NCBI RefSeq assembly: GCF_900215325.1
Contig: NZ_OCMS01000001.1
Coordinates: forward strand, 310,001 to 374,000
Length of the DNA: 64,000 bases
Direction: 5' to 3'
From: Fibrobacter sp. UWB16
GTDB taxonomy: Bacteria > Fibrobacterota > Fibrobacteria > Fibrobacterales > Fibrobacteraceae
The notes under the pieces are model-generated. The model worked only from the letters and a program-made list of their open reading frames with translations, was not told where the DNA came from and made no database searches. Numbering within the stretch: the stretch's first letter is position 1; each line of letters begins with the position of its first letter. Positions 1-64,000 of this stretch are shown here, piece after piece. The position numbers and the translations under genes are program-made.

Positions 1-1
1 C

Positions 2-1198
2 GAAAAATCCGCCGCCAGCTTGAGCGACAACGTTTCTGCCGACCTCACTCCGATGCCGTGGAAACTTGCAACAGACGATCTCCGTTACGACTTCTGGAAA
101 GAAACAGGTGAAATTCTCCTCGGTCAAGGCAAAGTTGCCGCATTCCTCGTAGCAGGCGGTCAAGGTTCTCGTCTCGGTTTCGATGGTCCGAAGGGCATGT
201 TCGATATCGGTCTCCCAAGCCACAAAAGTTTGTTCCAGTTGCAGGCCGAACGTTTGCGCAATTTGGGCGCCCGCGTGGGTCACGCCATCCCGTGGTGCAT
301 CATGACAAGCCCCCTGAACCACGAAGCGACGGTCAACTTTTTCAACGAAAACAATTTCTTTGGATTAAACCGCGAAGATATCCGATTCTTCCAGCAGGGA
401 ACGATTTGCGCCCTCACCGCAGACGGCAAGGCTGTCCGCGATGGCGAAGACCATTTGGCGCTTGTGCCCGATGGAAACGGCGGTTGCTTCCGCGCCCTCG
501 CCCAGAGCGGAACGCTCGCTTGGCTTGTGGAACGCGGCGTGCAATACGTGTTCCTCTACAGCGTCGATAACGCCCTCTGCCGCATTTGCGACCCGGCATT
601 CATTGGCGCCCTCGCCGAAAAAGGCACGATTCTCAGCGCATCGAAGGTCGTCCACAAGGCTGGTCCGAACGAAAAAGTCGGCATTTTCGCCTTCCAGAAC
701 AAGAAGCCAGGCGTTGTCGAATACAGCGACCTTCCGGAAAACTTCCGCGACATGACGAATGCAGATGGCAGCCTCACGTTCGATGGCGGCAACATCGCGA
801 TTCACTTGTTTAAAATCAGCGGACTTCGCAAGTTGCAGACAAGCAAACTTCCGTGGCATACCGCCCGCAAAACCGTTTGCGGCATCGAAAAGTGCTTCAA
901 GTTTGAACAGTTCCTCTTTGACGCATTCCCGCAGCTCGGTTCCATGCTCCCGTTCGGCGTCGTGCGCGAAGAAGAATTCAGCCCGGTCAAGAACGCCGAA
1001 GGCAACGATTCTCCGAAGACGGCTCGCATCATGATTGGCAAGCTTCACCGCGAATGGCTCCGCAAGGCGCACGTCAAAATTGATGAGAAGAAGTTATACG
1101 AAATTTCGCCGACGATTAGCTACGCTGGCGAAGGCCTCAAGCAGAGCATCTTCGACCGCGAACTCGGAAGAAACATCCTGGAATTTGAAGAGGATTAA
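2..1198 (+). CDS. UDPGP-family UTP-sugar-1-phosphate uridylyltransferase, 5' end outside window
   Basis: Nucleotidyltransferase of the eukaryote-like UDPGP family, which transfers UMP from UTP to a sugar 1-phosphate (GlcNAc-1-P, GalNAc-1-P or Glc-1-P). The nucleotide-binding loop VAGGQGSRLGFDGPKGMF is clear, followed by the family's LVPDGNGG-type segment. The reading frame stays open to base 2, and the first possible start (TTG at 20) leaves only about 45 residues before the loop, where family members usually have about 100, so the N-terminus probably lies upstream of the window. The exact sugar cannot be told from sequence alone. The gene ends 13 bp before a pair of palindromic repeats. Confidence 0.85.
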   Translation, partial: EKSAASLSDNVSADLTPMPWKLATDDLRYDFWKETGEILLGQGKVAAFLVAGGQGSRLGFDGPKGMFDIGLPSHKSLFQLQAERLRNLGARVGHAIPWCIMTSPLNHEATVNFFNENNFFGLNREDIRFFQQGTICALTADGKAVRDGEDHLALVPDGNGGCFRALAQSGTLAWLVERGVQYVFLYSVDNALCRICDPAFIGALAEKGTILSASKVVHKAGPNEKVGIFAFQNKKPGVVEYSDLPENFRDMTNADGSLTFDGGNIAIHLFKISGLRKLQTSKLPWHTARKTVCGIEKCFKFEQFLFDAFPQLGSMLPFGVVREEEFSPVKNAEGNDSPKTARIMIGKLHREWLRKAHVKIDEKKLYEISPTISYAGEGLKQSIFDRELGRNILEFEED

Positions 1199-1211
1199 CC
1201 AGGCGTCAGCC

Positions 1212-1239
1212 TGTCATTCCCGCGAAAGCGGGAATCTCC
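1212..1239. repeat. Short palindromic dispersed repeat, copy 1
   Basis: The stem is ATTCCCGC pairing with GCGGGAAT, with TGTC on the left and CTCC on the right. It is one of nine related copies in this window; this one faces copy 2 in inverted orientation, 13 bp away. Confidence 0.85.
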
Positions 1240-1252
1240 ATTTCAGCAAAAG

Positions 1253-1280
1253 GAGATGCCCGACTAAATCGGGCATGACA
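1253..1280. repeat. Short palindromic dispersed repeat, copy 2
   Basis: The stem is ATGCCCGA pairing with TCGGGCAT, with GAG to the left and GACA to the right. It ends 2 bp before the GTG start of the acyltransferase gene, so the hairpin would occupy the place of a ribosome binding site. Confidence 0.85.
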
Positions 1281-1282
1281 TT

Positions 1283-2293
1283 GTGAGAAAAACTTTATAT
1301 AGAATTTTTCTACATACCTTATTATGTTTGCCGAACATATTCTATTCGGCATTTTTTGCAGTCGTTTTCCCGATTTACAAGGTTTTGCACAAGAAGCGCG
1401 CCTACGGGCGCGTTGAAAAGCACTTGGCAGCCGCAAAGGAATACGTTATACGGAAAAGCGACGATACAAACAAAATGCCGCGCAATATGAAAAGTCCGAA
1501 CCCAGATGCGCTTGCAACAATAAATGCGCGCGACACATTCAAAGGCATTTTCTGGAATGCGCTTGAATCCTACCGCGGACTCGCACATATCAAAAGCGTT
1601 GAAAAGCGAATCGTGTACGAAAACGAACACATCATCCAGGGCGCCATCGCTGAATGTGCTAAACAAAACGCCCCCATCGCTGGCATCAGCATACACCAGG
1701 GTGCATTCGAACTTTTGCACCGCGCTCTTTGCCGCTACAGCGAACACGTACACCTCATTACAGATTCCGTCGGCGACATCGCATTCCGCGAAGTCCTCAA
1801 AGACCTCCGCAGCGACCCGCACCTGACCGAATATCATCCCGACGAAACAGGTTGCCTTATCCGCGAACTATTCCGCACTAAAGGCATTTTAGCGATGGTC
1901 ATCGACCAAGGCAAGCATACCAAAGGGAACACAGTCTCGCTATTCGGTCGCCCCAGCACACTCTACTTGCGCCTCCCGCAAAAAATAAACGAGATGGGAG
2001 CAGGAATCGTCACATTCCGCACGTGGAGCGAAAAGAAGCGCATCGTCATCCGCTTCGAAAAATATTACCCGCCAAAGTACGACGTAACACACAAGCCACC
2101 GCACATCAACCAGAACACCATAAGCGCCCCAACATGCGGAACGCACGCAGGCTCAAGCGACGAACGCGCAAACGCAACAATCGACAACAGCCCGCTCGTC
2201 ACGGGAATCGCGCGCGAAGTCGAAACGTGGATTGCCGAGCACCCCGAACAGTGGAGCTGGAATTACCACGGGAACTTCATTGCAACACTCTAA
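1283..2293 (+). CDS. Lipid A biosynthesis lauroyl/myristoyl acyltransferase family (LpxL/HtrB-like)
   Basis: Inner-membrane acyltransferase that adds a secondary acyl chain to lipid A or a related lipid. A hydrophobic N-terminal segment (about residues 8-33) anchors it. The catalytic HX4E signature is seen as HQGAFE (His138, Glu143), followed by a G-rich VIDQGKHTKG segment typical of the family. GTG at 1283 is the only in-frame start that keeps the membrane anchor, and no Shine-Dalgarno sequence precedes it because a palindromic repeat fills that space. Two hydrophilic stretches, around residues 50-85 and 275-310, look like lineage-specific loops. The family assignment is firm; the acyl-chain specificity is unknown. 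Confidence 0.82.
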   Translation: MRKTLYRIFLHTLLCLPNIFYSAFFAVVFPIYKVLHKKRAYGRVEKHLAAAKEYVIRKSDDTNKMPRNMKSPNPDALATINARDTFKGIFWNALESYRGLAHIKSVEKRIVYENEHIIQGAIAECAKQNAPIAGISIHQGAFELLHRALCRYSEHVHLITDSVGDIAFREVLKDLRSDPHLTEYHPDETGCLIRELFRTKGILAMVIDQGKHTKGNTVSLFGRPSTLYLRLPQKINEMGAGIVTFRTWSEKKRIVIRFEKYYPPKYDVTHKPPHINQNTISAPTCGTHAGSSDERANATIDNSPLVTGIAREVETWIAEHPEQWSWNYHGNFIATL

Positions 2294-2324
2294 AAACAAT
2301 GCCAAACGCAATGTCACCCCGATC

Positions 2325-2354
2325 TGTCATCCCGGACTCCGTTCCGGGATCGCC
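2325..2354. repeat. Short palindromic dispersed repeat, copy 3
   Basis: TGTCATCCCGGA and TCCGGGATCGCC flank a short tip. The stem bases differ from copies 1 and 2 but still pair. Confidence 0.85.
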
Positions 2355-2408
2355 TTACACAGTTTGCATGAAGCTTTTTTTATATTTAGCGTCAAAAAGA
2401 GATTTACA

Positions 2409-2864
2409 ATGCCTTTAAATGCCGAAGAAGAATTTCAGTTAGAGTGGATCAAGAACCACCAAATGGAAGACAAGGACGAACTTGCCGAAATCCAGGCCGA
2501 GGCTGAAGCCGAAGCAAGACCGCAACGCGCCACACGCGGCAAGAAAATGCGCCGCAATCCCGCCGCCTGGGAAATGCCGAACCCCGAAGATGAAATAGAC
2601 CTTCACGGCCTTACCTCCGAAGAAGCAGCCGAAGCCGTTGAGCGTCGCATTGACGACCTTCTCATCGCAGGTCTCAGCGTTTTACGCGTGATTCACGGCG
2701 GAGGCAACCCGGAATACGGCAACGTCAAGCGCATCATCGACCGCAAAGTCCGTTCCGAATGGAAAAATCGAGTCGTTTTCTACAAGGTTGAACCCGACAA
2801 CGCCGGTTCCAGCATCATGAAAATCGGCAAGCCGCGCCCGCAAGTTGCAAAAAAGAAGAAATAA
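2409..2864 (+). CDS. Smr domain protein (MutS2 C-terminal-like nuclease domain)
   Basis: A 151-residue protein with a basic/acidic linker (residues 20-57) followed by a stand-alone Smr domain. The two hallmark motifs are present: LHGLT (residues 65-69) and IHGGG (95-99). Smr domains bind branched DNA or RNA and often have nicking endonuclease activity; here that is inferred from the family only. ATG at 2409 is chosen because everything upstream in the frame reads through a palindromic repeat. It ends about 100 bp before tRNA-Pro. Confidence 0.85.
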   Translation: MPLNAEEEFQLEWIKNHQMEDKDELAEIQAEAEAEARPQRATRGKKMRRNPAAWEMPNPEDEIDLHGLTSEEAAEAVERRIDDLLIAGLSVLRVIHGGGNPEYGNVKRIIDRKVRSEWKNRVVFYKVEPDNAGSSIMKIGKPRPQVAKKKK

Positions 2865-2865
2865 T

Positions 2866-2937
2866 GAAAAAAATTTCACTTTTTTTGCCCTTACCCCTTT
2901 AAAAGTCAATCGAAATTAACTATAATTGTGCGCGTCA
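2866..2937 (+). promoter_or_regulatory. tRNA-Pro promoter with A-tract and GC-rich start motif
   Basis: A perfect TATAAT lies at 2921-2926, with an A-tract/T-tract block (2866-2887) about 55 bp upstream and TTGTGCGCGTC just after the -10. The -35 is weak (TTTAAA at 2898). The tRNA-Ala promoter has the same A-tract, the same spacing and the same TTGTGCGCGTC. Confidence 0.7.
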
Positions 2938-2965
2938 ACGACGAAGCGTCAAGACAAAAACAAAA

Positions 2966-3039
2966 CGGAATATAGCTCAGCCTGGTAGAGCGCTTGCTTC
3001 GGGAGCAAGAGGTCGTGAGTTCGAATCTCGCTATTCCGA
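2966..3039 (+). tRNA. tRNA-Pro (anticodon CGG)
   Basis: A 74-nt cloverleaf. The acceptor strands CGGAATA and TATTCCG pair fully, the anticodon stem CTTGC/GCAAG encloses the loop TTCGGGA with anticodon CGG, and the T-arm contains GTTCGAATC. The discriminator base is A and CCA is not encoded. A 16-bp copy of its 3' end occurs again at 3263-3278. Confidence 0.95.
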
Positions 3040-3040
3040 T
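3025..3040. repeat. Direct repeat at tRNA-Pro 3' end (candidate att site, left copy)
   Basis: ATCTCGCTATTCCGAT, covering the 3' T-arm and acceptor strand of tRNA-Pro, is repeated exactly at 3263-3278. Confidence 0.75.
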
Positions 3041-3048
3041 AAAAAGAG

Positions 3049-3076
3049 AACCACCCACAAGGGTGGTTTTCTTTTT
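3049..3076 (+). terminator. Intrinsic terminator of tRNA-Pro
   Basis: The hairpin AACCACCC/GGGTGGTT with an ACAA loop is followed directly by TTCTTTTTAT. Confidence 0.85.
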
Positions 3077-3089
3077 ATATCTGAAATTC

Positions 3090-3233
3090 TGCGAGATAAA
3101 GAACTCACGAAGTGAGTTCGACTAAATCGCCCCGAGAGCGAAGCGAACAATGGGCAATTTAGAGATTACGCCGCAAGGCGTAACCCGAAGGGTAAAATCC
3201 GAAACGCAGGTGAGGATTTTATCTTATCTCGCA
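3090..3233. other. Multi-hairpin element closed by a perfect 10-bp stem
   Basis: The outer stem 3090-3099 pairs perfectly with 3224-3233. Inside it sit four or five further hairpins: 3101-3108/3112-3119 (8 bp, GAA loop), 3122-3132/3152-3162 (one C-A mismatch), 3166-3172/3177-3183 (7 bp, GCAA tetraloop), a small CCC-GAA-GGG, and 3193-3200/3214-3221 (8 bp). Nearly every base falls in a stem or a short loop. It lies between the tRNA-Pro terminator and a duplicated tRNA end. It could be a structured RNA or a folded single-stranded DNA element; no protein is encoded. Confidence 0.6.
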
Positions 3234-3262
3234 CCTACTGATTATAGCAAGACTGTTTCAAC

Positions 3263-3278
3263 ATCTCGCTATTCCGAT
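3263..3278. repeat. Direct repeat of tRNA-Pro 3' end (candidate att site, right copy)
   Basis: A perfect 16-bp copy of 3025-3040. It contains the TAG stop codon (3269-3271, minus strand) of the radical SAM gene, so an insertion or recombination event here seems to have set the end of that protein. Confidence 0.75.
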
Positions 3279-4294
3279 CTCTCGCCTACCCACCGTCTTT
3301 CCGGATTCGGGCAATGGTCCTCATGACCGTCTGGCCAAACCCAAACTTCATCTGCAAAAGGACATGATTCGCACTTACCGCCAACAGCGCACTGGTCAGC
3401 ACAATTCTTAAAAAACAAACTTCCTTCATGCTTCACATTCGAAGCAGAAAACTCTCCCGACCGGAACTCATTGCGCAAAGACTCTAGCAGCGCATCATCT
3501 AGCGCATACATTTCACGGAGCTCTTGCGAAGCGACGCTCAACAGCACCACTTTATTCCACTTAATCCTATCAATTCCAATCGCAGAAGCCCACGACACCA
3601 ACTCCGGCACATCCTGCAAATTTTTCTTGTGCAGTGTCACTTGCAGCGAGACCGTCGCGACTCTCGATTTTGCAATTCCCGCGCATTTCGCGTTCACAGT
3701 CCTCGCGCAATCAACTTTCGTGCAACAAGCATCAACATCCGCGCAGTCAGCATCAGCATTCTCACGCAGTCTATCGCGCACCCGAACTAACTTTTCAACG
3801 TTCGCTTTCCAGCCATCAAACTGTTCCGATGCCAAATAGCTTACTTTGATATCGCGGCACGAAAGCAACAGAAGTTCCATCGCCGCATCACTTCCCCACT
3901 TTCCTGGGAATGTTCCGTTCGTTGTCAAATTCAACGGAAGCCCCATCGCACGACAAAGCTTCAGCAGTTCATCAAAATGAGAATAAAGTAGAGGTTCACC
4001 CATCGTCGAAGGGATTACTTCTCGTAACAAGCGTTTGCCCGAAGCATCCCGCTCCGCAGCATACTTTTCGATCGCCGCCCGTGCAACTTCGAAAGGCATT
4101 TCGCCCATGCCAAACGCGCGGCGCTCCTTATTACAATAAAAAAAGCGTTCCCTACCATTATCCGGCGGGCAATCCCCGTTACCATTCTCAGCACTCCGCG
4201 CATTACAATTATGCAAAGCCCGCTGGTTCAAAAAACACAGCGGACAACGCAAATTGCAGACGTCAGGATTTGTGAGAAGCGTAATGCGACGCAT
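3269..4294 (-). CDS. Radical SAM protein with C-terminal cysteine-rich (SPASM-like) region
   Basis: Residues 13-20 read CNLRCPLC, the CX3CX2C motif that holds the [4Fe-4S] cluster cleaving S-adenosylmethionine. A GEPLL segment, likely the family's GGEP equivalent, follows. The C-terminus has a cysteine-rich run (CAVGGKCESCPF and a later HC) expected to bind an auxiliary cluster. Two insertions rich in Cys, Asp and Asn (about residues 28-55 and 173-202) are unusual, and the DNA of the second is made of imperfect CATCAACA/CAGTCAGCA-like repeats. It starts 12 bp after the thioredoxin reductase gene, so the two are probably co-transcribed. Its last codons lie in the duplicated tRNA-end sequence. 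The substrate is unknown. Confidence 0.8.
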   Translation of the reverse strand: MRRITLLTNPDVCNLRCPLCFLNQRALHNCNARSAENGNGDCPPDNGRERFFYCNKERRAFGMGEMPFEVARAAIEKYAAERDASGKRLLREVIPSTMGEPLLYSHFDELLKLCRAMGLPLNLTTNGTFPGKWGSDAAMELLLLSCRDIKVSYLASEQFDGWKANVEKLVRVRDRLRENADADCADVDACCTKVDCARTVNAKCAGIAKSRVATVSLQVTLHKKNLQDVPELVSWASAIGIDRIKWNKVVLLSVASQELREMYALDDALLESLRNEFRSGEFSASNVKHEGSLFFKNCADQCAVGGKCESCPFADEVWVWPDGHEDHCPNPERRWVGERSE

Positions 4295-4306
4295 TTTCAG
4301 CGCGCC

Positions 4307-5173
4307 TTACTCCCTATGTTCTCTCAGGTACTTAATTGCAGCGAGACCCGCAATAGCGCCTTCGCCAACGGCAACAGCCACCTGGAGCGTACCACCCGTG
4401 CAGTCGCCTGCAGCAAAGAGTCCTGGAACAGTAGTCTGGAAATCCTTATCGAGCACAAGCTTTCCAGCATCGAACGCAGCGCCAGCTTTCAAAGCCAAAT
4501 CCGTTGCATTCGCACTACCCATAGCCACAAACAAGCCGTCAAAATTGGCTTCAAGGCCATCGTCAAACTTCACGCCTTCAAATTGCCCAGCGCCCTTGAG
4601 CCCCGTAATCTTGCGGGTTTCAATCTTCACGCTTTCAGGGAATTTCGCTGTGAGCTCAGCACCGTTCGTCAAGAGCGTCACGCTGTTGACTACAGACAAA
4701 AGTTCAGTCGCTTCGTGCAACGCATACTCGCCCGAACCAAGCACTGCCACATCCTTTTTACGATAAAAGAAAGCATCGCAAACAGCGCAATAGCTCACGC
4801 CGTGGCCCTCCATCTCGGCCATTCCTGGGAGCGGAGTCTTTTTGCGGGCAGAGCCTGTTGCCATCACGCAAACCTTTCCGCGATACGTACCATTCAAGCC
4901 CGTCGCGACAAACCCAAAACCGTCAAACATGAGGTCCGTTACCTCATCATCCACGATTTGCGCACCAAGAGCAAGCGCCTGTTTCTTACCGACTTCGGCA
5001 AGTTCAGCTCCCGTGAGTGGTTTTTCAAGACCAAAATAATTTTCAATTTTGTGAGCCTTTGCAAGCGCGCCTACATCCTTACCCACAAGCTGAACCTCAA
5101 GTCCAGCACGAAGACCATAAAGGGCAGCCGAGACACCGGCCGGTCCATGCCCCAAAATCAATATATCAGCCAT
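4307..5173 (-). CDS. trxB: Thioredoxin reductase-like FAD/NAD(P)-dependent disulfide reductase
   Basis: A 288-residue flavoprotein with the two-nucleotide-domain layout of low-molecular-weight thioredoxin reductase. An FAD-binding GHGPAGVSAALYG lies near the N-terminus, the redox-active pair CAVC is at residues 129-132, a second dinucleotide site VLGSGEYALHEA follows, and the C-terminal FAD motif GLFAAGDCTGG is present. The family reduces thioredoxin or related proteins with NAD(P)H. The second nucleotide site departs from the usual GGGxSA, so the electron donor or the partner protein may differ. It sits directly upstream of the radical SAM gene. Confidence 0.85.
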   Translation of the reverse strand: MADILILGHGPAGVSAALYGLRAGLEVQLVGKDVGALAKAHKIENYFGLEKPLTGAELAEVGKKQALALGAQIVDDEVTDLMFDGFGFVATGLNGTYRGKVCVMATGSARKKTPLPGMAEMEGHGVSYCAVCDAFFYRKKDVAVLGSGEYALHEATELLSVVNSVTLLTNGAELTAKFPESVKIETRKITGLKGAGQFEGVKFDDGLEANFDGLFVAMGSANATDLALKAGAAFDAGKLVLDKDFQTTVPGLFAAGDCTGGTLQVAVAVGEGAIAGLAAIKYLREHRE

Positions 5174-5227
5174 AATAACCTCAACATTAATATACGATTT
5201 TATTTATTTTAAAACACGTAATAATTA

Positions 5228-6364
5228 ATGATTTTGGATACCAGGACGATGTTGCAACGCTACCCGACGCGAGATTTATTTGTTGAAGCTGGATATGGTC
5301 CCAATTTTGCGGACCAGCTTATTCAGAATGCCTATAGCAAACTTTTTGAGGGCGATCCGATCGACGAGCGCATCTATTTTGAAGCGTCCGACGATATGGC
5401 ATACATCATCGACATTGGGCACGACGACATCCGTTCTGAAGGCATGAGCTATGGCATGTTCATTGCCGCGCTGACCGACCACGAAGTCACGTTCGACAAG
5501 CTCTGGAACTTTTCCAAGCGCTTTGTCCGCAACAACGATGGTCCGCACAAAGGGTATTTTTCATGGCAAGTCAACACGACCGACTTTTCCATGATGGACC
5601 CAGGCGCAGCTCCTGATAGCGAAGAATACTTTGCAGCAGCCCTCCTTATCGCTGCAAAGAGATTCAACCGCGAAGACCTCCTCAACGATGCCAAAGAGCT
5701 CATCCATGATATTAAGTACAAACCGCAGAACGAACTTGTAGGCCCGATTATCGATCCGGAACGCAAGCTCATCAAGTTCTCCCCCGTTCTCGGCAACGAC
5801 TTTACCGACCCGAGCTACCACACGATGGCGTTCTACCGCATGTTCGCCGAAGCTACGAACGACGAATCCTGGCTTGAAGTCGCACAGGCAAGCATTGAAT
5901 TTTTGCAGAAGGCGGCACACCCGGTCACCGGTCTTTGCGCTGACTATGCCGAATACGACGGCACTCCAAAGGCCATGCCCTGGTTCCCCGAAAGCAACAA
6001 CTTTAGCGGAGACGCATGGCGCGTTGCGCTCAACTTGAGCCTCGACTATGCCATCTTCCACGGACACGAAAGCGAAAAAGAAATTTGCGAACGCATCTTG
6101 CACTTTTTCCAGAACTGCACGCCGTACCTTTCTGACTACTCCGTCGACGGAGGTCCGTACCCGCACCAAGGCAGAAACGCGACGCCGGGGCTTATCGCCA
6201 TGAATGCCGCCGCAACGCAAGTACTCCCGTTCGATGACCCACGCATTACGCCGTTTGTCAGACGTCTTGCAGCGCTCTCCGTGCCCTATCGTTTTTGGCG
6301 TTACTATGACGGGATGTTGTACTTAATCGGATTACTCGCCACCGCGGGAAAAATCACACTCTAA
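5228..6364 (+). CDS. GH8 reducing-end xylose-releasing exo-oligoxylanase
   Basis: Glycoside hydrolase family 8 enzyme of the Rex type, which removes xylose from the reducing end of short xylo-oligosaccharides. The catalytic acid is Glu71 in SEGMSYGM and the likely general base is Asp262 in SGDAWRV, close to Glu70 and Asp263 of the Bacillus halodurans enzyme. The 378-residue length also fits. There is no signal peptide, so it should act in the cytoplasm on imported oligosaccharides. ATG at 5228 is the first start; the gene is divergent from trxB. The FISUMP lipoprotein follows after 10 bp and may share the transcript. Confidence 0.85.
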   Translation: MILDTRTMLQRYPTRDLFVEAGYGPNFADQLIQNAYSKLFEGDPIDERIYFEASDDMAYIIDIGHDDIRSEGMSYGMFIAALTDHEVTFDKLWNFSKRFVRNNDGPHKGYFSWQVNTTDFSMMDPGAAPDSEEYFAAALLIAAKRFNREDLLNDAKELIHDIKYKPQNELVGPIIDPERKLIKFSPVLGNDFTDPSYHTMAFYRMFAEATNDESWLEVAQASIEFLQKAAHPVTGLCADYAEYDGTPKAMPWFPESNNFSGDAWRVALNLSLDYAIFHGHESEKEICERILHFFQNCTPYLSDYSVDGGPYPHQGRNATPGLIAMNAAATQVLPFDDPRITPFVRRLAALSVPYRFWRYYDGMLYLIGLLATAGKITL

Positions 6365-6374
6365 GGAGGATCGT

Positions 6375-7289
6375 ATGAAACTACCTGCCATCTTATTCAT
6401 TGCGGCAAGCTCCATTGCTTTTACCGCCTGCGACGATGTTCGTGTTGAAAAATACCCGAACGGAAACGTCCGCTTCGAAGCCACCTATGTCAACGACAAG
6501 AAGGAAGGCATCGAAAAGGAATACTACGATGACGGTACGCTCAAGCGAGAATCCAATTACGTGAATGACCGCCGCGAAGGTGTGACCAAGGAATACTACA
6601 AGGACGGCACGCTCCAGACGGAACTCCCGTACGTGAACGGCTACGTCGAAGGAACGGTTATCCGTTACCACAAGAACGGCAAGGTTGCAACAAAGGCAGA
6701 ATACAAGCAAAATAAGCAAGTTGCGTTCGGCGAAACATATAACGAAGACGGAAGCCCTGCTACAAGCGGAAGCTACAAGGATCCGCGTGACGGCATCTCC
6801 TATGAATGGATTGTCATTGGCGACCAGCTCTGGACTGCAGAAAACATGAACTTCGCCACCGCCTCCGGTGCAATTTGTTCACAATGTAACCACTGGGGAC
6901 GTCTCTACGATTTCCAAAACGCACAAAAGGCTTGCCTCGAAGGATTCCATATGCCGAGCAAGGCCGAATGGCAAAAGCTCTTGAAAGTGGCCGGTAAAAA
7001 GCCGGGTGTCGCGCTCAAGGCAGGCTACGGTTGGGATCCGATCAAGCCGGAATCTCCGATTTTCGGAAACGGCAAGGACGAACTCGGATTCGGCGCAAAG
7101 GCAGGCGGCGCACACTTCGCCAAGAGCGATGTCGCTATAAAGGACCGCAAGTTTGACGAAGCGGGTAAAAAGGCATACTTCTGGACAAGCGAAGGCGATG
7201 TTCTCGTGTTCTTCCACGATAAGGATATCGCCAAGTTTGAAAAGTTCAATCCCGAATTCGGCGCAAGCCTCCGCTGCTTGAAAGACTAA
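6375..7289 (+). CDS. Lipoprotein with MORN-like repeats and one FISUMP domain
   Basis: A lipoprotein signal ends at Cys19 (FTAC). Residues 25-130 carry four to five repeats of the type YxNGxxxxExxYVNDxxEG, as in toxin-antitoxin YwqK/MORN-variant proteins. From about residue 137 there is a FISUMP domain, recognised by YKDPRDG, WxAENMN, GRLYDFQNA, GFHMPSKAEWQKLL and a C-terminal SLRCLKD. FISUMP domains are abundant in Fibrobacter surface proteins, but their biochemical role is not established. AAGGAGG precedes the ATG. Likely attached to the outer membrane. Confidence 0.85.
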   Translation: MKLPAILFIAASSIAFTACDDVRVEKYPNGNVRFEATYVNDKKEGIEKEYYDDGTLKRESNYVNDRREGVTKEYYKDGTLQTELPYVNGYVEGTVIRYHKNGKVATKAEYKQNKQVAFGETYNEDGSPATSGSYKDPRDGISYEWIVIGDQLWTAENMNFATASGAICSQCNHWGRLYDFQNAQKACLEGFHMPSKAEWQKLLKVAGKKPGVALKAGYGWDPIKPESPIFGNGKDELGFGAKAGGAHFAKSDVAIKDRKFDEAGKKAYFWTSEGDVLVFFHDKDIAKFEKFNPEFGASLRCLKD

Positions 7290-7309
7290 AGAGCATTTTT
7301 CGCGATTTT

Positions 7310-7347
7310 ATGCTACTAAAATCAATTTTTAGGCTTTTTTGTAGCAT
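7310..7347. repeat. 38-nt palindromic unit 1 of 3
   Basis: The arms are ATGCTACTAAAA-type on the left and TTTTGTAGCAT on the right. It has the same length as units 2 and 3 and lies between two convergent genes. Confidence 0.8.
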
Positions 7348-7393
7348 ATTTTTTACTTTATCTACAATCGTTTCGTGTAAGAGTCTCTTTTTT

Positions 7394-7431
7394 GTGCTAC
7401 AAAATTAGCATTTTAACGGTTTTAGTAGCAC
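7394..7431. repeat. 38-nt palindromic unit 2 of 3
   Basis: GTGCTACAAAA on the left and TTTTAGTAGCAC on the right. The outermost base pair differs from units 1 and 3 but still pairs (G-C instead of A-T). Confidence 0.8.
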
Positions 7432-7488
7432 GAAAAGAACAGACAAACTCATATTTTAAGCCATTTTTGTTTAATTTATCCAAAATTC

Positions 7489-7526
7489 ATGCTACTAAAT
7501 TGAGATTTTTCAACATTTAGTAGCAT
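7489..7526. repeat. 38-nt palindromic unit 3 of 3
   Basis: ATGCTACTAAA on the left and TTTAGTAGCAT on the right form a perfect 11-bp stem. The gaps between units are 46 and 57 bp of unrelated AT-rich sequence. Confidence 0.8.
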
Positions 7527-7563
7527 ATTTTTGATTTTTGGGTTTTATCAATTTGAAAAAAAA

Positions 7564-8739
7564 CTAAAGCGTCGCATGCGCAGCAATCGTATAAATCGCA
7601 GTCACGTCCTTTGCCTTGAGCGGCACGAATCCCCAGCCGTCGCCCGGGTTCAGTTTTTCGACAAGCGTCGGGATATCTTCTTCCTTCGCGCCGAGCTCCG
7701 CAAAGTTAATCGGCATGCCGATGGAATGCAAGAATCGACGGAACGATTTGATGCCTTCGAGGGCGGTCGCTTTCGGGTTTTCAAAATTCATCTGGCAGCC
7801 AAATACACGTGTTGCCATCTGTGCAAAACGCATCACGTTATGGTCAACCACGTATTCCATCCACGCCGGCATAATAACTGCTAGCCCCGCGCCATGGGCG
7901 CAGTCATAAAGTCCCGAAAGTTCATGTTCAATCGCGTGACTGTTCCAGTCCTGACTGCGCCCACAGCCCACAAGGCCATTGTGGGCTACCGTACCCGCCC
8001 ACATAATGTTCGCACGAGCCTCGTAATTGGCGGGTTCGGCCATGGCGCGCGGGCCTTCCTTAAGCATCGTGATGAGCAGCGCTTCGCAAAGGCGGTCCGT
8101 CGTCTCGACCTCGAGCGTATTCGTGAAGTATCGTTCAAACACATGAGCCATGATGTCGGTGATGCCGCAAGCCGTCTGATAAGCAGGCAACGTGCAGAGC
8201 AAAGCCGGATTCTGCACCGCAAACCTCGGACGAATCACATCAGCACCGATATCGCGCTTGAGCATTCCCTCTTCCTTTGTCACAACAGAATCGCCGCTGC
8301 CTTCGGAACCGGCGGCAGCAATCGTCTGCACCACGCCAATCGGGAGTGCCTTCGTGACCGGCAACTTTTTCGCATAAAAGTCCCAGAAATCGCCATCGTA
8401 AAGAGCTCCTACGGCAATGCCCTTCGAGCTATCAATGACGGAGCCACCGCCCACAGCAAGGATGAAATCAACATCGTTTGCACGCACCATTTCGATGCCC
8501 TTGTAAATCAAGGTATCACGCGGATTCGGCTTCACGCCACCGAGTTCCACAAATGAAACGCCCGCAGCGTTAAGCGATGCCTTCACGCGGTCAATCAAGC
8601 CGGAGCGCACCGCAGAGCCCCCACCGTAATGAATCAGCACCTTCGTGCCGCCATACTTTTTGACGAGTTCACCGCATTCGTTTTCGCGGTCCTTACCAAA
8701 TACAAATTCTGTGGGGCTGTAGAAATTAAAGTTATCCAT
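7564..8739 (-). CDS. Iron-containing alcohol dehydrogenase (butanol dehydrogenase/YqhD-like)
   Basis: A 391-residue NAD(P)H-dependent group III alcohol dehydrogenase that reduces aldehydes to alcohols in the cytoplasm. The dinucleotide-binding loop GGGSVIDSSK is at residues 97-106. Metal-binding histidines are recognisable in DIMAHVFERY and in HAIEHELSGLYDCAHGAG. The sequence resembles the BDH/YqhD branch more than the AdhE branch. It is a single gene with a convergent FISUMP lipoprotein on its 3' side. The physiological substrate cannot be inferred. Confidence 0.88.
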   Translation of the reverse strand: MDNFNFYSPTEFVFGKDRENECGELVKKYGGTKVLIHYGGGSAVRSGLIDRVKASLNAAGVSFVELGGVKPNPRDTLIYKGIEMVRANDVDFILAVGGGSVIDSSKGIAVGALYDGDFWDFYAKKLPVTKALPIGVVQTIAAAGSEGSGDSVVTKEEGMLKRDIGADVIRPRFAVQNPALLCTLPAYQTACGITDIMAHVFERYFTNTLEVETTDRLCEALLITMLKEGPRAMAEPANYEARANIMWAGTVAHNGLVGCGRSQDWNSHAIEHELSGLYDCAHGAGLAVIMPAWMEYVVDHNVMRFAQMATRVFGCQMNFENPKATALEGIKSFRRFLHSIGMPINFAELGAKEEDIPTLVEKLNPGDGWGFVPLKAKDVTAIYTIAAHATL

Positions 8740-8832
8740 ATTCCATCCTTATATTTTCCAACTAAAATACAAGAAAATCCCACCCAGCGGCAGGATTTTA
8801 CCAAATTTTCTGTTCTCTAGAGGAAACATCTA

Positions 8833-9582
8833 CTAAAATTTAAGCGAAACGCCTACGTGCGGAACAATCTGAAACCCAGAAAAGACATGATTGAGTTTAT
8901 AATCAATTGTTTCAAAATTATCGTTGCGATAATTAAATTCTTTCGTTCTATTTCCAAAACCGAACAAATTCACAGTCACATCTACACCCGCATTAATTCC
9001 AAACCGTTCCGTAATTCGATACCCCAAAACAATATCGGCACCACCAACAAAATTAAACAGCAGCGTTGAATATTCGTCGGTGATATCCTCCATCTGATAA
9101 GTTTTCCCCAAGTATTTCATGTCACCACCCAAAATAGCATGTACCGCTAATATGAAATCATTTACAAACGGAGCATAGCCCAATCCAACTTTTGCATTCA
9201 AATCAAAACGAGAATCAATCTGATTCATATGGTCATACGGATCAAAATAAGAATATTTTTTGGATTCATTCACAGGGAAATTAATAAAACCAATTCCTGC
9301 TCCGACCTCAAAAGACAAACCATTTTGATAAACCAAATCACGAGTCCACTTCAATTGAAGTCCCATGATCATATCCATTTTTAAATCACGATCACGAGTA
9401 AAACTGCCATCATCGTATTCTAAATTGCTATACTGGGTCCACGTTCCGCCCCAATCCATCGGAAGCGCAATACTAAATGTATGGAAAACAATACGCTCCT
9501 TCTGTTTTTCATCACTTTGTGCAAAAGACATTAATGCCAAGAACATCACGACAACAAGCACATTTTTCATCAAATTGGACAT
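8833..9582 (-). CDS. Predicted outer-membrane beta-barrel protein (paralogue of the gene at 47078)
   Basis: A signal peptide (MKNVLVVVMFLALMSFAQS) is followed by about 220 residues rich in alternating hydrophobic/aromatic strands ending in Phe, as in small outer-membrane barrels. It matches the protein at 47078-47833 in order and in wording: FDLNAKVGLGYAP..NDFILAVHA, a GADIVLGYRI segment, and a terminal VFSGFQIVPHVGVSLKF. ATG at 9582 is chosen because GGAG lies 6 bp upstream; upstream TTG/ATG codons lack a site. No function is known for the family. Confidence 0.7.
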   Translation of the reverse strand: MSNLMKNVLVVVMFLALMSFAQSDEKQKERIVFHTFSIALPMDWGGTWTQYSNLEYDDGSFTRDRDLKMDMIMGLQLKWTRDLVYQNGLSFEVGAGIGFINFPVNESKKYSYFDPYDHMNQIDSRFDLNAKVGLGYAPFVNDFILAVHAILGGDMKYLGKTYQMEDITDEYSTLLFNFVGGADIVLGYRITERFGINAGVDVTVNLFGFGNRTKEFNYRNDNFETIDYKLNHVFSGFQIVPHVGVSLKF

Positions 9583-9719
9583 TCCATTCTCCATCAAAAA
9601 TTTATACGAAAAGATAGATAAAATATAACCAAAAACATCTTTGGATTCTTTGAAATCAAAAAATTCTCTGAATGACGAAAAAAAACTTCCCGAAGCATAC
9701 CCGAGAAGTTTTAAAAAAG

Positions 9720-9747
9720 GAGATTCCCGATCAAGTCGGGAATGACA
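9720..9747. repeat. Short palindromic dispersed repeat, copy 4
   Basis: GAGATTCCCGA and TCGGGAATGACA pair as stem arms. It lies in the 280-bp gap before argJ, which otherwise holds only hairpins. Confidence 0.85.
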
Positions 9748-9806
9748 ACTCTATAATTCCATTCTGCATTTTAGCATTGGGAAAAGGAGGGTCGTACCGT
9801 GAGCAC

Positions 9807-9830
9807 AAAACGCCTCGTATTAACGAGGCG
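9807..9830 (-). terminator. Intrinsic terminator of argJ
   Basis: On the minus strand the hairpin CGCCTCGT/ACGAGGCG is followed by TTTTGTG. A further inverted repeat (AATCGGCT...AGCCGATT) covers the argJ stop codon. Confidence 0.65.
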
Positions 9831-9878
9831 TGTGTGCGAGATAATCGGCTTCTTAAAGTTCTTATTAACTCTAGCCGA

Positions 9879-11096
9879 TTAGGTCGTATATTCTGCGTTG
9901 ATCTTCACGTAGCCATAGCTCAAGTCGCAAGTGAATGCGCTTGCAGAAGCCTGACCAATGTTCAACACGAGCGTTACTTTGTATTCACGCTGACGAACCA
10001 CGGCATGCAGTGCAGCCGTCTGCTTTTCATCCAGCTGTACCGGACGGCCACCTTCGAGAACCTTGACTTCACCAAAGTAGAGGTCCGTGTGTTCGGCAAC
10101 CATGTTGCAGCCGCTAGAACCAGCACTGCTAAGGATACGACCCCAGTTCGGGTCTTCACCGAACATGGCGCACTTGGCGAGGTTCGACGTACCGATGAAG
10201 CGAGCCATGCGGAGAGCTTCTTCGTGGCTTTCAGCCTTTTCAATGCGGAGTTCGATGAGCTTCGTTGCACCTTCACCGTCGCGGACAATGTCCTTGGCGA
10301 GGCTCTGCATCACGAGCGTCAAAGCTGCGCGGAATTCGCCCTGTTCGCTGAGGGAGAGGTCTTCGTACTTGATGCCGCTCATGCCGTTAGCGAGCATGAT
10401 GCAAGTGTCGTTCGTGCTGGTGTCACCATCAACCGTAATTGCGTTGAAGGAGTCTGCGATGTTGGCACGGAATTCAGCAAAGAAGTCAATCGGCAAAGCA
10501 AGGTCTGTCGTGATGAACGCAAGCATCGTAGCCATGTTCGGGTGGATCATGCCAGAACCCTTGCAGGCGCCACCGATAGTCACCACACCCTTTTCGGTCT
10601 TGATTTCCACAGCGTGGCTCTTGAGAGCAAGGTCCGTCGTGAGGATAGCGCGGCCGAATTCTTCGGAAGCATCTTCATGGAGCTTTTCCACGAGCTTCGG
10701 GATACCGGCTTCGATCTTGTCCATCGGCATCAAGTGGCCAATCACGCCCGTGCTGCAAACAAGCACGCTCTTCGGCGTGAGCTTCAAGGCTTCTTCCGTG
10801 AGGACAGCCATGCGTTCAGCATCGGCATAACCCTTTTCGCCCGTGCAAGCGTTAGCGTTACCACTGTTCACGATCACAGCAGATGCAAAGTGGGCATGTT
10901 CCAAAGCGGCCTTGTCATAAAGGACCGGAGCGGCCTTCACCTTATTGGTGGTAAAAACGGCGAAGCAGCGGGCTGCCTTTTCGCTCTTGAGAAGAGCCAT
11001 ATCGGCATTGCCGCTGGCCTTGATTCCGGCGCAAATTCCAGATGCGGTAAAGCCCTTGGGGGAGCAAACGCCGCCTTTTTCCAACACAGTGTACAT
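9879..11096 (-). CDS. argJ: Bifunctional ornithine acetyltransferase/N-acetylglutamate synthase
   Basis: ArgJ recycles the acetyl group from N-acetylornithine to glutamate in arginine biosynthesis; bifunctional forms also use acetyl-CoA. The autocleavage and nucleophile threonine is Thr190 in HPNMATMLAF, preceded by the conserved GGACKGSGMI. GEDPNWGRI and a SGCNMVAEH segment near the C-terminus are also family hallmarks. The 405-residue length is normal. ATG at 11096 is chosen because AGGAG lies just upstream; the longer frame would add 15 non-conserved residues. It stands alone, divergent from greA. Confidence 0.93.
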   Translation of the reverse strand: MYTVLEKGGVCSPKGFTASGICAGIKASGNADMALLKSEKAARCFAVFTTNKVKAAPVLYDKAALEHAHFASAVIVNSGNANACTGEKGYADAERMAVLTEEALKLTPKSVLVCSTGVIGHLMPMDKIEAGIPKLVEKLHEDASEEFGRAILTTDLALKSHAVEIKTEKGVVTIGGACKGSGMIHPNMATMLAFITTDLALPIDFFAEFRANIADSFNAITVDGDTSTNDTCIMLANGMSGIKYEDLSLSEQGEFRAALTLVMQSLAKDIVRDGEGATKLIELRIEKAESHEEALRMARFIGTSNLAKCAMFGEDPNWGRILSSAGSSGCNMVAEHTDLYFGEVKVLEGGRPVQLDEKQTAALHAVVRQREYKVTLVLNIGQASASAFTCDLSYGYVKINAEYTT

Positions 11097-11170
11097 AGTA
11101 TCTCCTAAAAAGAAGCTTTCTTTGCGATTCTGGGCTCGCAAAGCCCGTTAAAATTTTTACCTTATGGAGC

Positions 11171-11638
11171 ATGGAAAAGATCATGTTTACACAAGAGGCT
11201 TACGACAAGCTCGTTAAGGACCTTGAAAATTTAAAAAATGTTGAACGTCCCCGCGTACTTCAAGAATTAGTTGATGCCCGTGCACAAGGCGATTTGAGCG
11301 AAAACGCTGAATACCATGCTGCCAAGGAGCGCCTTGCCTCTATTGACAACATCGAAATGCCGAAGCTCCAGGACCAACTCGCCCGCGCCCAGGTGATAGC
11401 ATTTGATGCGAACTCCGATACCATCAAGTTCGGCGCCACCATCACGGCCAAGAACCTGAAGACCAAGCGCGAAATCGTGTACCAGCTCGTCTCTCCCGAA
11501 GAAGCAGACGCCCTCAACGGCAAGATCAGCTTCAAGAGCCCGATTGGTGCCGCCCTCATGGGCAAGAAGCGCGGCGATACGGTCGAAGTCGTAACGCCCA
11601 AGGGCAAGAACCAGTTCGAAATCATCGATTTCAAGTAA
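11171..11638 (+). CDS. greA: Transcription elongation factor GreA
   Basis: Binds the RNA polymerase secondary channel and stimulates cleavage of backtracked RNA. The N-terminal coiled-coil hairpin carries the catalytic acidic tip DLSENAEYH at residues 41-49, exactly the numbering of E. coli GreA Asp41/Glu44, which supports the start at 11171. The C-terminal FKBP-like domain follows and ends with a normal length of 155 residues. GGAG at 11166 is very close to this ATG; an in-frame ATG at 11183 is an alternative. holA starts 3 bp after the stop, so the two are probably one transcript. Confidence 0.93.
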   Translation: MEKIMFTQEAYDKLVKDLENLKNVERPRVLQELVDARAQGDLSENAEYHAAKERLASIDNIEMPKLQDQLARAQVIAFDANSDTIKFGATITAKNLKTKREIVYQLVSPEEADALNGKISFKSPIGAALMGKKRGDTVEVVTPKGKNQFEIIDFK

Positions 11639-11641
11639 TCC

Positions 11642-12610
11642 ATGTTCGTAACGCTCATCGGCAAAGACCAGTTCAGCAAGGACAAGCGGATTGAAAAATT
11701 CCTGTCCGAGACTCTTGGCGACCGGATTTCAGATCCGATGGCCAAGCAGGTGCTGTACGCCACCGATACAAACATCGCCTCCATCTCCGATGTCATCATC
11801 GAAGCGTGCGATTCCGTGTCGATGTTCTCGCCTGAACAGGTCATCGTCGTACGCAAGGCCGAAGCCCTCAAGACCGACGACATGAAGGCTCTTGCCAAGT
11901 GGCTCCCCCACGCAGCAAGCGGCAAGTTGCTCTTCGATTTTGAAACACTTCTCGCCTCCAGCGAGCTCTACAAGGCTCTCGCAAAGGTAGGCAAGGTCGA
12001 AAAGTTCGACGTTCCGAAGCAATACGAAATGGCCGACTGGATTTCAGCCGTTGTCCCGACGCACTTTAACAAGGCGATTGAGCCTGCAGCATCGCAGTAC
12101 CTCGCCGAAGCGCTCGGCAACGATACCAAGCTCGTGAGCGAAGAAGTCGAGAAAATTATCCTCTACGCTCCGGACTGCAAAAAGATTACGCTCGACCTCG
12201 TGAAAACGATGGTCGTCTCCCAGCGCGATATCCCGACCTATGAGATTGAAGGATTCTTCGGCATGCAGAATGCCAAGGCTTACGTCCAAAAGTTAAACGA
12301 GCTCTTGAACAGCGGCGTCGACGCCATCCGCATTTCGAACACGCTGTACAACTACGCACTCTCGCTTTTGAACTACGGCTCGCTTACTGCAAAAGGCGTC
12401 TCGCCCGAAGAAGCCGCTAAAAAGATCGGCAAGAACTACTACATGTTCGTGAAAAAAGGCCAAGCCGCCGAATGCTGCCGCCGTTGGCGTAAGCCACTCC
12501 TCGTGCGCGTATTGCGCCGCCTCGCCGACCTCAATTACGAAATCAAGAGTGGCAAGTGCCCGACCCGCATGAGCCAGGAACTCGCCCTCGCCGCACTCGT
12601 CGTGCGGTAA
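11642..12610 (+). CDS. holA: DNA polymerase III subunit delta
   Basis: The delta subunit of the clamp loader opens the beta sliding clamp. The sequence shows the HolA pattern: an N-terminal part with MFSPEQVIVVRKAE and KLLFDFE segments, a central AAA+-like domain with LGNDTKLVSEEVEKI, and a C-terminal collar domain ending in MSQELALAALV. 322 residues is normal. As usual for delta, there is no Walker A motif. It partners the dnaX product encoded at 53931. Confidence 0.85.
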   Translation: MFVTLIGKDQFSKDKRIEKFLSETLGDRISDPMAKQVLYATDTNIASISDVIIEACDSVSMFSPEQVIVVRKAEALKTDDMKALAKWLPHAASGKLLFDFETLLASSELYKALAKVGKVEKFDVPKQYEMADWISAVVPTHFNKAIEPAASQYLAEALGNDTKLVSEEVEKIILYAPDCKKITLDLVKTMVVSQRDIPTYEIEGFFGMQNAKAYVQKLNELLNSGVDAIRISNTLYNYALSLLNYGSLTAKGVSPEEAAKKIGKNYYMFVKKGQAAECCRRWRKPLLVRVLRRLADLNYEIKSGKCPTRMSQELALAALVVR

Positions 12611-12626
12611 GCTCGCTCGCCAAATT

Positions 12627-14888
12627 TTACTTCACATTCACTTGCTTGACGTCACTGCCGACACGCACAATGTATGCCCCGGCACGATTCATCGTCATAT
12701 TAAAGTTGGCATCATCAACAACACCGGACTTGATGACAAGCCCCTGCATGTCGAATACAGCGTAGACACTCCCCTTGCGAGCATTCATCACCTGGATATC
12801 GCGGCCAACCATAGCCACACTGAACTGCGGCCGAGCGCCCTTCAATGCAATCGACGCCTTGCCATTCGAAGAACTTGATTTAGACTTTTTACTAGAAGAA
12901 CTCGATTTTACAGAACTAGAGCTCGACTTTGCCTTGCCAGAACTTGAACTTTCAACATTTTTACTTGAACTCGAAGCGTTCTCCTTCACAGAACTGGAGC
13001 TTGAATTTGCCTTACTGCTTGAGCTAGACTTGGCATTACTTGAGCTCGAAGAACTCAAATTCTTCAATTCAAAGCTATAGAGAATTTCCCCTTTAAGCTT
13101 GCTGTCACCAGCAAAATAAGCCGGATTACCATTAACCGTAAGAAGCTCATCATTAATCTTACGAGGATTAGCAATTTTCCAAATATTCACCAGACTATCA
13201 TCAGCACAGTCCCCTTCAATAGAGGCTTCAATATCGAAATACATTAAGTAATTACCTTCTTTCAAGGTATCTTTAACAAGCTTGCTATCTAATTCAATTT
13301 TTTTATAAAAAGGGAAGAAGCACTCATTCGGGCCTCCTATTTTAACATCCTTTATAGCCCCATCCAGCTCCAAGCCTTTAATTGTATAAGCAAATTCAGG
13401 ATCCGCAGTAGCAGCATACACAGCTTCTACAGTTGTATTTTCTGTAAGATTATCCAAGTTTCTACTCCAGCCAACAAACTCCAAGCCCGCATGAGTAGGC
13501 GGTTTCGGAGCAGTCACTGGTTTACCCACCACAGCTTCAACTTCATCAATGACGGATTTATTAACGAAATCAACAAACGTAATTACCATCATCGGAATTT
13601 CTTCGTAGACAGCATTTACCTTAAATCTAGGCTTATCGATATAGGTAAATTTCTTGTCCCATCCCTTGAATTCATACCCTTCACGAACAGGATCTTTCGG
13701 AGCAGTCGCCGATTGACCATAACCGACACGCTCCGTTTTCAATACAGCTCCATCATAATCAAGGAAGTCGACTCGGTACCAACGATAAGGGAATGATACG
13801 CCATTTTTATAGTAGGTGATTTTCCAATTTAATTTCTTGACATCCAAATCATTTACAAGAACAACTGGCGTCTCGTTTTTTACATATAGGAATTTCCAAA
13901 TATTGACTAAGCTGTCATTTTTGCACGCCTCTTTATCATCAATATCAATTGCAATGCTTAAATCATACAACCAGGCATCAGAATCACCTTCTTCATATTC
14001 ATACTCATTATATTTGTCAAACTTTTGGTTAGAGACCACAAAACATTCATTAGGGGTTTCAATATTCACATCGGAAGCTTTCACAGCAGTCTTGAAATCC
14101 TTTACCGTAAAACTATATACCGGTTTGTCTGCGGCCTCAAAAATTGCATTCACAATCGTATTCGCCCCATATTTAATATCGTTAAGATCCTTATCCCAGC
14201 CCTTAAACACAAGACCTTTATGAGCAGGATCTTCCGGAGCCACAAAAGTTTCTCCTTCATAATACTTTTCAGAAGAGCCTAAATCGCTACCATCGTAATC
14301 AAAATAGAAGTATTTATACCATCGACGTTCCTCATAATCGGCCACAATGGTAATAGCGGCATTAATGGCGGAATAGTCCTGTTTCCATCCAGTAAACTTG
14401 AATTGTCTAGGCACAGGGAAATCTTCTGGTGGCGTTGCAGACAAGCCCTCCAATACCTTTTCTTTCTTCAAAGTCACCCATTTTTCTTCTAAAGAAAGTC
14501 CTGTAAACTCAATCTTATATCGCGTTACTGTGATTCCTATTTTTCCATTTACATTTCGTATGTAATATTCACCTACACCGTCAAAAACAACTTTTATTTT
14601 ATTAACGTCTTTTACTTCATTCCAGATTTTAACCAAATTATTATCGGCACAGCCCTGCTGCGTATTATCAACTGAAACATATGTCTCAAACAAGTCGGCA
14701 GCACCATTAGGAATAAGTTCTTGCTTGGTTATAACGAAACACTTATTCGGAGTTTTAAATTCAATATCATCTATAGTTTCTGCAGTAGCAAAACCTTTCA
14801 AAGAGAAATTAAAGGTATCATCAGCAGCCCAAGACATAGCGCCGGCGCAAAGCAACAACACAAAAATACGGCTCATAGCTTTATTCAT
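12627..14888 (-). CDS. Secreted surface protein with InlB-type repeats, Ser-rich linker and T9SS-like C-terminal domain
   Basis: A 753-residue secreted protein. A signal peptide (residues 1-21, ending SWAA) is followed by at least four Listeria-Bacteroides (InlB B) repeats, seen as GWDKDLNDI, GYEFKGWDKKF, GLEFVGWSRNL and related strands, separated by Cys-containing modules that repeat NECF...CADDSLVNIW three times. Residues 610-675 are a poly-serine linker with Lys and Ala spacers. The last 75 residues (VYAVFDMQGLVIKSG, then GAYIVRVG and VKQVNVK) resemble type A sorting domains of the type IX secretion system. GGAG precedes the ATG. Probably a cell-surface or secreted binding protein; the ligand is unknown. 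Confidence 0.8.
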   Translation of the reverse strand: MNKAMSRIFVLLLCAGAMSWAADDTFNFSLKGFATAETIDDIEFKTPNKCFVITKQELIPNGAADLFETYVSVDNTQQGCADNNLVKIWNEVKDVNKIKVVFDGVGEYYIRNVNGKIGITVTRYKIEFTGLSLEEKWVTLKKEKVLEGLSATPPEDFPVPRQFKFTGWKQDYSAINAAITIVADYEERRWYKYFYFDYDGSDLGSSEKYYEGETFVAPEDPAHKGLVFKGWDKDLNDIKYGANTIVNAIFEAADKPVYSFTVKDFKTAVKASDVNIETPNECFVVSNQKFDKYNEYEYEEGDSDAWLYDLSIAIDIDDKEACKNDSLVNIWKFLYVKNETPVVLVNDLDVKKLNWKITYYKNGVSFPYRWYRVDFLDYDGAVLKTERVGYGQSATAPKDPVREGYEFKGWDKKFTYIDKPRFKVNAVYEEIPMMVITFVDFVNKSVIDEVEAVVGKPVTAPKPPTHAGLEFVGWSRNLDNLTENTTVEAVYAATADPEFAYTIKGLELDGAIKDVKIGGPNECFFPFYKKIELDSKLVKDTLKEGNYLMYFDIEASIEGDCADDSLVNIWKIANPRKINDELLTVNGNPAYFAGDSKLKGEILYSFELKNLSSSSSSNAKSSSSSKANSSSSSVKENASSSSKNVESSSSGKAKSSSSSVKSSSSSKKSKSSSSNGKASIALKGARPQFSVAMVGRDIQVMNARKGSVYAVFDMQGLVIKSGVVDDANFNMTMNRAGAYIVRVGSDVKQVNVK

Positions 14889-14983
14889 TTTTGCTCCATT
14901 TGGATGGTCATAATAACGTTTAAAAGTTTACATTTTTATCACACAAATATAACAAAAATACACCAAGCATCAAAGATGATATA

Positions 14984-15010
14984 AAAAAGCCCTGGGTAAA
15001 ACCCAGGGTT
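14984..15010 (-). terminator. Intrinsic terminator after the pilM-Q operon
   Basis: On the minus strand, CCCTGGGT/ACCCAGGG is followed by CTTTTTTAT. A second hairpin, GCCGGAC/GTCCGGC (15031-15048), precedes it, making a tandem arrangement directly after the pilQ stop. Confidence 0.85.
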
Positions 15011-15057
15011 TTCGCGTTTATAAAACAAAGGCCGGACAACAGTCCGGCAAATGTTAA

Positions 15058-16524
15058 TTACTGATTCCAGTCGTCGTGAGAGTTTTCAGGAACAGGAGCA
15101 TCTGGAGTTTCACCCGTCACTACCGGAGATGTCATAATCTTGTCATCGACCGGCTTTAGTTCCGGAGCGGCAACACTGGAAGTTTCTTCGGACTTTTCAG
15201 AGATATCGACATTGCCGATGTAGTTGCGGATAATGCGCGGCGTCACAAAGATCACGAGGTCCTTCTTCGTGATGGACTTGCGGCTATACTTGAAAAGGTT
15301 GCCCAAGAGCGGAATATCCTTGAGGAACGGGATACCGCTTTCGCTTTCGGTGTTTTCGTTACGGGTAAGGCCACCGATCACAACCGTTTCACCGTCAGCC
15401 ACAACCACCTTGGTCTTTGCTTCCTGGGTCGAAATCACGACTTCGCCCTTTTCGTCATAGCCATAGGAGTTGTTTTCCGGATGGAGGTCGAGCAAGATGC
15501 GGTTGTCGCCAGAAACATGCGGCGTCACCGTGAGCTTGATACCCGTTTCCACCATCTTGGTCGAAGATTCACCGCTATCGTCAATCACGCGGATGGAAAC
15601 CTTGTCACCCATGAACACCTGAGCTTCGGTGTTGTCGAGCGTAGAAACCTGCGGGCTGGCGAGCACTTCCGTAGAAGCATCACCCATCAAGTTCGAAATG
15701 GCGATCTGGAGATTGTTGTCGAGGAGGCTTGCCGTAATGGCGGTATTTGCCTTACCCACAGCCGGAGAAGTTCCGTTCGGGAAGGACTTGATAGCACCAC
15801 TGATTCGGCTGGAGTTGGCAGCACCGGCAGTTCCAAGAGCGGCTGTACCAGGAGTAAGCGTAGTGGTTCCCACAGCTGCAGTCCAATCCACACCAAGTTC
15901 ACGGGCAAGTTCACTGTTCACGACAACAAGCTTAGCCGTAATCATGATCTGGAGCGTTTCAACGTCAAGTTCGACAAGAGCATTGCCCATCTGTTCGATC
16001 TTACTTTCGGTATCGTAAACAATGATGGAGTTCGTACGTTCCACAACAGAAATCTTGCCGCGGTTCGACTTCATGCTTTCAAGCACCTTGACAAGTTCAT
16101 CAGCCTTGGCGTGGTGCACCTGGAAGTTCTTACGGACAAGAGGCGCATTCTGTTCGGCCTGATTTTCTTCGTCGGCAAGCTTTTTCTGCTTTGCCTGATA
16201 AGTGCTCAAGCGCTGGATGGAAATGTACTTGTCCTGAATCACCCACGTGAGGTCATTCATATTACAAATAATGTCCAAGGTTTCCTGCCAGGTCTTCTTG
16301 GTCACGCGCAAGCTTATTTTGCCCTTGACATCCGGGGCAATCAAGATGTCCACGCCAGCAATCACCGACACAGAGCGGAAAATGGCTTCGTAGTCCATAT
16401 TGACGAAGTTAAAGTCATATAGCTTCTTATTCGGGGCTACAGAGCCTTCGGCAGGAGCAGCCCACGCGGTCGCAAAGCTTGCCACCATGATAAGAATCGT
16501 CAGAATTTTAGTCAGCTTTTTCAC
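15058..16524 (-). CDS. pilQ: Type IV pilus secretin PilQ
   Basis: Forms the outer-membrane pore through which the pilus passes. It has a signal peptide (ending TAWAA), a secretin/TonB short N-terminal domain (YDFNFVNMDYEAIFRSVSVIAGVDI), an N1 domain (KNFQVHHAKADELVKVLESM), and the secretin core with VASPQVSTLDN-like and VVIGGLTRNENTESESGIPFLKDIPLLGNLF signatures. 488 residues is compact for PilQ because the AMIN domains that usually precede the core are missing here and may be supplied by the upstream gene. The start ATG overlaps the upstream stop by 4 bp. Confidence 0.92.
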   Translation of the reverse strand: MKKLTKILTILIMVASFATAWAAPAEGSVAPNKKLYDFNFVNMDYEAIFRSVSVIAGVDILIAPDVKGKISLRVTKKTWQETLDIICNMNDLTWVIQDKYISIQRLSTYQAKQKKLADEENQAEQNAPLVRKNFQVHHAKADELVKVLESMKSNRGKISVVERTNSIIVYDTESKIEQMGNALVELDVETLQIMITAKLVVVNSELARELGVDWTAAVGTTTLTPGTAALGTAGAANSSRISGAIKSFPNGTSPAVGKANTAITASLLDNNLQIAISNLMGDASTEVLASPQVSTLDNTEAQVFMGDKVSIRVIDDSGESSTKMVETGIKLTVTPHVSGDNRILLDLHPENNSYGYDEKGEVVISTQEAKTKVVVADGETVVIGGLTRNENTESESGIPFLKDIPLLGNLFKYSRKSITKKDLVIFVTPRIIRNYIGNVDISEKSEETSSVAAPELKPVDDKIMTSPVVTGETPDAPVPENSHDDWNQ

Positions 16525-18260
16525 TTTTGACCCCCAAATTTATCGGGAAGACCCATAGAGTAGCGACGGCTCACCCCGAATTCCTGAATCAAGAAGAGCA
16601 CATCAGTTTGTGTAATTTTAAGAACTTTTCCATTCATGATCTTATCGCCTTCTTTAATCGTATAAGACACGCTCGGATTCTTGGATTCGACGAGGATAGC
16701 CACCGGCTCCTCGGCTTCCCAAATAATACCCACCAATTCAACCTGGTCGATATTGATACCTTCTTCGACCAAGCCCTTGATTTCAACAAACGGGTCACGA
16801 CGACCAAACGAACTGTAAGTCACGCGGTCTTCATAAAGTTCATCAAGGGCGCTTCCACCAGGCTTCATCCCCTGCGTGAGCATTTCACCGCGTTCCTGGT
16901 CCACCTTCTTGAGGCGTTCCATCTGCACAGCAGAAAGTTCATCGGTAAAGCTTACCGCACGGCGATTCACATAACCAATCTTGTTGCCCACCTGCACCTT
17001 GCGATAAAGGCCATTCAAGTCCATGTTCACTACGCGGTCACCAAAGACTACACGCTGCAAGACCTGAGCCTTTTCACTGGGAGAAGCATACAGTTCAGTT
17101 TCATCGGCAACGACAATCAATTCACGCACAACAGGACGCAAGTGGAATGTCTGCGAACTAGCCACAACCTTCTTGCTTTCCTTTTCGTAGGTTTTCACGA
17201 AGTCCGAGAACTCGGGAGCGGCATCCGGAGACTTCATCCAGTCTCGCACATAAATACCATTCGGACGAGCACTCCAGAAAATAAAGCCATCGCGACGGAT
17301 TGCGTTTTCAGCCGTCTGCAAAATCAAGGCGCCTTCCTGCACCAAGATAACTGGGCGAGCTCCCGGAGAAAGCTGGATGTTGAGACCATGAGCATCCCAG
17401 AACACAGACTTCACAAGGGAACCTGCACTCACCTTGAATACCGGGGACTTTTCAGGGCCCTTCATCGCAACCGTAATCAAAAGAGAGGGGTTCGGGTTCG
17501 AGACATCGCTAATGCTCAAGCGCGTATTTGCAACCAGTCGGAACTGCTCCATGCCAGAACCGATAAGCACGGTCATTTCCTTCAAGCCAGGAAGCAATGC
17601 AGAAGCATTTGCTTCTGGTGCGACAACCGACGCCATCTGGGCGGCAGCCTTTTCAGCAGCCTTTCTCTCCTGCATAGCCTTCTTTTCGGCGGCTTTGCGT
17701 TCTGCAGCGAGGCGCTTTTCTTCTTCCTGAGCTGCCTTGCGGTCCAACAAAGCTTGCTTTTCGGCAGCCTTGCGTTCTGCGGCAAGGCGCTTTTCTTCTT
17801 CGCGGGCCGCCTTTTCTGCAGCCTTCTTATTAGCAGCAAAAAGCTTAGAGAGAGTCCAGGAATTGCCCTTCTTGCCAGCAAACTTCAAAAGGAAGCGAGA
17901 CTTGTCGAGGGCAATCGCATTTTTATCCGAATTGATCGATGCACCCACCGGCATGCGGATCATCAAGAAATTCATGCCGCGATACAGCTCCTTGGTAACG
18001 CTCATGGAGCGCACGTACGGAGAAGCGCCATCGATGTCATAATTGCCAAGACCAAGAGCAAAGTCGGATTCCGAAAAACCGACGAGCAACGTCTTGGAGG
18101 CGTTATCGTATTTTTGGAAGAATGTCGGCAAATTCTTGTCAGAAGCAAACTGGAATTCCATCTGGCAATTCTTTGCGCAATTAAAACGGACATCCTTAAT
18201 CAGCGCCGCCTGCAAAGCAACGGCACTAGACAACAGCATAAGAAGGAACTTGCATTTCAT
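16521..18260 (-). CDS. AMIN/SH3-like/PilP fusion protein of the type IV pilus operon
   Basis: A 579-residue protein in the position of pilP. After a signal peptide (MKCKFLLMLLSSAVALQA) comes an AMIN-like beta domain (20-130), a charged Ala/Lys/Glu/Arg helix made of a nearly duplicated unit EEEKRLAAERKAAEK (about 145-205), a second AMIN-like domain, an SH3-like domain (ETELYASPSEKAQVLQRVVFG, about 390-450), and a PilP-like C-terminus with FGRRDPFVEI, VELVGIIW and a final RRYSMGLP. PilP links the PilMNO complex to the secretin. ATG at 18260 overlaps the pilO stop (TAATG). The combination in one chain is unusual. Confidence 0.78.
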   Translation of the reverse strand: MKCKFLLMLLSSAVALQAALIKDVRFNCAKNCQMEFQFASDKNLPTFFQKYDNASKTLLVGFSESDFALGLGNYDIDGASPYVRSMSVTKELYRGMNFLMIRMPVGASINSDKNAIALDKSRFLLKFAGKKGNSWTLSKLFAANKKAAEKAAREEEKRLAAERKAAEKQALLDRKAAQEEEKRLAAERKAAEKKAMQERKAAEKAAAQMASVVAPEANASALLPGLKEMTVLIGSGMEQFRLVANTRLSISDVSNPNPSLLITVAMKGPEKSPVFKVSAGSLVKSVFWDAHGLNIQLSPGARPVILVQEGALILQTAENAIRRDGFIFWSARPNGIYVRDWMKSPDAAPEFSDFVKTYEKESKKVVASSQTFHLRPVVRELIVVADETELYASPSEKAQVLQRVVFGDRVVNMDLNGLYRKVQVGNKIGYVNRRAVSFTDELSAVQMERLKKVDQERGEMLTQGMKPGGSALDELYEDRVTYSSFGRRDPFVEIKGLVEEGINIDQVELVGIIWEAEEPVAILVESKNPSVSYTIKEGDKIMNGKVLKITQTDVLFLIQEFGVSRRYSMGLPDKFGGQK

Positions 18261-18865
18261 TATTTGCCAACCTTCTTGGATGTATAAGTGGTCAAGTTGA
18301 AATTCACCGACATGGTAATCGGAGTCCAACCGTGAGTTTCAGCTTTCTGCACTTCGGCAGCGATGCCGGAATAGCGGGAAAGTTTCAAGTTCGTAATAGC
18401 CGTCGGGTAATTGAAGTTTGCAATTTCAGCAAACAGGTAACCGAGCATGTGATAACCGGAATTGACCGCAATGGAATAACGGTTTTCAATGTAGTGTTCC
18501 CTTTCAGAACGGCCTTCCGGATTGAACTTCTGGATTTGCACGCCGGAACTGCGGAGCACTGAATAGAGGTCCTGCAAGCGCAGCGGCACCTTTTCTTCTT
18601 CCGGGAACATTTCCTTCAGCTTCTGGAAATCCTTTTCGGCCTGCACCAGTTGCATTTCAAGTTCTGCCACGCGATGCTTCTTGGAATTAATCTTGTCCAA
18701 TTCCTTCTGTGCAGAGATTCTCTGGCTTTCCAAACTTTCGTATTCAACCTGGAATGGATCCCACACATACGTGTAAACAGAATACAAGGCCAAACAGATA
18801 ATAACAATCGTTACTATGCAGTATATGTTCTTCTTGTCTTTAAAGTCAATATTAAGGTTGCCCAT
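18260..18865 (-). CDS. pilO: Type IV pilus inner-membrane component PilO
   Basis: One transmembrane segment (about residues 13-32) is followed by a coiled coil (residues 40-85, rich in Glu/Lys/Leu heptads) and a ferredoxin-like domain. PilO pairs with PilN in the periplasm and connects to PilP. ATG at 18865 is chosen because a strong GGAGGGG site precedes it; a longer frame exists inside pilN but lacks a site. The stop overlaps the next gene by one base, which implies translational coupling. Confidence 0.85.
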   Translation of the reverse strand: MGNLNIDFKDKKNIYCIVTIVIICLALYSVYTYVWDPFQVEYESLESQRISAQKELDKINSKKHRVAELEMQLVQAEKDFQKLKEMFPEEEKVPLRLQDLYSVLRSSGVQIQKFNPEGRSEREHYIENRYSIAVNSGYHMLGYLFAEIANFNYPTAITNLKLSRYSGIAAEVQKAETHGWTPITMSVNFNLTTYTSKKVGK

Positions 18866-18866
18866 A

Positions 18867-19478
18867 TCACCCCTCCTCTCCAAGGTCTTTCTTGAGTTCG
18901 ACCTTGAGTGTAAAGCTATAGGCTTCATCGCCATCAACCTTTGTCGTGGAGATAGAGACGAGCGAAACTTTCTGTACGCTGACCTGCTTTTCGAGCTTCA
19001 CCATGTACTCAGCCACTTCGGAGAAGTCAAACGTCGTCCCCTTCATTTCGAGGTTGAATTCACTCACCTGCGAAACGCTCAGGAGCCACATATTCGGAGG
19101 CAAGACCGAGGAAATGTTTTCGAACAACACCACCCAGCGCTTTTTGCTAATCTGGATAGACTTGAGCGCATTGATCTTGGTATTGATAATGGACTGGTTC
19201 TTTTCAAGTTCGCTAATTTTCTTGAGCAACGGACGTTCACGTTCCACAGCGGCACGCACAGACTGAAGTTCGGCTTCCTTGCTAGAAAGCTCCTGCAGCG
19301 TGTATGCATAAGTGAACAAAGCCACAAAAATTGCAAGAATGAAAAAGACTGTAGGCCACACCACACGGCGGTCCGTAAGCCAAGTCAAGTCCTTTTGCTG
19401 CTTGCGATGTTCGCCAGGCAAAAGGTTGATCGTAATTGCAAGCGCCTTGTTAGCGCCTTTATTCTTCTTCGTAGCCAT
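18867..19478 (-). CDS. pilN: Type IV pilus inner-membrane component PilN
   Basis: A 203-residue protein with the N-terminal INLLPGEHR motif, which binds PilM in the cytoplasm, one transmembrane segment (about 42-62), a coiled coil and a periplasmic ferredoxin-like fold (NMWLLSVSQ...LEMKGTTFDFSEVAEYM). The start overlaps the pilM stop by one base (TAATG). Confidence 0.9.
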   Translation of the reverse strand: MATKKNKGANKALAITINLLPGEHRKQQKDLTWLTDRRVVWPTVFFILAIFVALFTYAYTLQELSSKEAELQSVRAAVERERPLLKKISELEKNQSIINTKINALKSIQISKKRWVVLFENISSVLPPNMWLLSVSQVSEFNLEMKGTTFDFSEVAEYMVKLEKQVSVQKVSLVSISTTKVDGDEAYSFTLKVELKKDLGEEG

Positions 19479-20626
19479 TAGAACTTCCTCATTGCAAGTC
19501 CCAAAGCCGGGGCGTAAATGTTAGACAAGGCAACAGACATGCCCTCCTTGTCGACCACGCTGGAATCGCATTCCACAGAGCGGAAGGGGTTCACGGTAGC
19601 CGTTTCTATTCCGGTCTTTTCGGCAATATATTCCAAAAGCCCCGGAACAGAAGCTCCACCGCCACCGATCAGGATTCTTTCGAGCGGACGGGAATCTTCC
19701 GCAGAAGAATGATAGCGGATACCAAAGGTTATCTGGGACATGAGTTCTTCGAAAGCGACCTTCATGGCGTCTTCGAGAACAGAAATAGCAACGCCTTCAA
19801 CAACCTTCAGGTCGTTCTTTTCGAACATTTCATGACATTTTTCGGCAGAAATATCAAGGCTAGAAGAAAGCTTGTTGATAATAACGTTTAGCGAACCGCC
19901 ATTCATGGATCGCACAGAGTGGAAGGCGCCATCCTGGATAAAACCGACGCTCATCTTGTTATCACCGATATTAAAGATGGCGGTCGTCTTCTTGCGTTCC
20001 TCTTCGGACGCCGTCATCACAAAGGAATTCAACAGACCAAAAATATCGACATCCAGCGCCGACAGTCTAATGCCCTTGCGCGTAAAGAACTGAGCCCAGG
20101 AATCAAGCATCGAGCTCTTGGCAGCGACCACGTTGACCTTGACCTCATCGCCTTCGCGAGACACAACCTCGTAGTCCAGAACGTTGTCCTGGTCATCGAA
20201 CGGCGGACGGGACTGAGCAGTCTGAACAATAATGGCGGCTTCATTTCCGTTTTTCGGGACCTTGATCGAGAGGCGGTCCACGAGCACACCACCTTCACCG
20301 GCACCGCAGTTCACCGAGGCAACCACATCCACATTCTCATCAATCGGGTGGCGAAGCAGCAACTTGGAGAATGCCTCGCCCAACTTGTCGAAGCCATCCT
20401 TCTCTTTCTTCGCCCCTTTTTCTGCAGTCAAATCTTCGGAATCACGTCTCTGGATAAGACCATTGATGATGGAGCCCGCAGGTACGGGTTCCAAATCCAC
20501 TTCGCGCACAATTCTTTTACCGTTAGCATCATGATAGACCTTAACGTACTTGATGCTGTAGTGGCCAACATCTATGCCAACAGTTTCGCGCTCTCCACGA
20601 ATTCTAGCAATCAATCCTAAAGCCAA
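19478..20626 (-). CDS. pilM: Type IV pilus assembly ATPase-like protein PilM
   Basis: Actin/FtsA-fold cytoplasmic protein that binds the PilN tail. The fold's nucleotide-binding elements are visible: VGIDVGHYSIKYVKV near the N-terminus, TTAIFNIGDNKMSVGFI in the middle and ERILIGGGGASVPGL near the C-terminus. 382 residues. Between residues 60 and 90 it has a charged insert (SEDLTAEKGAKKEKDG) not typical of shorter PilM proteins. First gene of the pilMNO-P-Q run, 90 bp after the PilZ gene. Confidence 0.9.
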   Translation of the reverse strand: MALGLIARIRGERETVGIDVGHYSIKYVKVYHDANGKRIVREVDLEPVPAGSIINGLIQRRDSEDLTAEKGAKKEKDGFDKLGEAFSKLLLRHPIDENVDVVASVNCGAGEGGVLVDRLSIKVPKNGNEAAIIVQTAQSRPPFDDQDNVLDYEVVSREGDEVKVNVVAAKSSMLDSWAQFFTRKGIRLSALDVDIFGLLNSFVMTASEEERKKTTAIFNIGDNKMSVGFIQDGAFHSVRSMNGGSLNVIINKLSSSLDISAEKCHEMFEKNDLKVVEGVAISVLEDAMKVAFEELMSQITFGIRYHSSAEDSRPLERILIGGGGASVPGLLEYIAEKTGIETATVNPFRSVECDSSVVDKEGMSVALSNIYAPALGLAMRKF

Positions 20627-20716
20627 AATAAACTCCGATAGGAAACAATACTATGTAAATTTTACTTTCATAAACAGCGAATGTCAAGCGAAAAATCAAC
20701 TCTAAATCACATAAAT

Positions 20717-21757
20717 CTAAGTTGTTACGCGATTTACGCCATTTGACTCCGTTTTTTTCGGGTTCGCCTTACGGGTTGCCTCAAAAATGTACTGAAGAAC
20801 ACGCTCCTGAGTCCAGGCATACGAGCCCGTAAATACGGCAGCGATGGAATTGTACAAGGGGAAATTGGGGTTTCGGTGCCCCAGGTTGTTCAAAACCTTG
20901 ACATCCACATTCTGTACGCCAAACGTCGGAAGTTCAAAAGAAATGGAGAACTGCTGGTCCGGTTTCACGTCTTCGGTAAGGCCAAGCAGAATACCACCAG
21001 CAGACAAGTCATAAAGCATGCCCGAGTGAACCTCGCCGTTCGGGAATGTCGCCGTCACCGGGAAATCAACAACTTGACGAACCCACTTACGCAGCTGTTC
21101 CTTATCGAGTTTATCACTGTGGGTAAAGACAACTTTGTCTGGAGTTGCAGCAAAAACAGACATCCGTATTGAATATACGGCGTCATTCATACGGGTCCAG
21201 CGGATGAGCGCATGAGAGCCTTGCAGCGCCTTGGCATTAACGGCAGAACCGTCAATCTTTACGCTCCAAACCTTTTCGGTACGTTCGAATATCGAAGCAC
21301 GCTTAAACGACTGACCATTCTCGAATTCCAAGTCTACCTTATCCCCAATATTGAACTGCCTAGTCGAGCAGACCATGGACAAGGGATTCGAACCTGTAAA
21401 GTCCATCTTGCGCCGGAGGCCGGCAATCGCTTCAAGCGTCTCATCGCGGACAGAGAATACATTACGGATGCGATAAAATTCCGATACGGCAGCTTCAAAG
21501 AGTCCAGAAGAATTGAGCACGGCGTCCTTGTTTTCGAACTTGGACGAACGAACCAGCTTTTCTAGAGTACGCACTTCCTTGGGCGTAAACTCAAACGCCT
21601 TGATCTTCTCGTCGAACGCTTCTGTACCAAACATCACTTCATTTTCGCGACGGTTGTACATCAGCTGCATTTCAATCAGCACAAGCGCTACAAACGGAAG
21701 AACCGGAAGTATGTATTTCTGGAAAAAATCCCAAACTTCTTGAAGCTCGCTAGGCAT
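20717..21757 (-). CDS. Membrane-anchored PilZ-domain protein (probable cyclic-di-GMP receptor)
   Basis: One N-terminal transmembrane segment (about residues 13-31) precedes a flagellar-brake-like domain (around 130-210, IGDKVDLEFENG) and a C-terminal PilZ domain. The cyclic-di-GMP motifs are present: RKWVR, as an RxxxR-type element, and DLSAGG, as the D/NxSxxG element. Such proteins change motility or secretion when the messenger binds. It lies 9 bp after the inactive dihydroorotase gene and 90 bp before pilM, so it may adjust pilus activity. The exact partner is unknown. Confidence 0.78.
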   Translation of the reverse strand: MPSELQEVWDFFQKYILPVLPFVALVLIEMQLMYNRRENEVMFGTEAFDEKIKAFEFTPKEVRTLEKLVRSSKFENKDAVLNSSGLFEAAVSEFYRIRNVFSVRDETLEAIAGLRRKMDFTGSNPLSMVCSTRQFNIGDKVDLEFENGQSFKRASIFERTEKVWSVKIDGSAVNAKALQGSHALIRWTRMNDAVYSIRMSVFAATPDKVVFTHSDKLDKEQLRKWVRQVVDFPVTATFPNGEVHSGMLYDLSAGGILLGLTEDVKPDQQFSISFELPTFGVQNVDVKVLNNLGHRNPNFPLYNSIAAVFTGSYAWTQERVLQYIFEATRKANPKKTESNGVNRVTT

Positions 21758-21766
21758 CAGACCTCA

Positions 21767-23026
21767 CTACAGCTCAGTCCATACACCATTGATATAGCTT
21801 GCGAGGATGGACGACGGGAGTTCCTTACCTGTAAGCGGAGAATTGCAGACGTGGCCTGCAAAGTCGCTTTCGAGAACCTTGTGCGTCTTTTCCGGAGCAA
21901 GCACCACCACGCTTTCGCCGGCGGATTCGGCACCAGCCAAACGAGCAGGAGCAGTCGAAAGGAGTTCGATAGCACGAACTTCGCCGACACTTGCCACAAG
22001 TTTGTTCCAAATAGCAGGGAGTGCGACTTCCAAGGAAAGAGCACCCGGCACGGAATCTTCGAAATTCACAACCGTATCCTGGCGGAGCACCGGCGTGTGG
22101 TTCACGCTGATGGCATTGACGGTTCCATCGACAACACCCTGCCACAAGGCTTCGCGGTCTGCAGCCGAGCGGATCGGCGGGAGGATATGGTATGCGGAGT
22201 CGAGCGTTTCGAGGCAGGAATCATCCAGGAGCAAGTGGTACAAGTTCACATCGCAAGTGACATCGATACCGTTCTTGCGGGCGTTACGGACAAGTTCAAG
22301 AGTTTCACCGCAGGTGACTTGTTTGAAGTGTACCGGCACTTGGAGGAATCGAGCCGTTTCGAGAACCGTGTAAGCAGCAATCGTTTCGGCAATGCGCGGA
22401 ATGCCCTTCATGCCGAGCATGTCGGAATAGGCGCCTTCATGCACACAACCGCTGTGGCGGAGCGTCTTGTCCATCGGCTGGAAGAAGAAGCGCTTGCCCG
22501 TCATCTTGCCATATTCCATAGCGAGGCGGAGGAAGCGGGAGTGCGGAATCACGCCATTACCGTCGCCAAAACCAGCGACACCTGCTTCGGCAAGCTCGAC
22601 CATTTCGGCCAAGCTATCCGTGCCAAAGCCCTTGCTGTAAGCACCGAGGAACTTGATATCGAAAGCATCTTCGCCGCGTTCTTCGGACTTGAATCGGTTC
22701 ACCATTGCAGTGAACTTGTCGGCATCGTCAATCGGGTTTGCAGCACTTTCGTAAAGGCCACCGTAAAAACCGCCCTTGCGCATGGCATCAAAGCCATCGG
22801 CAAACGTATAGACGTCATCGCGGAGCGGTTCCATAAAGTCAAGGCCAAGGCCAAAGAGGGCCGGCATCACAAGCGCACCGTTGCAGTCAAATTCAACCGT
22901 TTCGGACGTTTCGCAAGCGTTCAGGCGAACTTCGCTCTGAAGTTCAAAAGACTTGCCGTTCCAGAACTTTGCATTTTTCAGAACGACATTCACAAGACGA
23001 CCCTTACAAGGTTTACGCATTTTCAT
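21767..23026 (-). CDS. Dihydroorotase homologue lacking metal ligands (PyrC'/PyrX-like)
   Basis: Amidohydrolase-fold protein of 419 residues whose catalytic residues are replaced. The HxHxR motif of active dihydroorotases (DLHVHxREP) reads GLGLDFMEP here, so both histidines (Gly61, Asp63) and the arginine (Met65) are lost. The His of HxxHxS is Gln236, and the catalytic Asp of SDHAP is Asn309. It overlaps pyrB by 14 bp and starts at ATG 23026 behind GGAGG. In Pseudomonas an equally inactive PyrC' is needed to assemble active aspartate transcarbamoylase; the same role is inferred here. Confidence 0.85.
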   Translation of the reverse strand: MKMRKPCKGRLVNVVLKNAKFWNGKSFELQSEVRLNACETSETVEFDCNGALVMPALFGLGLDFMEPLRDDVYTFADGFDAMRKGGFYGGLYESAANPIDDADKFTAMVNRFKSEERGEDAFDIKFLGAYSKGFGTDSLAEMVELAEAGVAGFGDGNGVIPHSRFLRLAMEYGKMTGKRFFFQPMDKTLRHSGCVHEGAYSDMLGMKGIPRIAETIAAYTVLETARFLQVPVHFKQVTCGETLELVRNARKNGIDVTCDVNLYHLLLDDSCLETLDSAYHILPPIRSAADREALWQGVVDGTVNAISVNHTPVLRQDTVVNFEDSVPGALSLEVALPAIWNKLVASVGEVRAIELLSTAPARLAGAESAGESVVVLAPEKTHKVLESDFAGHVCNSPLTGKELPSSILASYINGVWTEL

Positions 23027-23954
23027 TGTTGCGACCTCCAGCCAAAAGGAAGAGAACGGCCATACGGACGGCGACACCGTTGGTCACCTGATCAAGAATT
23101 ACAGAATGTTCGCCATCGGCGATATCGGAATCGAGTTCCACGCCGCGGTTGATTGGACCCGGGTGCATGATGATGACCTTGTCCTTAGCGCATTCGAGGA
23201 GTTCTTCCGTGATGCCGAACGTATTGCGGTATTCACGCATGCTCGGGAGGAGTGCGTCATCCATGCGTTCTTTTTGCAAGCGGAGAGCGATGATGGCGTC
23301 GGCATTGGCAACAGCCTTCTTCACGTCCGGTTCCCACGTCACATGGTTCATGAGGTCTGTATTGCGCGGCACAAGCGTCGAAGGTCCGCAGAGCGTCACG
23401 TGAGCGCCCATCGTGGACATGCCCCAGAGGTTACTGCGGGCGACACGGCTGTGGCGGATATCGCCAATGATCGTCACGTTCTTGCCTTCGAGCGTTCCAA
23501 GCTTTTCTTCGATCGTCAGCATGTCGAGGAGAGCCTGCGTCGGGTGTTCATGGGCACCGTCGCCAGCGTTCACGATAATGGCATTGCTGTTGTCCGCAAG
23601 GAACTTCGGCACGCCCGTTCCCTTGTGACGGACGACCACGATGTCAATCTTCATGGCTTCGATGTTGCGGAGCGTATCGACGAGCGTTTCGCCCTTCTTG
23701 ACGCTGGAATTCGAGCTTGCAAAGTTCACCGTATCGGCGGAGAGGCGCTTTTCGGCAAGTTCAAAGCTGGTGCGCGTACGGGTGCTGTTCTCGAAGAACA
23801 AGTTCACGACCGTCATGCCCCGGAGGCTCGGCACCTTCTTGACCGGGCGTTCGAGAATTTCGCGGAACTGTTTTGCATGGTCCAGAATCAGACGGATATC
23901 ATGCTTGGACACTCCACGAAGTCCAAACAGGTGTTTAATTTCCAAAGCGCTCAC
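23013..23954 (-). CDS. pyrB: Aspartate carbamoyltransferase catalytic subunit
   Basis: Condenses carbamoyl phosphate and aspartate in pyrimidine synthesis. The carbamoyl-phosphate signature FFENSTRTRTSFE is intact, followed by HPTQALLDM and HPGPINRGVE, all conserved in active enzymes. 313 residues. It sits between pyrR and the inactive dihydroorotase gene, which suggests a PyrB/PyrC' complex rather than PyrB/PyrI; no pyrI is present. Confidence 0.95.
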   Translation of the reverse strand: MSALEIKHLFGLRGVSKHDIRLILDHAKQFREILERPVKKVPSLRGMTVVNLFFENSTRTRTSFELAEKRLSADTVNFASSNSSVKKGETLVDTLRNIEAMKIDIVVVRHKGTGVPKFLADNSNAIIVNAGDGAHEHPTQALLDMLTIEEKLGTLEGKNVTIIGDIRHSRVARSNLWGMSTMGAHVTLCGPSTLVPRNTDLMNHVTWEPDVKKAVANADAIIALRLQKERMDDALLPSMREYRNTFGITEELLECAKDKVIIMHPGPINRGVELDSDIADGEHSVILDQVTNGVAVRMAVLFLLAGGRNNENA

Positions 23955-23955
23955 T

Positions 23956-24513
23956 TTACGCCTCCACTTCTACGAGATAAACGGAATTTTCTTTATCAAT
24001 AGGTTCAATCGCCACGCGGACTTCCTGATTCCTAGCGGTTTCGACCGTAAGCCCCACACAATCCGGAGCGATCGGAAGTTCACGATGTCCGCGGTCCACG
24101 AGCACGCAAAGGCGGATTGCAGCAGGACGGCCAAGGTCCAAGATGGAACGCATGGCAGCCAAGGCCGAACGGCCCGTGTAAAGCACGTCATCTACAAGGA
24201 TGACCGTCTTGCCTTCTACCGAGGCCGGCATTTCGGTAAAGCGCATTTCTGTCGCCACCTTCTTGCGGTAGTGGAAGTCGTCACGGTAGTACGTGGCATC
24301 GAGGCTACCCATTTCAATGGGCTTGCCAAATTTCTGAGAAAGACGCTCGGTGAGCTTTTTTGCCAGCGGAATACCGCGGCTAGCCATGCCGAGCACAATC
24401 ATGTTGTCAGCGGACGGATGCATCTTCGCAATCTTCGCCGCCATCTCGTCTAGCGCAAATTCCATCGTCTGCGCTGTAAGAAGCTCGCTTACTTTTTTGC
24501 AGTTATCGTTCAT
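23956..24513 (-). CDS. pyrR: PyrR pyrimidine regulator/uracil phosphoribosyltransferase
   Basis: A 185-residue phosphoribosyltransferase-fold protein. The PRPP-binding loop VILVDDVLYTGRSALAAM is complete, and the ASRGIPLA and DATYYRDD segments match PyrR. In many bacteria PyrR binds pyr mRNA in response to UMP; I see no clear PyrR binding loop or attenuator in the 164 bp upstream, so its regulatory role here is not demonstrated. First gene of a run that continues through pyrB and the inactive dihydroorotase. Confidence 0.9.
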   Translation of the reverse strand: MNDNCKKVSELLTAQTMEFALDEMAAKIAKMHPSADNMIVLGMASRGIPLAKKLTERLSQKFGKPIEMGSLDATYYRDDFHYRKKVATEMRFTEMPASVEGKTVILVDDVLYTGRSALAAMRSILDLGRPAAIRLCVLVDRGHRELPIAPDCVGLTVETARNQEVRVAIEPIDKENSVYLVEVEA

Positions 24514-24677
24514 AAAACAGTCTTAGTTATTAATCGTTAGTCTTCAGTCTATTAATTTCCTGACCATATTTTTAGGTGAATGTAGTTTTTTTAGGGGCTA
24601 TTTGCCTCTGCGAGTTGTAAAACACCCCCTTAATTTTATATATATAGGCAAAAAAACACTAGTTACAGGAGCCCCAA

Positions 24678-25226
24678 ATGGCATTTAATCAGTTAGACAA
24701 ACCGCAGGCAGGCGAAACCATCGCCATCATGAAAACCAACCATGGCACCATGAAACTCCGCCTTTTCGAAGAAATCGTCGGCGAATGTGCAACAAACTTC
24801 ATTGAACTTGCAAAACAGGGCAAGTACGACGGCGCTCCGTTCCACCGCATCATCAAGGACTTCATGATCCAGGGTGGCGACTTCACCCGTAGAAACGGCA
24901 CCGGTGGCCACGCCGCCAAGGGTCCAGGCTCTACCATCGGCGACAAGTACGACAGCCGTCTCACCCACGTCCGCGGCGCTCTCAGCTGGGCAAAGACCTC
25001 CATGCCGCACTCTATCGGCAGCCAGTTCTTCATCGTTCACGGCAACAACGTCCACTTCCTCGACCACGAACAGTGCGGTCCGGGCCCGGCTGACGGTTAC
25101 TCCGTATTCGGCCAGCTCTACGAAGGCTTCGATGTGCTCGACAAGATCGCCGGTGTCGATACCGACCGTATGGACCGCCCGTACGACGACGTAATCATCG
25201 AATCCGTCACAATCGAAAAGGCTTAA
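24678..25226 (+). CDS. Cyclophilin-type peptidyl-prolyl cis-trans isomerase
   Basis: A 182-residue single-domain cyclophilin that speeds proline isomerisation during folding. The active-site segment FHRIIKDFMIQGGDF, with its catalytic arginine, and SQFFIVHG are intact. A loop with NGTGGHAAKGPGSTIGDKY is typical of bacterial forms. No signal peptide is present, so it is cytoplasmic. AGGAG precedes the ATG. Divergent from pyrR across a 164-bp gap in which I see no further gene. Confidence 0.93.
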   Translation: MAFNQLDKPQAGETIAIMKTNHGTMKLRLFEEIVGECATNFIELAKQGKYDGAPFHRIIKDFMIQGGDFTRRNGTGGHAAKGPGSTIGDKYDSRLTHVRGALSWAKTSMPHSIGSQFFIVHGNNVHFLDHEQCGPGPADGYSVFGQLYEGFDVLDKIAGVDTDRMDRPYDDVIIESVTIEKA

Positions 25227-25252
25227 TAGACAAAAAGCCGGTCTTTACGCGA

Positions 25253-25282
25253 TGTCATCCCCGCCTCCGAGCGGGGATCTCT
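25253..25282. repeat. Short palindromic dispersed repeat, copy 5
   Basis: TGTCATCCCCGC and GCGGGGATCTC form the stem, and an immediate T-run follows, so this copy may also terminate the cyclophilin transcript. Confidence 0.85.
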
Positions 25283-25300
25283 TTTTTTTAAAACAATTTT

Positions 25301-25372
25301 GAAAAAAAATTTCAGTTTTTTCAAAATGCACCCTTGACACGCACAACAACTCATTCTATATTTGTGCGCGTC
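25301..25372 (+). promoter_or_regulatory. tRNA-Ala promoter
   Basis: TTGACA (25334-25339) and TATATT (25357-25362) are separated by exactly 17 bp. An A-tract/T-tract block starts at 25301 and the start region is TTGTGCGCGTC, both shared with the tRNA-Pro promoter. Confidence 0.88.
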
Positions 25373-25375
25373 CTC

Positions 25376-25448
25376 GGGGTTATAGCTCAGTTGGTAGAGC
25401 GCCTGCATGGCATGCAGGAGGTCAGGAGTTCGACTCTCCTTAGCTCCA
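25376..25448 (+). tRNA. tRNA-Ala (anticodon GGC)
   Basis: A 73-nt cloverleaf with acceptor GGGGTTA/TAGCTCC (two G-T pairs), anticodon stem CCTGC/GCAGG, loop ATGGCAT giving anticodon GGC, and T-loop GTTCGACTC. The discriminator is A and CCA is not encoded. Confidence 0.95.
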
Positions 25449-25450
25449 CT

Positions 25451-25480
25451 AAAAAGACTCGCTAAAAAGCGGGTCTTTTT
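25451..25480 (+). terminator. Intrinsic terminator of tRNA-Ala
   Basis: AAGACTCGCT and AGCGGGTCTT pair with one G-T, and TTTGTTTTT follows. Confidence 0.8.
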
Positions 25481-25530
25481 GTTTTTACCCTGTCATTATA
25501 AAATAATATTTTTGTATTTTATTCAACACT

Positions 25531-27543
25531 ATGGTCAGGCTTACAAAAATTTCGTCACTCTTACTCTCCGCCGGGTGTGCTTTTAGCTTTGCCGGCACAG
25601 GTTCAAACACCGTCTGCGACGCATCCAAGATGGACGCATTCGCCTATGAGGACTGCATTGCAGTTCAAAGAGGAGCAAAGCTTGACAACACGGATTTTTC
25701 AGAAAAAGCCGCCCCACCACCGGAACTGATTTCCGAATCGTACGTAGAACCTTTTTCGTACGATCCTTTCAAACGCGATGCTTATTTGACATCCTCGTTT
25801 GGTGAAAATCGCGGCACGCGTTACCATGCCGGCATCGACTACTCCACGCAAATGGAAGAAGGCTGGCCCATCTACGCTCCAGAAAATGGTTATGTCAGAG
25901 AAATCAAGACTTCGCCATTCGGTTATGGTAAAGTCATGTTCTTCGAAGGCGAAAGCGGCAAGACCTGGGTATTCGCCCACCAAAGCAGCTTCACGCCTGC
26001 CATAGAAGACCAGATCAAGCAAAAGCAGTACGCCACCAAGAGTAACGACATTTCCATCAAGCCGAACACCAGATTTCGCAAAGGCGACACACTCACATTC
26101 GCGGGAAGTACCGGCATCGGGAATCCCCATTTGCATCTTGAAGTCCGCCTGAACAAAGACGACATCACTTCGCCATGTCAGCTCGGCGTCAAATGCCTCG
26201 ACACCATCGCACCGCAAATTTTCGGAGTTGCCGTATGGCAAGGCAATGAACTAGCCCTCACTACAGACAACTCACTCCGTAACGGCTGCGTTGAAACGCC
26301 CGTCAAAAACGAGTTTAACTTGTCCATGGCCATCAAGATTGCCGACTATAGCCGTGAGCCCAAGGAAAACCCAATGGCCATCCGCCGTTTGGAAATGTGG
26401 CGCTACGACGAAAAAATTTACAGCAAAGTTATGGATACCCTCAGCTATAAAAAGATGATCGATATCCGCAACGAGCTCCTTTGGGCCGAAGAAGCCGACA
26501 CTGCAGGCGACTGGCATTACATTAACGCAAAGCTTGGTCCCATCTCCACATACAGGCTCGAAATCGAAGACTTTAGCGGACACATCATCAAGCGCGAATT
26601 CAACTTCCATCAGTCCTGCAAGGATAACGGGAAAATCATCCTCACGCAATACCAGAACACTCCGCTATACACTTTCTTGAGCAAGAGCATGCTTGACATT
26701 TATCGTTGCGAATCTGGATACAAATTCACAGCCCTGAATAAAGATGAGCAAGTGATCAACAACGACCTCTGCAAAATATTTGACCACAACAAGCCGCTCC
26801 CGATTGGAAAAATCGTCGAGACGTTCCCCGAAACAAGATTCATCCGATATAGCGCAGATGCCGCCGCCACAGGTACCGGACGCAGCTTAAATGAACTTAT
26901 TTCAATTTACCCCTATGGCAAATACAAAACCAGCATCAACTGGTATACTAAAGTAGGCAACGTTAAAATTTCACAGAAAATTTCGGGTATTCCGGTTGTC
27001 GGCGACACATCACAACGAGTCCTCGCCGTTACGCGCAACCAGACCGACAGCATTGATTTTTACGAATTCCATCCGAAGGGATTGCAATTCTATGGCAAGT
27101 GGAACGTTTGTATTGAAAACGAAGACAATCCAGCACCGCTCTACTGGCTTGGCGAAACGACTCGCCGTTGGTTCTACTTCGAAAAGCAGACCGGAGGTAA
27201 GAACCGTTGCGCTACGACAAACGAACTTAGAGATCTCGCTAACATTTCGGATGAAGACGGTATTTCACTCGGATTCCCCTATTGGGCAGAAACTCTCGTC
27301 GGAGGCATGTACCAATCCGCTCTTAAGATTCCGCTTTATTCTAAATACGCCGGAATTCCAGACGGAAACGCCATCAACGTCAAGTACAAGAACAAGTGGA
27401 TTGCCGCCGAATACGATTCTGAACCAAGAGAGATCATCATCCTTGGCGATGCACTCCCCGATGCAGGCGAAACAATTACGCTTGAAATCACGGACGATTC
27501 CAAGCGCAAAATCAAAAAAGAGATTGCCGTTCCGGGATTTTAA
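25531..27543 (+). CDS. Secreted M23-family metallopeptidase (LytM domain)
   Basis: A 670-residue protein with a signal peptide (ending FSFAG) and an M23 domain at residues about 85-210. The zinc site looks complete: His99 and Asp103 in RYHAGIDYS, His150 in VFAHQSS and His202 in PHLHLEV. The remaining 450 residues form beta-rich domains with no recognisable family. M23 enzymes cut peptidoglycan peptides, so a cell-wall remodelling role in the periplasm is likely. The C-terminus overlaps the convergent DUF2334 gene by 4 bp. Confidence 0.85.
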   Translation: MVRLTKISSLLLSAGCAFSFAGTGSNTVCDASKMDAFAYEDCIAVQRGAKLDNTDFSEKAAPPPELISESYVEPFSYDPFKRDAYLTSSFGENRGTRYHAGIDYSTQMEEGWPIYAPENGYVREIKTSPFGYGKVMFFEGESGKTWVFAHQSSFTPAIEDQIKQKQYATKSNDISIKPNTRFRKGDTLTFAGSTGIGNPHLHLEVRLNKDDITSPCQLGVKCLDTIAPQIFGVAVWQGNELALTTDNSLRNGCVETPVKNEFNLSMAIKIADYSREPKENPMAIRRLEMWRYDEKIYSKVMDTLSYKKMIDIRNELLWAEEADTAGDWHYINAKLGPISTYRLEIEDFSGHIIKREFNFHQSCKDNGKIILTQYQNTPLYTFLSKSMLDIYRCESGYKFTALNKDEQVINNDLCKIFDHNKPLPIGKIVETFPETRFIRYSADAAATGTGRSLNELISIYPYGKYKTSINWYTKVGNVKISQKISGIPVVGDTSQRVLAVTRNQTDSIDFYEFHPKGLQFYGKWNVCIENEDNPAPLYWLGETTRRWFYFEKQTGGKNRCATTNELRDLANISDEDGISLGFPYWAETLVGGMYQSALKIPLYSKYAGIPDGNAINVKYKNKWIAAEYDSEPREIIILGDALPDAGETITLEITDDSKRKIKKEIAVPGF

Positions 27544-28265
27544 AGATCGCGATAAAGCGTGAGGCGGCGCTTGCAGCCGAGCGCAAGACGGATGAGGTCA
27601 CGAATTTTGTCGTTCAGGCGCGGGAAATCCACCGGATGGACGGCAATACGCGGTACGCCGAACGGGATTTTCAAAATGCCTTCGGCATAGACAAACGCAG
27701 CCTTTTCCGTTGACTTCGGGATGCCTGCAAAGCTCGCCACTGGCGATGCATAGCGGACACCTTCGGCAGTCGTAAGCGAAAAACGGTCTTCGTACAACAT
27801 TTTTTCTGCACGGACTTGACCCGGCAAGAATTTGTTACTAAACCACGTTGGCGGAACAAACGCAATTGGCGCATCCGCATTTCCGTTTTCATCTGCGAAT
27901 AGTTTTTTCCAAGAATCTAGAGCCGCTTGCAAAAGGCGGCTCGATTCGTACTCGGAAAGCCCAGCGAATTCAGCCTCGCCACCCGTGAGGTTCATGCCCA
28001 CAAGCCCCGCATAGCTGCGGCCCTGGCTGAATTCTGCCTTGTGCTTAAAGCCATGCTGTGCAAGTTCAAAACCTTCGGACTTAAGCTTCACGAGAGCCAC
28101 GCGGAAATTTTCAACAGCTTCGTCCGTAGCGTTTTCCGTATCTGGAATCACGAGTAAGCTAAAAGGGCCTCCAACCAATTCCTTGAGTTTTTCAAGAATC
28201 GGGGTCACTTTCTGGTAGTTCCAGACGCTAAAATCATGAAAACAAAGGAGAAAACGCTTGCACAT
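27540..28265 (-). CDS. DUF2334 polysaccharide deacetylase-like protein
   Basis: A 241-residue protein of the carbohydrate esterase 4-like DUF2334 family. The N-terminal strand ends in the metal-site pair HD (FHDFSVWN), and ELAQHGFKHK supplies a further His pair. There is no signal peptide. The family is related to sugar deacetylases, but its substrates are mostly unknown. It is convergent with the M23 gene and divergent from uppP, 53 bp apart. Confidence 0.72.
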   Translation of the reverse strand: MCKRFLLCFHDFSVWNYQKVTPILEKLKELVGGPFSLLVIPDTENATDEAVENFRVALVKLKSEGFELAQHGFKHKAEFSQGRSYAGLVGMNLTGGEAEFAGLSEYESSRLLQAALDSWKKLFADENGNADAPIAFVPPTWFSNKFLPGQVRAEKMLYEDRFSLTTAEGVRYASPVASFAGIPKSTEKAAFVYAEGILKIPFGVPRIAVHPVDFPRLNDKIRDLIRLALGCKRRLTLYRDL

Positions 28266-28318
28266 GGTTGTGAAGATAGTAATAGTTCAGCCAACTAATT
28301 TACTACATTTACCTTACT

Positions 28319-29161
28319 ATGTTCGAATCTATCATTCTCGGCCTTTTGCAGGGCCTCGCCGAATTCCTCCCCATCTCCAGCTCTGGCCATTTAGTGCTCG
28401 GGCACGAACTTTTAGGCATGAACGAAGCAGGCATGTTCTTCGATATCATGCTCCACGCAGGCACGCTGCTTTCGATCTTCGTGGTGTTCCACAAGAAGAT
28501 TACGGACATCATCGTCGGTTGCCTCCGCCGTGACCGCGACCAGCTCCGCGAAGCAGGCTATATCATTCTCGCGAGCATCCCGACAGCCATGATCGGCCTC
28601 GGTTTCAAGGACGCACTCGAAAGCCTGTTTGAAAACCCGCGCGCAGTCTGCGTTGCAGAACTTTTCACCGGTCTTTTGCTTTTCACATCGCAGTGGGGCC
28701 CGACCGGCGCCAAGCACCCGAATAACGAAGGCGTCAGGATGAACTGGTGGCGCGCACTCGTGACCGGCACCGTACAGGGCATCGCCTGCATCCCGGGCAT
28801 CAGCCGTAGCGGTTCGACCATCAGCGCCATGATGTTCATGGGCGTGAACCGCAAGTACGCCGGCGAATTCAGTTTCCTCATGAGCATTCCGGCCGTTGGC
28901 GGCGCAGCCCTCCTCGATTGCATCAAGTGGATTAAGTGCCAGAGCATGACTCCCGAAAAAATGATTCTCGATCCAGAAAAGGCATTGAAATGCGTTGATG
29001 CCGGCGGATTCACCCCGGAACTTTTGGTCGGCATGATTGTCGCATTTGTCTTTGGAATCATAGCCCTCAAGTGGCTCATGAACTTTGTCCAAAAGGGCAA
29101 GTTCCAGCACTTCGCCTGGTACGTCTGGGCGGTCGGCATTCTCGGATTGATTTTGCTGTAA
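28319..29161 (+). CDS. uppP: Undecaprenyl-diphosphatase UppP (BacA)
   Basis: An integral membrane phosphatase that recycles the undecaprenyl lipid carrier for peptidoglycan and surface polysaccharides. The catalytic segments are present: QGLAEFLPISSSGH near the N-terminus and GTVQGIACIPGISRSGST in the middle, which together hold the Glu/Ser/His/Arg site. About seven membrane spans, 280 residues. A terminator follows at 29180-29211. Confidence 0.94.
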   Translation: MFESIILGLLQGLAEFLPISSSGHLVLGHELLGMNEAGMFFDIMLHAGTLLSIFVVFHKKITDIIVGCLRRDRDQLREAGYIILASIPTAMIGLGFKDALESLFENPRAVCVAELFTGLLLFTSQWGPTGAKHPNNEGVRMNWWRALVTGTVQGIACIPGISRSGSTISAMMFMGVNRKYAGEFSFLMSIPAVGGAALLDCIKWIKCQSMTPEKMILDPEKALKCVDAGGFTPELLVGMIVAFVFGIIALKWLMNFVQKGKFQHFAWYVWAVGILGLILL

Positions 29162-29179
29162 TAGACTTTATATGCAAAG

Positions 29180-29211
29180 CGCCCGTTCACAGGATTGTGA
29201 GCGGGCGTTTT
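29180..29211 (+). terminator. Intrinsic terminator of uppP
   Basis: CGCCCGTTCAC and GTGAGCGGGCG pair with one G-T, and TTTTTG follows. Confidence 0.85.
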
Positions 29212-29261
29212 TGTTTTAGAAAAAATTTGGTATTCAAAAGAAACTTGTTAAGCAAGACTCT

Positions 29262-30179
29262 TTATTTGCCATTTCTAGGATGAATGTCTTCTTTACGAAC
29301 TTTGAAGAGCTCCGCAGCTTTTTCAGGAGTCAGAATACCGGAATCGACCATAAGTTGAGCATCTTCACGACCTCGATCATCTTTCCCTTGCAGGTAAGCC
29401 CCTTGTTTCTCGTAAAGTAAATTCGTCATTCCGTCAACCTCATTCAAAAGAGTTTCATCTGTGTACCCAGTCAAAGATACATCTTTGACAAAATCCTTGT
29501 CAAGAAGTCTAGTCAGTTTTTCTGCAGGAATCTCCTTTTCTTCGAGAACAGCTCGGAAAATTCGAAGCATTTCCGCCCTATTTGTTGTTTCCCGCTGTTC
29601 GGGCTCCGTTCGATCATCAATTGCAAAAAATTTTTCCACTTCCACGAAATAAACATCCAATTTTTCATAAAAGAAATGGCGATTTCGTGCGAGTTGGGAA
29701 TGGTGCAGGTAAGTATTTCTCTCCAATGGGAACTGGTTTTCGGTCAAAATCGAAAGCACGTAGATGTGCGGCAAGTTATAATCTTGCGATTTTTTGACGG
29801 TTCTCGAAATCACACGTGACGTGTAGTAGATAAGCCTATCGACAAAAAGGGTGTTGAAATTCTGCTGAACTTCAATAAGAACTGGATTGCCCGCTTCTGT
29901 AGTTCCGTATATGTCGAAAATCGCAGTCTTGTCATTAAGAACTCCGGGATTCTCGGGAACTCCAAAGGTAAAAGATTTAATGGCATTTTCTCCGTTCAAA
30001 TCCAGCATGGCGTTCAGAAATTTTACCGTGCGCTCGGGCTTTACTTCGTTTGCCATGAGCATCTTAAAAATGCCATCGCTGAAAGGATAAACGTTCATGT
30101 AGTTTTTTCGATATTCCGCCAAATGTTCAGGATGTTCGTGAAGATCCTTGACCATGGCGAAAAATTCATCTCGTGTCAT
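29262..30179 (-). CDS. Rpn-family recombination-promoting nuclease (PD-(D/E)XK transposase-like)
   Basis: A 305-residue protein of the Rpn/YhgA group. The nuclease core shows FDIYGTTEAGNPVLIEVQQ, that is, the D...ExQ active site of PD-(D/E)XK enzymes. The N-terminal PFSDGIFKMLMANE and the C-terminal DRGREDAQLMVDSGI are typical. Rpn proteins are DNA endonucleases that promote RecA-independent recombination and are often phase-variable or multi-copy. GGAGGT lies 6 bp before the ATG but is buried in a 7-bp hairpin (30186-30206), so translation may be restrained. The gene sits in an AT-rich variable stretch. Confidence 0.85.
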   Translation of the reverse strand: MTRDEFFAMVKDLHEHPEHLAEYRKNYMNVYPFSDGIFKMLMANEVKPERTVKFLNAMLDLNGENAIKSFTFGVPENPGVLNDKTAIFDIYGTTEAGNPVLIEVQQNFNTLFVDRLIYYTSRVISRTVKKSQDYNLPHIYVLSILTENQFPLERNTYLHHSQLARNRHFFYEKLDVYFVEVEKFFAIDDRTEPEQRETTNRAEMLRIFRAVLEEKEIPAEKLTRLLDKDFVKDVSLTGYTDETLLNEVDGMTNLLYEKQGAYLQGKDDRGREDAQLMVDSGILTPEKAAELFKVRKEDIHPRNGK

Positions 30180-30185
30180 AATAAT

Positions 30186-30206
30186 ACCTCCATTAAGTTT
30201 GGAGGT
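30186..30206 (-). promoter_or_regulatory. Hairpin covering the ribosome binding site of the Rpn gene
   Basis: On the minus strand ACCTCCA (30206-30200) pairs perfectly with TGGAGGT (30192-30186), which contains the whole Shine-Dalgarno sequence; the ATG is 6 bp further. Upstream, 30221-30254 is another near-perfect AT-rich inverted repeat. Confidence 0.65.
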
Positions 30207-30408
30207 TCTAATCTACAACGGAAAATTTTTCAAAAGTGAAACTTTGAAAATTTTGCAATCGGTTGTTTGCGAAATCGTTTATTTTGTCAACTATTGGATT
30301 ACACGAGCTCACGGAACCTGTAAAAATAGGTATATTCAAAAGCAGGTTTTATAGGTGCTCTTTTTGAGAGATGTTAAAGCAATAAATCCATTTTACTAAA
30401 GGAATTTT

Positions 30409-30630
30409 GTGAGTTTTTTGATATTGACTGTTCTTATTGGAACTCTATTCTTGTTGAATGTTCCGTTAAATTTTATAGAAAAAAGTTTCTTTATAGGGAT
30501 ATATTTACTGTCTTTAGCTATGGAAATTGGGTCGATAATTATCGAGATAAAGAATCCTAGCAAAGAAGAACTCAAAAAAAATCTTTTTATACTTCTTTGG
30601 AATAAGATAAAAACTAAAAAACGAAAATAA
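30409..30630 (+). CDS. Small hypothetical membrane protein (73 aa)
   Basis: GTG start with AAAGGA 6 bp upstream. Two predicted membrane spans (about residues 3-20 and 26-46) are followed by a very basic tail (KIKTKKRK). No family is recognised. The AT-rich codon use differs from the neighbours and suggests recent acquisition. Could be a spurious reading frame, but the ribosome site and topology favour a real gene. Confidence 0.45.
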   Translation: MSFLILTVLIGTLFLLNVPLNFIEKSFFIGIYLLSLAMEIGSIIIEIKNPSKEELKKNLFILLWNKIKTKKRK

Positions 30631-30691
30631 ATCTACGAGAAAAAAAAAGAAAAAAGTCTTATAGGGACTCTTTTTTGAGCTAGGTTAAAAC

Positions 30692-30880
30692 TTAAGATTC
30701 AAAGAAACCAAGTACACAAAAAAAGCCTAATATAACGCCCAAAGCAACAAATACAACATACGCATAATAAGTTGCTGGGTCATTTTCTTTTGTTACATAC
30801 GATCCACACATTCCTGCTCTTTTTGTTTTTATTATTTCAACTAAGCACCAAATCATGATTATAAGACCTAAATATTTCAA
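30692..30880 (-). CDS. Small hypothetical membrane protein (62 aa)
   Basis: TTG start with GGAGG 7 bp upstream. Two predicted spans (about 2-17 and 39-60) enclose a short loop with AGMCGSYVTKENDP. It is convergent with the 73-residue protein, and a weak hairpin with T-runs lies between them (30655-30676). No homologue family is recognised. Like its neighbour it is AT-rich. Confidence 0.45.
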   Translation of the reverse strand: MKYLGLIIMIWCLVEIIKTKRAGMCGSYVTKENDPATYYAYVVFVALGVILGFFCVLGFFES

Positions 30881-31030
30881 TTATCATCCTCCATCGTCGC
30901 TATACTAAAAGACGTTCCTAGATTAAACTCTAATAAAATAGAAAAATGAATTTTGATTACACATCAAAAAAAAAGTTAGATTTCTAATCATGGAAAACAC
31001 ATCGTTTTTTTGACGTCATTAGTTCAATCC

Positions 31031-31212
31031 TAGTTCTCATCTGTTTCGTACGCTTGATGGTGGTAAATCACCATCTGCGTCGCGAGAATAGAGAACTCTG
31101 GGACCGTCTACCTAGGAGTCCCGAAAAGTCTGCGGACGATTTCTGGAAGCGATACCGAGATACATCTCCCAAATCGTAACCAACATTTTAGCCTTATCAG
31201 GCTTTTTTTTTG
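31031..31212 (+). ncRNA. Candidate structured non-coding RNA with its own terminator
   Basis: Successive stems are AGTTCTC/GAGAACT (31032-31038 with 31091-31097) enclosing GATGGTG/CACCATC, then GGGAC/GTCCC (31100-31122), then ACGATTT/AAATCGT (31136-31177), and finally AGCCT/AGGCT followed by nine T. No reading frame with a ribosome site covers it. It matches no RNA family I know; a convincing promoter was not found. Confidence 0.45.
31190..31212 (+). terminator. Intrinsic terminator of the candidate RNA
   Basis: AGCCT-TATC-AGGCT followed by TTTTTTTTT; no protein gene precedes it on the plus strand for over 500 bp. Confidence 0.8.
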
Positions 31213-31230
31213 GCAATAGCAATTTAAACA

Positions 31231-31330
31231 GGTGCGCGGGAAAGCCGGGCGTTGCGGGTCGGCGTCTGAGACCCGCAGTAGGGGTAGCGTATGCCGCTGG
31301 CGGCAGAAGCGAGGGGGATTCCTCCCCCTC
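31231..31330. repeat. GC-rich dispersed repeat (related to the insert at 43548)
   Basis: It contains GGGCGTTGCGGGTCGGCGTC, then GGGGTAGCGTATGCCGC and GCGAGGGGGATTCC. The reverse complement of this block aligns in order with 43548-43626 inside a coding sequence. Confidence 0.75.
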
Positions 31331-31372
31331 ATTATCCTATTTATAGTCACATTTACAATAACCATAAAACAA

Positions 31373-31402
31373 GGCGATGCCGGAACGGTGTCCGGCATGA
31401 CA
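31373..31402. repeat. Short palindromic dispersed repeat, copy 6
   Basis: GCGATGCCGGA and TCCGGCATGACA are the stem arms, with a compensatory change relative to the other copies. Confidence 0.85.
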
Positions 31403-31444
31403 TAGTCGCATACCCGTTCATTCGTCTCTAGTCGCTCGTCTCAA

Positions 31445-31461
31445 TTGGCACGGTTCTTGCA
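31445..31461 (+). promoter_or_regulatory. Sigma-54 promoter of htpG
   Basis: TTGGCACGGTTCTTGCA matches the sigma-54 consensus TTGGCACG-N4-TTGCW at every defined position, with the -24 GG and -12 GC correctly spaced. A start near 31473 would give a leader of about 83 nt before htpG. No dedicated activator gene is adjacent. Confidence 0.85.
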
Positions 31462-31555
31462 TATACTAGCGCGGAAACAAAACAAAACCGCCCTTTAGTT
31501 TCAATTTGAAACGGCAAAATTGCGGGATTGCTTAAAAATTTAACAGGAGATTAAA

Positions 31556-33442
31556 ATGGCAACAGAAAAGATGGAGTTCCAGACCGAAGTTCGCGACATG
31601 CTGAACTTGATGATCAATTCTCTTTACAGCAACAAGGAAATTTTCCTGCGCGAGCTTGTTTCTAACGCAGCGGATGCTCTCGACAAGCGTCGTTTCCTCT
31701 CGCTCTCGAACTCCAGCCTCCTCCCGGTGGGCACGCAGTTGCGCATCGATATTTCGGTGAACAAGGAAGGCAAGCGCCTCGTTGTCGAAGACAACGGTAT
31801 CGGCATGAACAAGGAAGACTTGATCAACTGCTTGGGCACCATCGCCCGTAGCGGCACCAAGAACTTCATCAAGAACCTCAAGGATGGCGACAAAGGCAGT
31901 GTCGATTTGATTGGCCAGTTCGGTGTGGGTTTCTACTCCGTGTTCATGGTCGCAAAGAAGGTCGAAGTTTTGACGCTCAAGGCTGGCGAGACGCAGGGTT
32001 ACCTGTGGGCTTCCGAAGGCACGGGCGATTTCGAAATTTCTGAAGCACCGCTCGACAAGGTGGGCACCAAGATTACGCTTTACCTCAAGGACGACGAAGA
32101 CGCCGAAGATTTCGCGAGCGAATGGAAGATCAAGGACATCGTCCAGAAGTATAGCGGCTTTGTGAGCTACGGCATTTACTTCCACCCGGAAGCAACGAAA
32201 AACGACAAGGGCGAACTTGAAGAAAAGCCCGAAGAACGTTTGAACGACAAGACCGCTTTGTGGCGCCAGAGCGAAAAGGAAGTCACCGAAGAACAGTACA
32301 AGGACTTCTACAACGTCATCAGCCACGAAGCTGACGAACCGGCTGCCTGGAGTCACAGCCACGCTGAAGGTTCACAGGAATTCTGGAGCCTCGTGTACAT
32401 TCCGTCGAAGGCTCCGTTCAACATTTGGCACAACGACGCATTGCACGGCCTCAAGCTCTACGTGAAGAAAGTCTTTATTATGGACGACTGCAAGGACTTG
32501 CTGCCGCCTTGGCTCCGCTTTGTGCGCGGTGTGGTCGATAGCGAAGACTTGCCGCTGAACGTGTCCCGTGAAATCTTGCAGAACAACAAGATTATCACCA
32601 ACATCCGTAAGCATGTCATCAAGAAGGTGCTCGACGCCTTGCAGAACATGGCCGACAAGGATGCCGCGAAGTACAACGCCTGGTGGCGCGAACTCGGTAT
32701 GGTCCTTAAGGAAGGCTTCTACATGAACTGGGAACATCTTGACGAACTCAAGAAGTTGCTCCGTTTCGAAAGCACCAAGACGGAAGGTGATGCTCTCGTG
32801 GGCCTCGACGAATACGTGAAGCGCATGCCGGAAGGCCAGAAGGAAATCTACTACCTCATTGGCGACAAGAATGCCGTGAAGAGCAACCCGATGCTCGAAG
32901 CCTTCAAGGCCAAGGGCTACGAAGTCTTGCTCATGAGCGACGGCATAGATGAATTCATGATGTCTAGCCTCCAGGAATTCGGCGACAAGAAGTTCCACGA
33001 CATCGCCCGCGGCGACGTGGATTTCGAAAAGACCGAAGACGAAAAGAAGGCTGAAGAAGCTAACAAGGGTATCTTCAAGGGCCTCTGCGAAAACCTGCAG
33101 AAGCTCCTCGACGAAGACATCAAGGAAGTCCGTGTGTCAAGCCGCCTGAAGGATAGCCCCTGCTGCCTTGTGACCAGCGAAGACGCCATGAGCGCCCAGA
33201 TGGAACGCATGATGAAGGCGATGGGCCAGAAGAACTTGCCGAAGAGCAAGCGCATCTTGGAAATCAACCCGACGCACCCGATTTGCGAAATGCTCAAGAA
33301 GAAGGCTGAAGCGGGTGATGATTTGGGCGATTGGCCGAAGGCCCTCTACGGCCAGGCTCTGCTTGCCGAAGGTTCTCCGCTGCCGAACCCGGCTGAATAC
33401 GTGTCCGCGATTACAAAGTTACTGACTGCATCTGTCAAGTAA
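31556..33442 (+). CDS. htpG: Molecular chaperone HtpG (Hsp90)
   Basis: ATP-dependent cytoplasmic chaperone. The GHKL ATPase domain shows NKEIFLRELVSNAADALDK, VEDNGIGM and GQFGVGFYSVFMV; the middle domain has the conserved RGVVDSEDLPLNVSRE and the C-terminal dimerisation domain follows. The normal length of 628 residues is complete. AGGAG precedes ATG 31556. A sigma-54 promoter 100 bp upstream suggests control by an enhancer-binding protein rather than by a classic heat-shock factor alone. Confidence 0.96.
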   Translation: MATEKMEFQTEVRDMLNLMINSLYSNKEIFLRELVSNAADALDKRRFLSLSNSSLLPVGTQLRIDISVNKEGKRLVVEDNGIGMNKEDLINCLGTIARSGTKNFIKNLKDGDKGSVDLIGQFGVGFYSVFMVAKKVEVLTLKAGETQGYLWASEGTGDFEISEAPLDKVGTKITLYLKDDEDAEDFASEWKIKDIVQKYSGFVSYGIYFHPEATKNDKGELEEKPEERLNDKTALWRQSEKEVTEEQYKDFYNVISHEADEPAAWSHSHAEGSQEFWSLVYIPSKAPFNIWHNDALHGLKLYVKKVFIMDDCKDLLPPWLRFVRGVVDSEDLPLNVSREILQNNKIITNIRKHVIKKVLDALQNMADKDAAKYNAWWRELGMVLKEGFYMNWEHLDELKKLLRFESTKTEGDALVGLDEYVKRMPEGQKEIYYLIGDKNAVKSNPMLEAFKAKGYEVLLMSDGIDEFMMSSLQEFGDKKFHDIARGDVDFEKTEDEKKAEEANKGIFKGLCENLQKLLDEDIKEVRVSSRLKDSPCCLVTSEDAMSAQMERMMKAMGQKNLPKSKRILEINPTHPICEMLKKKAEAGDDLGDWPKALYGQALLAEGSPLPNPAEYVSAITKLLTASVK

Positions 33443-33466
33443 TTACGCGCTATGCACCATCAAGAA

Positions 33467-33492
33467 GACCGCGATTAATCGCGGCCTTTTTT
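33467..33492 (+). terminator. Intrinsic terminator of htpG
   Basis: CCGCGATT and AATCGCGG form a perfect palindrome followed by CCTTTTTTG. Confidence 0.85.
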
Positions 33493-33500
33493 GCTTTTCT

Positions 33501-33600
33501 GCGACACTCGATTTGCTAGTCTTTGCACTACTTCGTAGTGCAAATCGCTTCGCCTCGGTCATGGGAAAGCAAGCTTTCCCGCGACACTCGGCTTGCTAAT
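33501..33600. repeat. Composite palindromic intergenic element with flanking direct repeats
   Basis: GCGACACTCG..TTGCTA.T occurs at 33501 and again at 33581. Between them lie a perfect 10-bp hairpin with a TTC loop (33522-33544) and a perfect 8-bp palindrome (33563-33580). The core TCGCTTCGCCTCGG is shared, inverted, with the multi-hairpin element at 3.1 kb, and GCGACACTCG recurs inverted at 35995-36004. Confidence 0.65.
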
Positions 33601-35881
33601 TTTTGACGCAGCGGACTGGAAATGCATTGTCCTTACCCGTGTTGCCCACAAATGAATCATCGTTTAAGCTTGTCAAAGACACATTGCACGCGACGACTCT
33701 TCTGCAAGTCTCATCGCACCACTCATCGCTTTCAGCCTCTGTAGACGTCCACAAAACCCCGAGATAGCCAATCTCGCTGTAAATGGGATATATTCCATTG
33801 ATAAACCTGTATCCAGCAGGCGACGCCGAAAAGGAATAATCATCCGTACCGTTACCGCCTTCAGACCAACCAGAAGTTGATTTGAGTTTTTCACCTGCAG
33901 TCTCGGAGCCGCCAATTGCGGCAAACAAAGTATCATATTCAGCCTTCGTAGGCAAATGCCAGCCACTGGGACACGCCCCCTGCACTGGATAGGTGGGTGT
34001 ACACGTTTTTTGATAACCGCAGCCTTTGCCGTTTTCACTCCATACGCCAGCACTGTCCATTGCTGCGGCCCAAGTGTAAAGGCGACCGTACTTGGAGCAG
34101 TACTTAGCGGAGTCATTGAAGCAATAGGAACTATCCGTCTCAAAATTAAGATTCTCAGCCATCCAAATCTGCGAACCTATCTTCACGGTTTTATAAGTTT
34201 GTTTATCACGGGAGTCCGTTAGCGAGCCATATTCGCATTCATCTTTAGTTTTTGTTTTGCAGGCTTTTGCCTCGGGCACTATAATAACCGGGGGTTCTAT
34301 AATTTTAGGTTCGACATCCATCACGCAACGAACAGAATAGCCGTCGTCTTTGTTTCCAGAGCGGATATCCGCACCATCATACACACTCTGAAAATACACG
34401 CATCCACTACTGTTTTCATATTCATTAGAACTCCAAAAGAGCGCTTGATACCCCTCCTCGTAATAATCGTCTTGGTAGACCCAGTCCCTGAAACCTGCAG
34501 GAAGCACGGAAAAACCGAAAGCATCCGTTGCCTCGCCACTGGAGATCCAGTCACTCGTCTTGAGTGTTATGCCAGCGACTTTTTCGCCCCCCACTGAGTC
34601 AATCAAGGTTTTCCATTCCGCTGTGGAAGGCAGATGCCATCCCTTGGGACAAGCGTCCGCAGCTGCATCCCATACATATAAGCGCCCAAACTTATCGCAA
34701 TTATCTTTTGAATTATTGTAACAATAGCAATAATCGTTTTTGTATTTTGCCTCTCTTCTGTAATTCAGATTCTGGGCCATCCACCACTGGTCACCGATTT
34801 TCACAGTCTTGTAAGTTTGTCCGTCGCGGTCATCCACCAGCTCGCCATACTCGCAATTATCTTCGGTTGAAGTTTTGCAGCCTTTTGGCACAGCCACAGA
34901 GCTTCCCGATTTCGCAGATGAAGAGGACTTCGCAGATGAAGAAGACTTTGCACTAGACGAAGACTTTGCCTTGCTACTGCTAGACTTTTCATTAGACGAA
35001 GTTCTGGAATCCAAAACGCAGCGGACGGACAATGCATTATCCATCGGCTCGCCCCCAATATCAGCCGATGCGTAACGATTATCCAAAGACATGCTGATCG
35101 CGTGATCAACCAGAATCCTATTGCCATCAAGCCTAGTCGATGATTCAATATCTTCCGTAGAACTCCAGAAATACGCCGCAGTCTTGTCACCAATAAAATC
35201 GTACGATTTAACATTCTGAGAGACATAACCACTAAAATCATATTCCATTCTGTAGCCTCCAGGGAGGGCAGAAAAACCATACTCATCCGTTCCGACCGTT
35301 TCTTTTTTCTCAAATTTCCAGCCGTCAACAGACTTGAGCTTTATCCCCGCATTATCGCTACCGCCGACTGTTTGGATCAAGGTTTCAAATTCGTCCTTAG
35401 AGGGCAAGTGCCAACCGCCAGGGCAAGCCTCCGTTGCAGCTTCCCACTTGTAAAGACGACCGTACTTATTGCATAAGCCAGAGTTACTATTTTGCATGTA
35501 TGAAGGATCTTCACCATAGCAATAGCTAAAGCACGAATTATAATTCAAGTTTTCCGCCATCCAGACCTGATCGCCGATTTTCACGGTTTTGTAGGTCTTG
35601 TTGTCGCGAGGGTCCTTCATGGTATTATTCTTCTCGTCGTATATGGCCTTGGAGCCACTCGCACTTGATGACGATTTCGCGGACGAAGAAGACTTTGCAG
35701 AACTAGACGAAACTTTTTTGCTTGACGAGGAGTTCGCCTTGCTACTGCTCGATTTTTTGACGGCACTGCTGGACACCGGTTCTTCTGAATCAGCATTGCT
35801 GCCAGAATCACCACCGCAGGCGGTAAAGACAGACATAGCCGTCACAAGCAAGAACGGCAAAAACCTAGCAAACATTTTCAT
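33596..35881 (-). CDS. Large lipoprotein with three FISUMP domains
   Basis: A 761-residue surface lipoprotein. The signal ends in a lipobox (VFTAC), followed by a poly-serine/lysine linker and three FISUMP domains. Each domain repeats DPRDNKTYKTVKIGDQVWM-like starts, GRLYxW, CPxGWHLPS and a final CVxD/CVKN; further serine linkers (SSSAKSSSSAK type) separate domains one and two. Start 35881 is chosen because GGAGG lies 8 bp upstream; the frame continues further but enters repeat sequence. FISUMP proteins are expanded in Fibrobacter, and their function is not proved. It is flanked by inverted GCGACACTCG sequences. Confidence 0.88.
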   Translation of the reverse strand: MKMFARFLPFLLVTAMSVFTACGGDSGSNADSEEPVSSSAVKKSSSSKANSSSSKKVSSSSAKSSSSAKSSSSASGSKAIYDEKNNTMKDPRDNKTYKTVKIGDQVWMAENLNYNSCFSYCYGEDPSYMQNSNSGLCNKYGRLYKWEAATEACPGGWHLPSKDEFETLIQTVGGSDNAGIKLKSVDGWKFEKKETVGTDEYGFSALPGGYRMEYDFSGYVSQNVKSYDFIGDKTAAYFWSSTEDIESSTRLDGNRILVDHAISMSLDNRYASADIGGEPMDNALSVRCVLDSRTSSNEKSSSSKAKSSSSAKSSSSAKSSSSAKSGSSVAVPKGCKTSTEDNCEYGELVDDRDGQTYKTVKIGDQWWMAQNLNYRREAKYKNDYCYCYNNSKDNCDKFGRLYVWDAAADACPKGWHLPSTAEWKTLIDSVGGEKVAGITLKTSDWISSGEATDAFGFSVLPAGFRDWVYQDDYYEEGYQALFWSSNEYENSSGCVYFQSVYDGADIRSGNKDDGYSVRCVMDVEPKIIEPPVIIVPEAKACKTKTKDECEYGSLTDSRDKQTYKTVKIGSQIWMAENLNFETDSSYCFNDSAKYCSKYGRLYTWAAAMDSAGVWSENGKGCGYQKTCTPTYPVQGACPSGWHLPTKAEYDTLFAAIGGSETAGEKLKSTSGWSEGGNGTDDYSFSASPAGYRFINGIYPIYSEIGYLGVLWTSTEAESDEWCDETCRRVVACNVSLTSLNDDSFVGNTGKDNAFPVRCVKN

Positions 35882-35990
35882 AAACATCTCCTCCCCATAC
35901 ATTTGAGGTAAATATAAGTAATTTGAGGATTTAAAAAGGCGATCCCGTCCCCATTCGCGGATCATGACCACATAAATGCTAGTTGCATTC

Positions 35991-36090
35991 AAGGCGAGTG
36001 TCGCGACAGGCTGCTTGCAGACTGTCATAATTGAGCCGAAGATGCTGACGCAAAGCGTCAAAGCATAAGTGGTCAAAGAGAATAAATCCG
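35991..36090. repeat. Palindromic intergenic element upstream of the FISUMP gene
   Basis: It begins with CGAGTGTCGC, the reverse complement of the 10-mer at 33501 and 33581, and carries hairpins GACAG..CTGTC (about 36005-36025) and ATGCTGACGC..GCGTCAAAGCAT (about 36042-36066). Confidence 0.55.
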
Positions 36091-36111
36091 GGGTGACAAA
36101 GCAAGAAAATC

Positions 36112-37527
36112 TCATTCCACAATTTTTTCAAGCAGAGAAATAGCCTTTTTCATCTGTTTTTCGGGAACGGAGGAATAGTTGATGACAAATTCATGTTGCG
36201 AAGGTGTTGCCATCGTGTAATAATCCGAAAGTGCCCCGATGCGTACGCCTTTTTCGAGAGCCCGATTGCAAAATTCTTCATCGGAAAGCGTAGTTTTCAC
36301 TTTTAGAATAAAGTGCAAACCTGCATCTTGTTCAGCGATTTCAACGCGGTCATGAAGCGGGCTGCGACGGATGATATCAAGCAGAGTATCGCGACGGTGG
36401 CGGTAAAAATTGCGCATTCGGTTGATGTGCTTTTCGTAATGTCCGCCACTGATGAACGTTGCAAGCACATACTGCACGAGATTTGAAATCGTGCAAGTGT
36501 AAAACGAGAACTCTTCGCAGAACTTTTTCGCAAGCGGTTTCGGAAGAATCATATAACCCACACGCACTGTAGAGGCAAGCGTTTTAGAAAATGAATTTAT
36601 ATAAATCGTCTTGTCTTGCACGTCAATGTTCTGCAACGCAGGTATCGGGCGGCCCACCATGCGAAATTCGCTATCGTATTCATCTTCGACAATGTAGCGG
36701 TTGCTAGATTTTGCAGCCCAGCTTAAAAGTTCATAGCGACGGCTCACAGGCATCACCTTCCCTGTCGGGAAGTGGTGCGATGGCGAAAGATGGACTACGT
36801 CCGTGCAAGTTTCTTCAAGCTGGTCTATGCGAACGCCATGCTCATCAAGCGGGATAAAATTGCAAACAACATTTAGCTTTTGGTAAATTTTAGAAATTTT
36901 ACTGTAGCCGGGATCTTCTACGCCGTACTTTTTATCAAAGCCCAATAGTTGCACAAGCCAAGTGTAAAGGCAATCTGTTCCAGCACCGACGACAATCTGC
37001 TCCGGATCCACGCGCATCCCGCGGAACTCCAAGAGCATCTTGGCGATCGCTTTTCGGAGAGCAAGGACTCCTGAATTTGGCGAACGAGTCAGCAGTTCAT
37101 TTTGCTGTTCGCAGAGGACTTTTCGCGTAATCTTCGCCCACGTCGAGAACGGGAACGTCGAAGCATCTACTTGATTATTGACGAAATCGGCAATGTAATG
37201 TAGAGCCTTAGGCGTTTCAACGCGTTGCGACTCACGGGATTGCTTGGTCGGAACAGGCTTGGGAAGAATCTGCGGATTTTTGGATTGAATCACCGCAACG
37301 AAAAAGCCCTTACGCGGAAGAGAGTAAATGAAGCCCTCCGCTAAAAGCTGCTCGTACGCATTTTCCACCGTCACGACGCTCACGCCCAACACATTGGCAA
37401 ACGGACGCTTCGACGGAAGCTTCGCATCCGCCTCCAGACGGCCCGACAGAATATCGTCCTTTATGGAGCGATAAAGGAAATGGTAAAGAGTGTCATCACC
37501 CGCTTTTGAAATATCGTATGAGAGCAT
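36112..37527 (-). CDS. pdxR: MocR/PdxR-type transcriptional regulator (GntR DNA-binding + aminotransferase fold)
   Basis: A 471-residue fusion of an N-terminal GntR winged helix (residues 10-78, LPSKRPFANVLGVSVVTVENAYEQL) with a fold-type I aminotransferase domain. The PLP lysine is Lys315 in NSFSKTLAS. It is divergent from pdxS-pdxT with about 355 bp between the coding starts. MocR proteins in this arrangement (Listeria, Corynebacterium, Streptococcus PdxR) sense PLP and control pdxST. Three phased direct repeats in the gap (37666-37695) are its likely binding sites. An aminotransferase function is less likely given the fusion. Confidence 0.88.
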   Translation of the reverse strand: MLSYDISKAGDDTLYHFLYRSIKDDILSGRLEADAKLPSKRPFANVLGVSVVTVENAYEQLLAEGFIYSLPRKGFFVAVIQSKNPQILPKPVPTKQSRESQRVETPKALHYIADFVNNQVDASTFPFSTWAKITRKVLCEQQNELLTRSPNSGVLALRKAIAKMLLEFRGMRVDPEQIVVGAGTDCLYTWLVQLLGFDKKYGVEDPGYSKISKIYQKLNVVCNFIPLDEHGVRIDQLEETCTDVVHLSPSHHFPTGKVMPVSRRYELLSWAAKSSNRYIVEDEYDSEFRMVGRPIPALQNIDVQDKTIYINSFSKTLASTVRVGYMILPKPLAKKFCEEFSFYTCTISNLVQYVLATFISGGHYEKHINRMRNFYRHRRDTLLDIIRRSPLHDRVEIAEQDAGLHFILKVKTTLSDEEFCNRALEKGVRIGALSDYYTMATPSQHEFVINYSSVPEKQMKKAISLLEKIVE

Positions 37528-37556
37528 TAGGGAAATCCTTTTAATCTAACGAGAAA

Positions 37557-37585
37557 GGCGATGCCCGAATAAATCGGGCATGACA
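37557..37585. repeat. Short palindromic dispersed repeat, copy 7
   Basis: GCGATGCCCGA and TCGGGCATGACA are the stem arms. It lies between the regulator start and the direct repeats. Confidence 0.85.
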
Positions 37586-37665
37586 TCATTATTATAACGA
37601 GCGAGGACCGTTTCGAGTGTTTTTACAATGCGAAGTTCTTGCATTATCAAACTTTCCTTTTGAAA

Positions 37666-37695
37666 AAACTGACCACAAACTGACATTAAACTGAA
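37666..37695. promoter_or_regulatory. Candidate PdxR operator: three 11-bp-spaced direct repeats
   Basis: AAACTGAC begins at 37666 and 37677, and AAACTGAA at 37688, so the repeats lie on the same face of the helix one turn apart. A possible pdxS promoter, TTGATA (37724) with TAAATT (37746), 16 bp spacing, lies downstream, placing the repeats where an activator would bind. Confidence 0.65.
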
Positions 37696-37794
37696 CCTAT
37701 TAAAATAATAGAAATTTGAATATTTGATAATATCAATAAAAAGCGTAAATTATGCCTCGAAAACAAGAAAAAAACAGCACTAGAGTCATTAACG

Positions 37795-37862
37795 CAGCCC
37801 TTCGGCAAGCTCAGGGATCTTTTAAGGTTGGTGAGCCTGTCGAACCACGCTCAGGATGACAC
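37795..37862. repeat. Long inverted repeat upstream of pdxS
   Basis: CCTTCGGCAAGCTCAGG and GAGCCTGTCGAACCACGCTC form an imperfect inverted repeat ending in AGGATGAC. Similar sequences occur between genes in many bacteria. It lies in the pdxS leader. Confidence 0.6.
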
Positions 37863-37881
37863 TCAAAACAAGGAGAACCCA

Positions 37882-38760
37882 ATGTCTACAGAAAATCGCT
37901 ACGAACTCAACAAGAATCTCGCCCAAATGCTTAAAGGTGGAGTCATCATGGATGTGACCACCCCGGAACAGGCAAAAATTGCAGAAGCCGCCGGTGCAGC
38001 CGCCGTCATGGCACTCGAGCGCATCCCTGCCGACATCCGCGCCGCAGGCGGAGTCTCGCGCATGAGCGACCCCAAGATGATCAAGGGCATCCAAGACGCC
38101 GTTTCCATCCCCGTGATGGCCAAGTGCCGCATCGGTCACTTTGTCGAAGCGCAACTTTTGGAAGCCATCGAAATTGACTATATCGACGAAAGCGAAGTGC
38201 TCTCCCCCGCTGACGATATATTCCATATCAATAAGCACGAATTCAAAGTGCCGTTCGTCTGCGGAGCCCGTGACCTTGGCGAAGCACTCCGTCGCATTGA
38301 AGAAGGCGCTTCCATGATCCGCACCAAAGGCGAACCGGGAACAGGCGACATCGTGCAAGCCGTCCGCCACATCCGCCTGATGAACCAGGAAATCGCACGC
38401 ATCTCGTCCATGCGCGAAGACGAACTTTTCAACCGAGCCAAGGAATTGCAAGTTTCGTACGAACTCGTGAAATATGTTCATGACCACAAGCGCCTCCCCG
38501 TCGTGAACTTCGCTGCAGGTGGCGTTGCCACGCCCGCCGATGCAGCCCTCATGATGCAGCTCGGTGCCGAAGGCGTGTTCGTCGGATCAGGTATTTTCAA
38601 GTCCGGCAATCCGGCCAAGCGTGCCGCCGCGATCGTGCAAGCCGTCACAAACTACAAGGACGCCAAACTCATTGCCAAGCTCTCCGAAGATTTAGGCGAA
38701 GCGATGGTCGGCATCAACGAAAACGAAATTGCACTTTTAATGGCTGAACGAGGAAAGTAA
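37882..38760 (+). CDS. pdxS: Pyridoxal 5'-phosphate synthase subunit PdxS
   Basis: Makes PLP from ribose 5-phosphate, glyceraldehyde 3-phosphate and ammonia supplied by PdxT. The TIM barrel is highly conserved: [53 protein letters not shown] and [13 protein letters not shown], with the reactive lysines in place. 292 residues. ATG at 37882 follows AAGGAG; upstream in-frame sequence reads through a repeat and is not counted. pdxT starts directly after the stop. Confidence 0.97.
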
Positions 38761-39384
38761 ATGAGCGAAAACAAAACAAACAACCACATCAAAATCGGCG
38801 TACTCGCCGTACAAGGTGCATTTGCTGAGCACCGCCAGATCCTTGAGAAGCTCGGCGTTGAAACGTTTGAAATCCGCCAGTTGCGAGACCTCGAACAAGA
38901 TTTCGATGGGCTCATTTTACCCGGCGGCGAAAGCACCGTGCAAGGAAAACTCTTGCAGGAACTCGGACTTTTTGAACCTTTACGCGAACGCATTGAAAGC
39001 GGACTCCCTACTTTGGGAACTTGCGCAGGATTGATTCTACTTGCCGAGAAATTGAGCAATGACGGTCACACGTATTTTGCAACAACGCCCGTCACCGTAG
39101 AACGCAACGCCTACGGCCGACAGCTCGGAAGCTTCTACACCGAAGAAAATTTCGAGGGTATTGGAAAAATTCCGATGACATTCATCCGTGCGCCACTCAT
39201 ACAGCGCGCAAGCCAGGATGTGCAAATTCTCGCGACCGTTCAAAATCAAATTGTCGCTGTGCGATACAAGAATCAACTCGCTATTTCGTTCCACCCAGAA
39301 CTCAATAGCAATTTACGAGTGCATCAATATTTCGTGGAGGAAATTGTGAAAGCGAATCGAATGCAAGCAAAGAAAGCTGCTTAA
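38761..39384 (+). CDS. pdxT: Pyridoxal 5'-phosphate synthase glutaminase subunit PdxT
   Basis: Hydrolyses glutamine and channels ammonia to PdxS. The class I glutaminase triad is present: Cys in GTCAGLILL and the His-Glu pair in SFHPEL. LPGGESTVQGKL forms the oxyanion region. 207 residues. It starts at the base after the pdxS stop, so translation is probably coupled. Confidence 0.96.
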   Translation: MSENKTNNHIKIGVLAVQGAFAEHRQILEKLGVETFEIRQLRDLEQDFDGLILPGGESTVQGKLLQELGLFEPLRERIESGLPTLGTCAGLILLAEKLSNDGHTYFATTPVTVERNAYGRQLGSFYTEENFEGIGKIPMTFIRAPLIQRASQDVQILATVQNQIVAVRYKNQLAISFHPELNSNLRVHQYFVEEIVKANRMQAKKAA

Positions 39385-39386
39385 TG

Positions 39387-39414
39387 GAGATTCCGGCTCA
39401 AGGCCGGAATGACA
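39387..39414. repeat. Short palindromic dispersed repeat, copy 8
   Basis: GAGATTCCGGC and GCCGGAATGACA are the stem arms. It lies directly after the pdxT stop, between convergent genes. Confidence 0.85.
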
Positions 39415-39423
39415 ATGCAATAA

Positions 39424-39816
39424 TTAGTGCGTAACGAGTGCGATTATCGCCGTTATAAGACCGCCAACGGCAACACCCGCCAGCACAATAAAAGCCACCA
39501 TCATCCACTTGACATACTTCGCCAGACGAACAACCATGGAATTCTGATCTTTGGCAAATTGCTGATAAGCATTGAGAGCGGCCATCACCGTAAAGCCAAC
39601 ATCATCAAGCCAGCCAAACAGCGGAATCGTATCGGGAACAGCATCAATCGGAGACAAATCGTAAACCACCGCAAGCATAGCAATAATTACAGAAAGCGCT
39701 TTCCAGACAACAGGAGCGCTATTCTGTTCATCCCCCTTTTTCACACTACGCCTATCACGATGCATATCGTTCATATCGTGAACTTCAACATCATCGTAAA
39801 CTTTACCATTAGCCAT
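39424..39816 (-). CDS. YkvA family (DUF1232) membrane protein
   Basis: A 130-residue protein with the DUF1232 signature YDLSPIDAVPDTIPLFGWLDD preceded by a hydrophobic span. A second span is at the C-terminus (about residues 108-128). The N-terminal 30 residues are charged and probably cytoplasmic. The family is small and membrane-associated, with no known activity. It is convergent with pdxT. Confidence 0.8.
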   Translation of the reverse strand: MANGKVYDDVEVHDMNDMHRDRRSVKKGDEQNSAPVVWKALSVIIAMLAVVYDLSPIDAVPDTIPLFGWLDDVGFTVMAALNAYQQFAKDQNSMVVRLAKYVKWMMVAFIVLAGVAVGGLITAIIALVTH

Positions 39817-39920
39817 TCAAACCCATCCTTCTAATCAAATTACTTTTTAAATATACAAACAAAAAGAAAAAGACTACCGATTTCTCGATAATCTTTAGTA
39901 AAGTTTTTGCTTTGCGAAAC

Positions 39921-40030
39921 AAAGAACGTTTGATAATCAAGCAAGACAAGGCGCGAGTCCCCCGTAGCGTACTAAAACGTACGTGAGGGGGCGAGCAACG
40001 CAGTATTGCGCCGATTAGCGGACGTTCTTT
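39921..40030. other. 110-nt nested hairpin element
   Basis: Four concentric stems: AAAGAACGT (39921) with ACGTTCTTT (40022-40030), GGCGC with GCGCC (40008-40012), CCCCC (39959-39963) with GGGGG (39987-39991), and CGTAC with GTACG around a TAAAAC loop. The outer arm includes the stop codon of the DUF1846 gene. No T-run follows, so it is not a simple terminator. Confidence 0.55.
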
Positions 40031-41513
40031 ACCCGTGGTAGAGTTTGCTCGTCTGATAATTCGGTTCAGACGTGAGGTTCACACCGAGGCGGCGGAACAC
40101 ACCAACGTCAACCTGCGAAAGAATCACGCTGGAGTGGACTTCGCAATGGCGGAGTTCCGGAAGTTTTTCGAGCGCAATCTTTGCATTGTAATCCGTCAGA
40201 GCGCAAACGGAGAGAGCCACGAGGACTTCGTCCATGTGCAAGCGCGGATTCTTGTGACCAAGCTGCATCGTCTTGAGGTTCTGAATCGGTTCAATCACCA
40301 TCGGAGAAAGCAAGCGGACTTCGTCCGGGATGCCAGCCAAGTGCTTGAGAGAATCGAGCAACATAGCAGAAGATGCACCGAGAAGCGAAGAAGTCTTGCC
40401 CGTAATAATCGTACCGTCGTTCAGTTCAATAGCGACTGCCGGACCGTTCGTTTCTTCAGCCTTTGCCACAGCGGCGACAGCAACCTTGCGGTCCTTAGCG
40501 CTGATGTGAGCCTGTTCCATCACAAGTTCAAGCTTGTATACCTGATCCTTTTCGGCATTGCCCTTGCGGACCTGGCAAAGCGTATTGTAATAACGGCGGA
40601 TGATTTCAGCATTAGCGGCTTCGCAAACAGCGGCATCATCAACGATGCAGTTGCCAGCCATGTTCACGCCCATGTCCGTCGGGCTCTTGTACGGAGATTC
40701 ACCGAGGATGCGCGTAAAGAGAGCGTTCAACACCGGGAAAATTTCGACGTCGCGGTTGTAGTTAATCGTCGTCTTGCCGTAAGCTTCCAAATGGAACGGG
40801 TCAATCATGTTCACGTCGTTCAAGTCGGCCGTTGCAGCTTCGTATGCAAGGTTGACCGGGTGCTTGAGCGGGATGTTCCAAATCGGGAACGTTTCAAACT
40901 TGGCATAGCCAGCCTTGACACCGCGCTTGTTTTCATGATAAATTTGCGAGAGGCAGACAGCCATCTTTCCACTACCCGGACCCGGAGCGGTTACCACCAC
41001 GAGTTCGCGAGAAGTTTCAACAAATTCATTCTTGCCATAACCATCATCGCTCACCACGAGCGGGATGTTGCTCGGATAACCGGCAATCGGATAATGGCGA
41101 TAGACCTTGAGTCCGAGACCTTCGAGCTTTTTCTGGTAAGCGACAGCACTCGGCTGTTCTTGCCAGCGGGTCAGCACCACACTGCTCACGTAAAGGCCAT
41201 AACCGCGGAAAGCGTCAATCAGGCGAAGGACGTCCTGATCGTAGGTAATGCCCAAGTCGCCGCGAACTTTGTTCTTTTCGATGTCGCCAGCATTGATGGC
41301 GATGATGACTTCGGCCTTATCCTTGAGCTTTTCAAGCATGCGGATTTTGGAGTCAGGAGCAAAGCCCGGCAAAACGCGACTTGCATGATGGTCATCAAAA
41401 AGTTTTCCACCAAATTCAAGATAAAGTTTTCCACCAAATTTAGAGATACGTTCTTGAATTTTTTCAGATTGAGTTTTTAGATAAGCATCGTTATCAAAAC
41501 CAACTTTAAACAT
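40029..41513 (-). CDS. DUF1846 domain protein
   Basis: A 494-residue cytoplasmic protein of the DUF1846 family. The start KVGFDNDAYLKTQSEKI and the segments GGKLYLEFGGKLFDDHHASRVLPGF, TAPGPGSGKMAVCLSQIYH and SPTDMGVNMAGNCIVDD are typical. The GPGSGK loop is P-loop-like, and structures of the family suggest a nucleotide-binding fold, but no reaction is established. A single gene; its stop codon is inside a nested hairpin. Confidence 0.85.
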   Translation of the reverse strand: MFKVGFDNDAYLKTQSEKIQERISKFGGKLYLEFGGKLFDDHHASRVLPGFAPDSKIRMLEKLKDKAEVIIAINAGDIEKNKVRGDLGITYDQDVLRLIDAFRGYGLYVSSVVLTRWQEQPSAVAYQKKLEGLGLKVYRHYPIAGYPSNIPLVVSDDGYGKNEFVETSRELVVVTAPGPGSGKMAVCLSQIYHENKRGVKAGYAKFETFPIWNIPLKHPVNLAYEAATADLNDVNMIDPFHLEAYGKTTINYNRDVEIFPVLNALFTRILGESPYKSPTDMGVNMAGNCIVDDAAVCEAANAEIIRRYYNTLCQVRKGNAEKDQVYKLELVMEQAHISAKDRKVAVAAVAKAEETNGPAVAIELNDGTIITGKTSSLLGASSAMLLDSLKHLAGIPDEVRLLSPMVIEPIQNLKTMQLGHKNPRLHMDEVLVALSVCALTDYNAKIALEKLPELRHCEVHSSVILSQVDVGVFRRLGVNLTSEPNYQTSKLYHG

Positions 41514-41609
41514 ATATCACTACCATTTTTAGGGTTTTCACAATTATAAAAAAATGTAAACCACTATCTCAAGTCCAAAAAACTATTTTTTTGCCATATT
41601 TCTAAATTT

Positions 41610-43274
41610 GTGGCATACATGTTTACATATCGCTACAGAGAACTCGCTGTCGCCCTTGAAAAAAAAGGCGAAGTCCGTCTTGCGCTCGCCAAGACGCTCC
41701 GAGTGAATCCCGAAGAAATCTTCAATCTCGAAGTCGAACGCTTTTCGCTGGACTCCAGACGCAAAGGCGACTTGCACTGGTCCTATAATGTCGTTTTCGA
41801 CCTGAAGCGCAAAGTCCGTGCGACGGGGAACAACGCCCGCGGGCTCATCGAATCCAAGCGCGAGATTCGCAGCCTCGATGCAGAACCGTTAAAAGACACT
41901 GTAGCGATGGCAAGCCACGTGGACGTGATTGGAGCAGGGCCTAGCGGTCTTTGGGCTGCGCTACATCTTTTGCGCAAAGGGTTCTCTGTCGACATCTACG
42001 AACAAGGTAAGCAAGTTGAAGAACGTTTTCGCGACATCCGCAAATTCTTTGTAGACCGCAAGTTCAACGCCTACAGTAACGTGCTATTTGGCGAAGGTGG
42101 AGCTGGTGCATTCAGCGATGGCAAGCTCAACACCCGCAGTCGCAACCTGTTCAGCGAAACCGTACTCAAGGACATGGTAGACTTTGGCGTTGACGAAAGC
42201 GTCGTCACATTTGCAAAGCCGCACATTGGTACAGACAAACTTGTACTCATGTTGCGTCAAGTCCGCGCCGAGATTGTCCGCCTCGGCGGGCATATCCATT
42301 TCAACACGAGCCTTGAAGATATTGAAATCAAGGATGGGCGAATTTGCGCAATCAAGCTAAGGGAGATTCCCGCATGCGCGGGAATGACAAGTGCGGGCGC
42401 AGGGATCGCGGAATCGCATTGGCAGCCGTGCGAAGCGCTGGTCCTTGCAGTCGGGCATTCCGCACGTAGCGTTTACGAGATGCTCCACGCTCGCGGCGTG
42501 ACTCTCGAAAGCAAGGCGTTCGCCATGGGCGTCCGCGTTGAACACCCGCAGTCGCTCATCAACATGCGACAGCTCGGGCTGAACGTCGATACAAGACTCA
42601 CCGGAGCCGCCGAATATTTCCTCGCCACGCCGACAATCAACAAGACTTCAAGCGCCTACAGCTTTTGCATGTGCCCCGGCGGAGTCCTTGTGCCATGTGC
42701 CTCAGAACCGGGAACGCTTGCGACAAATGGCATGAGCTATAGCCGACGCAACGGTGCATTCGCTAACGGGGCCATCGCCGTCCCAATTACTGCAGGCGCC
42801 GAAGGCTTTGACATTCCTTCAAGCGGTTCGCTTTTTGGCGGTCTCGACTTGCAACGAAAAATCGAAACAGACGCCTACAACGTCGGCGGAAAAGTTTACG
42901 CCGCTCCCGCGCAAACGATCAAGAACTTCCTCGCCCACCGCGAAGACAAAACGCTCCCCAAAACCACCTACCCTTGCGGACTCGTGCCAAGCAATCTGTG
43001 GGATTGGATGGACAAGACGATTTGTCAAAGTCTCGCCGAAGGCTTCCAAAATTTTGACCGCAAAATTCCGGGATTCATCAACGAAGGCCTGATTGTCGCC
43101 CCCGAAACGCGCACCAGTTCGCCGCTCCGCATCACGCGCAACAACGAAACACTCGAAAGCGTAAACACCCAAGGGCTCTTCGTCCTCGGCGAAGGAGCTG
43201 GCTACGCAGGCGGAATCGTCACCAGTGCCGCAGACGGCGTACGACTTGCACACTACGCCAAAAAATGCAAGTAA
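41610..43274 (+). CDS. FAD-dependent dehydrogenase family protein (COG2509), with an in-frame repeat insertion
   Basis: A 554-residue flavoprotein. An N-terminal domain of about 100 residues precedes the FAD-binding VIGAGPSGLWAALHLL, and the family's EGGAGAFSDGKLNTR and C-terminal GEGAGYAGGIVTSAADG are intact. The reaction is unknown; related proteins are uncharacterised oxidoreductases. Residues 251-262 (REIPACAGMTS) are encoded by a complete copy of the short palindromic repeat at 42363-42389, without breaking the frame. The start is uncertain: GTG 41610 or ATG 41619, neither with a clear ribosome site. The pseudouridine synthase gene follows after 21 bp. Confidence 0.82.
   Translation: MAYMFTYRYRELAVALEKKGEVRLALAKTLRVNPEEIFNLEVERFSLDSRRKGDLHWSYNVVFDLKRKVRATGNNARGLIESKREIRSLDAEPLKDTVAMASHVDVIGAGPSGLWAALHLLRKGFSVDIYEQGKQVEERFRDIRKFFVDRKFNAYSNVLFGEGGAGAFSDGKLNTRSRNLFSETVLKDMVDFGVDESVVTFAKPHIGTDKLVLMLRQVRAEIVRLGGHIHFNTSLEDIEIKDGRICAIKLREIPACAGMTSAGAGIAESHWQPCEALVLAVGHSARSVYEMLHARGVTLESKAFAMGVRVEHPQSLINMRQLGLNVDTRLTGAAEYFLATPTINKTSSAYSFCMCPGGVLVPCASEPGTLATNGMSYSRRNGAFANGAIAVPITAGAEGFDIPSSGSLFGGLDLQRKIETDAYNVGGKVYAAPAQTIKNFLAHREDKTLPKTTYPCGLVPSNLWDWMDKTICQSLAEGFQNFDRKIPGFINEGLIVAPETRTSSPLRITRNNETLESVNTQGLFVLGEGAGYAGGIVTSAADGVRLAHYAKKCK
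42363..42389. repeat. Short palindromic dispersed repeat, copy 9, inside a coding sequence
   Basis: GAGATTCCCGC and GCGGGAATGACA, the same layout as the intergenic copies, lie in frame within the COG2509 gene. Confidence 0.88.
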
Positions 43275-43295
43275 ACCATTAACTAGTAACTAAAA

Positions 43296-44456
43296 ATGAT
43301 TACACGTACTATCGATCGCAATTTTGCAAACATGCGCCTTGACCGTTTCCTCCGCAAGGCATTCCCCGAAGAATCGCTCTCGGTGTTCTTCGCAGTCATC
43401 CGCAAAAAGAAAGTCCGTGTAAACGGCGTTGTCGGCAAGGCAAACCAGATGCTCGTCGAAGGCGACGTGGTCAACATTTACGAGAACTTCAAATCCGTAA
43501 GCGAATCAGACGAGAGACGAGAGACGAAAGACGAGAGGAATATAAATGGGGAAAGCCTTCCCCTCGCTTCCGCCGCCGAAGCGGCTCCCGCTACCCCTTC
43601 GAGCGGGGCCACCCCGCAACGCCCCGATGCAAAAAGTGCAACAGGTTTCGCCAAGAACAAGTCCACTTGGGGCCGCCACCTCACAGGTGCCGAAAAGCAG
43701 GCGCACTGGGGAGCTCACGAGCTCGACCTCGTCGTACAAACCGAAGATTACGTGATTGTGAACAAGCCCTCGGGACTCGCAAGCCAGCCGGGCAGCGGCA
43801 CGCGCCCAGGCGAAAGCCTCGTGGAATACCTCTGGGAATGGGGACGTAACGAAGGTCTCGATTTCAAGCCGACCATCGCCCACCGCCTCGACCAAGAAAC
43901 TTCCGGCCTCATCATTGCAGCTCTCCACGGCGACACGCTCCGCGACTTCACCCGCATGATTCGTGAACATGTCGTAGACAAGTTCTACTTTGCGCTCGTC
44001 AAAGGCAATCTCAAGAAAGACCGCGGCACCATCAGCGAATCGCTCCTGCGCACAGACAGCGCCAAGGGCAGCAAGATGCTCGTCGGCCAAGATGACGAAA
44101 ACGCACAGAAAGCCATCACGCATTACCGCGTCAAGCAGCATTACGAAGGCTACGATCTTGTGAAAATCAAGCTCGAAACAGGCCGCATGCACCAGATTCG
44201 CGCCCACTTCGCAAGCATCGGGCATCCGCTTCTCGGCGATACGCGTTACGGCGACTTCGCGCTCAATCGCGAAGTCAAAAAGCTGTTCGGTCTGAACCGC
44301 TTATTCTTGCACAGCTGCCGCCTGGAATTCGATTGGCAAGGAGAACACAAAGTTTTCGATTGCCCACTCCCCAAGGAACTCCGCGATGTCATCAAGCAGC
44401 TCAAGCCGATGCGTTACGAGCGTCCTGAAAACAACTTCCAAAGAAGCAGACGATAA
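43296..44456 (+). CDS. RluC/RluD-type pseudouridine synthase with repeat-derived linker
   Basis: A 386-residue enzyme converting uridine to pseudouridine in rRNA. An S4 RNA-binding domain (residues 5-65, RLDRFLRKAFPEESLSVF) precedes the catalytic domain, whose aspartate lies in AHRLDQETSGLI; LETGRMHQIRAHF is the other signature. Between them, residues about 71-111 are encoded by a GACGAGA-type tandem (43508-43538) and a GC-rich dispersed repeat (43548-43626), both also found in the intergenic 31.2-31.4 kb region. Neither the frame nor the two domains are disturbed. The target uridine is not predictable. Confidence 0.88.
   Translation: MITRTIDRNFANMRLDRFLRKAFPEESLSVFFAVIRKKKVRVNGVVGKANQMLVEGDVVNIYENFKSVSESDERRETKDERNINGESLPLASAAEAAPATPSSGATPQRPDAKSATGFAKNKSTWGRHLTGAEKQAHWGAHELDLVVQTEDYVIVNKPSGLASQPGSGTRPGESLVEYLWEWGRNEGLDFKPTIAHRLDQETSGLIIAALHGDTLRDFTRMIREHVVDKFYFALVKGNLKKDRGTISESLLRTDSAKGSKMLVGQDDENAQKAITHYRVKQHYEGYDLVKIKLETGRMHQIRAHFASIGHPLLGDTRYGDFALNREVKKLFGLNRLFLHSCRLEFDWQGEHKVFDCPLPKELRDVIKQLKPMRYERPENNFQRSRR
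43508..43626. repeat. Repeat block inserted in the pseudouridine synthase gene
   Basis: Short tandem GACGAGAGACGAGAGACGAA at 43508, then a GC-rich element from 43548 matching the reverse complement of 31231-31330 in order (CCCCTCGCTTC, GCCGCC, CGCTACCCC, CCCGCAACGCCC). Confidence 0.75.
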
Positions 44457-44461
44457 AAGAG

Positions 44462-46873
44462 CTAAGCACGCACTAGCGGGAAATCGAACTGAATCGAGCG
44501 CGGGGTCGCAAACTTGTCAAAAGTAATTTCGTAGCAGAAGTTCTTTTTATCGACACCGCTGACGGTCCCGATTCCAAAAATCTTGTGCACGACACGATCG
44601 CCTACCGCAAATTCTGCCGTAGGCGCTTTCTTTACCGCGCCAAGACTCTCGTCTTCATCAAAATCGTTCATCAAGTCGCGATTGCGGTCCGCTTCTGCAA
44701 TAAAATCTCGTGCCGCCAAAAGCAAATCGTCCGAGAATCCACGCGCCACATCAAGCTCGCCCATGTCCATCTCGAGCAAGAATCTCGACGGATAGCGTGA
44801 CCCGCTCTCGCCCGCCACGCCATCCTCGGCGTCGCTCAGGCAAAGTACGTTTTCGGCACGCGTGAAAGCCACATACGCAAGCCTGCGTTCTTCTTCGAGC
44901 TGAATCTTGTTCTGCACGCGCTTCACCGGGAAAAAGCCCTCGTTCAAGCCGCACACAAAAACATACGGGAATTCTAGGCCCTTCGCATTGTGAATCGTCA
45001 TGAGCTGCACGCGGTCCTTTTCCTGCACATCTTCATCGGCATTCGTGAACAGCACGATGTTTTGCAAATACTCATCCAGCGAAGCATCTTCTTCGTAGTA
45101 ATTCTCGAATTCAAGAATCCCCTGTTTGAGTTCTGCGAGATTGTCCAAGCGGTCTTCATCGCCATCCAGACGAAGCATTTCCTCGTACTTCGTCTCGCGA
45201 AGCATCTTCGAAAGCAATTCCGAAACGCGCATATCCTTATAACGCGAGCGATACTTTTCAATCAGCTTCACGTATTCAACGACATTGCTTCTCGACAAGA
45301 ATTCCTTGCAGTCAAAATCGATTTTCCGATGGTCATTGCCAACCGACGAAAGTTCCGCCTGCGTCGTGACATCAGGCGCCACATCGTTCAAGCGCCCCGC
45401 CTCGTACACAATTTCAAGCAACGCCTCGTAAAGTCCGACCTTGCGCGTATCCGCAAACGCCTGCAAAATTGCCATTTTCTTCGGCCCGAACTGGCGCTTG
45501 GGCGTATTCACCGTCCGGATAAACGACAAGTCATCGGCATACACAAGCATTCGCAAATAGCAAATGATATCCTTGATTTCCTTGCGCTGATAAAAGCCTA
45601 CACCGCTATAAACCTTATAAGGGATAGACTCCGACATCAGAGCCTCTTCGACAGAGCGCGACTGCGAATGCATACGGTACAAAACCGCAATATCCTTGTA
45701 ATGCACACCACCCGCGCCATTTTTCACAGAATTCTGTACCGCATTCTGGATGCGCTCCACAATCCATTTTGCTTCTTCGCGCGTGTTCTTCGCATGGTAA
45801 AAAACAGGAGTCTTGCCGCCTGCACGGACCGGCCTCAAGACCTTCTCGATTCGGTACTTGTTGTTCTTGATGACCGCGTCCGGCACCTTCAAAATGCTCG
45901 GCGTCGAGCGGTAATTGTTCTGCAACAGAATCGTCTTTGTGCCTTTATGGAACTGGTCAAATTCCAAAATGCGATTGATATCGGCACCGCGCCAGCCATA
46001 AATCGTCTGGTCCGGGTCGCCCACCACAAACAGGTTCTTGTGGTAACTCGAAAGCAAATCCGCCAAACGATACTGTTGACCGTCAATGTCCTGGTACTCG
46101 TCGACCATCACGTACATCATGCGCTTGCGCCACTTGTCGAGCTTTTCCGGAAAATTCTCCAAAATATATAGCGTCACCAGAATCAAATCGTCAAAATCGA
46201 GCGCGTAATTTTTCTTTTGCTCGTACAGATAGCGGTAATAAACCGCCATCCACTTGTCCGGAGCCTCGTCCGCAAGCTCCACCAGATGCTCGCATTTCTC
46301 GTTTTCAACCGCCGGCGCATTCCCGGCAGCCGATACATTCTCCTCATCCGCCAAGTGTTCCGCAAACAGCGACACATACCCGATATCATTCGCCTTGCGG
46401 CCACCCACAAAATCAAGGACACTGCTGATTTTCAAGTCCTTGAGCGAGAGCCCCAAATCCGCATACGCCTTGCGCAAAAGCGACTTTTGGTCGTCCTCGT
46501 CCAAAATCATAAATTCCTTCGGGTAATTCAGAACATGGATTTCTTCGCGCAAGAACTGCACGCAAAAGCCGTGGAACGTCGAAATGTAGCCGCTGTCGTT
46601 GCCGCCCAGAATCGAGCGGATGCGCTTTTTCATTTCGGCAGCAGCCTTGTTCGTGAACGTCACGCAGAGAATGTTCGCAGGCGAAATGCCCATCTCCTTC
46701 ACGAGATACAGATAGCGGTGCGTGAGCGTCCGGGTCTTGCCAGACCCAGCACCCGCCACCACGCGCACATAGCCCTCGGTCGTCTCGACCGCCTCAAGCT
46801 GTTCCTTGTCCAGGCGGGAACGCTCCCATTCGAGGGAGTTTTCAACATTTTCGCTTTTCGGGCTTTTTTCCAT
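44462..46873 (-). CDS. UvrD/Rep/PcrA-family superfamily 1A DNA helicase
   Basis: An 803-residue 3'-5' helicase. Walker A is VAGAGSGKTRTL, motif Ia VTFTNKAAAEMKKRI, motif II VDEYQDID, motif III GDPDQTIYGWRGAD, motif IV LQNNYRS, motif V MTIHNAKGLEFPYVFV and motif VI LAYVAFTRAE. A C-terminal tail with VVHKIFGIGTVSGV resembles the RNA-polymerase-binding Tudor-like tail of PcrA/UvrD. An extra loop around residues 170-190 is rich in Ala, Glu and Asn. It is convergent with the pseudouridine synthase gene, and no terminator separates them. Confidence 0.92.
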   Translation of the reverse strand: MEKSPKSENVENSLEWERSRLDKEQLEAVETTEGYVRVVAGAGSGKTRTLTHRYLYLVKEMGISPANILCVTFTNKAAAEMKKRIRSILGGNDSGYISTFHGFCVQFLREEIHVLNYPKEFMILDEDDQKSLLRKAYADLGLSLKDLKISSVLDFVGGRKANDIGYVSLFAEHLADEENVSAAGNAPAVENEKCEHLVELADEAPDKWMAVYYRYLYEQKKNYALDFDDLILVTLYILENFPEKLDKWRKRMMYVMVDEYQDIDGQQYRLADLLSSYHKNLFVVGDPDQTIYGWRGADINRILEFDQFHKGTKTILLQNNYRSTPSILKVPDAVIKNNKYRIEKVLRPVRAGGKTPVFYHAKNTREEAKWIVERIQNAVQNSVKNGAGGVHYKDIAVLYRMHSQSRSVEEALMSESIPYKVYSGVGFYQRKEIKDIICYLRMLVYADDLSFIRTVNTPKRQFGPKKMAILQAFADTRKVGLYEALLEIVYEAGRLNDVAPDVTTQAELSSVGNDHRKIDFDCKEFLSRSNVVEYVKLIEKYRSRYKDMRVSELLSKMLRETKYEEMLRLDGDEDRLDNLAELKQGILEFENYYEEDASLDEYLQNIVLFTNADEDVQEKDRVQLMTIHNAKGLEFPYVFVCGLNEGFFPVKRVQNKIQLEEERRLAYVAFTRAENVLCLSDAEDGVAGESGSRYPSRFLLEMDMGELDVARGFSDDLLLAARDFIAEADRNRDLMNDFDEDESLGAVKKAPTAEFAVGDRVVHKIFGIGTVSGVDKKNFCYEITFDKFATPRSIQFDFPLVRA

Positions 46874-47077
46874 ATGCGAACCGCCTTGTAGTGAACATCT
46901 GTTTTACTGCACAAAAAGTAATCTATTTACAGAAATCCGTCAAGTTTTATGCGTTTTTTACCCCACCGTTCTACATTGGAATATTACTATAAACTTTTCT
47001 TAAGTTTTTCGTAAGTAATGAGGTATATTTAGAAACGGAGCAATGATAAAACCACAATTTTAGCCAAGGAGGCAAAT

Positions 47078-47833
47078 ATGTTTACGAAGCTCTCCAAAAC
47101 TGTGGCTATTTCTGTTATTATGTATTGCGCATCGTTGTTTGCGCAAACTCCCCAAGTTACCGAAAGATCGGCAATCCCCCCAAAAGGGGATTCTACAATA
47201 ACAACAACACAAGAAGTTGCGACACCAGCACCTAGCCAAAAATTACGCAACCTCAAAACGATTCATAGCTATAATTTTAATCTTCCCATCGAATCCGAAA
47301 CCTGGGAAGTCCGATCCGACAAACATGAATGGAATACCCTTGGATTCCAGCTCAGTTGGACTCGCTACAAGACCGAAGAAAGTGGATATTCCACATTATT
47401 TGGCTTAGGAGCAAGCTATTTTACCGGTGACCTAAAAGACGACTTTTTCGACGATAAAATCGAATTCAAAGGTTTTGATCTCAACGCGAAATTAGGGTTG
47501 GGCTTTGCCCCGGTTTCAAACGATCTAATCGTTGCCTTCCATTTCATTTGCGGCGTCGATGTAAAATTTGCTAACGGTAAAGCCTATATAGAGGATGAAA
47601 CATTTATGCCAGCCGCCATATATGTTGATGCAACCATTGGCGGAGACTTCATTATCGGCTATCAGGTTCTAGGATCCATGGGTATTCTCGCTGGAATTGA
47701 TATAACAACCAACGCCTTCGGAATCGGTGGCTACTCCAGAGACCACGACAAAGCTTCCAAGGTGACACAGTTGGATTACGTATTCTCTGGAATCAATTTC
47801 ACGCCTCATTTGGGAATTTATTTCGGTTTCTAA
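47078..47833 (+). CDS. Predicted outer-membrane beta-barrel protein (paralogue of the gene at 8833)
   Basis: A signal peptide (residues 1-22, SLFAQ) is followed by a Pro/Thr-rich stretch and a beta-rich domain ending in Phe. Shared with the 8.8-kb protein are FDLNAKLGLGFAPVSNDLIVAFH, GGDFIIGYQV, INAG/ILAGIDITTNAFG and the final VFSGINFTPHLGIYFGF. No function is known. AAGGAGG precedes the ATG. A terminator follows. Confidence 0.7.
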   Translation: MFTKLSKTVAISVIMYCASLFAQTPQVTERSAIPPKGDSTITTTQEVATPAPSQKLRNLKTIHSYNFNLPIESETWEVRSDKHEWNTLGFQLSWTRYKTEESGYSTLFGLGASYFTGDLKDDFFDDKIEFKGFDLNAKLGLGFAPVSNDLIVAFHFICGVDVKFANGKAYIEDETFMPAAIYVDATIGGDFIIGYQVLGSMGILAGIDITTNAFGIGGYSRDHDKASKVTQLDYVFSGINFTPHLGIYFGF

Positions 47834-47867
47834 TTCATTCTATTCTTTCCTCAACAAACCCTCCTTA

Positions 47868-47897
47868 CCCCTGCACCCTAAAAGTGCAGGGGTTTTT
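47868..47897 (+). terminator. Intrinsic terminator after the 47-kb barrel gene
   Basis: CCCCTGCAC and GTGCAGGGG pair perfectly, and TTTTT follows. Confidence 0.88.
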
Positions 47898-47978
47898 GCG
47901 ATATACAATTTCATTCACAATTGAAAAGTGTATATTATAACAGACAAATGTCTTAAAATAGGCAAATGAAGAGGAAAA

Positions 47979-48293
47979 ATGATTATTGTAAACACAGACT
48001 ACATCAGTGGCAAAGAAATCGAAACGATCCAGCTTGTCAAAGGGAGTATCGTTTTTTCGAAGAACGTTGTCCGTGATATCTTTGCCGGGCTCAAGACTAT
48101 TATCGGTGGCGAAATCGGTGGCTACAGCGAAATGATGAACGAAGCACGCCAAAAGGCAACTGAGCGCATGATCAGCGAAGCCACCATGATTGGAGCAGAC
48201 GCCATCGTGAATGTTCGCTATTCCACAAGCGCCTTAATGGCTAATGCCGCAGAAATTATCGCCTACGGCACAGCAGTCCGCTTCAAGAAATAG
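47979..48293 (+). CDS. UPF0145 (YbjQ-like) protein
   Basis: A 104-residue protein of the YbjQ/UPF0145 family, once described as a putative heavy-metal-binding domain. The core ISGKEI, GLKTIIGGEIGGYSEMM, ARQKATERMISEATMIGADAIVNVRYSTSA and AYGTAV is typical of the family, which forms pentamers of unknown function. AGAGGAA lies upstream of the ATG. Single gene. Confidence 0.9.
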   Translation: MIIVNTDYISGKEIETIQLVKGSIVFSKNVVRDIFAGLKTIIGGEIGGYSEMMNEARQKATERMISEATMIGADAIVNVRYSTSALMANAAEIIAYGTAVRFKK

Positions 48294-48296
48294 GCG

Positions 48297-48641
48297 CTAC
48301 AAATAGCGCTGGCATAAAAGGACGGCAAGCGCAGTCGCAAAAGCCATATAGGTAAACACAAAAGCCACCGCCTTTTTACGACTGCCTTCCAAACGAATCT
48401 CTGGCAAAGTGCTCACAAAGCATATTTGCCACAAATCAAACAAAATCCAAGCAAGGTTTACAGCCGCAAGGCTTAAACTGACATGATGAGGAGCAATAAC
48501 GGCAACAAGGGTTAAATAAATTTTGATGCTTCCCGAAACACTGTTCGAAAGCAAAAAATTATGCGCCCCAATAAAGCCACCCAAGCAGGCAGCCACAGCC
48601 ATGCGGGTTCGATTTCGGGGTTTTAATTCTCTAAAATCCAT
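48297..48641 (-). CDS. TM2-domain-like small membrane protein
   Basis: A 114-residue membrane protein. AACLGGFIGAHNFLLSNSVSGSIKIYLTL resembles the TM2 pattern of a glycine-rich span, GAHxF and a second span; a third span is at the C-terminus (about 90-110). ATG at 48641 is chosen because GGGAG is 5 bp upstream. Function unknown. Confidence 0.6.
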   Translation of the reverse strand: MDFRELKPRNRTRMAVAACLGGFIGAHNFLLSNSVSGSIKIYLTLVAVIAPHHVSLSLAAVNLAWILFDLWQICFVSTLPEIRLEGSRKKAVAFVFTYMAFATALAVLLCQRYL

Positions 48642-48762
48642 TTTATCTCCCATATACACACTCAAAGCCAAAGGTAAAAACTTTCTCTACATTCAAAAAA
48701 CTTTTTAGTTCTTACATTTTAAACACGGTGACCTAAATCACAAATCTTTCTATTTTTTAAAT

Positions 48763-49500
48763 ATGTCTAATTCATTACTTTTTGGAAAATTCGCAGCAGT
48801 TCTCCCCGCAGGCGGCCTCGGCAAGCGCATGGGCGGGGCAATTCCCAAGCAATTGATGCAACTTGGCGGAAAACCGGTTTACCAATACAGCCTCGAAACC
48901 TTCCTCAATATGGAAGAAATCGCTGAAGTTGTGATTGCCGTCCCAGCCGATTGGAAAGACTACTTTGAAAAAGATATTTTTAGCCGTTTGAGTCCCGCAT
49001 TTGGAACCGGATACGGGAATAATTTAAACAAACTAAGAATTGTCGTTGGCGGGAAAGAACGCTGGCAGTCCGTGCAAAACGGAGTGAACGCGCTCACTAG
49101 CGGCGCTGAATACGTGCTCGTCCACGATGTAGCACGCCCGTTCATTAGCGAAAAGATTATCCGCGATGTCTGCGAAACGCTCGTCAATCAAGGAAGTTGC
49201 CTCGTTGCCAAGCCCGCAATCGACACCATCAAGATTGCAAGCAATGGTCGTGTCGAAAGCACCATTGACCGCAACAAAGTTTGGCTTGCACAGACACCGC
49301 AAGCAGCCCGCATCGATTTGCTCAAGAGCCTCTACGCCCGCATCGAAAAGGAACCGCTGAACTTCACGCCAACCGATGAAGCAAGCATCCTCGAATTCTT
49401 TGGCGAGTCCGTCTATATCGTGAAAGGCGAATCCGCAAACGACAAGCTCACGACGCCCGAAGATTTCGAATTTTTCGCAAGCCGGGCCAACCAGTTTTAA
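48763..49500 (+). CDS. ispD: 2-C-methyl-D-erythritol 4-phosphate cytidylyltransferase
   Basis: Third step of the MEP isoprenoid pathway: couples MEP with CTP. The nucleotide-binding LPAGGLGKRMGGAIPKQLMQLGGKP, the VHDVARPFIS segment, and the TQTPQ-like LAQTPQAARI and DEASILEFFG motifs identify IspD. 245 residues, cytoplasmic. The lipoprotein gene follows after 26 bp. Confidence 0.93.
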   Translation: MSNSLLFGKFAAVLPAGGLGKRMGGAIPKQLMQLGGKPVYQYSLETFLNMEEIAEVVIAVPADWKDYFEKDIFSRLSPAFGTGYGNNLNKLRIVVGGKERWQSVQNGVNALTSGAEYVLVHDVARPFISEKIIRDVCETLVNQGSCLVAKPAIDTIKIASNGRVESTIDRNKVWLAQTPQAARIDLLKSLYARIEKEPLNFTPTDEASILEFFGESVYIVKGESANDKLTTPEDFEFFASRANQF

Positions 49501-49526
49501 CAGCAACAAAGCCTTACGAGGAGTAA

Positions 49527-50009
49527 ATGAAATACCTGAAGCTACTTGGAATTCTAAGCGCATGCGTTCTCATGACATCTTGCGCCCAGTCCCTTTCTGT
49601 TTCTAAGAAAGAAACATTCGAACAGAAATCCGGTATTATCGGAGTTTTCCGCCAGCCAGTCGGATTCTGCAGTGGCGGATACCAACAGCAAATCAAGCTC
49701 GGTGGAGAAAGAGTCATCGTCAAACCCACATGGACTAGCGAACAGGACAACCTCTTTTCGGCCTACATTGAACCTGGAAAAGCAGATTTAGAGTATTACA
49801 GATTTTCTTGCGGACTCACGGAAACTACGCTCACCCTAAAAGAAAAACACGGGGTCGTTGTCCCTCAAAAAGGCTTCTGCAAAATCGCCATTTCATTCCT
49901 GAAAAACGACGAACTATTCTCGAAAAACGAAGTCCTATTGTTCAATCACTTCAAGAAAGAAGAAGTTGCAGCTTCCTTTGAAGATATTCCCTACTGCGAA
50001 ACATATTAA
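49527..50009 (+). CDS. Hypothetical lipoprotein
   Basis: A 160-residue protein with a lipoprotein signal ending LMTSC (Cys19) and GAGGAG upstream. The mature part is beta-rich with four cysteines (GFCSGG, FSCG, GFCKI, PYCETY) that could form two disulfides. No family is recognised. It sits between ispD and pheT, possibly on the ispD transcript. Confidence 0.7.
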   Translation: MKYLKLLGILSACVLMTSCAQSLSVSKKETFEQKSGIIGVFRQPVGFCSGGYQQQIKLGGERVIVKPTWTSEQDNLFSAYIEPGKADLEYYRFSCGLTETTLTLKEKHGVVVPQKGFCKIAISFLKNDELFSKNEVLLFNHFKKEEVAASFEDIPYCETY

Positions 50010-50131
50010 TCCAAGTTTCATTTTTTCTATATTTACCGCCGAAAATTTAAGCAGGCACGAAATTCGCACACCCCCGCGACACCAGCCGCAAGGACAAAAA
50101 CTGCAAGTTTCGAGCCACAAAGGGTAATAAA

Positions 50132-52567
50132 ATGAAAGTTTCTTTGAATTGGCTTAGACGTCACGTTGACCTTCCGGAATCTGCGGAAGATGTCGCAAAG
50201 GCGCTCACCTCCATCGGTCTCGAAGTTGAAGGCATGGAAGAACCGGGCAAGGTCTATGACAAGTTGCTCGTTGCAAAGGTTCTCACTTGCGATCCGCACC
50301 CGGATAGCGATCACTTGCACATCACTACCGTGAACGACGGCACGAACACCATCCAGGTTGTTTGCGGAGCCCCGAACGTCGCTGCAGGCCAGACGGTTGT
50401 GCTCGCCCCGATTGGCGCAGAACTCCCGCTCCCTGACGGCACCAAGCTCAAGATGAAGAAATCCAAGATTCGCGGTGTCGAAAGCTTCGGCATGATCTGC
50501 GCCGAAGACGAAATCGGCCTTTCTGACGACCACGGTGGAATCATGGTTCTCGACGATTCCATCCCGGCAGGTACGCCGTTCGTAAGCCTCGGCATGTACG
50601 ACGTCTGCTTCGAACTGAACGTTACACCGAACCGCCCGGACGCTCTTAGCCACCGCGGTGTTGCACGCGAACTCGCCGCCAAGTTTAACCGCCCGCTCAA
50701 GCCGCTCGCCTACAACTTCAAGGAAGATTCCGAAGACGCAAGCGCCGCCATCAGCCTCGAAGTCGTTCCGGGCTGCGGTTGCTCCCGCTACGTGGGCCGC
50801 GTCATCAAGGACGTAAAGGTTGAAAAGTCTCCGGCATGGCTTGCCAAGCTCTTGCACGCTGTCGGCATGAATAGCATCAACAACGTCGTTGACATCACGA
50901 ACTTCATCTTGATGGACGTCGGTCAGCCGCTCCACAGCTTTGATATGGACCAGCTCCACGGCAACAAGATCAAGGTCCGCCGCGCCGTCAAGGGCGAAAC
51001 GATTGAAACGATCGACCACACCGAACATGAACTCGTCGAAAACGACCTCGTGATTTGCGACGGTGACCGTCCGGCTTGCGTCGCCGGCGTGATGGGCGGT
51101 GTCGAATCCGAAATCGTCGATGCCACGAAGAACGTGTTCCTCGAAAGCGCCTGGTTCAACCCGACCGTTATCCGCAAGCAGGCCAAGCGCCTCTGCATTT
51201 CTACAGACTCCAGCTACCGTTTCGAACGTGAAATCGACTTTGCTACGCAGGACGAATACAGCAAGTACGCTTGCGCCATGATTCAGGAAGTCGCTGGTGG
51301 CCGCATCCTCAAGGGTTCCGTCGAATACACTGGCGAAGACCACAAGAAAGAAAATAACGTTGTCACGCTCCGCATTGCCCGCGCCGAAAAAGTCATCGGC
51401 ATGAAACTCGAAGCTGCCCAGGTCGAAAAGTACCTCACGGGTATCGCTCTCGAAGTCGTGAAGAAGGACGCCGAATCCATCACGTTCAAGATTCCGAGTT
51501 TCCGCCCGGACCTCGAACGCGAAGTCGACCTCATCGAAGAAATTGCACGCCTCATCGGCTTTGACAACATTCCATACAGCTTGCCGAAGTTCACGATGCA
51601 GCCGAACGAACTCCCGCCGATTGAAGTCTTGAACCGCAAGATCCGCAAGACACTTTCTGCCATGGGCCTCCACGAATGCTTGAGCCTCCGCTTCACGAGC
51701 AAGGCCCGCACCGAAGCCCTCTTTGGCCCAGAAAGTGACGACCGTCGCAGCAAGCCGGCTCTCCTCTTGAACCCGCTTTCCGAAGAACTCGGTGCTGTGC
51801 CGACGAGCCTCCTCCCGAATCTTCTCAAGGCTGTTGCCGAAAACGAAAAGAACCGTCCGGGTTCTGTTCGTCTGTTCGAAGTGGCAAAGGGACAGTTCAA
51901 GCGCGCTCGCAAGGACGAACGCGATCCGGGCTTTGACGAATCCAACCTCGTCGCCCTCACCATCGCCGGTAACTTTGATACCGATCCGCTCAACGACAAG
52001 CCGAAGCAGATTGACTTTGCCGCCTTCAAGGGCTTTGTCCAGAGCTTCTTCAAGCGTCTCGGCCTCGTCGTGGAATTCCGCGCCGCCGCAAAGCCAGAAC
52101 TCTTCCTCCACCCGGGCAAGCAGGCCGAAATTGTCTGCAACGGCACGGTTCTTGGAACGATGGGCGAACTCCACCCGAACTGCCTCAAGGCCAACGAAAT
52201 CAGCTACGAGACTTACGTGATGGAAGCCGACATGGACAAGATGGAACACGAAAGCCACAAGAAGATTGTGTTCCAGCCGTTCAGCCGCCAGGTGCCTTCG
52301 ACCCGCGACATCTCTATTGAAGTTGCAAAGTCGATGACTCACGAAGACGTGCTCGCCCGCATCAAGGCTCTCAACCCGAAGAACCTCGCGAAGATTACTC
52401 TCAAGAGCATCTACGAAGGTGAAAAGATTGAAGCCGGCAAGAAGAACATGGTCTATAGCCTCACCTATCAGGCCATGGACCGTACGCTCACGGACGACGA
52501 AGTCAACAAGGCTCACAACAAGCTCCGCGACAAGCTCGTCGCAAACGGCGACATCGTACTCCGCTAG
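50132..52567 (+). CDS. pheT: Phenylalanyl-tRNA synthetase beta subunit
   Basis: An 811-residue beta chain of the (alpha-beta)2 enzyme. The N-terminal tRNA-binding EMAP-like domain (VAKVLTCDPHPDSDHLHI, VVCGAPNVAAGQTV), the editing B3/B4 region (ELNVTPNRPDALSHRGVARELA), the B5 domain (IPSFRPDLEREVDLIEEIARLIGFDNIP) and the C-terminal anticodon-binding fold (FSRQVPSTRDISIEV) are all present. pheS is not next to it, which is uncommon. An unusually long reading frame antisense to it is a composition effect. Confidence 0.96.
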   Translation: MKVSLNWLRRHVDLPESAEDVAKALTSIGLEVEGMEEPGKVYDKLLVAKVLTCDPHPDSDHLHITTVNDGTNTIQVVCGAPNVAAGQTVVLAPIGAELPLPDGTKLKMKKSKIRGVESFGMICAEDEIGLSDDHGGIMVLDDSIPAGTPFVSLGMYDVCFELNVTPNRPDALSHRGVARELAAKFNRPLKPLAYNFKEDSEDASAAISLEVVPGCGCSRYVGRVIKDVKVEKSPAWLAKLLHAVGMNSINNVVDITNFILMDVGQPLHSFDMDQLHGNKIKVRRAVKGETIETIDHTEHELVENDLVICDGDRPACVAGVMGGVESEIVDATKNVFLESAWFNPTVIRKQAKRLCISTDSSYRFEREIDFATQDEYSKYACAMIQEVAGGRILKGSVEYTGEDHKKENNVVTLRIARAEKVIGMKLEAAQVEKYLTGIALEVVKKDAESITFKIPSFRPDLEREVDLIEEIARLIGFDNIPYSLPKFTMQPNELPPIEVLNRKIRKTLSAMGLHECLSLRFTSKARTEALFGPESDDRRSKPALLLNPLSEELGAVPTSLLPNLLKAVAENEKNRPGSVRLFEVAKGQFKRARKDERDPGFDESNLVALTIAGNFDTDPLNDKPKQIDFAAFKGFVQSFFKRLGLVVEFRAAAKPELFLHPGKQAEIVCNGTVLGTMGELHPNCLKANEISYETYVMEADMDKMEHESHKKIVFQPFSRQVPSTRDISIEVAKSMTHEDVLARIKALNPKNLAKITLKSIYEGEKIEAGKKNMVYSLTYQAMDRTLTDDEVNKAHNKLRDKLVANGDIVLR

Positions 52568-52579
52568 TAGCGATTGCAC

Positions 52580-52613
52580 CGCAAAGCAATCATCCTCGAA
52601 CGATTGCTTTGCG
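52580..52613. repeat. Perfect 12-bp inverted repeat after pheT
   Basis: CGCAAAGCAATC (52580-52591) pairs with GATTGCTTTGCG (52602-52613), and GTCATCCTGAAC, the head of the second repeat family, follows. Confidence 0.7.
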
Positions 52614-52671
52614 TCATCCTGAACAAAGAGGTTTGGGCTTGCCCCATACAGTAATTTCTCGTAATTACACA

Positions 52672-52699
52672 AAAAAACGCTCCCATCGGGAGCGTTTTT
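52672..52699. terminator. Bidirectional intrinsic terminator between pheT and the amber-interrupted gene
   Basis: CGCTCCC-ATC-GGGAGCG flanked by A7 on the left and T5 on the right, so it can stop both transcripts. Confidence 0.85.
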
Positions 52700-52719
52700 C
52701 ATTTTCGTAATTACAATAA

Positions 52720-53349
52720 CTACTCTGCAAGCGGAGTGTTATTCAAGACAATGCGAACCGCTTTTTCCATGATGGTTTCCCAGTCGCTCAACGACACGAC
52801 AAACGAATAGCCGGAGTTAGCCTCATAATCGCCATAGCCAACTCTTTTGCCACTCTTCACATCATAATAAGCATATATGCCCTTTGCCGTAAAGTAGTTT
52901 TGCGGGCAAGAATAAGTCGTCATTCCATTAGAGCATGTCGACATTTTCGTAGTTCTGCCAATCCAAATATCATCCAGCACAAGATAGATATCCGCAGAAT
53001 TACTCATTTCTGTCACACTCGGGACTTTAATATTCTCGTTATTTAGAGGAGCCGGATTAATTCTGATATTATCGCTAGAAATTTTCTGTACCGAATAGCG
53101 AACACCAGAAGTCTGTTCTCCCAAATTATTTTCTAATTCAGTTTTGTACCATTCAGAGAACTTATTGTAATAATCCGGCAGGTCATCCTGCAAATCATCA
53201 AGATTGGCGATAATCGGTTCCGTGAACACAACCTTGACCTTAGTCGGTTTGCTAGTCTAGGAATCATCAATCACAGCTCGCGGAGCTGCGCACCCAACCA
53301 AAAAAGCGCAAGCAATCGCCATAGCTAGAACAAGCTTTAATTTTCTCAT
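52720..53349 (-). pseudogene. Lipoprotein gene interrupted by one in-frame amber codon
   Basis: The frame starts at ATG 53349 with AGGAG 5 bp upstream and encodes a lipoprotein signal (MRKLKLVLAMAIACAFLVGC, Cys20). Codon 31 is TAG (53257-53259). Beyond it the same frame runs on for 178 codons without another stop, and that part is compact: SVQKISSDNIRI, DIYLVLDDIWIGRTTKM, AKGIYAYYDVKSGKRVGYG. No other frame defect is seen. Restart at GTG 53229 lacks a ribosome site and the signal. A recent nonsense mutation, a sequencing error, or readthrough are all possible. The family is not recognised. Confidence 0.75.
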
Positions 53350-53454
53350 ACAAACTCCTTTTTGTAAATTATTGAGAAATTATTTAAGATTTTTAGAATC
53401 TAGTAAAATAATATAAGCTTATCCTAACCCAGTGGTTCGGTAGACTAACTTTAA

Positions 53455-53838
53455 CTAGCCCAGCCCCAGCTGTTCGCGTACATTCTTAATAAATTCATAT
53501 TCTTCGGGCGATATATTAGTCCTGTTGTAGTCTTCGTGCGAAGCATTCGCAATACGGACCATGCAGTTTATCACGAGAACCTTCGAATCACGGGACTGCG
53601 ACTGGAGCGCCTTGACACAAGCTTTGGTACGGTCGCTAGCCGATTTGAAGCCAGCATAGAGGCTATTGAATTCGTCCCAACTGGCGTTCGGAGTCACTTC
53701 GTCATGAATCTTGTCGAGTTCAGCACTTTCCGCTTCCGTAGCCGAAGTCGCACCCGGCAAAAGCAGTTCATTCTCGTGGTTATGCGAAAGGCAGGCCGTC
53801 TGCCAGCACAAAATCAAAAGCGCCATATCAAAATTCAT
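53455..53838 (-). CDS. Hypothetical protein with TerB-like C-terminus
   Basis: 127 residues. A hydrophobic N-terminus (MNFDMALLILCWQTACL) may be a membrane anchor. The region from about residue 60 (KACVKALQSQSRDSKVLVINCMVRIANA...ISPEEYEFIKNVREQLGLG) matches the helical pattern of TerB/TIM44-DnaJ-associated domains, though without the metal-binding acidic pair seen in true TerB. ATG at 53838 has GAGGT upstream. The role is unknown. Confidence 0.55.
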   Translation of the reverse strand: MNFDMALLILCWQTACLSHNHENELLLPGATSATEAESAELDKIHDEVTPNASWDEFNSLYAGFKSASDRTKACVKALQSQSRDSKVLVINCMVRIANASHEDYNRTNISPEEYEFIKNVREQLGLG

Positions 53839-53930
53839 AAGTACCTCTATTTGACTAATTACATTTATAAAGATACGAAAAATCTTAACCACGAATCACC
53901 AACCACGAACCACTTTACTATACTTTAGTC

Positions 53931-55658
53931 ATGGCATACATCGCAATGGCGCGTAAGTGGCGCCCGCAATCATTCAGCGATATGGTCGGTCAGGAACATA
54001 TCGCAAAGACTCTCGAGAACGCCATTCAGGGCGGTCGTCTCCATCATGCATTCCTTTTTACCGGCACCCGTGGTGTGGGCAAGACTACTAGCGCCCGCAT
54101 CCTCGCCCGCACGCTCAACTGCAAGGGCAATGACCCGCTGCACCCGTGTGGGCAGTGCGACAGCTGCAAGGATATCGCCGGCGGAAACCCGATGGACGTC
54201 TATGAAATAGATGCGGCCTCTAACACCAGCGTCGACAACATCCGCGATGTGATTGAACGTGTGCAGTACCCGCCCGTCATCGGCAAGTACAAGATCTTCA
54301 TCATCGACGAAGTCCACATGCTCTCGACAGGCGCCTTCAACGCTCTTCTCAAGACGCTCGAAGAACCGCCGTCCCACGTGATTTTCATTTTTGCAACGAC
54401 CGAAGTCAACAAAGTCCCGCAGACGATTTTGAGCCGCGTGCAACGTTTTGACTTCAAGCGCCTGACCGTAGACCAGATCCGCAGCCGCCTCCGCTACATT
54501 TGCGAACAGGAAGGCATCAAGGCCACCGATGAAGCCCTCGACATCTTTGCCGAAAAGGCCGACGGTTCCATGCGTGACGGTCTCACCTACTTTGACCAGG
54601 CATACGCCTTTACCGGGAACGAGATGACAGCGGAATCCGTCCGCTCCGTCCTCGGCATCCCACCTGTAGAACTTTTCTTCTCGCTCATCCAGTCCATCGA
54701 AAACCACGACATCAAGGGTTGCTTCCGCATGGTGGATGACGCTGTGAAAATCGGTATCGAGTTCATCCCGCTGCTCGATGGCTTTGGCAAGTTCCTCCGC
54801 AATTTGCTCTACGCCCGCCTCGACGCATTCACGCCGGACGCACTCAACATCACCGAAGAGCTTTACACCAAGTACAAGAGCTGCGCACAAAGTCTTACGA
54901 ACGGAGATATTCTCCGCATCAGCAAGATGCTTATCGACTTGCAAGGTACGCTCCGCTACAGCACGAACCCGCGCCTCCTCGTCGAGACGACGTTTGCCCG
55001 AATGGCTTGGCTCGACCGACTGGTCGATTTGCGAAAAGCTCTTGCAGCGATTAACGATCCTAAAAGCGCCGAAAACGACGCGGTAAAAAAAAAAGTAACT
55101 GAAGTCAGCGCCATGATAGACGCCCAGGAAGAAGTCCAGGCGTCTTATGATGACCCATTTGCAGGCTACGATCAAGGTGGCGTGCAGGCATTTTCACGTT
55201 ACGAAATTGCCGCCGCATGGCCTTCCATCCTCTCCAACATCGCTAACGACGGCGACTACGTATTCTCCGCCGCCATTGCTGGCACCACGCTTGAAACCGG
55301 CGACCCCGAACAGAATCCGTTCCCGATTGCGCTTACCTACGCGGGCACGACCGAGAATGCCGAAAACTGGGGCTACCGCCAAATGACGGAGCATCCCGAA
55401 TACGTCGAACGCGTGACTCGCATTTTGGAAGACCGCCTGCAGACAAAAATTGCGCTTTCCATCCGCACCCGCGCCTTCACCGAATCGGAACTTGCCGAAC
55501 AGCGCGCCGCCAAGATGAGCCCATACGAGCTCGACCTGGAAAAGGAACCGGGACTTTCAAAGCTCCAGCAGATGTTTGCAACGGAACTCGTCTTCACCAA
55601 GAAACTCAAGAAAGCAGCCATCGTTTCACAATGTGACGAAGAAGATTGCGACGCATAG
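53931..55658 (+). CDS. dnaX: DNA polymerase III tau/gamma subunit
   Basis: The clamp-loader ATPase that drives the sliding clamp. Walker A is GTRGVGKTTS, the zinc site CKGNDPLHPCGQCDSC, Walker B/DEVH FIIDEVHML, and the arginine-finger SRC-like motif ILSRVQRFDFK. 575 residues. At 55085-55094 a run of ten A covers codons 386-388 (Lys-Lys-Lys); both alternative frames stop within 3 codons, so ribosomal or polymerase slippage would give a gamma-like product of about 390 residues ending after the ATPase and collar domains. It partners holA at 11642. Confidence 0.95.
   Translation: MAYIAMARKWRPQSFSDMVGQEHIAKTLENAIQGGRLHHAFLFTGTRGVGKTTSARILARTLNCKGNDPLHPCGQCDSCKDIAGGNPMDVYEIDAASNTSVDNIRDVIERVQYPPVIGKYKIFIIDEVHMLSTGAFNALLKTLEEPPSHVIFIFATTEVNKVPQTILSRVQRFDFKRLTVDQIRSRLRYICEQEGIKATDEALDIFAEKADGSMRDGLTYFDQAYAFTGNEMTAESVRSVLGIPPVELFFSLIQSIENHDIKGCFRMVDDAVKIGIEFIPLLDGFGKFLRNLLYARLDAFTPDALNITEELYTKYKSCAQSLTNGDILRISKMLIDLQGTLRYSTNPRLLVETTFARMAWLDRLVDLRKALAAINDPKSAENDAVKKKVTEVSAMIDAQEEVQASYDDPFAGYDQGGVQAFSRYEIAAAWPSILSNIANDGDYVFSAAIAGTTLETGDPEQNPFPIALTYAGTTENAENWGYRQMTEHPEYVERVTRILEDRLQTKIALSIRTRAFTESELAEQRAAKMSPYELDLEKEPGLSKLQQMFATELVFTKKLKKAAIVSQCDEEDCDA
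55085..55102 (+). promoter_or_regulatory. Candidate dnaX frameshift/slippage cassette
   Basis: Ten A, then GTAACTGA. The -1 frame reads Ser-Asn-TGA, and the +1 frame reads TAA at once. Confidence 0.7.
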
Positions 55659-55710
55659 ATTATCATGGACCCTATCGGTCGCAAGCTCCCTCCAGGGTGA
55701 CAATTAAAAC

Positions 55711-55830
55711 GTCATCCTGGAACGAAACGTAGTGTAGTGATAGGATCCAACCAAATAAAAATTCTATAATTACAAATGAAAAACAGTCATCCTGACACGT
55801 AAGTGGAAGGATCCAGTTACATTTAACAAG
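55711..55830. repeat. Second dispersed repeat family: two GTCATCCTG...GGATCC copies
   Basis: GTCATCCTGG..GGATCC (55711-55750) and GTCATCCTGACACG..GGATCCAGTTAC (55788-55820) lie in the dnaX-ybaB gap. The same unit recurs at 62104-62213. Confidence 0.7.
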
Positions 55831-55920
55831 ATATAACTGGATTGGGCTATAGCCCGAACATGACGAGATGCAGGATCATAAACTAAACATTTAATACACT
55901 CAAAAAGCGAGGATATATTC

Positions 55921-56229
55921 ATGGACATGAGCAAGATGCTTAAGGACCTTCAGAAAATGCAGAGCAAGATGCTTAAGGCACAAAACGACCTCAAGGCACA
56001 GAGCTTTGATGCCGAAGCCGGCGGCGGAATGGTGAAGGTCGCCATGAACGGAAAGGGCGTACTCACGATGGTGAAGATCAATCCGGATGCAGTTGACAAG
56101 GACGATGTCGAAGCTCTCGAAGACCTCATCATGGCAGCCGTGAACTCAGCCGTCAAGAAGAAAGACGACGCCCAGCAGGCAAGCATTTCGGACATCACTG
56201 GCGGCATGAAAATCCCCGGTTTGATGTAA
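55921..56229 (+). CDS. ybaB: YbaB/EbfC nucleoid-associated protein
   Basis: A 102-residue DNA-binding protein of the YbaB/EbfC family. Helical N-terminus (MLKDLQKMQSKMLKAQNDL), then the core GGGMVKVAMNGKGVLTMVKINPD, then a C-terminal helix with LEDLIMAAVNSAVKK. The family lies after dnaX in many bacteria; here a 262-bp repeat-filled gap separates them, and recR is not adjacent. Confidence 0.93.
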   Translation: MDMSKMLKDLQKMQSKMLKAQNDLKAQSFDAEAGGGMVKVAMNGKGVLTMVKINPDAVDKDDVEALEDLIMAAVNSAVKKKDDAQQASISDITGGMKIPGLM

Positions 56230-56310
56230 TTTTCGCCAAATTTCGCAAAAATTCGCAAATTCGGATGCACTTCATCCCCAATATTTGCGCTTCATCAAAA
56301 ACAGAAAAAA

Positions 56311-56340
56311 GCACCCTTATGAAAAGGGTGCTTTTTTTTT
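56311..56340 (+). terminator. Intrinsic terminator of ybaB
   Basis: GCACCCTT and AAGGGTGC pair perfectly, followed by nine T. Confidence 0.88.
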
Positions 56341-56373
56341 ACATTTGGCTAGCTTAATATATTAGGAGAACGA

Positions 56374-57789
56374 ATGTCAAGGAAATTTTTAGTCCTTTCT
56401 GCCCTTGCTTTAGGGCTGATTGTACCAGCCTCGGCAAAAACCTACACCCGAGATGAAGCGGTCCAGACCGCCATTGAGAACTCTCCGGATGTCAAAACCG
56501 CTGAAGAAGACCTCATTAAGGCTTCTTCTCAAGTTGATGCAGGCTATGGTAACGCATACCCCTCTATTGACCTTAGTGCCAATGTCACCCGTATTTTTGG
56601 ACTGGACGACGTCAAAAAAACATCCGCAATTACGGACGCTGCCAAAAATATGGCAAACAGCGTGGACGACGACGGACACCCCAAAGCAAACGCTTTTGAC
56701 CAAAACGTGATTGGCCCAGCTTTGGACGGAATGACTTATGGAATGAAGTCCCAAGCCTACCGCTGGCAGTCCAGTGTTGGCCTCACATTGACCCAAGTCC
56801 TCTATGCCGCAGGCAAGGTCGGTACCGCAATCGATATCGCCAAAGCCTACAAGCATATGGAAGAAGTCAATCTCGAAGACAAGAAGTCTAGTATACGCTA
56901 CGACGTTGATAGCCTTTTCAACAATTTGATCCTCCTGGATTCGAGTATTGCAATCACTGAAGAAGGCATCAAGCAGACCGAAGAAAATCTGAATATCGCC
57001 ACGCAGAAATTCCAAAGCGGATCTGGTAAAGAAATCGATGTGATTCGCGCCCAGCTTGACTTGGAAACCCAGCGTTCCGATCTCGAAAAGACAAAGAAAT
57101 TGCGTATCCTCGCCAAGAACGCTCTTCTCAACAAGATGGGACTGGATTGGGATTCCGAAGTACAGTTCGTCGGTGAACTTCGCATGCCCGAAGCCAACCT
57201 CCCTTACCCGGATACAGCTATGGCAAACGTGAAAAAGCGCCGTAGGGAATTGGCAAAGCTCGAAGCCACTGAAAAAATGAGAGAAAAAAATATCGAAATC
57301 GAAGAAGCCGGTTACAAACCGACAATCGCCTTGCTCGGTGGCCTCAAATACGCAAACAACCAAAACAAGATTACCGAATGGGATGCCCCGAAGTGGGACA
57401 AACTCAACAAGTACGTTTCTTTAAATTTGTCGATGAATCTTTTCAACGGCATGCAGACCAAGGAAGCTGTAGTTCAAGCAAAATCAGAACTTCGCAGCAC
57501 ACAACTCATGAAAGAAACTGCAGAACGCGGATTCCGCCTGCAAATAGAGGCGTGCGTCAACAACTTGGAAGACGCGCATAATCAAATCGAAATTTCAAAA
57601 CGTCAGGTAGACTTGGCAAATCGCGGATACGAAATCTCCGAAGCGGCCTACCAAATCGGTGCGGAAACGCAAATCAACCTTCTCGACGTAAGCCAAAAGC
57701 TTCGCTTGGCCAAGCTTGGCTACATGAAGGCTGTTCTTGACTGGAACAATGCATACAACGCATTGCTCAAGGCCACTGGTGAATACTAA
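56374..57789 (+). CDS. TolC-family outer-membrane efflux protein
   Basis: 471 residues with a signal peptide (ending PASA) and the TolC/OEP duplicated helical pattern: YTRDEAVQTAIENSPDVKTAEEDL, GSGKEIDVIRAQLDLETQRSDLEKTK and GAETQINLLDVSQKLRLAKLGYMKAVLDWNNAYNALLKATG. It forms the outer-membrane channel of the pump encoded by the next two genes, which follow after 20 bp each. An extra segment at residues 70-120 (KKTSAITDAAKNMANSVDD) lies in the first periplasmic region. Confidence 0.9.
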   Translation: MSRKFLVLSALALGLIVPASAKTYTRDEAVQTAIENSPDVKTAEEDLIKASSQVDAGYGNAYPSIDLSANVTRIFGLDDVKKTSAITDAAKNMANSVDDDGHPKANAFDQNVIGPALDGMTYGMKSQAYRWQSSVGLTLTQVLYAAGKVGTAIDIAKAYKHMEEVNLEDKKSSIRYDVDSLFNNLILLDSSIAITEEGIKQTEENLNIATQKFQSGSGKEIDVIRAQLDLETQRSDLEKTKKLRILAKNALLNKMGLDWDSEVQFVGELRMPEANLPYPDTAMANVKKRRRELAKLEATEKMREKNIEIEEAGYKPTIALLGGLKYANNQNKITEWDAPKWDKLNKYVSLNLSMNLFNGMQTKEAVVQAKSELRSTQLMKETAERGFRLQIEACVNNLEDAHNQIEISKRQVDLANRGYEISEAAYQIGAETQINLLDVSQKLRLAKLGYMKAVLDWNNAYNALLKATGEY

Positions 57790-57809
57790 GATTTAAGAGG
57801 AAGACAATC

Positions 57810-58859
57810 ATGAAGACCATTACAAAATCAATCATTACTATTTCTGCCCTGTCGCTCCTCCTCGCTGGATGCGGCGACGCCAAGAAAGACGCCAAGTCCG
57901 AGAAAAAAGTTTCGACCATCGAAGAAATCCAAAAGGTCAATGGCAAGCCAGCCCGCGTCGTGAAGGCTGCCACCGTAAAACTCACCGACGTCCGTTCTTT
58001 CAGCGGCACCATCGAAGGTAGCCAGCAGACGACAGCAACCGCCAAGCTCGGTGACCCGATTGCCAAGGTCAATGTCCGCGTCGGTTCCAAGGTCAGAAAA
58101 GATCAGGTCCTTGCTGAATTCGTCTTTACGGGCGACAACACCGCTTACCAACAGGCTCAAGCAAACATTGCCATGCAAGAAAAGAGCCTCAACCGCTTGA
58201 AAGAAGTTCAGGCCAAAGGTGGTGTTTCTCTGCAGGATGTAGAACAGCTCGAAACCCAGATTAACGTAGCCAAGATGCAGATGGAAACCGCACGCCGTGC
58301 AACGCTCGTGCTAGCTCCGTCCTCCGGCACCATTACCGAAGTCAAGTTCAAGGTCGGTGAAGTTCCGGGTGTCGGTGGTGCCATGTTCACCATCGCAAAC
58401 CTCGACAAGGTTATCCTCAAGCTCAACGTCACAAGTTCCGAAATCGGCTTCTTCAAGAAGGGCGCCAAGGCAACAATCGAACTCAACGGAGAAAAGCTTC
58501 AGGGCGAAGTAAGCCTCATTCCGCTCGCCGCAAACCCGATAACCCGCTTCTTCCCGGTTGAAGTCACATTCAAGAACAAGGGTCAAAAGCTCCTCCCGGG
58601 CATGTACCTCACCACAAAGATTGACGCCCGTGAAGTTACAGGCGTTTCAGTCCCTGTCGAAGCCATTGTCTATAGCAATGGCGTGAACTCGGTCTGGACA
58701 GTCGATAGCGAAGGCAAGGCCAAGCGCAAGATTGTGCAACTCGGTGTGCAGACCAAGACCGACATCCAAATCAAGGATGGCCTTAGCGAAGGCGATGTCG
58801 TGATGGTCGAAGGCCAAAACCGCATGAACGACGGCGACAAGGTGCTGATTGTCGAATAA
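57810..58859 (+). CDS. RND efflux periplasmic adaptor lipoprotein
   Basis: A 349-residue membrane-fusion protein, anchored through Cys21 of the lipobox LLAGC. The barrel-sandwich/lipoyl segments (KLGDPIAKVNVRVGSKVRKDQVLAEF and APSSGTITEVKFKVGEVPG) flank a short helical hairpin. It bridges the RND pump and the TolC channel. AAGAGGAAG precedes the ATG. Confidence 0.9.
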   Translation: MKTITKSIITISALSLLLAGCGDAKKDAKSEKKVSTIEEIQKVNGKPARVVKAATVKLTDVRSFSGTIEGSQQTTATAKLGDPIAKVNVRVGSKVRKDQVLAEFVFTGDNTAYQQAQANIAMQEKSLNRLKEVQAKGGVSLQDVEQLETQINVAKMQMETARRATLVLAPSSGTITEVKFKVGEVPGVGGAMFTIANLDKVILKLNVTSSEIGFFKKGAKATIELNGEKLQGEVSLIPLAANPITRFFPVEVTFKNKGQKLLPGMYLTTKIDAREVTGVSVPVEAIVYSNGVNSVWTVDSEGKAKRKIVQLGVQTKTDIQIKDGLSEGDVVMVEGQNRMNDGDKVLIVE

Positions 58860-58879
58860 TCGACACTGGAGAATAGCCA

Positions 58880-61800
58880 ATGATTAAAGCCAGTATTTAC
58901 AAACCAATCACCATGCTCATGGTCATCTTGACCGTGGTGGTGTTCGGTCTTTATACCTATTCCATGATGGTGGTGGACTTGATGCCGAAATTCGAAGTCC
59001 CCGTGGTTACGGCCACCATCATTTACAAGGGCGCAAACCCTGAAGAAATCGAAACCACAATTATCAAGCCGATTGAAGAACAAGTGGAACTCGTGGACGG
59101 TATCGACTACGTGCAGTCCATCTGCTTGGAAAACTACGGCATTATCGTCGCCATGTTCAACATGGGCGTGAACGTGGACGTCGCCGCAAATGACGTGCGT
59201 TCCAAGGTGGACCTCGCCTCTGCGGACTTTCCGGATGCAGTTCAGGCGCCGATTATTTCGAAGGTCGATATTAACGGTGCTGCCATCATGGCAATCTCGT
59301 TCACCGGTCCTCTAAACTCTACAGAACTCCGCCAGAAAGTCGAAGACGAAATCGAACCGCTCTTCACTTCTGTTTCCGGTGTTGCTAGCGTTGATATTTT
59401 CGGTGGTACAACCCGCCAGATCGCCATCGAAGTCGACAAGGAAAAAATGATGGACCGCGGTGTCGATATCGGCACCATGATGGGCCTTTACGGCATGTCC
59501 AACGTTAACCTCCCGATTGGTGAAGTTATCGGCAAGCACAAGAATACGTCTGTGCGTACCGCAGGTAAGTTCAAGAACCTCGATGAAATGCGCAACATGG
59601 AAATTCCGACGGAAAAGGGAGTCGTCAAGCTCTCTGAAATTGCCGTCGTGAAAGATACCATCGAAACAATTACATCGACTTCCCGCTTTAACGGCATCAA
59701 CTCTGTCGCACTGGATATCAAGAAGCGTTCCGACGCAAACGTCGTAGATGTTTCCAGAGGCGTGCTCAAGCGTTTGGAAGAAGTCAACAAGACTCTCCCG
59801 GAAGGCTTCAAGCTCACGCTCATTTACGACAAGTCCGAAGCTGTGAACGAATCTATCGATAACGTTATCCAGAACATCATTATCGCTATTGCGCTTACCG
59901 CAGGCCTCTTGCTCCTGTTCCTCGGCAAATTCTCGACGATGATTATCGCAGCTCTCACGATGCCGATTTCCGTGATTGGCGCATTCACGCTCATGTACTT
60001 TGCAGGCTTTGGCATCAACATGATGTCCCTCATGGCTCTTTCAAGTTCCGTGGGTCTGTTGGTGACGAACTCCATCGTCGTGCTTGAAAATATCAACAAC
60101 AAGTTGAATCAAGGCCTTGATCCGAAGGAAGCCGCCTACAAGGGCACTTCTGAAATCATGATTGCCATCATGGCATCGACGCTCACCAACGTCTGCGTGT
60201 TCGTGCCTATCGCATTCATGAAGTCCATCGTCGGTATCTTCTTTAGAACATTCGGTATGACCATGGTGTTTGCAACGTTTGTGTCGCTCCTCGTGACATT
60301 CACGCTGACACCGCTTATGGCCGCTTACTTGTTCAAGGGTAAAAAGAAAGACGAAAATGGAAACATCATCGAAGAAAAGCCGGGCTTTATCGGAAGCCTG
60401 CTGGGACTTTTCCCCAAGGCTTTGAACGGTGTTCGCTTTGTCTACTTGAAGATGCTTGGATTCTGCCTTTCTGTTCCGGGCGTGATTGTCCAGGTTCTCG
60501 CTCTTGGCGCAGCCATCTTCCTTGTGGCAGGCCTCGCCAAGAACAACTTAACTGTTGAACTTACCCCGAGACAGGACCAGGGCATGATGAGCATCAAGCT
60601 CGAAATGCCTGTGGGTACAAACATCGAGACGACCGATAGCGTGGCTCGTATTATTGAATCCCGCGTCAAGGATATTCCTGAAATTGTTCACTACAGTATG
60701 AACGTGGGTGGTTCCAACGGCTTTACGACCGTAAACCAGGCCACCATGCGTGTTAGACTCTTGAAGGACTGGGAAAAGAAGAACAATCCCAACTGGAAGG
60801 GCAGACATCGCAGTACGGACGAAATCGTCGACTCCATCCGTCCGTACCTCGCCAACATTCCAGACGCCTACATTTCCGTGAAGTCCACCTCCGCCTCTGA
60901 AATGCAGAACAACTCCAGCGGCGACGTGGTGCTCGAAGTGAGCGGTCTCCATGCAGACTCCGTCATCAAGGCATCACAAATCGTCCTTGACCGCGTGCAG
61001 CAAAAGATTGACGGCATCGTGGATATCAAGACGAGCTATGAAGCCGGTAAGCCTGAAATCCGCTTGATCCCGAACCGCGCCGCCATGGCCGACTATGGCG
61101 TAACGCTTGAAACAGTCGCAAACTACAACTACATTGCAGTGAACGGTTTCGAAGCAGGCCAGTACACCGAAGACGGTGAAGAATACGACGTTTACGTACG
61201 CTTGATGGAAAAGGATAGGCAGAGCCATGCCGACATCGAAGACCTGCCTGTCAAGACACCGAAGGGCTACGTAAGTGCTAGCGAACTCTTCCACATCGAA
61301 GATGGTGCTGGTCCGACACGTATTGACCGTAAGCGCAAGATGAGACGTGTAGACGTTTCGATGAACTTGCTCCCTGGTCACACGACCGGTGAAATCATGG
61401 GCAAACTCACGGAACTTACAAACAGCATGAAGGACGAACTCCCAGAAGGTATCTCGTTCAGCTTCGGTGGTAACGCCGACATGCAGAACGACATGCAGAA
61501 GGAATTCATGACGGCAATCGTGATGGCAATCCTCCTCACCTACATTTTGCTCATCGCACTCCTCGAAAGCTTTGCCCAGCCGTTCATTATCATGACGACC
61601 ATCCCGATGGGTGCTATCGGTGTGCTCCTCGCCCTTATCTTTACCGGCAAGGCGCTCTCCATGATCGCCCTCATGGCTATCGTTATGTTGATTGGTGTGG
61701 TGGTGAACAACGCAATTCTTTTGCTCGACGAAGCAAACCGCCTGTTGCGTAGTGGAAGCATGGGCCGCCGCTCGGCAGTGCTTACAGCCGCGAAAGCCAA

Positions 61801-62044
61801 ATTCCAGCCGATTATGCTTGCAACGCTTGCCTCCGTGATTGCCCAGCTCCCGCTCGCATTCGCTCTCGGTGGTAACGTCGCCGCCATGACGCAGCCGATG
61901 GGTATTGCCTCTGTGGGTGGCTTGATTGTGTCCGCAGTGCTTACCATGTTCCTTGTGCCGACATTCTTCTGGCTCCCGAACGCCCTCTTTAGCAAGGCCA
62001 AGAAAGGCGCCAACAAAGTCAAGGCAAAGTTCAGCAAGGCATAA
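58880..62044 (+). CDS. RND multidrug/solute efflux permease (HAE1/AcrB-like)
   Basis: A 1054-residue inner-membrane proton-driven pump. Twelve spans in the usual 1+5+1+5 layout; the N-terminal MIKASIYKPITMLMVILTVVVFGL, the central FVPIAFMKSIVGIFFRTFGMTMVFA and the C-terminal AIVMLIGVVVNNAILLLDEANRL are all family hallmarks. The usual Asp-Asp pair of span 4 is replaced by LSSSVGLLVTNSIVVLEN, where the first proton-relay position reads Ser/Thr, so its coupling site may differ from AcrB. The substrate cannot be told. Operon with the TolC and adaptor genes. Confidence 0.92.
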   Translation: MIKASIYKPITMLMVILTVVVFGLYTYSMMVVDLMPKFEVPVVTATIIYKGANPEEIETTIIKPIEEQVELVDGIDYVQSICLENYGIIVAMFNMGVNVDVAANDVRSKVDLASADFPDAVQAPIISKVDINGAAIMAISFTGPLNSTELRQKVEDEIEPLFTSVSGVASVDIFGGTTRQIAIEVDKEKMMDRGVDIGTMMGLYGMSNVNLPIGEVIGKHKNTSVRTAGKFKNLDEMRNMEIPTEKGVVKLSEIAVVKDTIETITSTSRFNGINSVALDIKKRSDANVVDVSRGVLKRLEEVNKTLPEGFKLTLIYDKSEAVNESIDNVIQNIIIAIALTAGLLLLFLGKFSTMIIAALTMPISVIGAFTLMYFAGFGINMMSLMALSSSVGLLVTNSIVVLENINNKLNQGLDPKEAAYKGTSEIMIAIMASTLTNVCVFVPIAFMKSIVGIFFRTFGMTMVFATFVSLLVTFTLTPLMAAYLFKGKKKDENGNIIEEKPGFIGSLLGLFPKALNGVRFVYLKMLGFCLSVPGVIVQVLALGAAIFLVAGLAKNNLTVELTPRQDQGMMSIKLEMPVGTNIETTDSVARIIESRVKDIPEIVHYSMNVGGSNGFTTVNQATMRVRLLKDWEKKNNPNWKGRHRSTDEIVDSIRPYLANIPDAYISVKSTSASEMQNNSSGDVVLEVSGLHADSVIKASQIVLDRVQQKIDGIVDIKTSYEAGKPEIRLIPNRAAMADYGVTLETVANYNYIAVNGFEAGQYTEDGEEYDVYVRLMEKDRQSHADIEDLPVKTPKGYVSASELFHIEDGAGPTRIDRKRKMRRVDVSMNLLPGHTTGEIMGKLTELTNSMKDELPEGISFSFGGNADMQNDMQKEFMTAIVMAILLTYILLIALLESFAQPFIIMTTIPMGAIGVLLALIFTGKALSMIALMAIVMLIGVVVNNAILLLDEANRLLRSGSMGRRSAVLTAAKAKFQPIMLATLASVIAQLPLAFALGGNVAAMTQPMGIASVGGLIVSAVLTMFLVPTFFWLPNALFSKAKKGANKVKAKFSKA

Positions 62045-62069
62045 TTAAGTTTCATTAGACAACTCCGCA

Positions 62070-62097
62070 AAGTCCCCTCTCCGGGGGACTTTTTTTA
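62070..62097 (+). terminator. Intrinsic terminator of the efflux operon
   Basis: AGTCCCC and GGGGACT pair, followed by TTTTTTTA. Confidence 0.85.
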
Positions 62098-62103
62098 TGC
62101 AGT

Positions 62104-62233
62104 GTCATCCTGAACAAAGCCCGTAAGGGCGACGTGAAGGATCCAGTTAAGCTTTGATTTTTCACAACAAGAAATTACTGGATCCTTCCACCTTCGGTGT
62201 CAGGATGACGTCTCGCCGTTTTGGTCAGGATGA
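62104..62233. repeat. Inverted pair of the second dispersed repeat family
   Basis: GTCATCCTGAAC...GGATCCAGTTAA and ATTACTGGATCC...CAGGATGAC face each other, forming one large hairpin of about 110 nt. GTCAGGATGAC follows again. It lies between the efflux terminator and the ATPase gene. Confidence 0.75.
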
Positions 62234-62314
62234 CTTTACGGCACTTTGCAAACGGTTGGTTGCAAAATTTGCATGAAGGTGATTTTTCAAGAATTTTGTT
62301 TGTATTTTACGGGG

Positions 62315-63601
62315 ATGAATACAAAAAACTTGTCCAAAAAATGGTGTCAGAAAAACGGGATTGCAGTTGTTGAAAGCACCGGGGAATGCGCCGCGCTCCT
62401 GAAAGTTGCCGTACCGAACGCAAACGATGAATTCCTTCTCGAAAAGATCCGATTTGTCACACAACAACGCATTACCCCAAAGCAGCACTCCCCTGCCGAA
62501 ATCAGGCTCATGCACAACCACGCCGATTCTATCGATGACGAGGATTTGCTCCAGCACCTCAACCATCTCGAGATTTCACGAAATTCTTCGTGGGAATCGG
62601 AACCGATTATAAATCTCGTTGATAGCATTATTGTCAAGGCACTCCAGAAAAAAGCGACCGACATTCACCTCGAACCGTTGGCAGATTCACTACGTGTAAG
62701 ATTTCGCATTGACGGGCTTTTAACGGAATACAGAACATTCCCGCAATGGCTTGCCGAGCCTATATTGATTCGTCTCAAGGTCATGGCGAATGTCGATATC
62801 ACGGAGCGCCGCTTGCCACATGACGGGAGTTTCGCCTTTGAAGATTTTCATGAGAAGGTAAACGTTCGCTTAAGTACCATTCCCGTAAACAACGGCGAGA
62901 AATGCGTACTGCGATTGCTCCCCGCCAACGATTCCGCACAAACGCTCGACAGCCTTGATTTTAGCGAAACAACGCTCCAAGCGATTCGGAAAATTTTCAA
63001 CGCCCCGCAAGGGCTATTCCTCGTTACAGGGCCCACAGGGAGCGGCAAGACGACTACGCTTTACGCTGGCCTCCGAGAAATCATCCAGCGAAAAATCAAC
63101 GTCACGACAATTGAGGACCCCATAGAATACGAACTCCGCGGAGCAAATCAGGTTCCCGTCAACGAAAAATGCGGATTCACGTTCGCCGTTGCATTGCGTT
63201 CTATTTTGCGCCAGGATCCAGACGTGATTCTCGTCGGAGAAATCCGCGATGCAGAGACTGCACAAATAGCATTACAAGCCGCACAGACAGGGCATCTCGT
63301 GTTGAGCACGTTGCACACAAACAGTGCAAAAGCAGCGGCAGCGAGACTTCTTGATTTAGGCGTTCCAAAAGGTATCTTGGATGAAGCTTTGCTTGGCGTT
63401 TTTGCCCAACGCCTCGTAAGGAAGCTTGACAAAACAACTTCTCATGAGTCCTCACCGCATTACAAAGGCAGAACCGTTGTCTGTGAATTGCTATTGCCTA
63501 ACAACACCTACGCCGACTCCACCATGCAAGAAAACGCAAGAAAGCTCGTAGAATCCGGCATCACCACCGAAGAAGAAATTGAGAGAGTGCTAGGATCATA
63601 A
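62315..63601 (+). CDS. GspE/PilB-type secretion ATPase
   Basis: A 428-residue ATPase of type II secretion or type IV pilus assembly. N2-like domain HADSIDDEDLLQHL, then IIVKALQKKATDIHLEP, Walker A VTGPTGSGKTTTLYAGL, Asp box TTIEDPIEYELRGANQV, Walker B ILVGEIRDAETAQIALQAA and the His box TGHLVLSTLHTNSA. The C-terminal tetracysteine zinc domain of typical GspE/PilB is missing, and the long N1 domain is absent, so it is shorter than PilB (about 560). ATG 62315 is chosen as start since the upstream frame enters unrelated sequence; no strong ribosome site is seen. Confidence 0.88.
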   Translation: MNTKNLSKKWCQKNGIAVVESTGECAALLKVAVPNANDEFLLEKIRFVTQQRITPKQHSPAEIRLMHNHADSIDDEDLLQHLNHLEISRNSSWESEPIINLVDSIIVKALQKKATDIHLEPLADSLRVRFRIDGLLTEYRTFPQWLAEPILIRLKVMANVDITERRLPHDGSFAFEDFHEKVNVRLSTIPVNNGEKCVLRLLPANDSAQTLDSLDFSETTLQAIRKIFNAPQGLFLVTGPTGSGKTTTLYAGLREIIQRKINVTTIEDPIEYELRGANQVPVNEKCGFTFAVALRSILRQDPDVILVGEIRDAETAQIALQAAQTGHLVLSTLHTNSAKAAAARLLDLGVPKGILDEALLGVFAQRLVRKLDKTTSHESSPHYKGRTVVCELLLPNNTYADSTMQENARKLVESGITTEEEIERVLGS

Positions 63602-63689
63602 TAATTCTTATTCAGCAAATCAAAAAGCATTGAATCCGTTTAAAGCGAGAACAAATGATAAAATAAAAAGTCTGTCATCGTCGAGAGAA

Positions 63690-63780
63690 TAAAGCGTCGG
63701 CCAAGGATGGGGAGGGTGCAGGGAGGGGCCCGTGCAGCCTTCGCAACTCCGAGCTGGGGCCCCGCCCGCAAGAAGTACAT
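63690..63780. other. GC-rich island with a G-quadruplex motif
   Basis: GGGG-A-GGG-TGCA-GGG-A-GGGG at 63709-63728 fits the G-quadruplex rule exactly, in an otherwise AT-rich gap. GC-rich inverted segments (GGGGCCC, GGGGCCCCGCC) follow. Confidence 0.7.
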
Positions 63781-63800
63781 TTTACATTAAAATAAAAACA

Positions 63801-63833
63801 GAAGAAGTGAACTATTTCTTAGTTCACTTCTTC
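63801..63833 (-). terminator. Intrinsic terminator overlapping the end of the TOPRIM gene
   Basis: GAAGAAGTGAACT and AGTTCACTTCTTC form a perfect 13-bp stem, which includes the TGA stop; on the minus strand TGTTTTTATTTT follows. Confidence 0.8.
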
Positions 63834-64000
63834 CCGCCGAACCAATCGTTGATGTCTTCGCCTTCTTTCATCGACAATTTGCCAAATTGATCTACGCCAT
63901 CACCAAGCACAACCGTGCGGATATTCGCATTCGCAAAAACCGTCTGCAAATACTCCGTACCGCTGCGCCCCGCCTCGTCCTTGTCCAAACAAAGCACGAC
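63824..64000 (-). CDS. C-terminal fragment of a TOPRIM-domain protein (primase-like)
   Basis: 58 residues are visible; the rest lies beyond the window. VVLCLDKDEAGRSG is the second half of a TOPRIM fold (the LDxDxAG metal-binding motif) as found in DnaG-like primases and primase-helicases. The protein ends shortly after with GEDINDWFGGKK. The full domain layout, and thus whether it is a phage-type primase/helicase, cannot be judged. Confidence 0.65.
   Translation of the reverse strand, partial: VVLCLDKDEAGRSGTEYLQTVFANANIRTVVLGDGVDQFGKLSMKEGEDINDWFGGKK

Follow-up and report, generated by a model that had tools for sequence, protein, structure and literature searches.

In the dnaX gene of Thermus, slippage on a run of nine adenines (A9) was reportedly described by Larsen et al. 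in 2000, and hairpin-dependent transcriptional slippage in an insertion sequence (IS) of Roseiflexus is said to have been described by Penno et al. in 2015. The dnaX gene of Escherichia coli relies instead on -1 ribosomal frameshifting, a process that is helped by a Shine–Dalgarno-like (SD) sequence and a closely spaced 3' stem–loop, and that needs a stop codon in the -1 frame alone. For Thermus thermophilus, three papers describe slippage on A9 (PMC1088944, PMC4320859, PMC5009743), with one or two forms of the gamma subunit (PMC1088944, PMC4320859). For the Roseiflexus IS, the last of the three (PMC5009743) describes a stem–loop in the nascent RNA, directly 5' of the slippage motif, that drives slippage; the motif, in the transposase gene, is T5C5, and no slipping takes place without the hairpin. 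Finally, dnaX genes that are divided into two open reading frames at runs of A7-A10 occur in Chlorobium, Chloroherpeton and others, and were catalogued with GeneTack (PMC3711429).

The dnaX gene considered here lies in a 64-kb stretch of Fibrobacter DNA, referred to below as ‘the window’ (Table 1). Like Thermus dnaX, it has an A-run after the collar domain, tau in the zero frame, and stops in both of the other frames, and a truncated gamma is predicted. Genes of the Thermus type are marked by a run of at least nine A after the collar and by close stops in both frames, and the window has both. Unlike that of Thermus, the run here is A10, the frame of tau drifts within the phylum, and the family has a conserved hairpin upstream. 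With the two-frame genes it shares, through its relatives, a number of shifted lineages (G037, G139, genera g4 and g12, and several members of family f7) in which tau needs a change of frame. In the window and in most relatives, by contrast, tau is in frame, and so a frameshift finder would be expected to pass such genes over. The same may hold for a recoding paper that names both Fibrobacter and dnaX, in which the phylum appears only in a table of the genomes screened: the method detects frame transitions, and a gene with tau in frame would therefore not appear. The comparison with E. coli is one of the same gene and, by prediction, the same outcome (tau plus gamma), but here there is no in-frame A_AAA_AAG, no conserved SD and no correctly spaced 3' stem–loop, and both off-frames are closed. 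Like the Roseiflexus IS, the family has a short stem with a loop of ~4 nt directly 5' of the slippage run; unlike it, the run is a long stretch of A in a housekeeping gene rather than T5C5 in a transposase, and the role of the hairpin is putative. Among 80 dnaX loci from other groups, A9-A10 runs, with near stops, are found in Planctomycetota, in Ignavibacteria/Bacteroidetes metagenome-assembled genomes, in one member of the Verrucomicrobia and in one of the Desulfobacteraceae; most of the other groups have no run.

The dnaX gene of the window and its predicted products

Table 1. Positions in the window of dnaX, its A-run and the associated features
Feature	Position	Strand	Remarks
dnaX	53931-55658	+	Zero-frame product tau, 575 aa, 64.3 kDa
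Part shared by tau and predicted gamma, aa 1-371	53931-55043	+	ATPase, lid and domain III (collar); Pfam
24 nt directly 5' of the run, site of the family hairpin	55061-55084	+	Weak in the window
A10 run, candidate slippage site	55085-55094	+	Conserved as A8-A12 in 148/155 dnaX genes of the phylum
Tau-only tail, 187 aa, predicted to be missing from gamma	55095-55655	+	Confident predicted fold
TAA stop, +1 frame	55096-55098	+	For transcripts with 9 or 12 A
TGA stop, -1 frame	55100-55102	+	For transcripts with 8 or 11 A

The protein matches NCBIfam TIGR02397 at 435 bits (cut-off 250) and carries the Pfam domains PF13177 (residues 20-178), PF22608 (182-229) and PF12169 (233-371); residues 1-358 align with E. 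coli gamma/tau structures. Domain III ends at residue 371, and the A10 run is therefore located just past the collar, in keeping with the preliminary description of this DNA, which had placed it after the ATPase and collar domains. The tail that follows was modelled with AlphaFold at a mean pLDDT of 85.9, and a comparison of this model with solved structures returned no PDB relative at E <= 0.001. On the - strand, a 401-codon open frame (53970-55175) lies antisense to dnaX, and looks like a shadow of coding-strand codon usage. The next gene after dnaX is ybaB/EbfC-like (55921-56229), and past it, read by eye, stands a terminator-like hairpin with a T-run (56302-56340).

In the zero frame, the site reads GTA AAA AAA AAA GTA ACT GAA. 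Codon 385 supplies the first A of the run, as its third base, and codons 386-388 supply the other nine. The -1 frame past the run (AGT AAC TGA) stops at the third codon, and the +1 frame (AAG TAA) stops immediately, so that the site is as first described: ten A over codons 386-388, a -1 stop within three codons and a +1 stop at once. When the number of A was changed in silico, 8, 9, 11 or 12 A gave products of 388-390 aa (43.6-43.8 kDa), and 10 or 13 A gave the full-length product. The run in dnaX is the sole A10 of the window on either strand. Base composition alone predicts 2.2 per 64 kb, and the window by itself therefore cannot show that the run is there beyond chance. Comparison beyond the window does show it, beginning with the whole genome (3.56 Mb), where an overlapping count of 88 for A9 corresponds to nine A10 runs.

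Run, stops and tau frame across the phylum

Comparison across the phylum took in 155 dnaX genes that cover the site, with 14 families sampled. An A8-A12 run is present in 148 of them, and the median distance from collar to run is 24 codons (genus medians 6-36). Past the run, a single frame stays open over a long stretch in most genera, and stops soon interrupt the remaining two. In 26.4 of 35 genera, versus 2.3 expected, both off-frame stops fall within five codons. A long tail is present in 31 genera; taken frame by frame, 26.2 of these have the +1 stop, against an expectation of 6.9, and 27.7 have the -1 stop, against an expectation of 10.4. Two families have no run, f5 (G164 and G165) and f8 (G105-G109), and the run is therefore dispensable in the phylum. 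The original suggestion that ‘this phylum’ makes tau and gamma from one gene accordingly needs narrowing: run and stops are kept in most of the phylum, but these two families lack the run. The dnaX genes without the usual A-run after the collar are L118 and L119 in f5, and L136, L144 and L275-L277 in f8. Several have a shorter tail (440-496 aa in total) and retain a terminal motif like the EPIxxxLxxFDGE of their relatives; loss of the run may go with reduction of tau.

The run itself is far from static. Its phase (0, 1 or 2) and its length (8-12) differ across the phylum, and a tree made from the shared N-terminal region has at least 10 changes of tau frame, 15 of phase and 17 of run length. 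Genomes G037 and G139 have A11 where their relatives have A10 (in L079 at codon 385, and in L092 at codon 382, respectively), and their tau tails are out of frame in the DNA; these genomes either put obligate slippage to a natural test or carry homopolymer errors in their assemblies. The tail is shifted also in genera g4, g12 and g28, in G080, G094, G097, G098 and G099, and in others (several of f7), in some lineages to the +1 frame and in others to the -1 frame. Identity to the in-frame tail of a relative is 79% for the shifted tail of G037 (compared with G028, A10) and 54% for that of G139 (compared with G140); judged by such homology, the shifted tails are real. Genera g2 and g4 have A9, and after it a shorter tail in the +1 frame. 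The last part of this tail is 53-90% identical among members, and near stops in the other frames are mostly missing. At loci L096-L102, L105, L106, L108 and L112 of these genera, the +1 tail spans 80-111 codons, and the zero frame continues for 5-51. This tail would be a reduced tau, and would need recoding to be made.

The drift of phase and length, the closure of both off-frames about equally, and a tau tail that is +1 or -1 according to lineage, all favour slippage of the Thermus type over -1 frameshifting of the E. coli type. A rule used with GeneTack points the same way: two directions of shift at one site signify slippage (PMC3711429). The preliminary description had named both models; with the frame drifting and both frames closed, that of Thermus gains and that of E. 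coli loses. Under the latter, gamma would arise when ribosomes shift to the -1 frame on A_AAA_AAA, in the manner of E. coli dnaX, and we consider it unlikely. The A10 run does contain an in-frame A_AAA_AAA, so ribosomal slipping could contribute; the -1 stop is close by; GAGG stands just 5' of the run in most members of the genus; and a stem–loop (55118-55145, z -3.3) lies downstream in the window. But the in-frame A_AAA_AAG heptamer is missing from the zero frame of the window, and GAGG is missing from the window's own clade and from most other genera. The downstream stem begins 23 nt past the run, some members of the genus do not have it, and across genera the sequence 3' of the run gives no folding signal. 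Nor would -1 frameshifting call for a +1 stop, which is kept as strongly as the -1 stop, or fit with a tau whose frame is +1 or -1 depending on the lineage. An Rfam search for the dnaX frameshift element found none, only two chance matches. The arms of the downstream stem–loop, AGACGCC and GGCGTCT, form a perfect inverted repeat of 7 bp, and the local fold that holds them is strong.

Codon usage at the run within the genus

Within the genus, dnaX was recovered from 76 of the 80 genomes sampled. The run is present in every one of the 76 (75 with A10, and G037 with A11), as are both off-frame stops within five codons. Conservation of the run and of the two stops in relatives had been put forward from the start as a check on the tau-and-gamma reading, and they are kept throughout the genus and in most of the phylum. 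The three lysines of the run are encoded by AAA in 75 of 75 sequences. At 14 conserved lysine columns elsewhere in the gene the codon is mostly AAG, and AAA occurs in 1-25 of the 75. The codon that follows the run is GTA, again in 75 of 75; GTA accounts for 18% of valine codons. Among 231 columns in which the amino acid is invariant, the codon is invariant in just 10, and five of these 10 are at codons 384-389. This codon invariance is our strongest single result; with the enrichment of stops, it argues clearly that the run and the stops are under selection. Alanine codon 384 (55080-55082), GCG in 75 of 75, is part of the upstream hairpin, in its 3' arm.

The run might, nonetheless, have no function, being part of a lysine-rich linker or a product of base composition, with tau the only protein made. 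Linkers are often rich in lysine, and a chance A10 is expected somewhere in 64 kb. This is very improbable, however, given AAA in 75 of 75 versus mostly AAG elsewhere, a run that is kept in three phases, with different residues encoded in each, near stops in two frames at well above the expected frequency, and lineages whose DNA does not have the tau tail in frame. Chance or composition as the origin of the run was considered in its own right, and is ruled out by conservation and the codon tests. We give next to no credence to a phase-variation switch, in which replication slippage would alter the run and the A11 species would be off-state variants: close relatives do differ in length (A11 versus A10 for both G037 and G139), but one length is common to 75 of the 76 genomes of the genus, tau is out of frame in whole genera (g4, g12 and g28), a switch of this kind has no use for the two flanking stops, and tau is expected to be essential.

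Upstream hairpin and proposed mechanism

Segments of 24 nt were folded along the gene in 35 genera. The segment that ends at the run has a mean z of -1.06 (s.e. 0.19), and the 46 other offsets range from -0.32 to +0.27. The sequence of the hairpin varies from genus to genus (e.g. CGCCTC-cgac-GAGGCG in g1, CGCTTC-caat-GAAGCG in g5 and GACCTC-tcc-GAGGTC in g14), and its arms pair within genera, but not between them. Native arms fold at -5.00 kcal/mol, versus -2.72 when arms are swapped between genera (s.d. 0.33; best of 2000, -3.78), and by group the z for arm swapping is -5.6 (f1), -2.9 (f7) and -2.1 (others). Against a null that keeps the amino acids the same, the signal holds when counted by genus (z -0.78, s.e. 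0.17); counted by family it is not significant, and it is absent in f2, f9-f12 and f14. Covariation in a fixed register within the genus and the genera closest to it (g1, g5 and g7) was no better than in permuted pairs, and the case for the hairpin therefore rests on its position and on the arm swaps between genera. The family hairpin is supported statistically by these. Strong in the family (z -5.6 for f1), the stem–loop is weak in the window itself (-4.6 kcal/mol, z -0.28). In the family, it probably helps slippage by forming beside the RNA:DNA hybrid. The argument is one of geometry: once the run fills the hybrid, the hairpin would sit next to it.

We think it highly probable, from sequence comparison, that programmed transcriptional slippage lets the single gene dnaX make both tau and gamma. 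On A10 (T10 in the template), RNA polymerase would slip and produce mRNAs that differ in the number of A. Full-length tau would be translated from transcripts with 10 A, or with 10 plus or minus a multiple of 3; on all others, the ribosome would reach the TAA or the TGA no more than three codons on and yield gamma, of ~43.7 kDa, which would keep the ATPase and collar domains and be without the tau tail. In the family, the short RNA hairpin directly 5' of the run would aid slippage from its place beside the RNA:DNA hybrid. That slippage takes place in this organism, and at what level, we infer. We place the gene of the window with the dnaX genes that slip in the manner of Thermus, with the hairpin and the drift of frame as possibly new features.

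A broader proposal may be entertained, which we put forward tentatively and would not yet back. In nearly the whole phylum, a nascent-RNA hairpin and a run of 9-12 A might make slippage so efficient that the frame of tau, at the level of DNA, drifts freely and repeatedly, leaving an essential replication gene ‘frame-blind’. If true, frame-blind dnaX would be a cellular housekeeping gene in which a hairpin assists slippage, and the upstream hairpin, if active, would connect RNA hairpins of a terminator-like kind with slippage at a housekeeping locus. On the main reading alone, programmed slippage in dnaX, until now a matter of scattered cases (Thermus and the Chlorobi type), would be widened to 12 of the 14 sampled families of a single phylum, with clear selection on run and stops. 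Lineages with tau out of frame in the DNA are natural experiments, since efficient slippage or frameshifting is the one way for them to produce tau. And the repeated conservation of what appears to be a device for making gamma bears on the debate over how important gamma is in cells.
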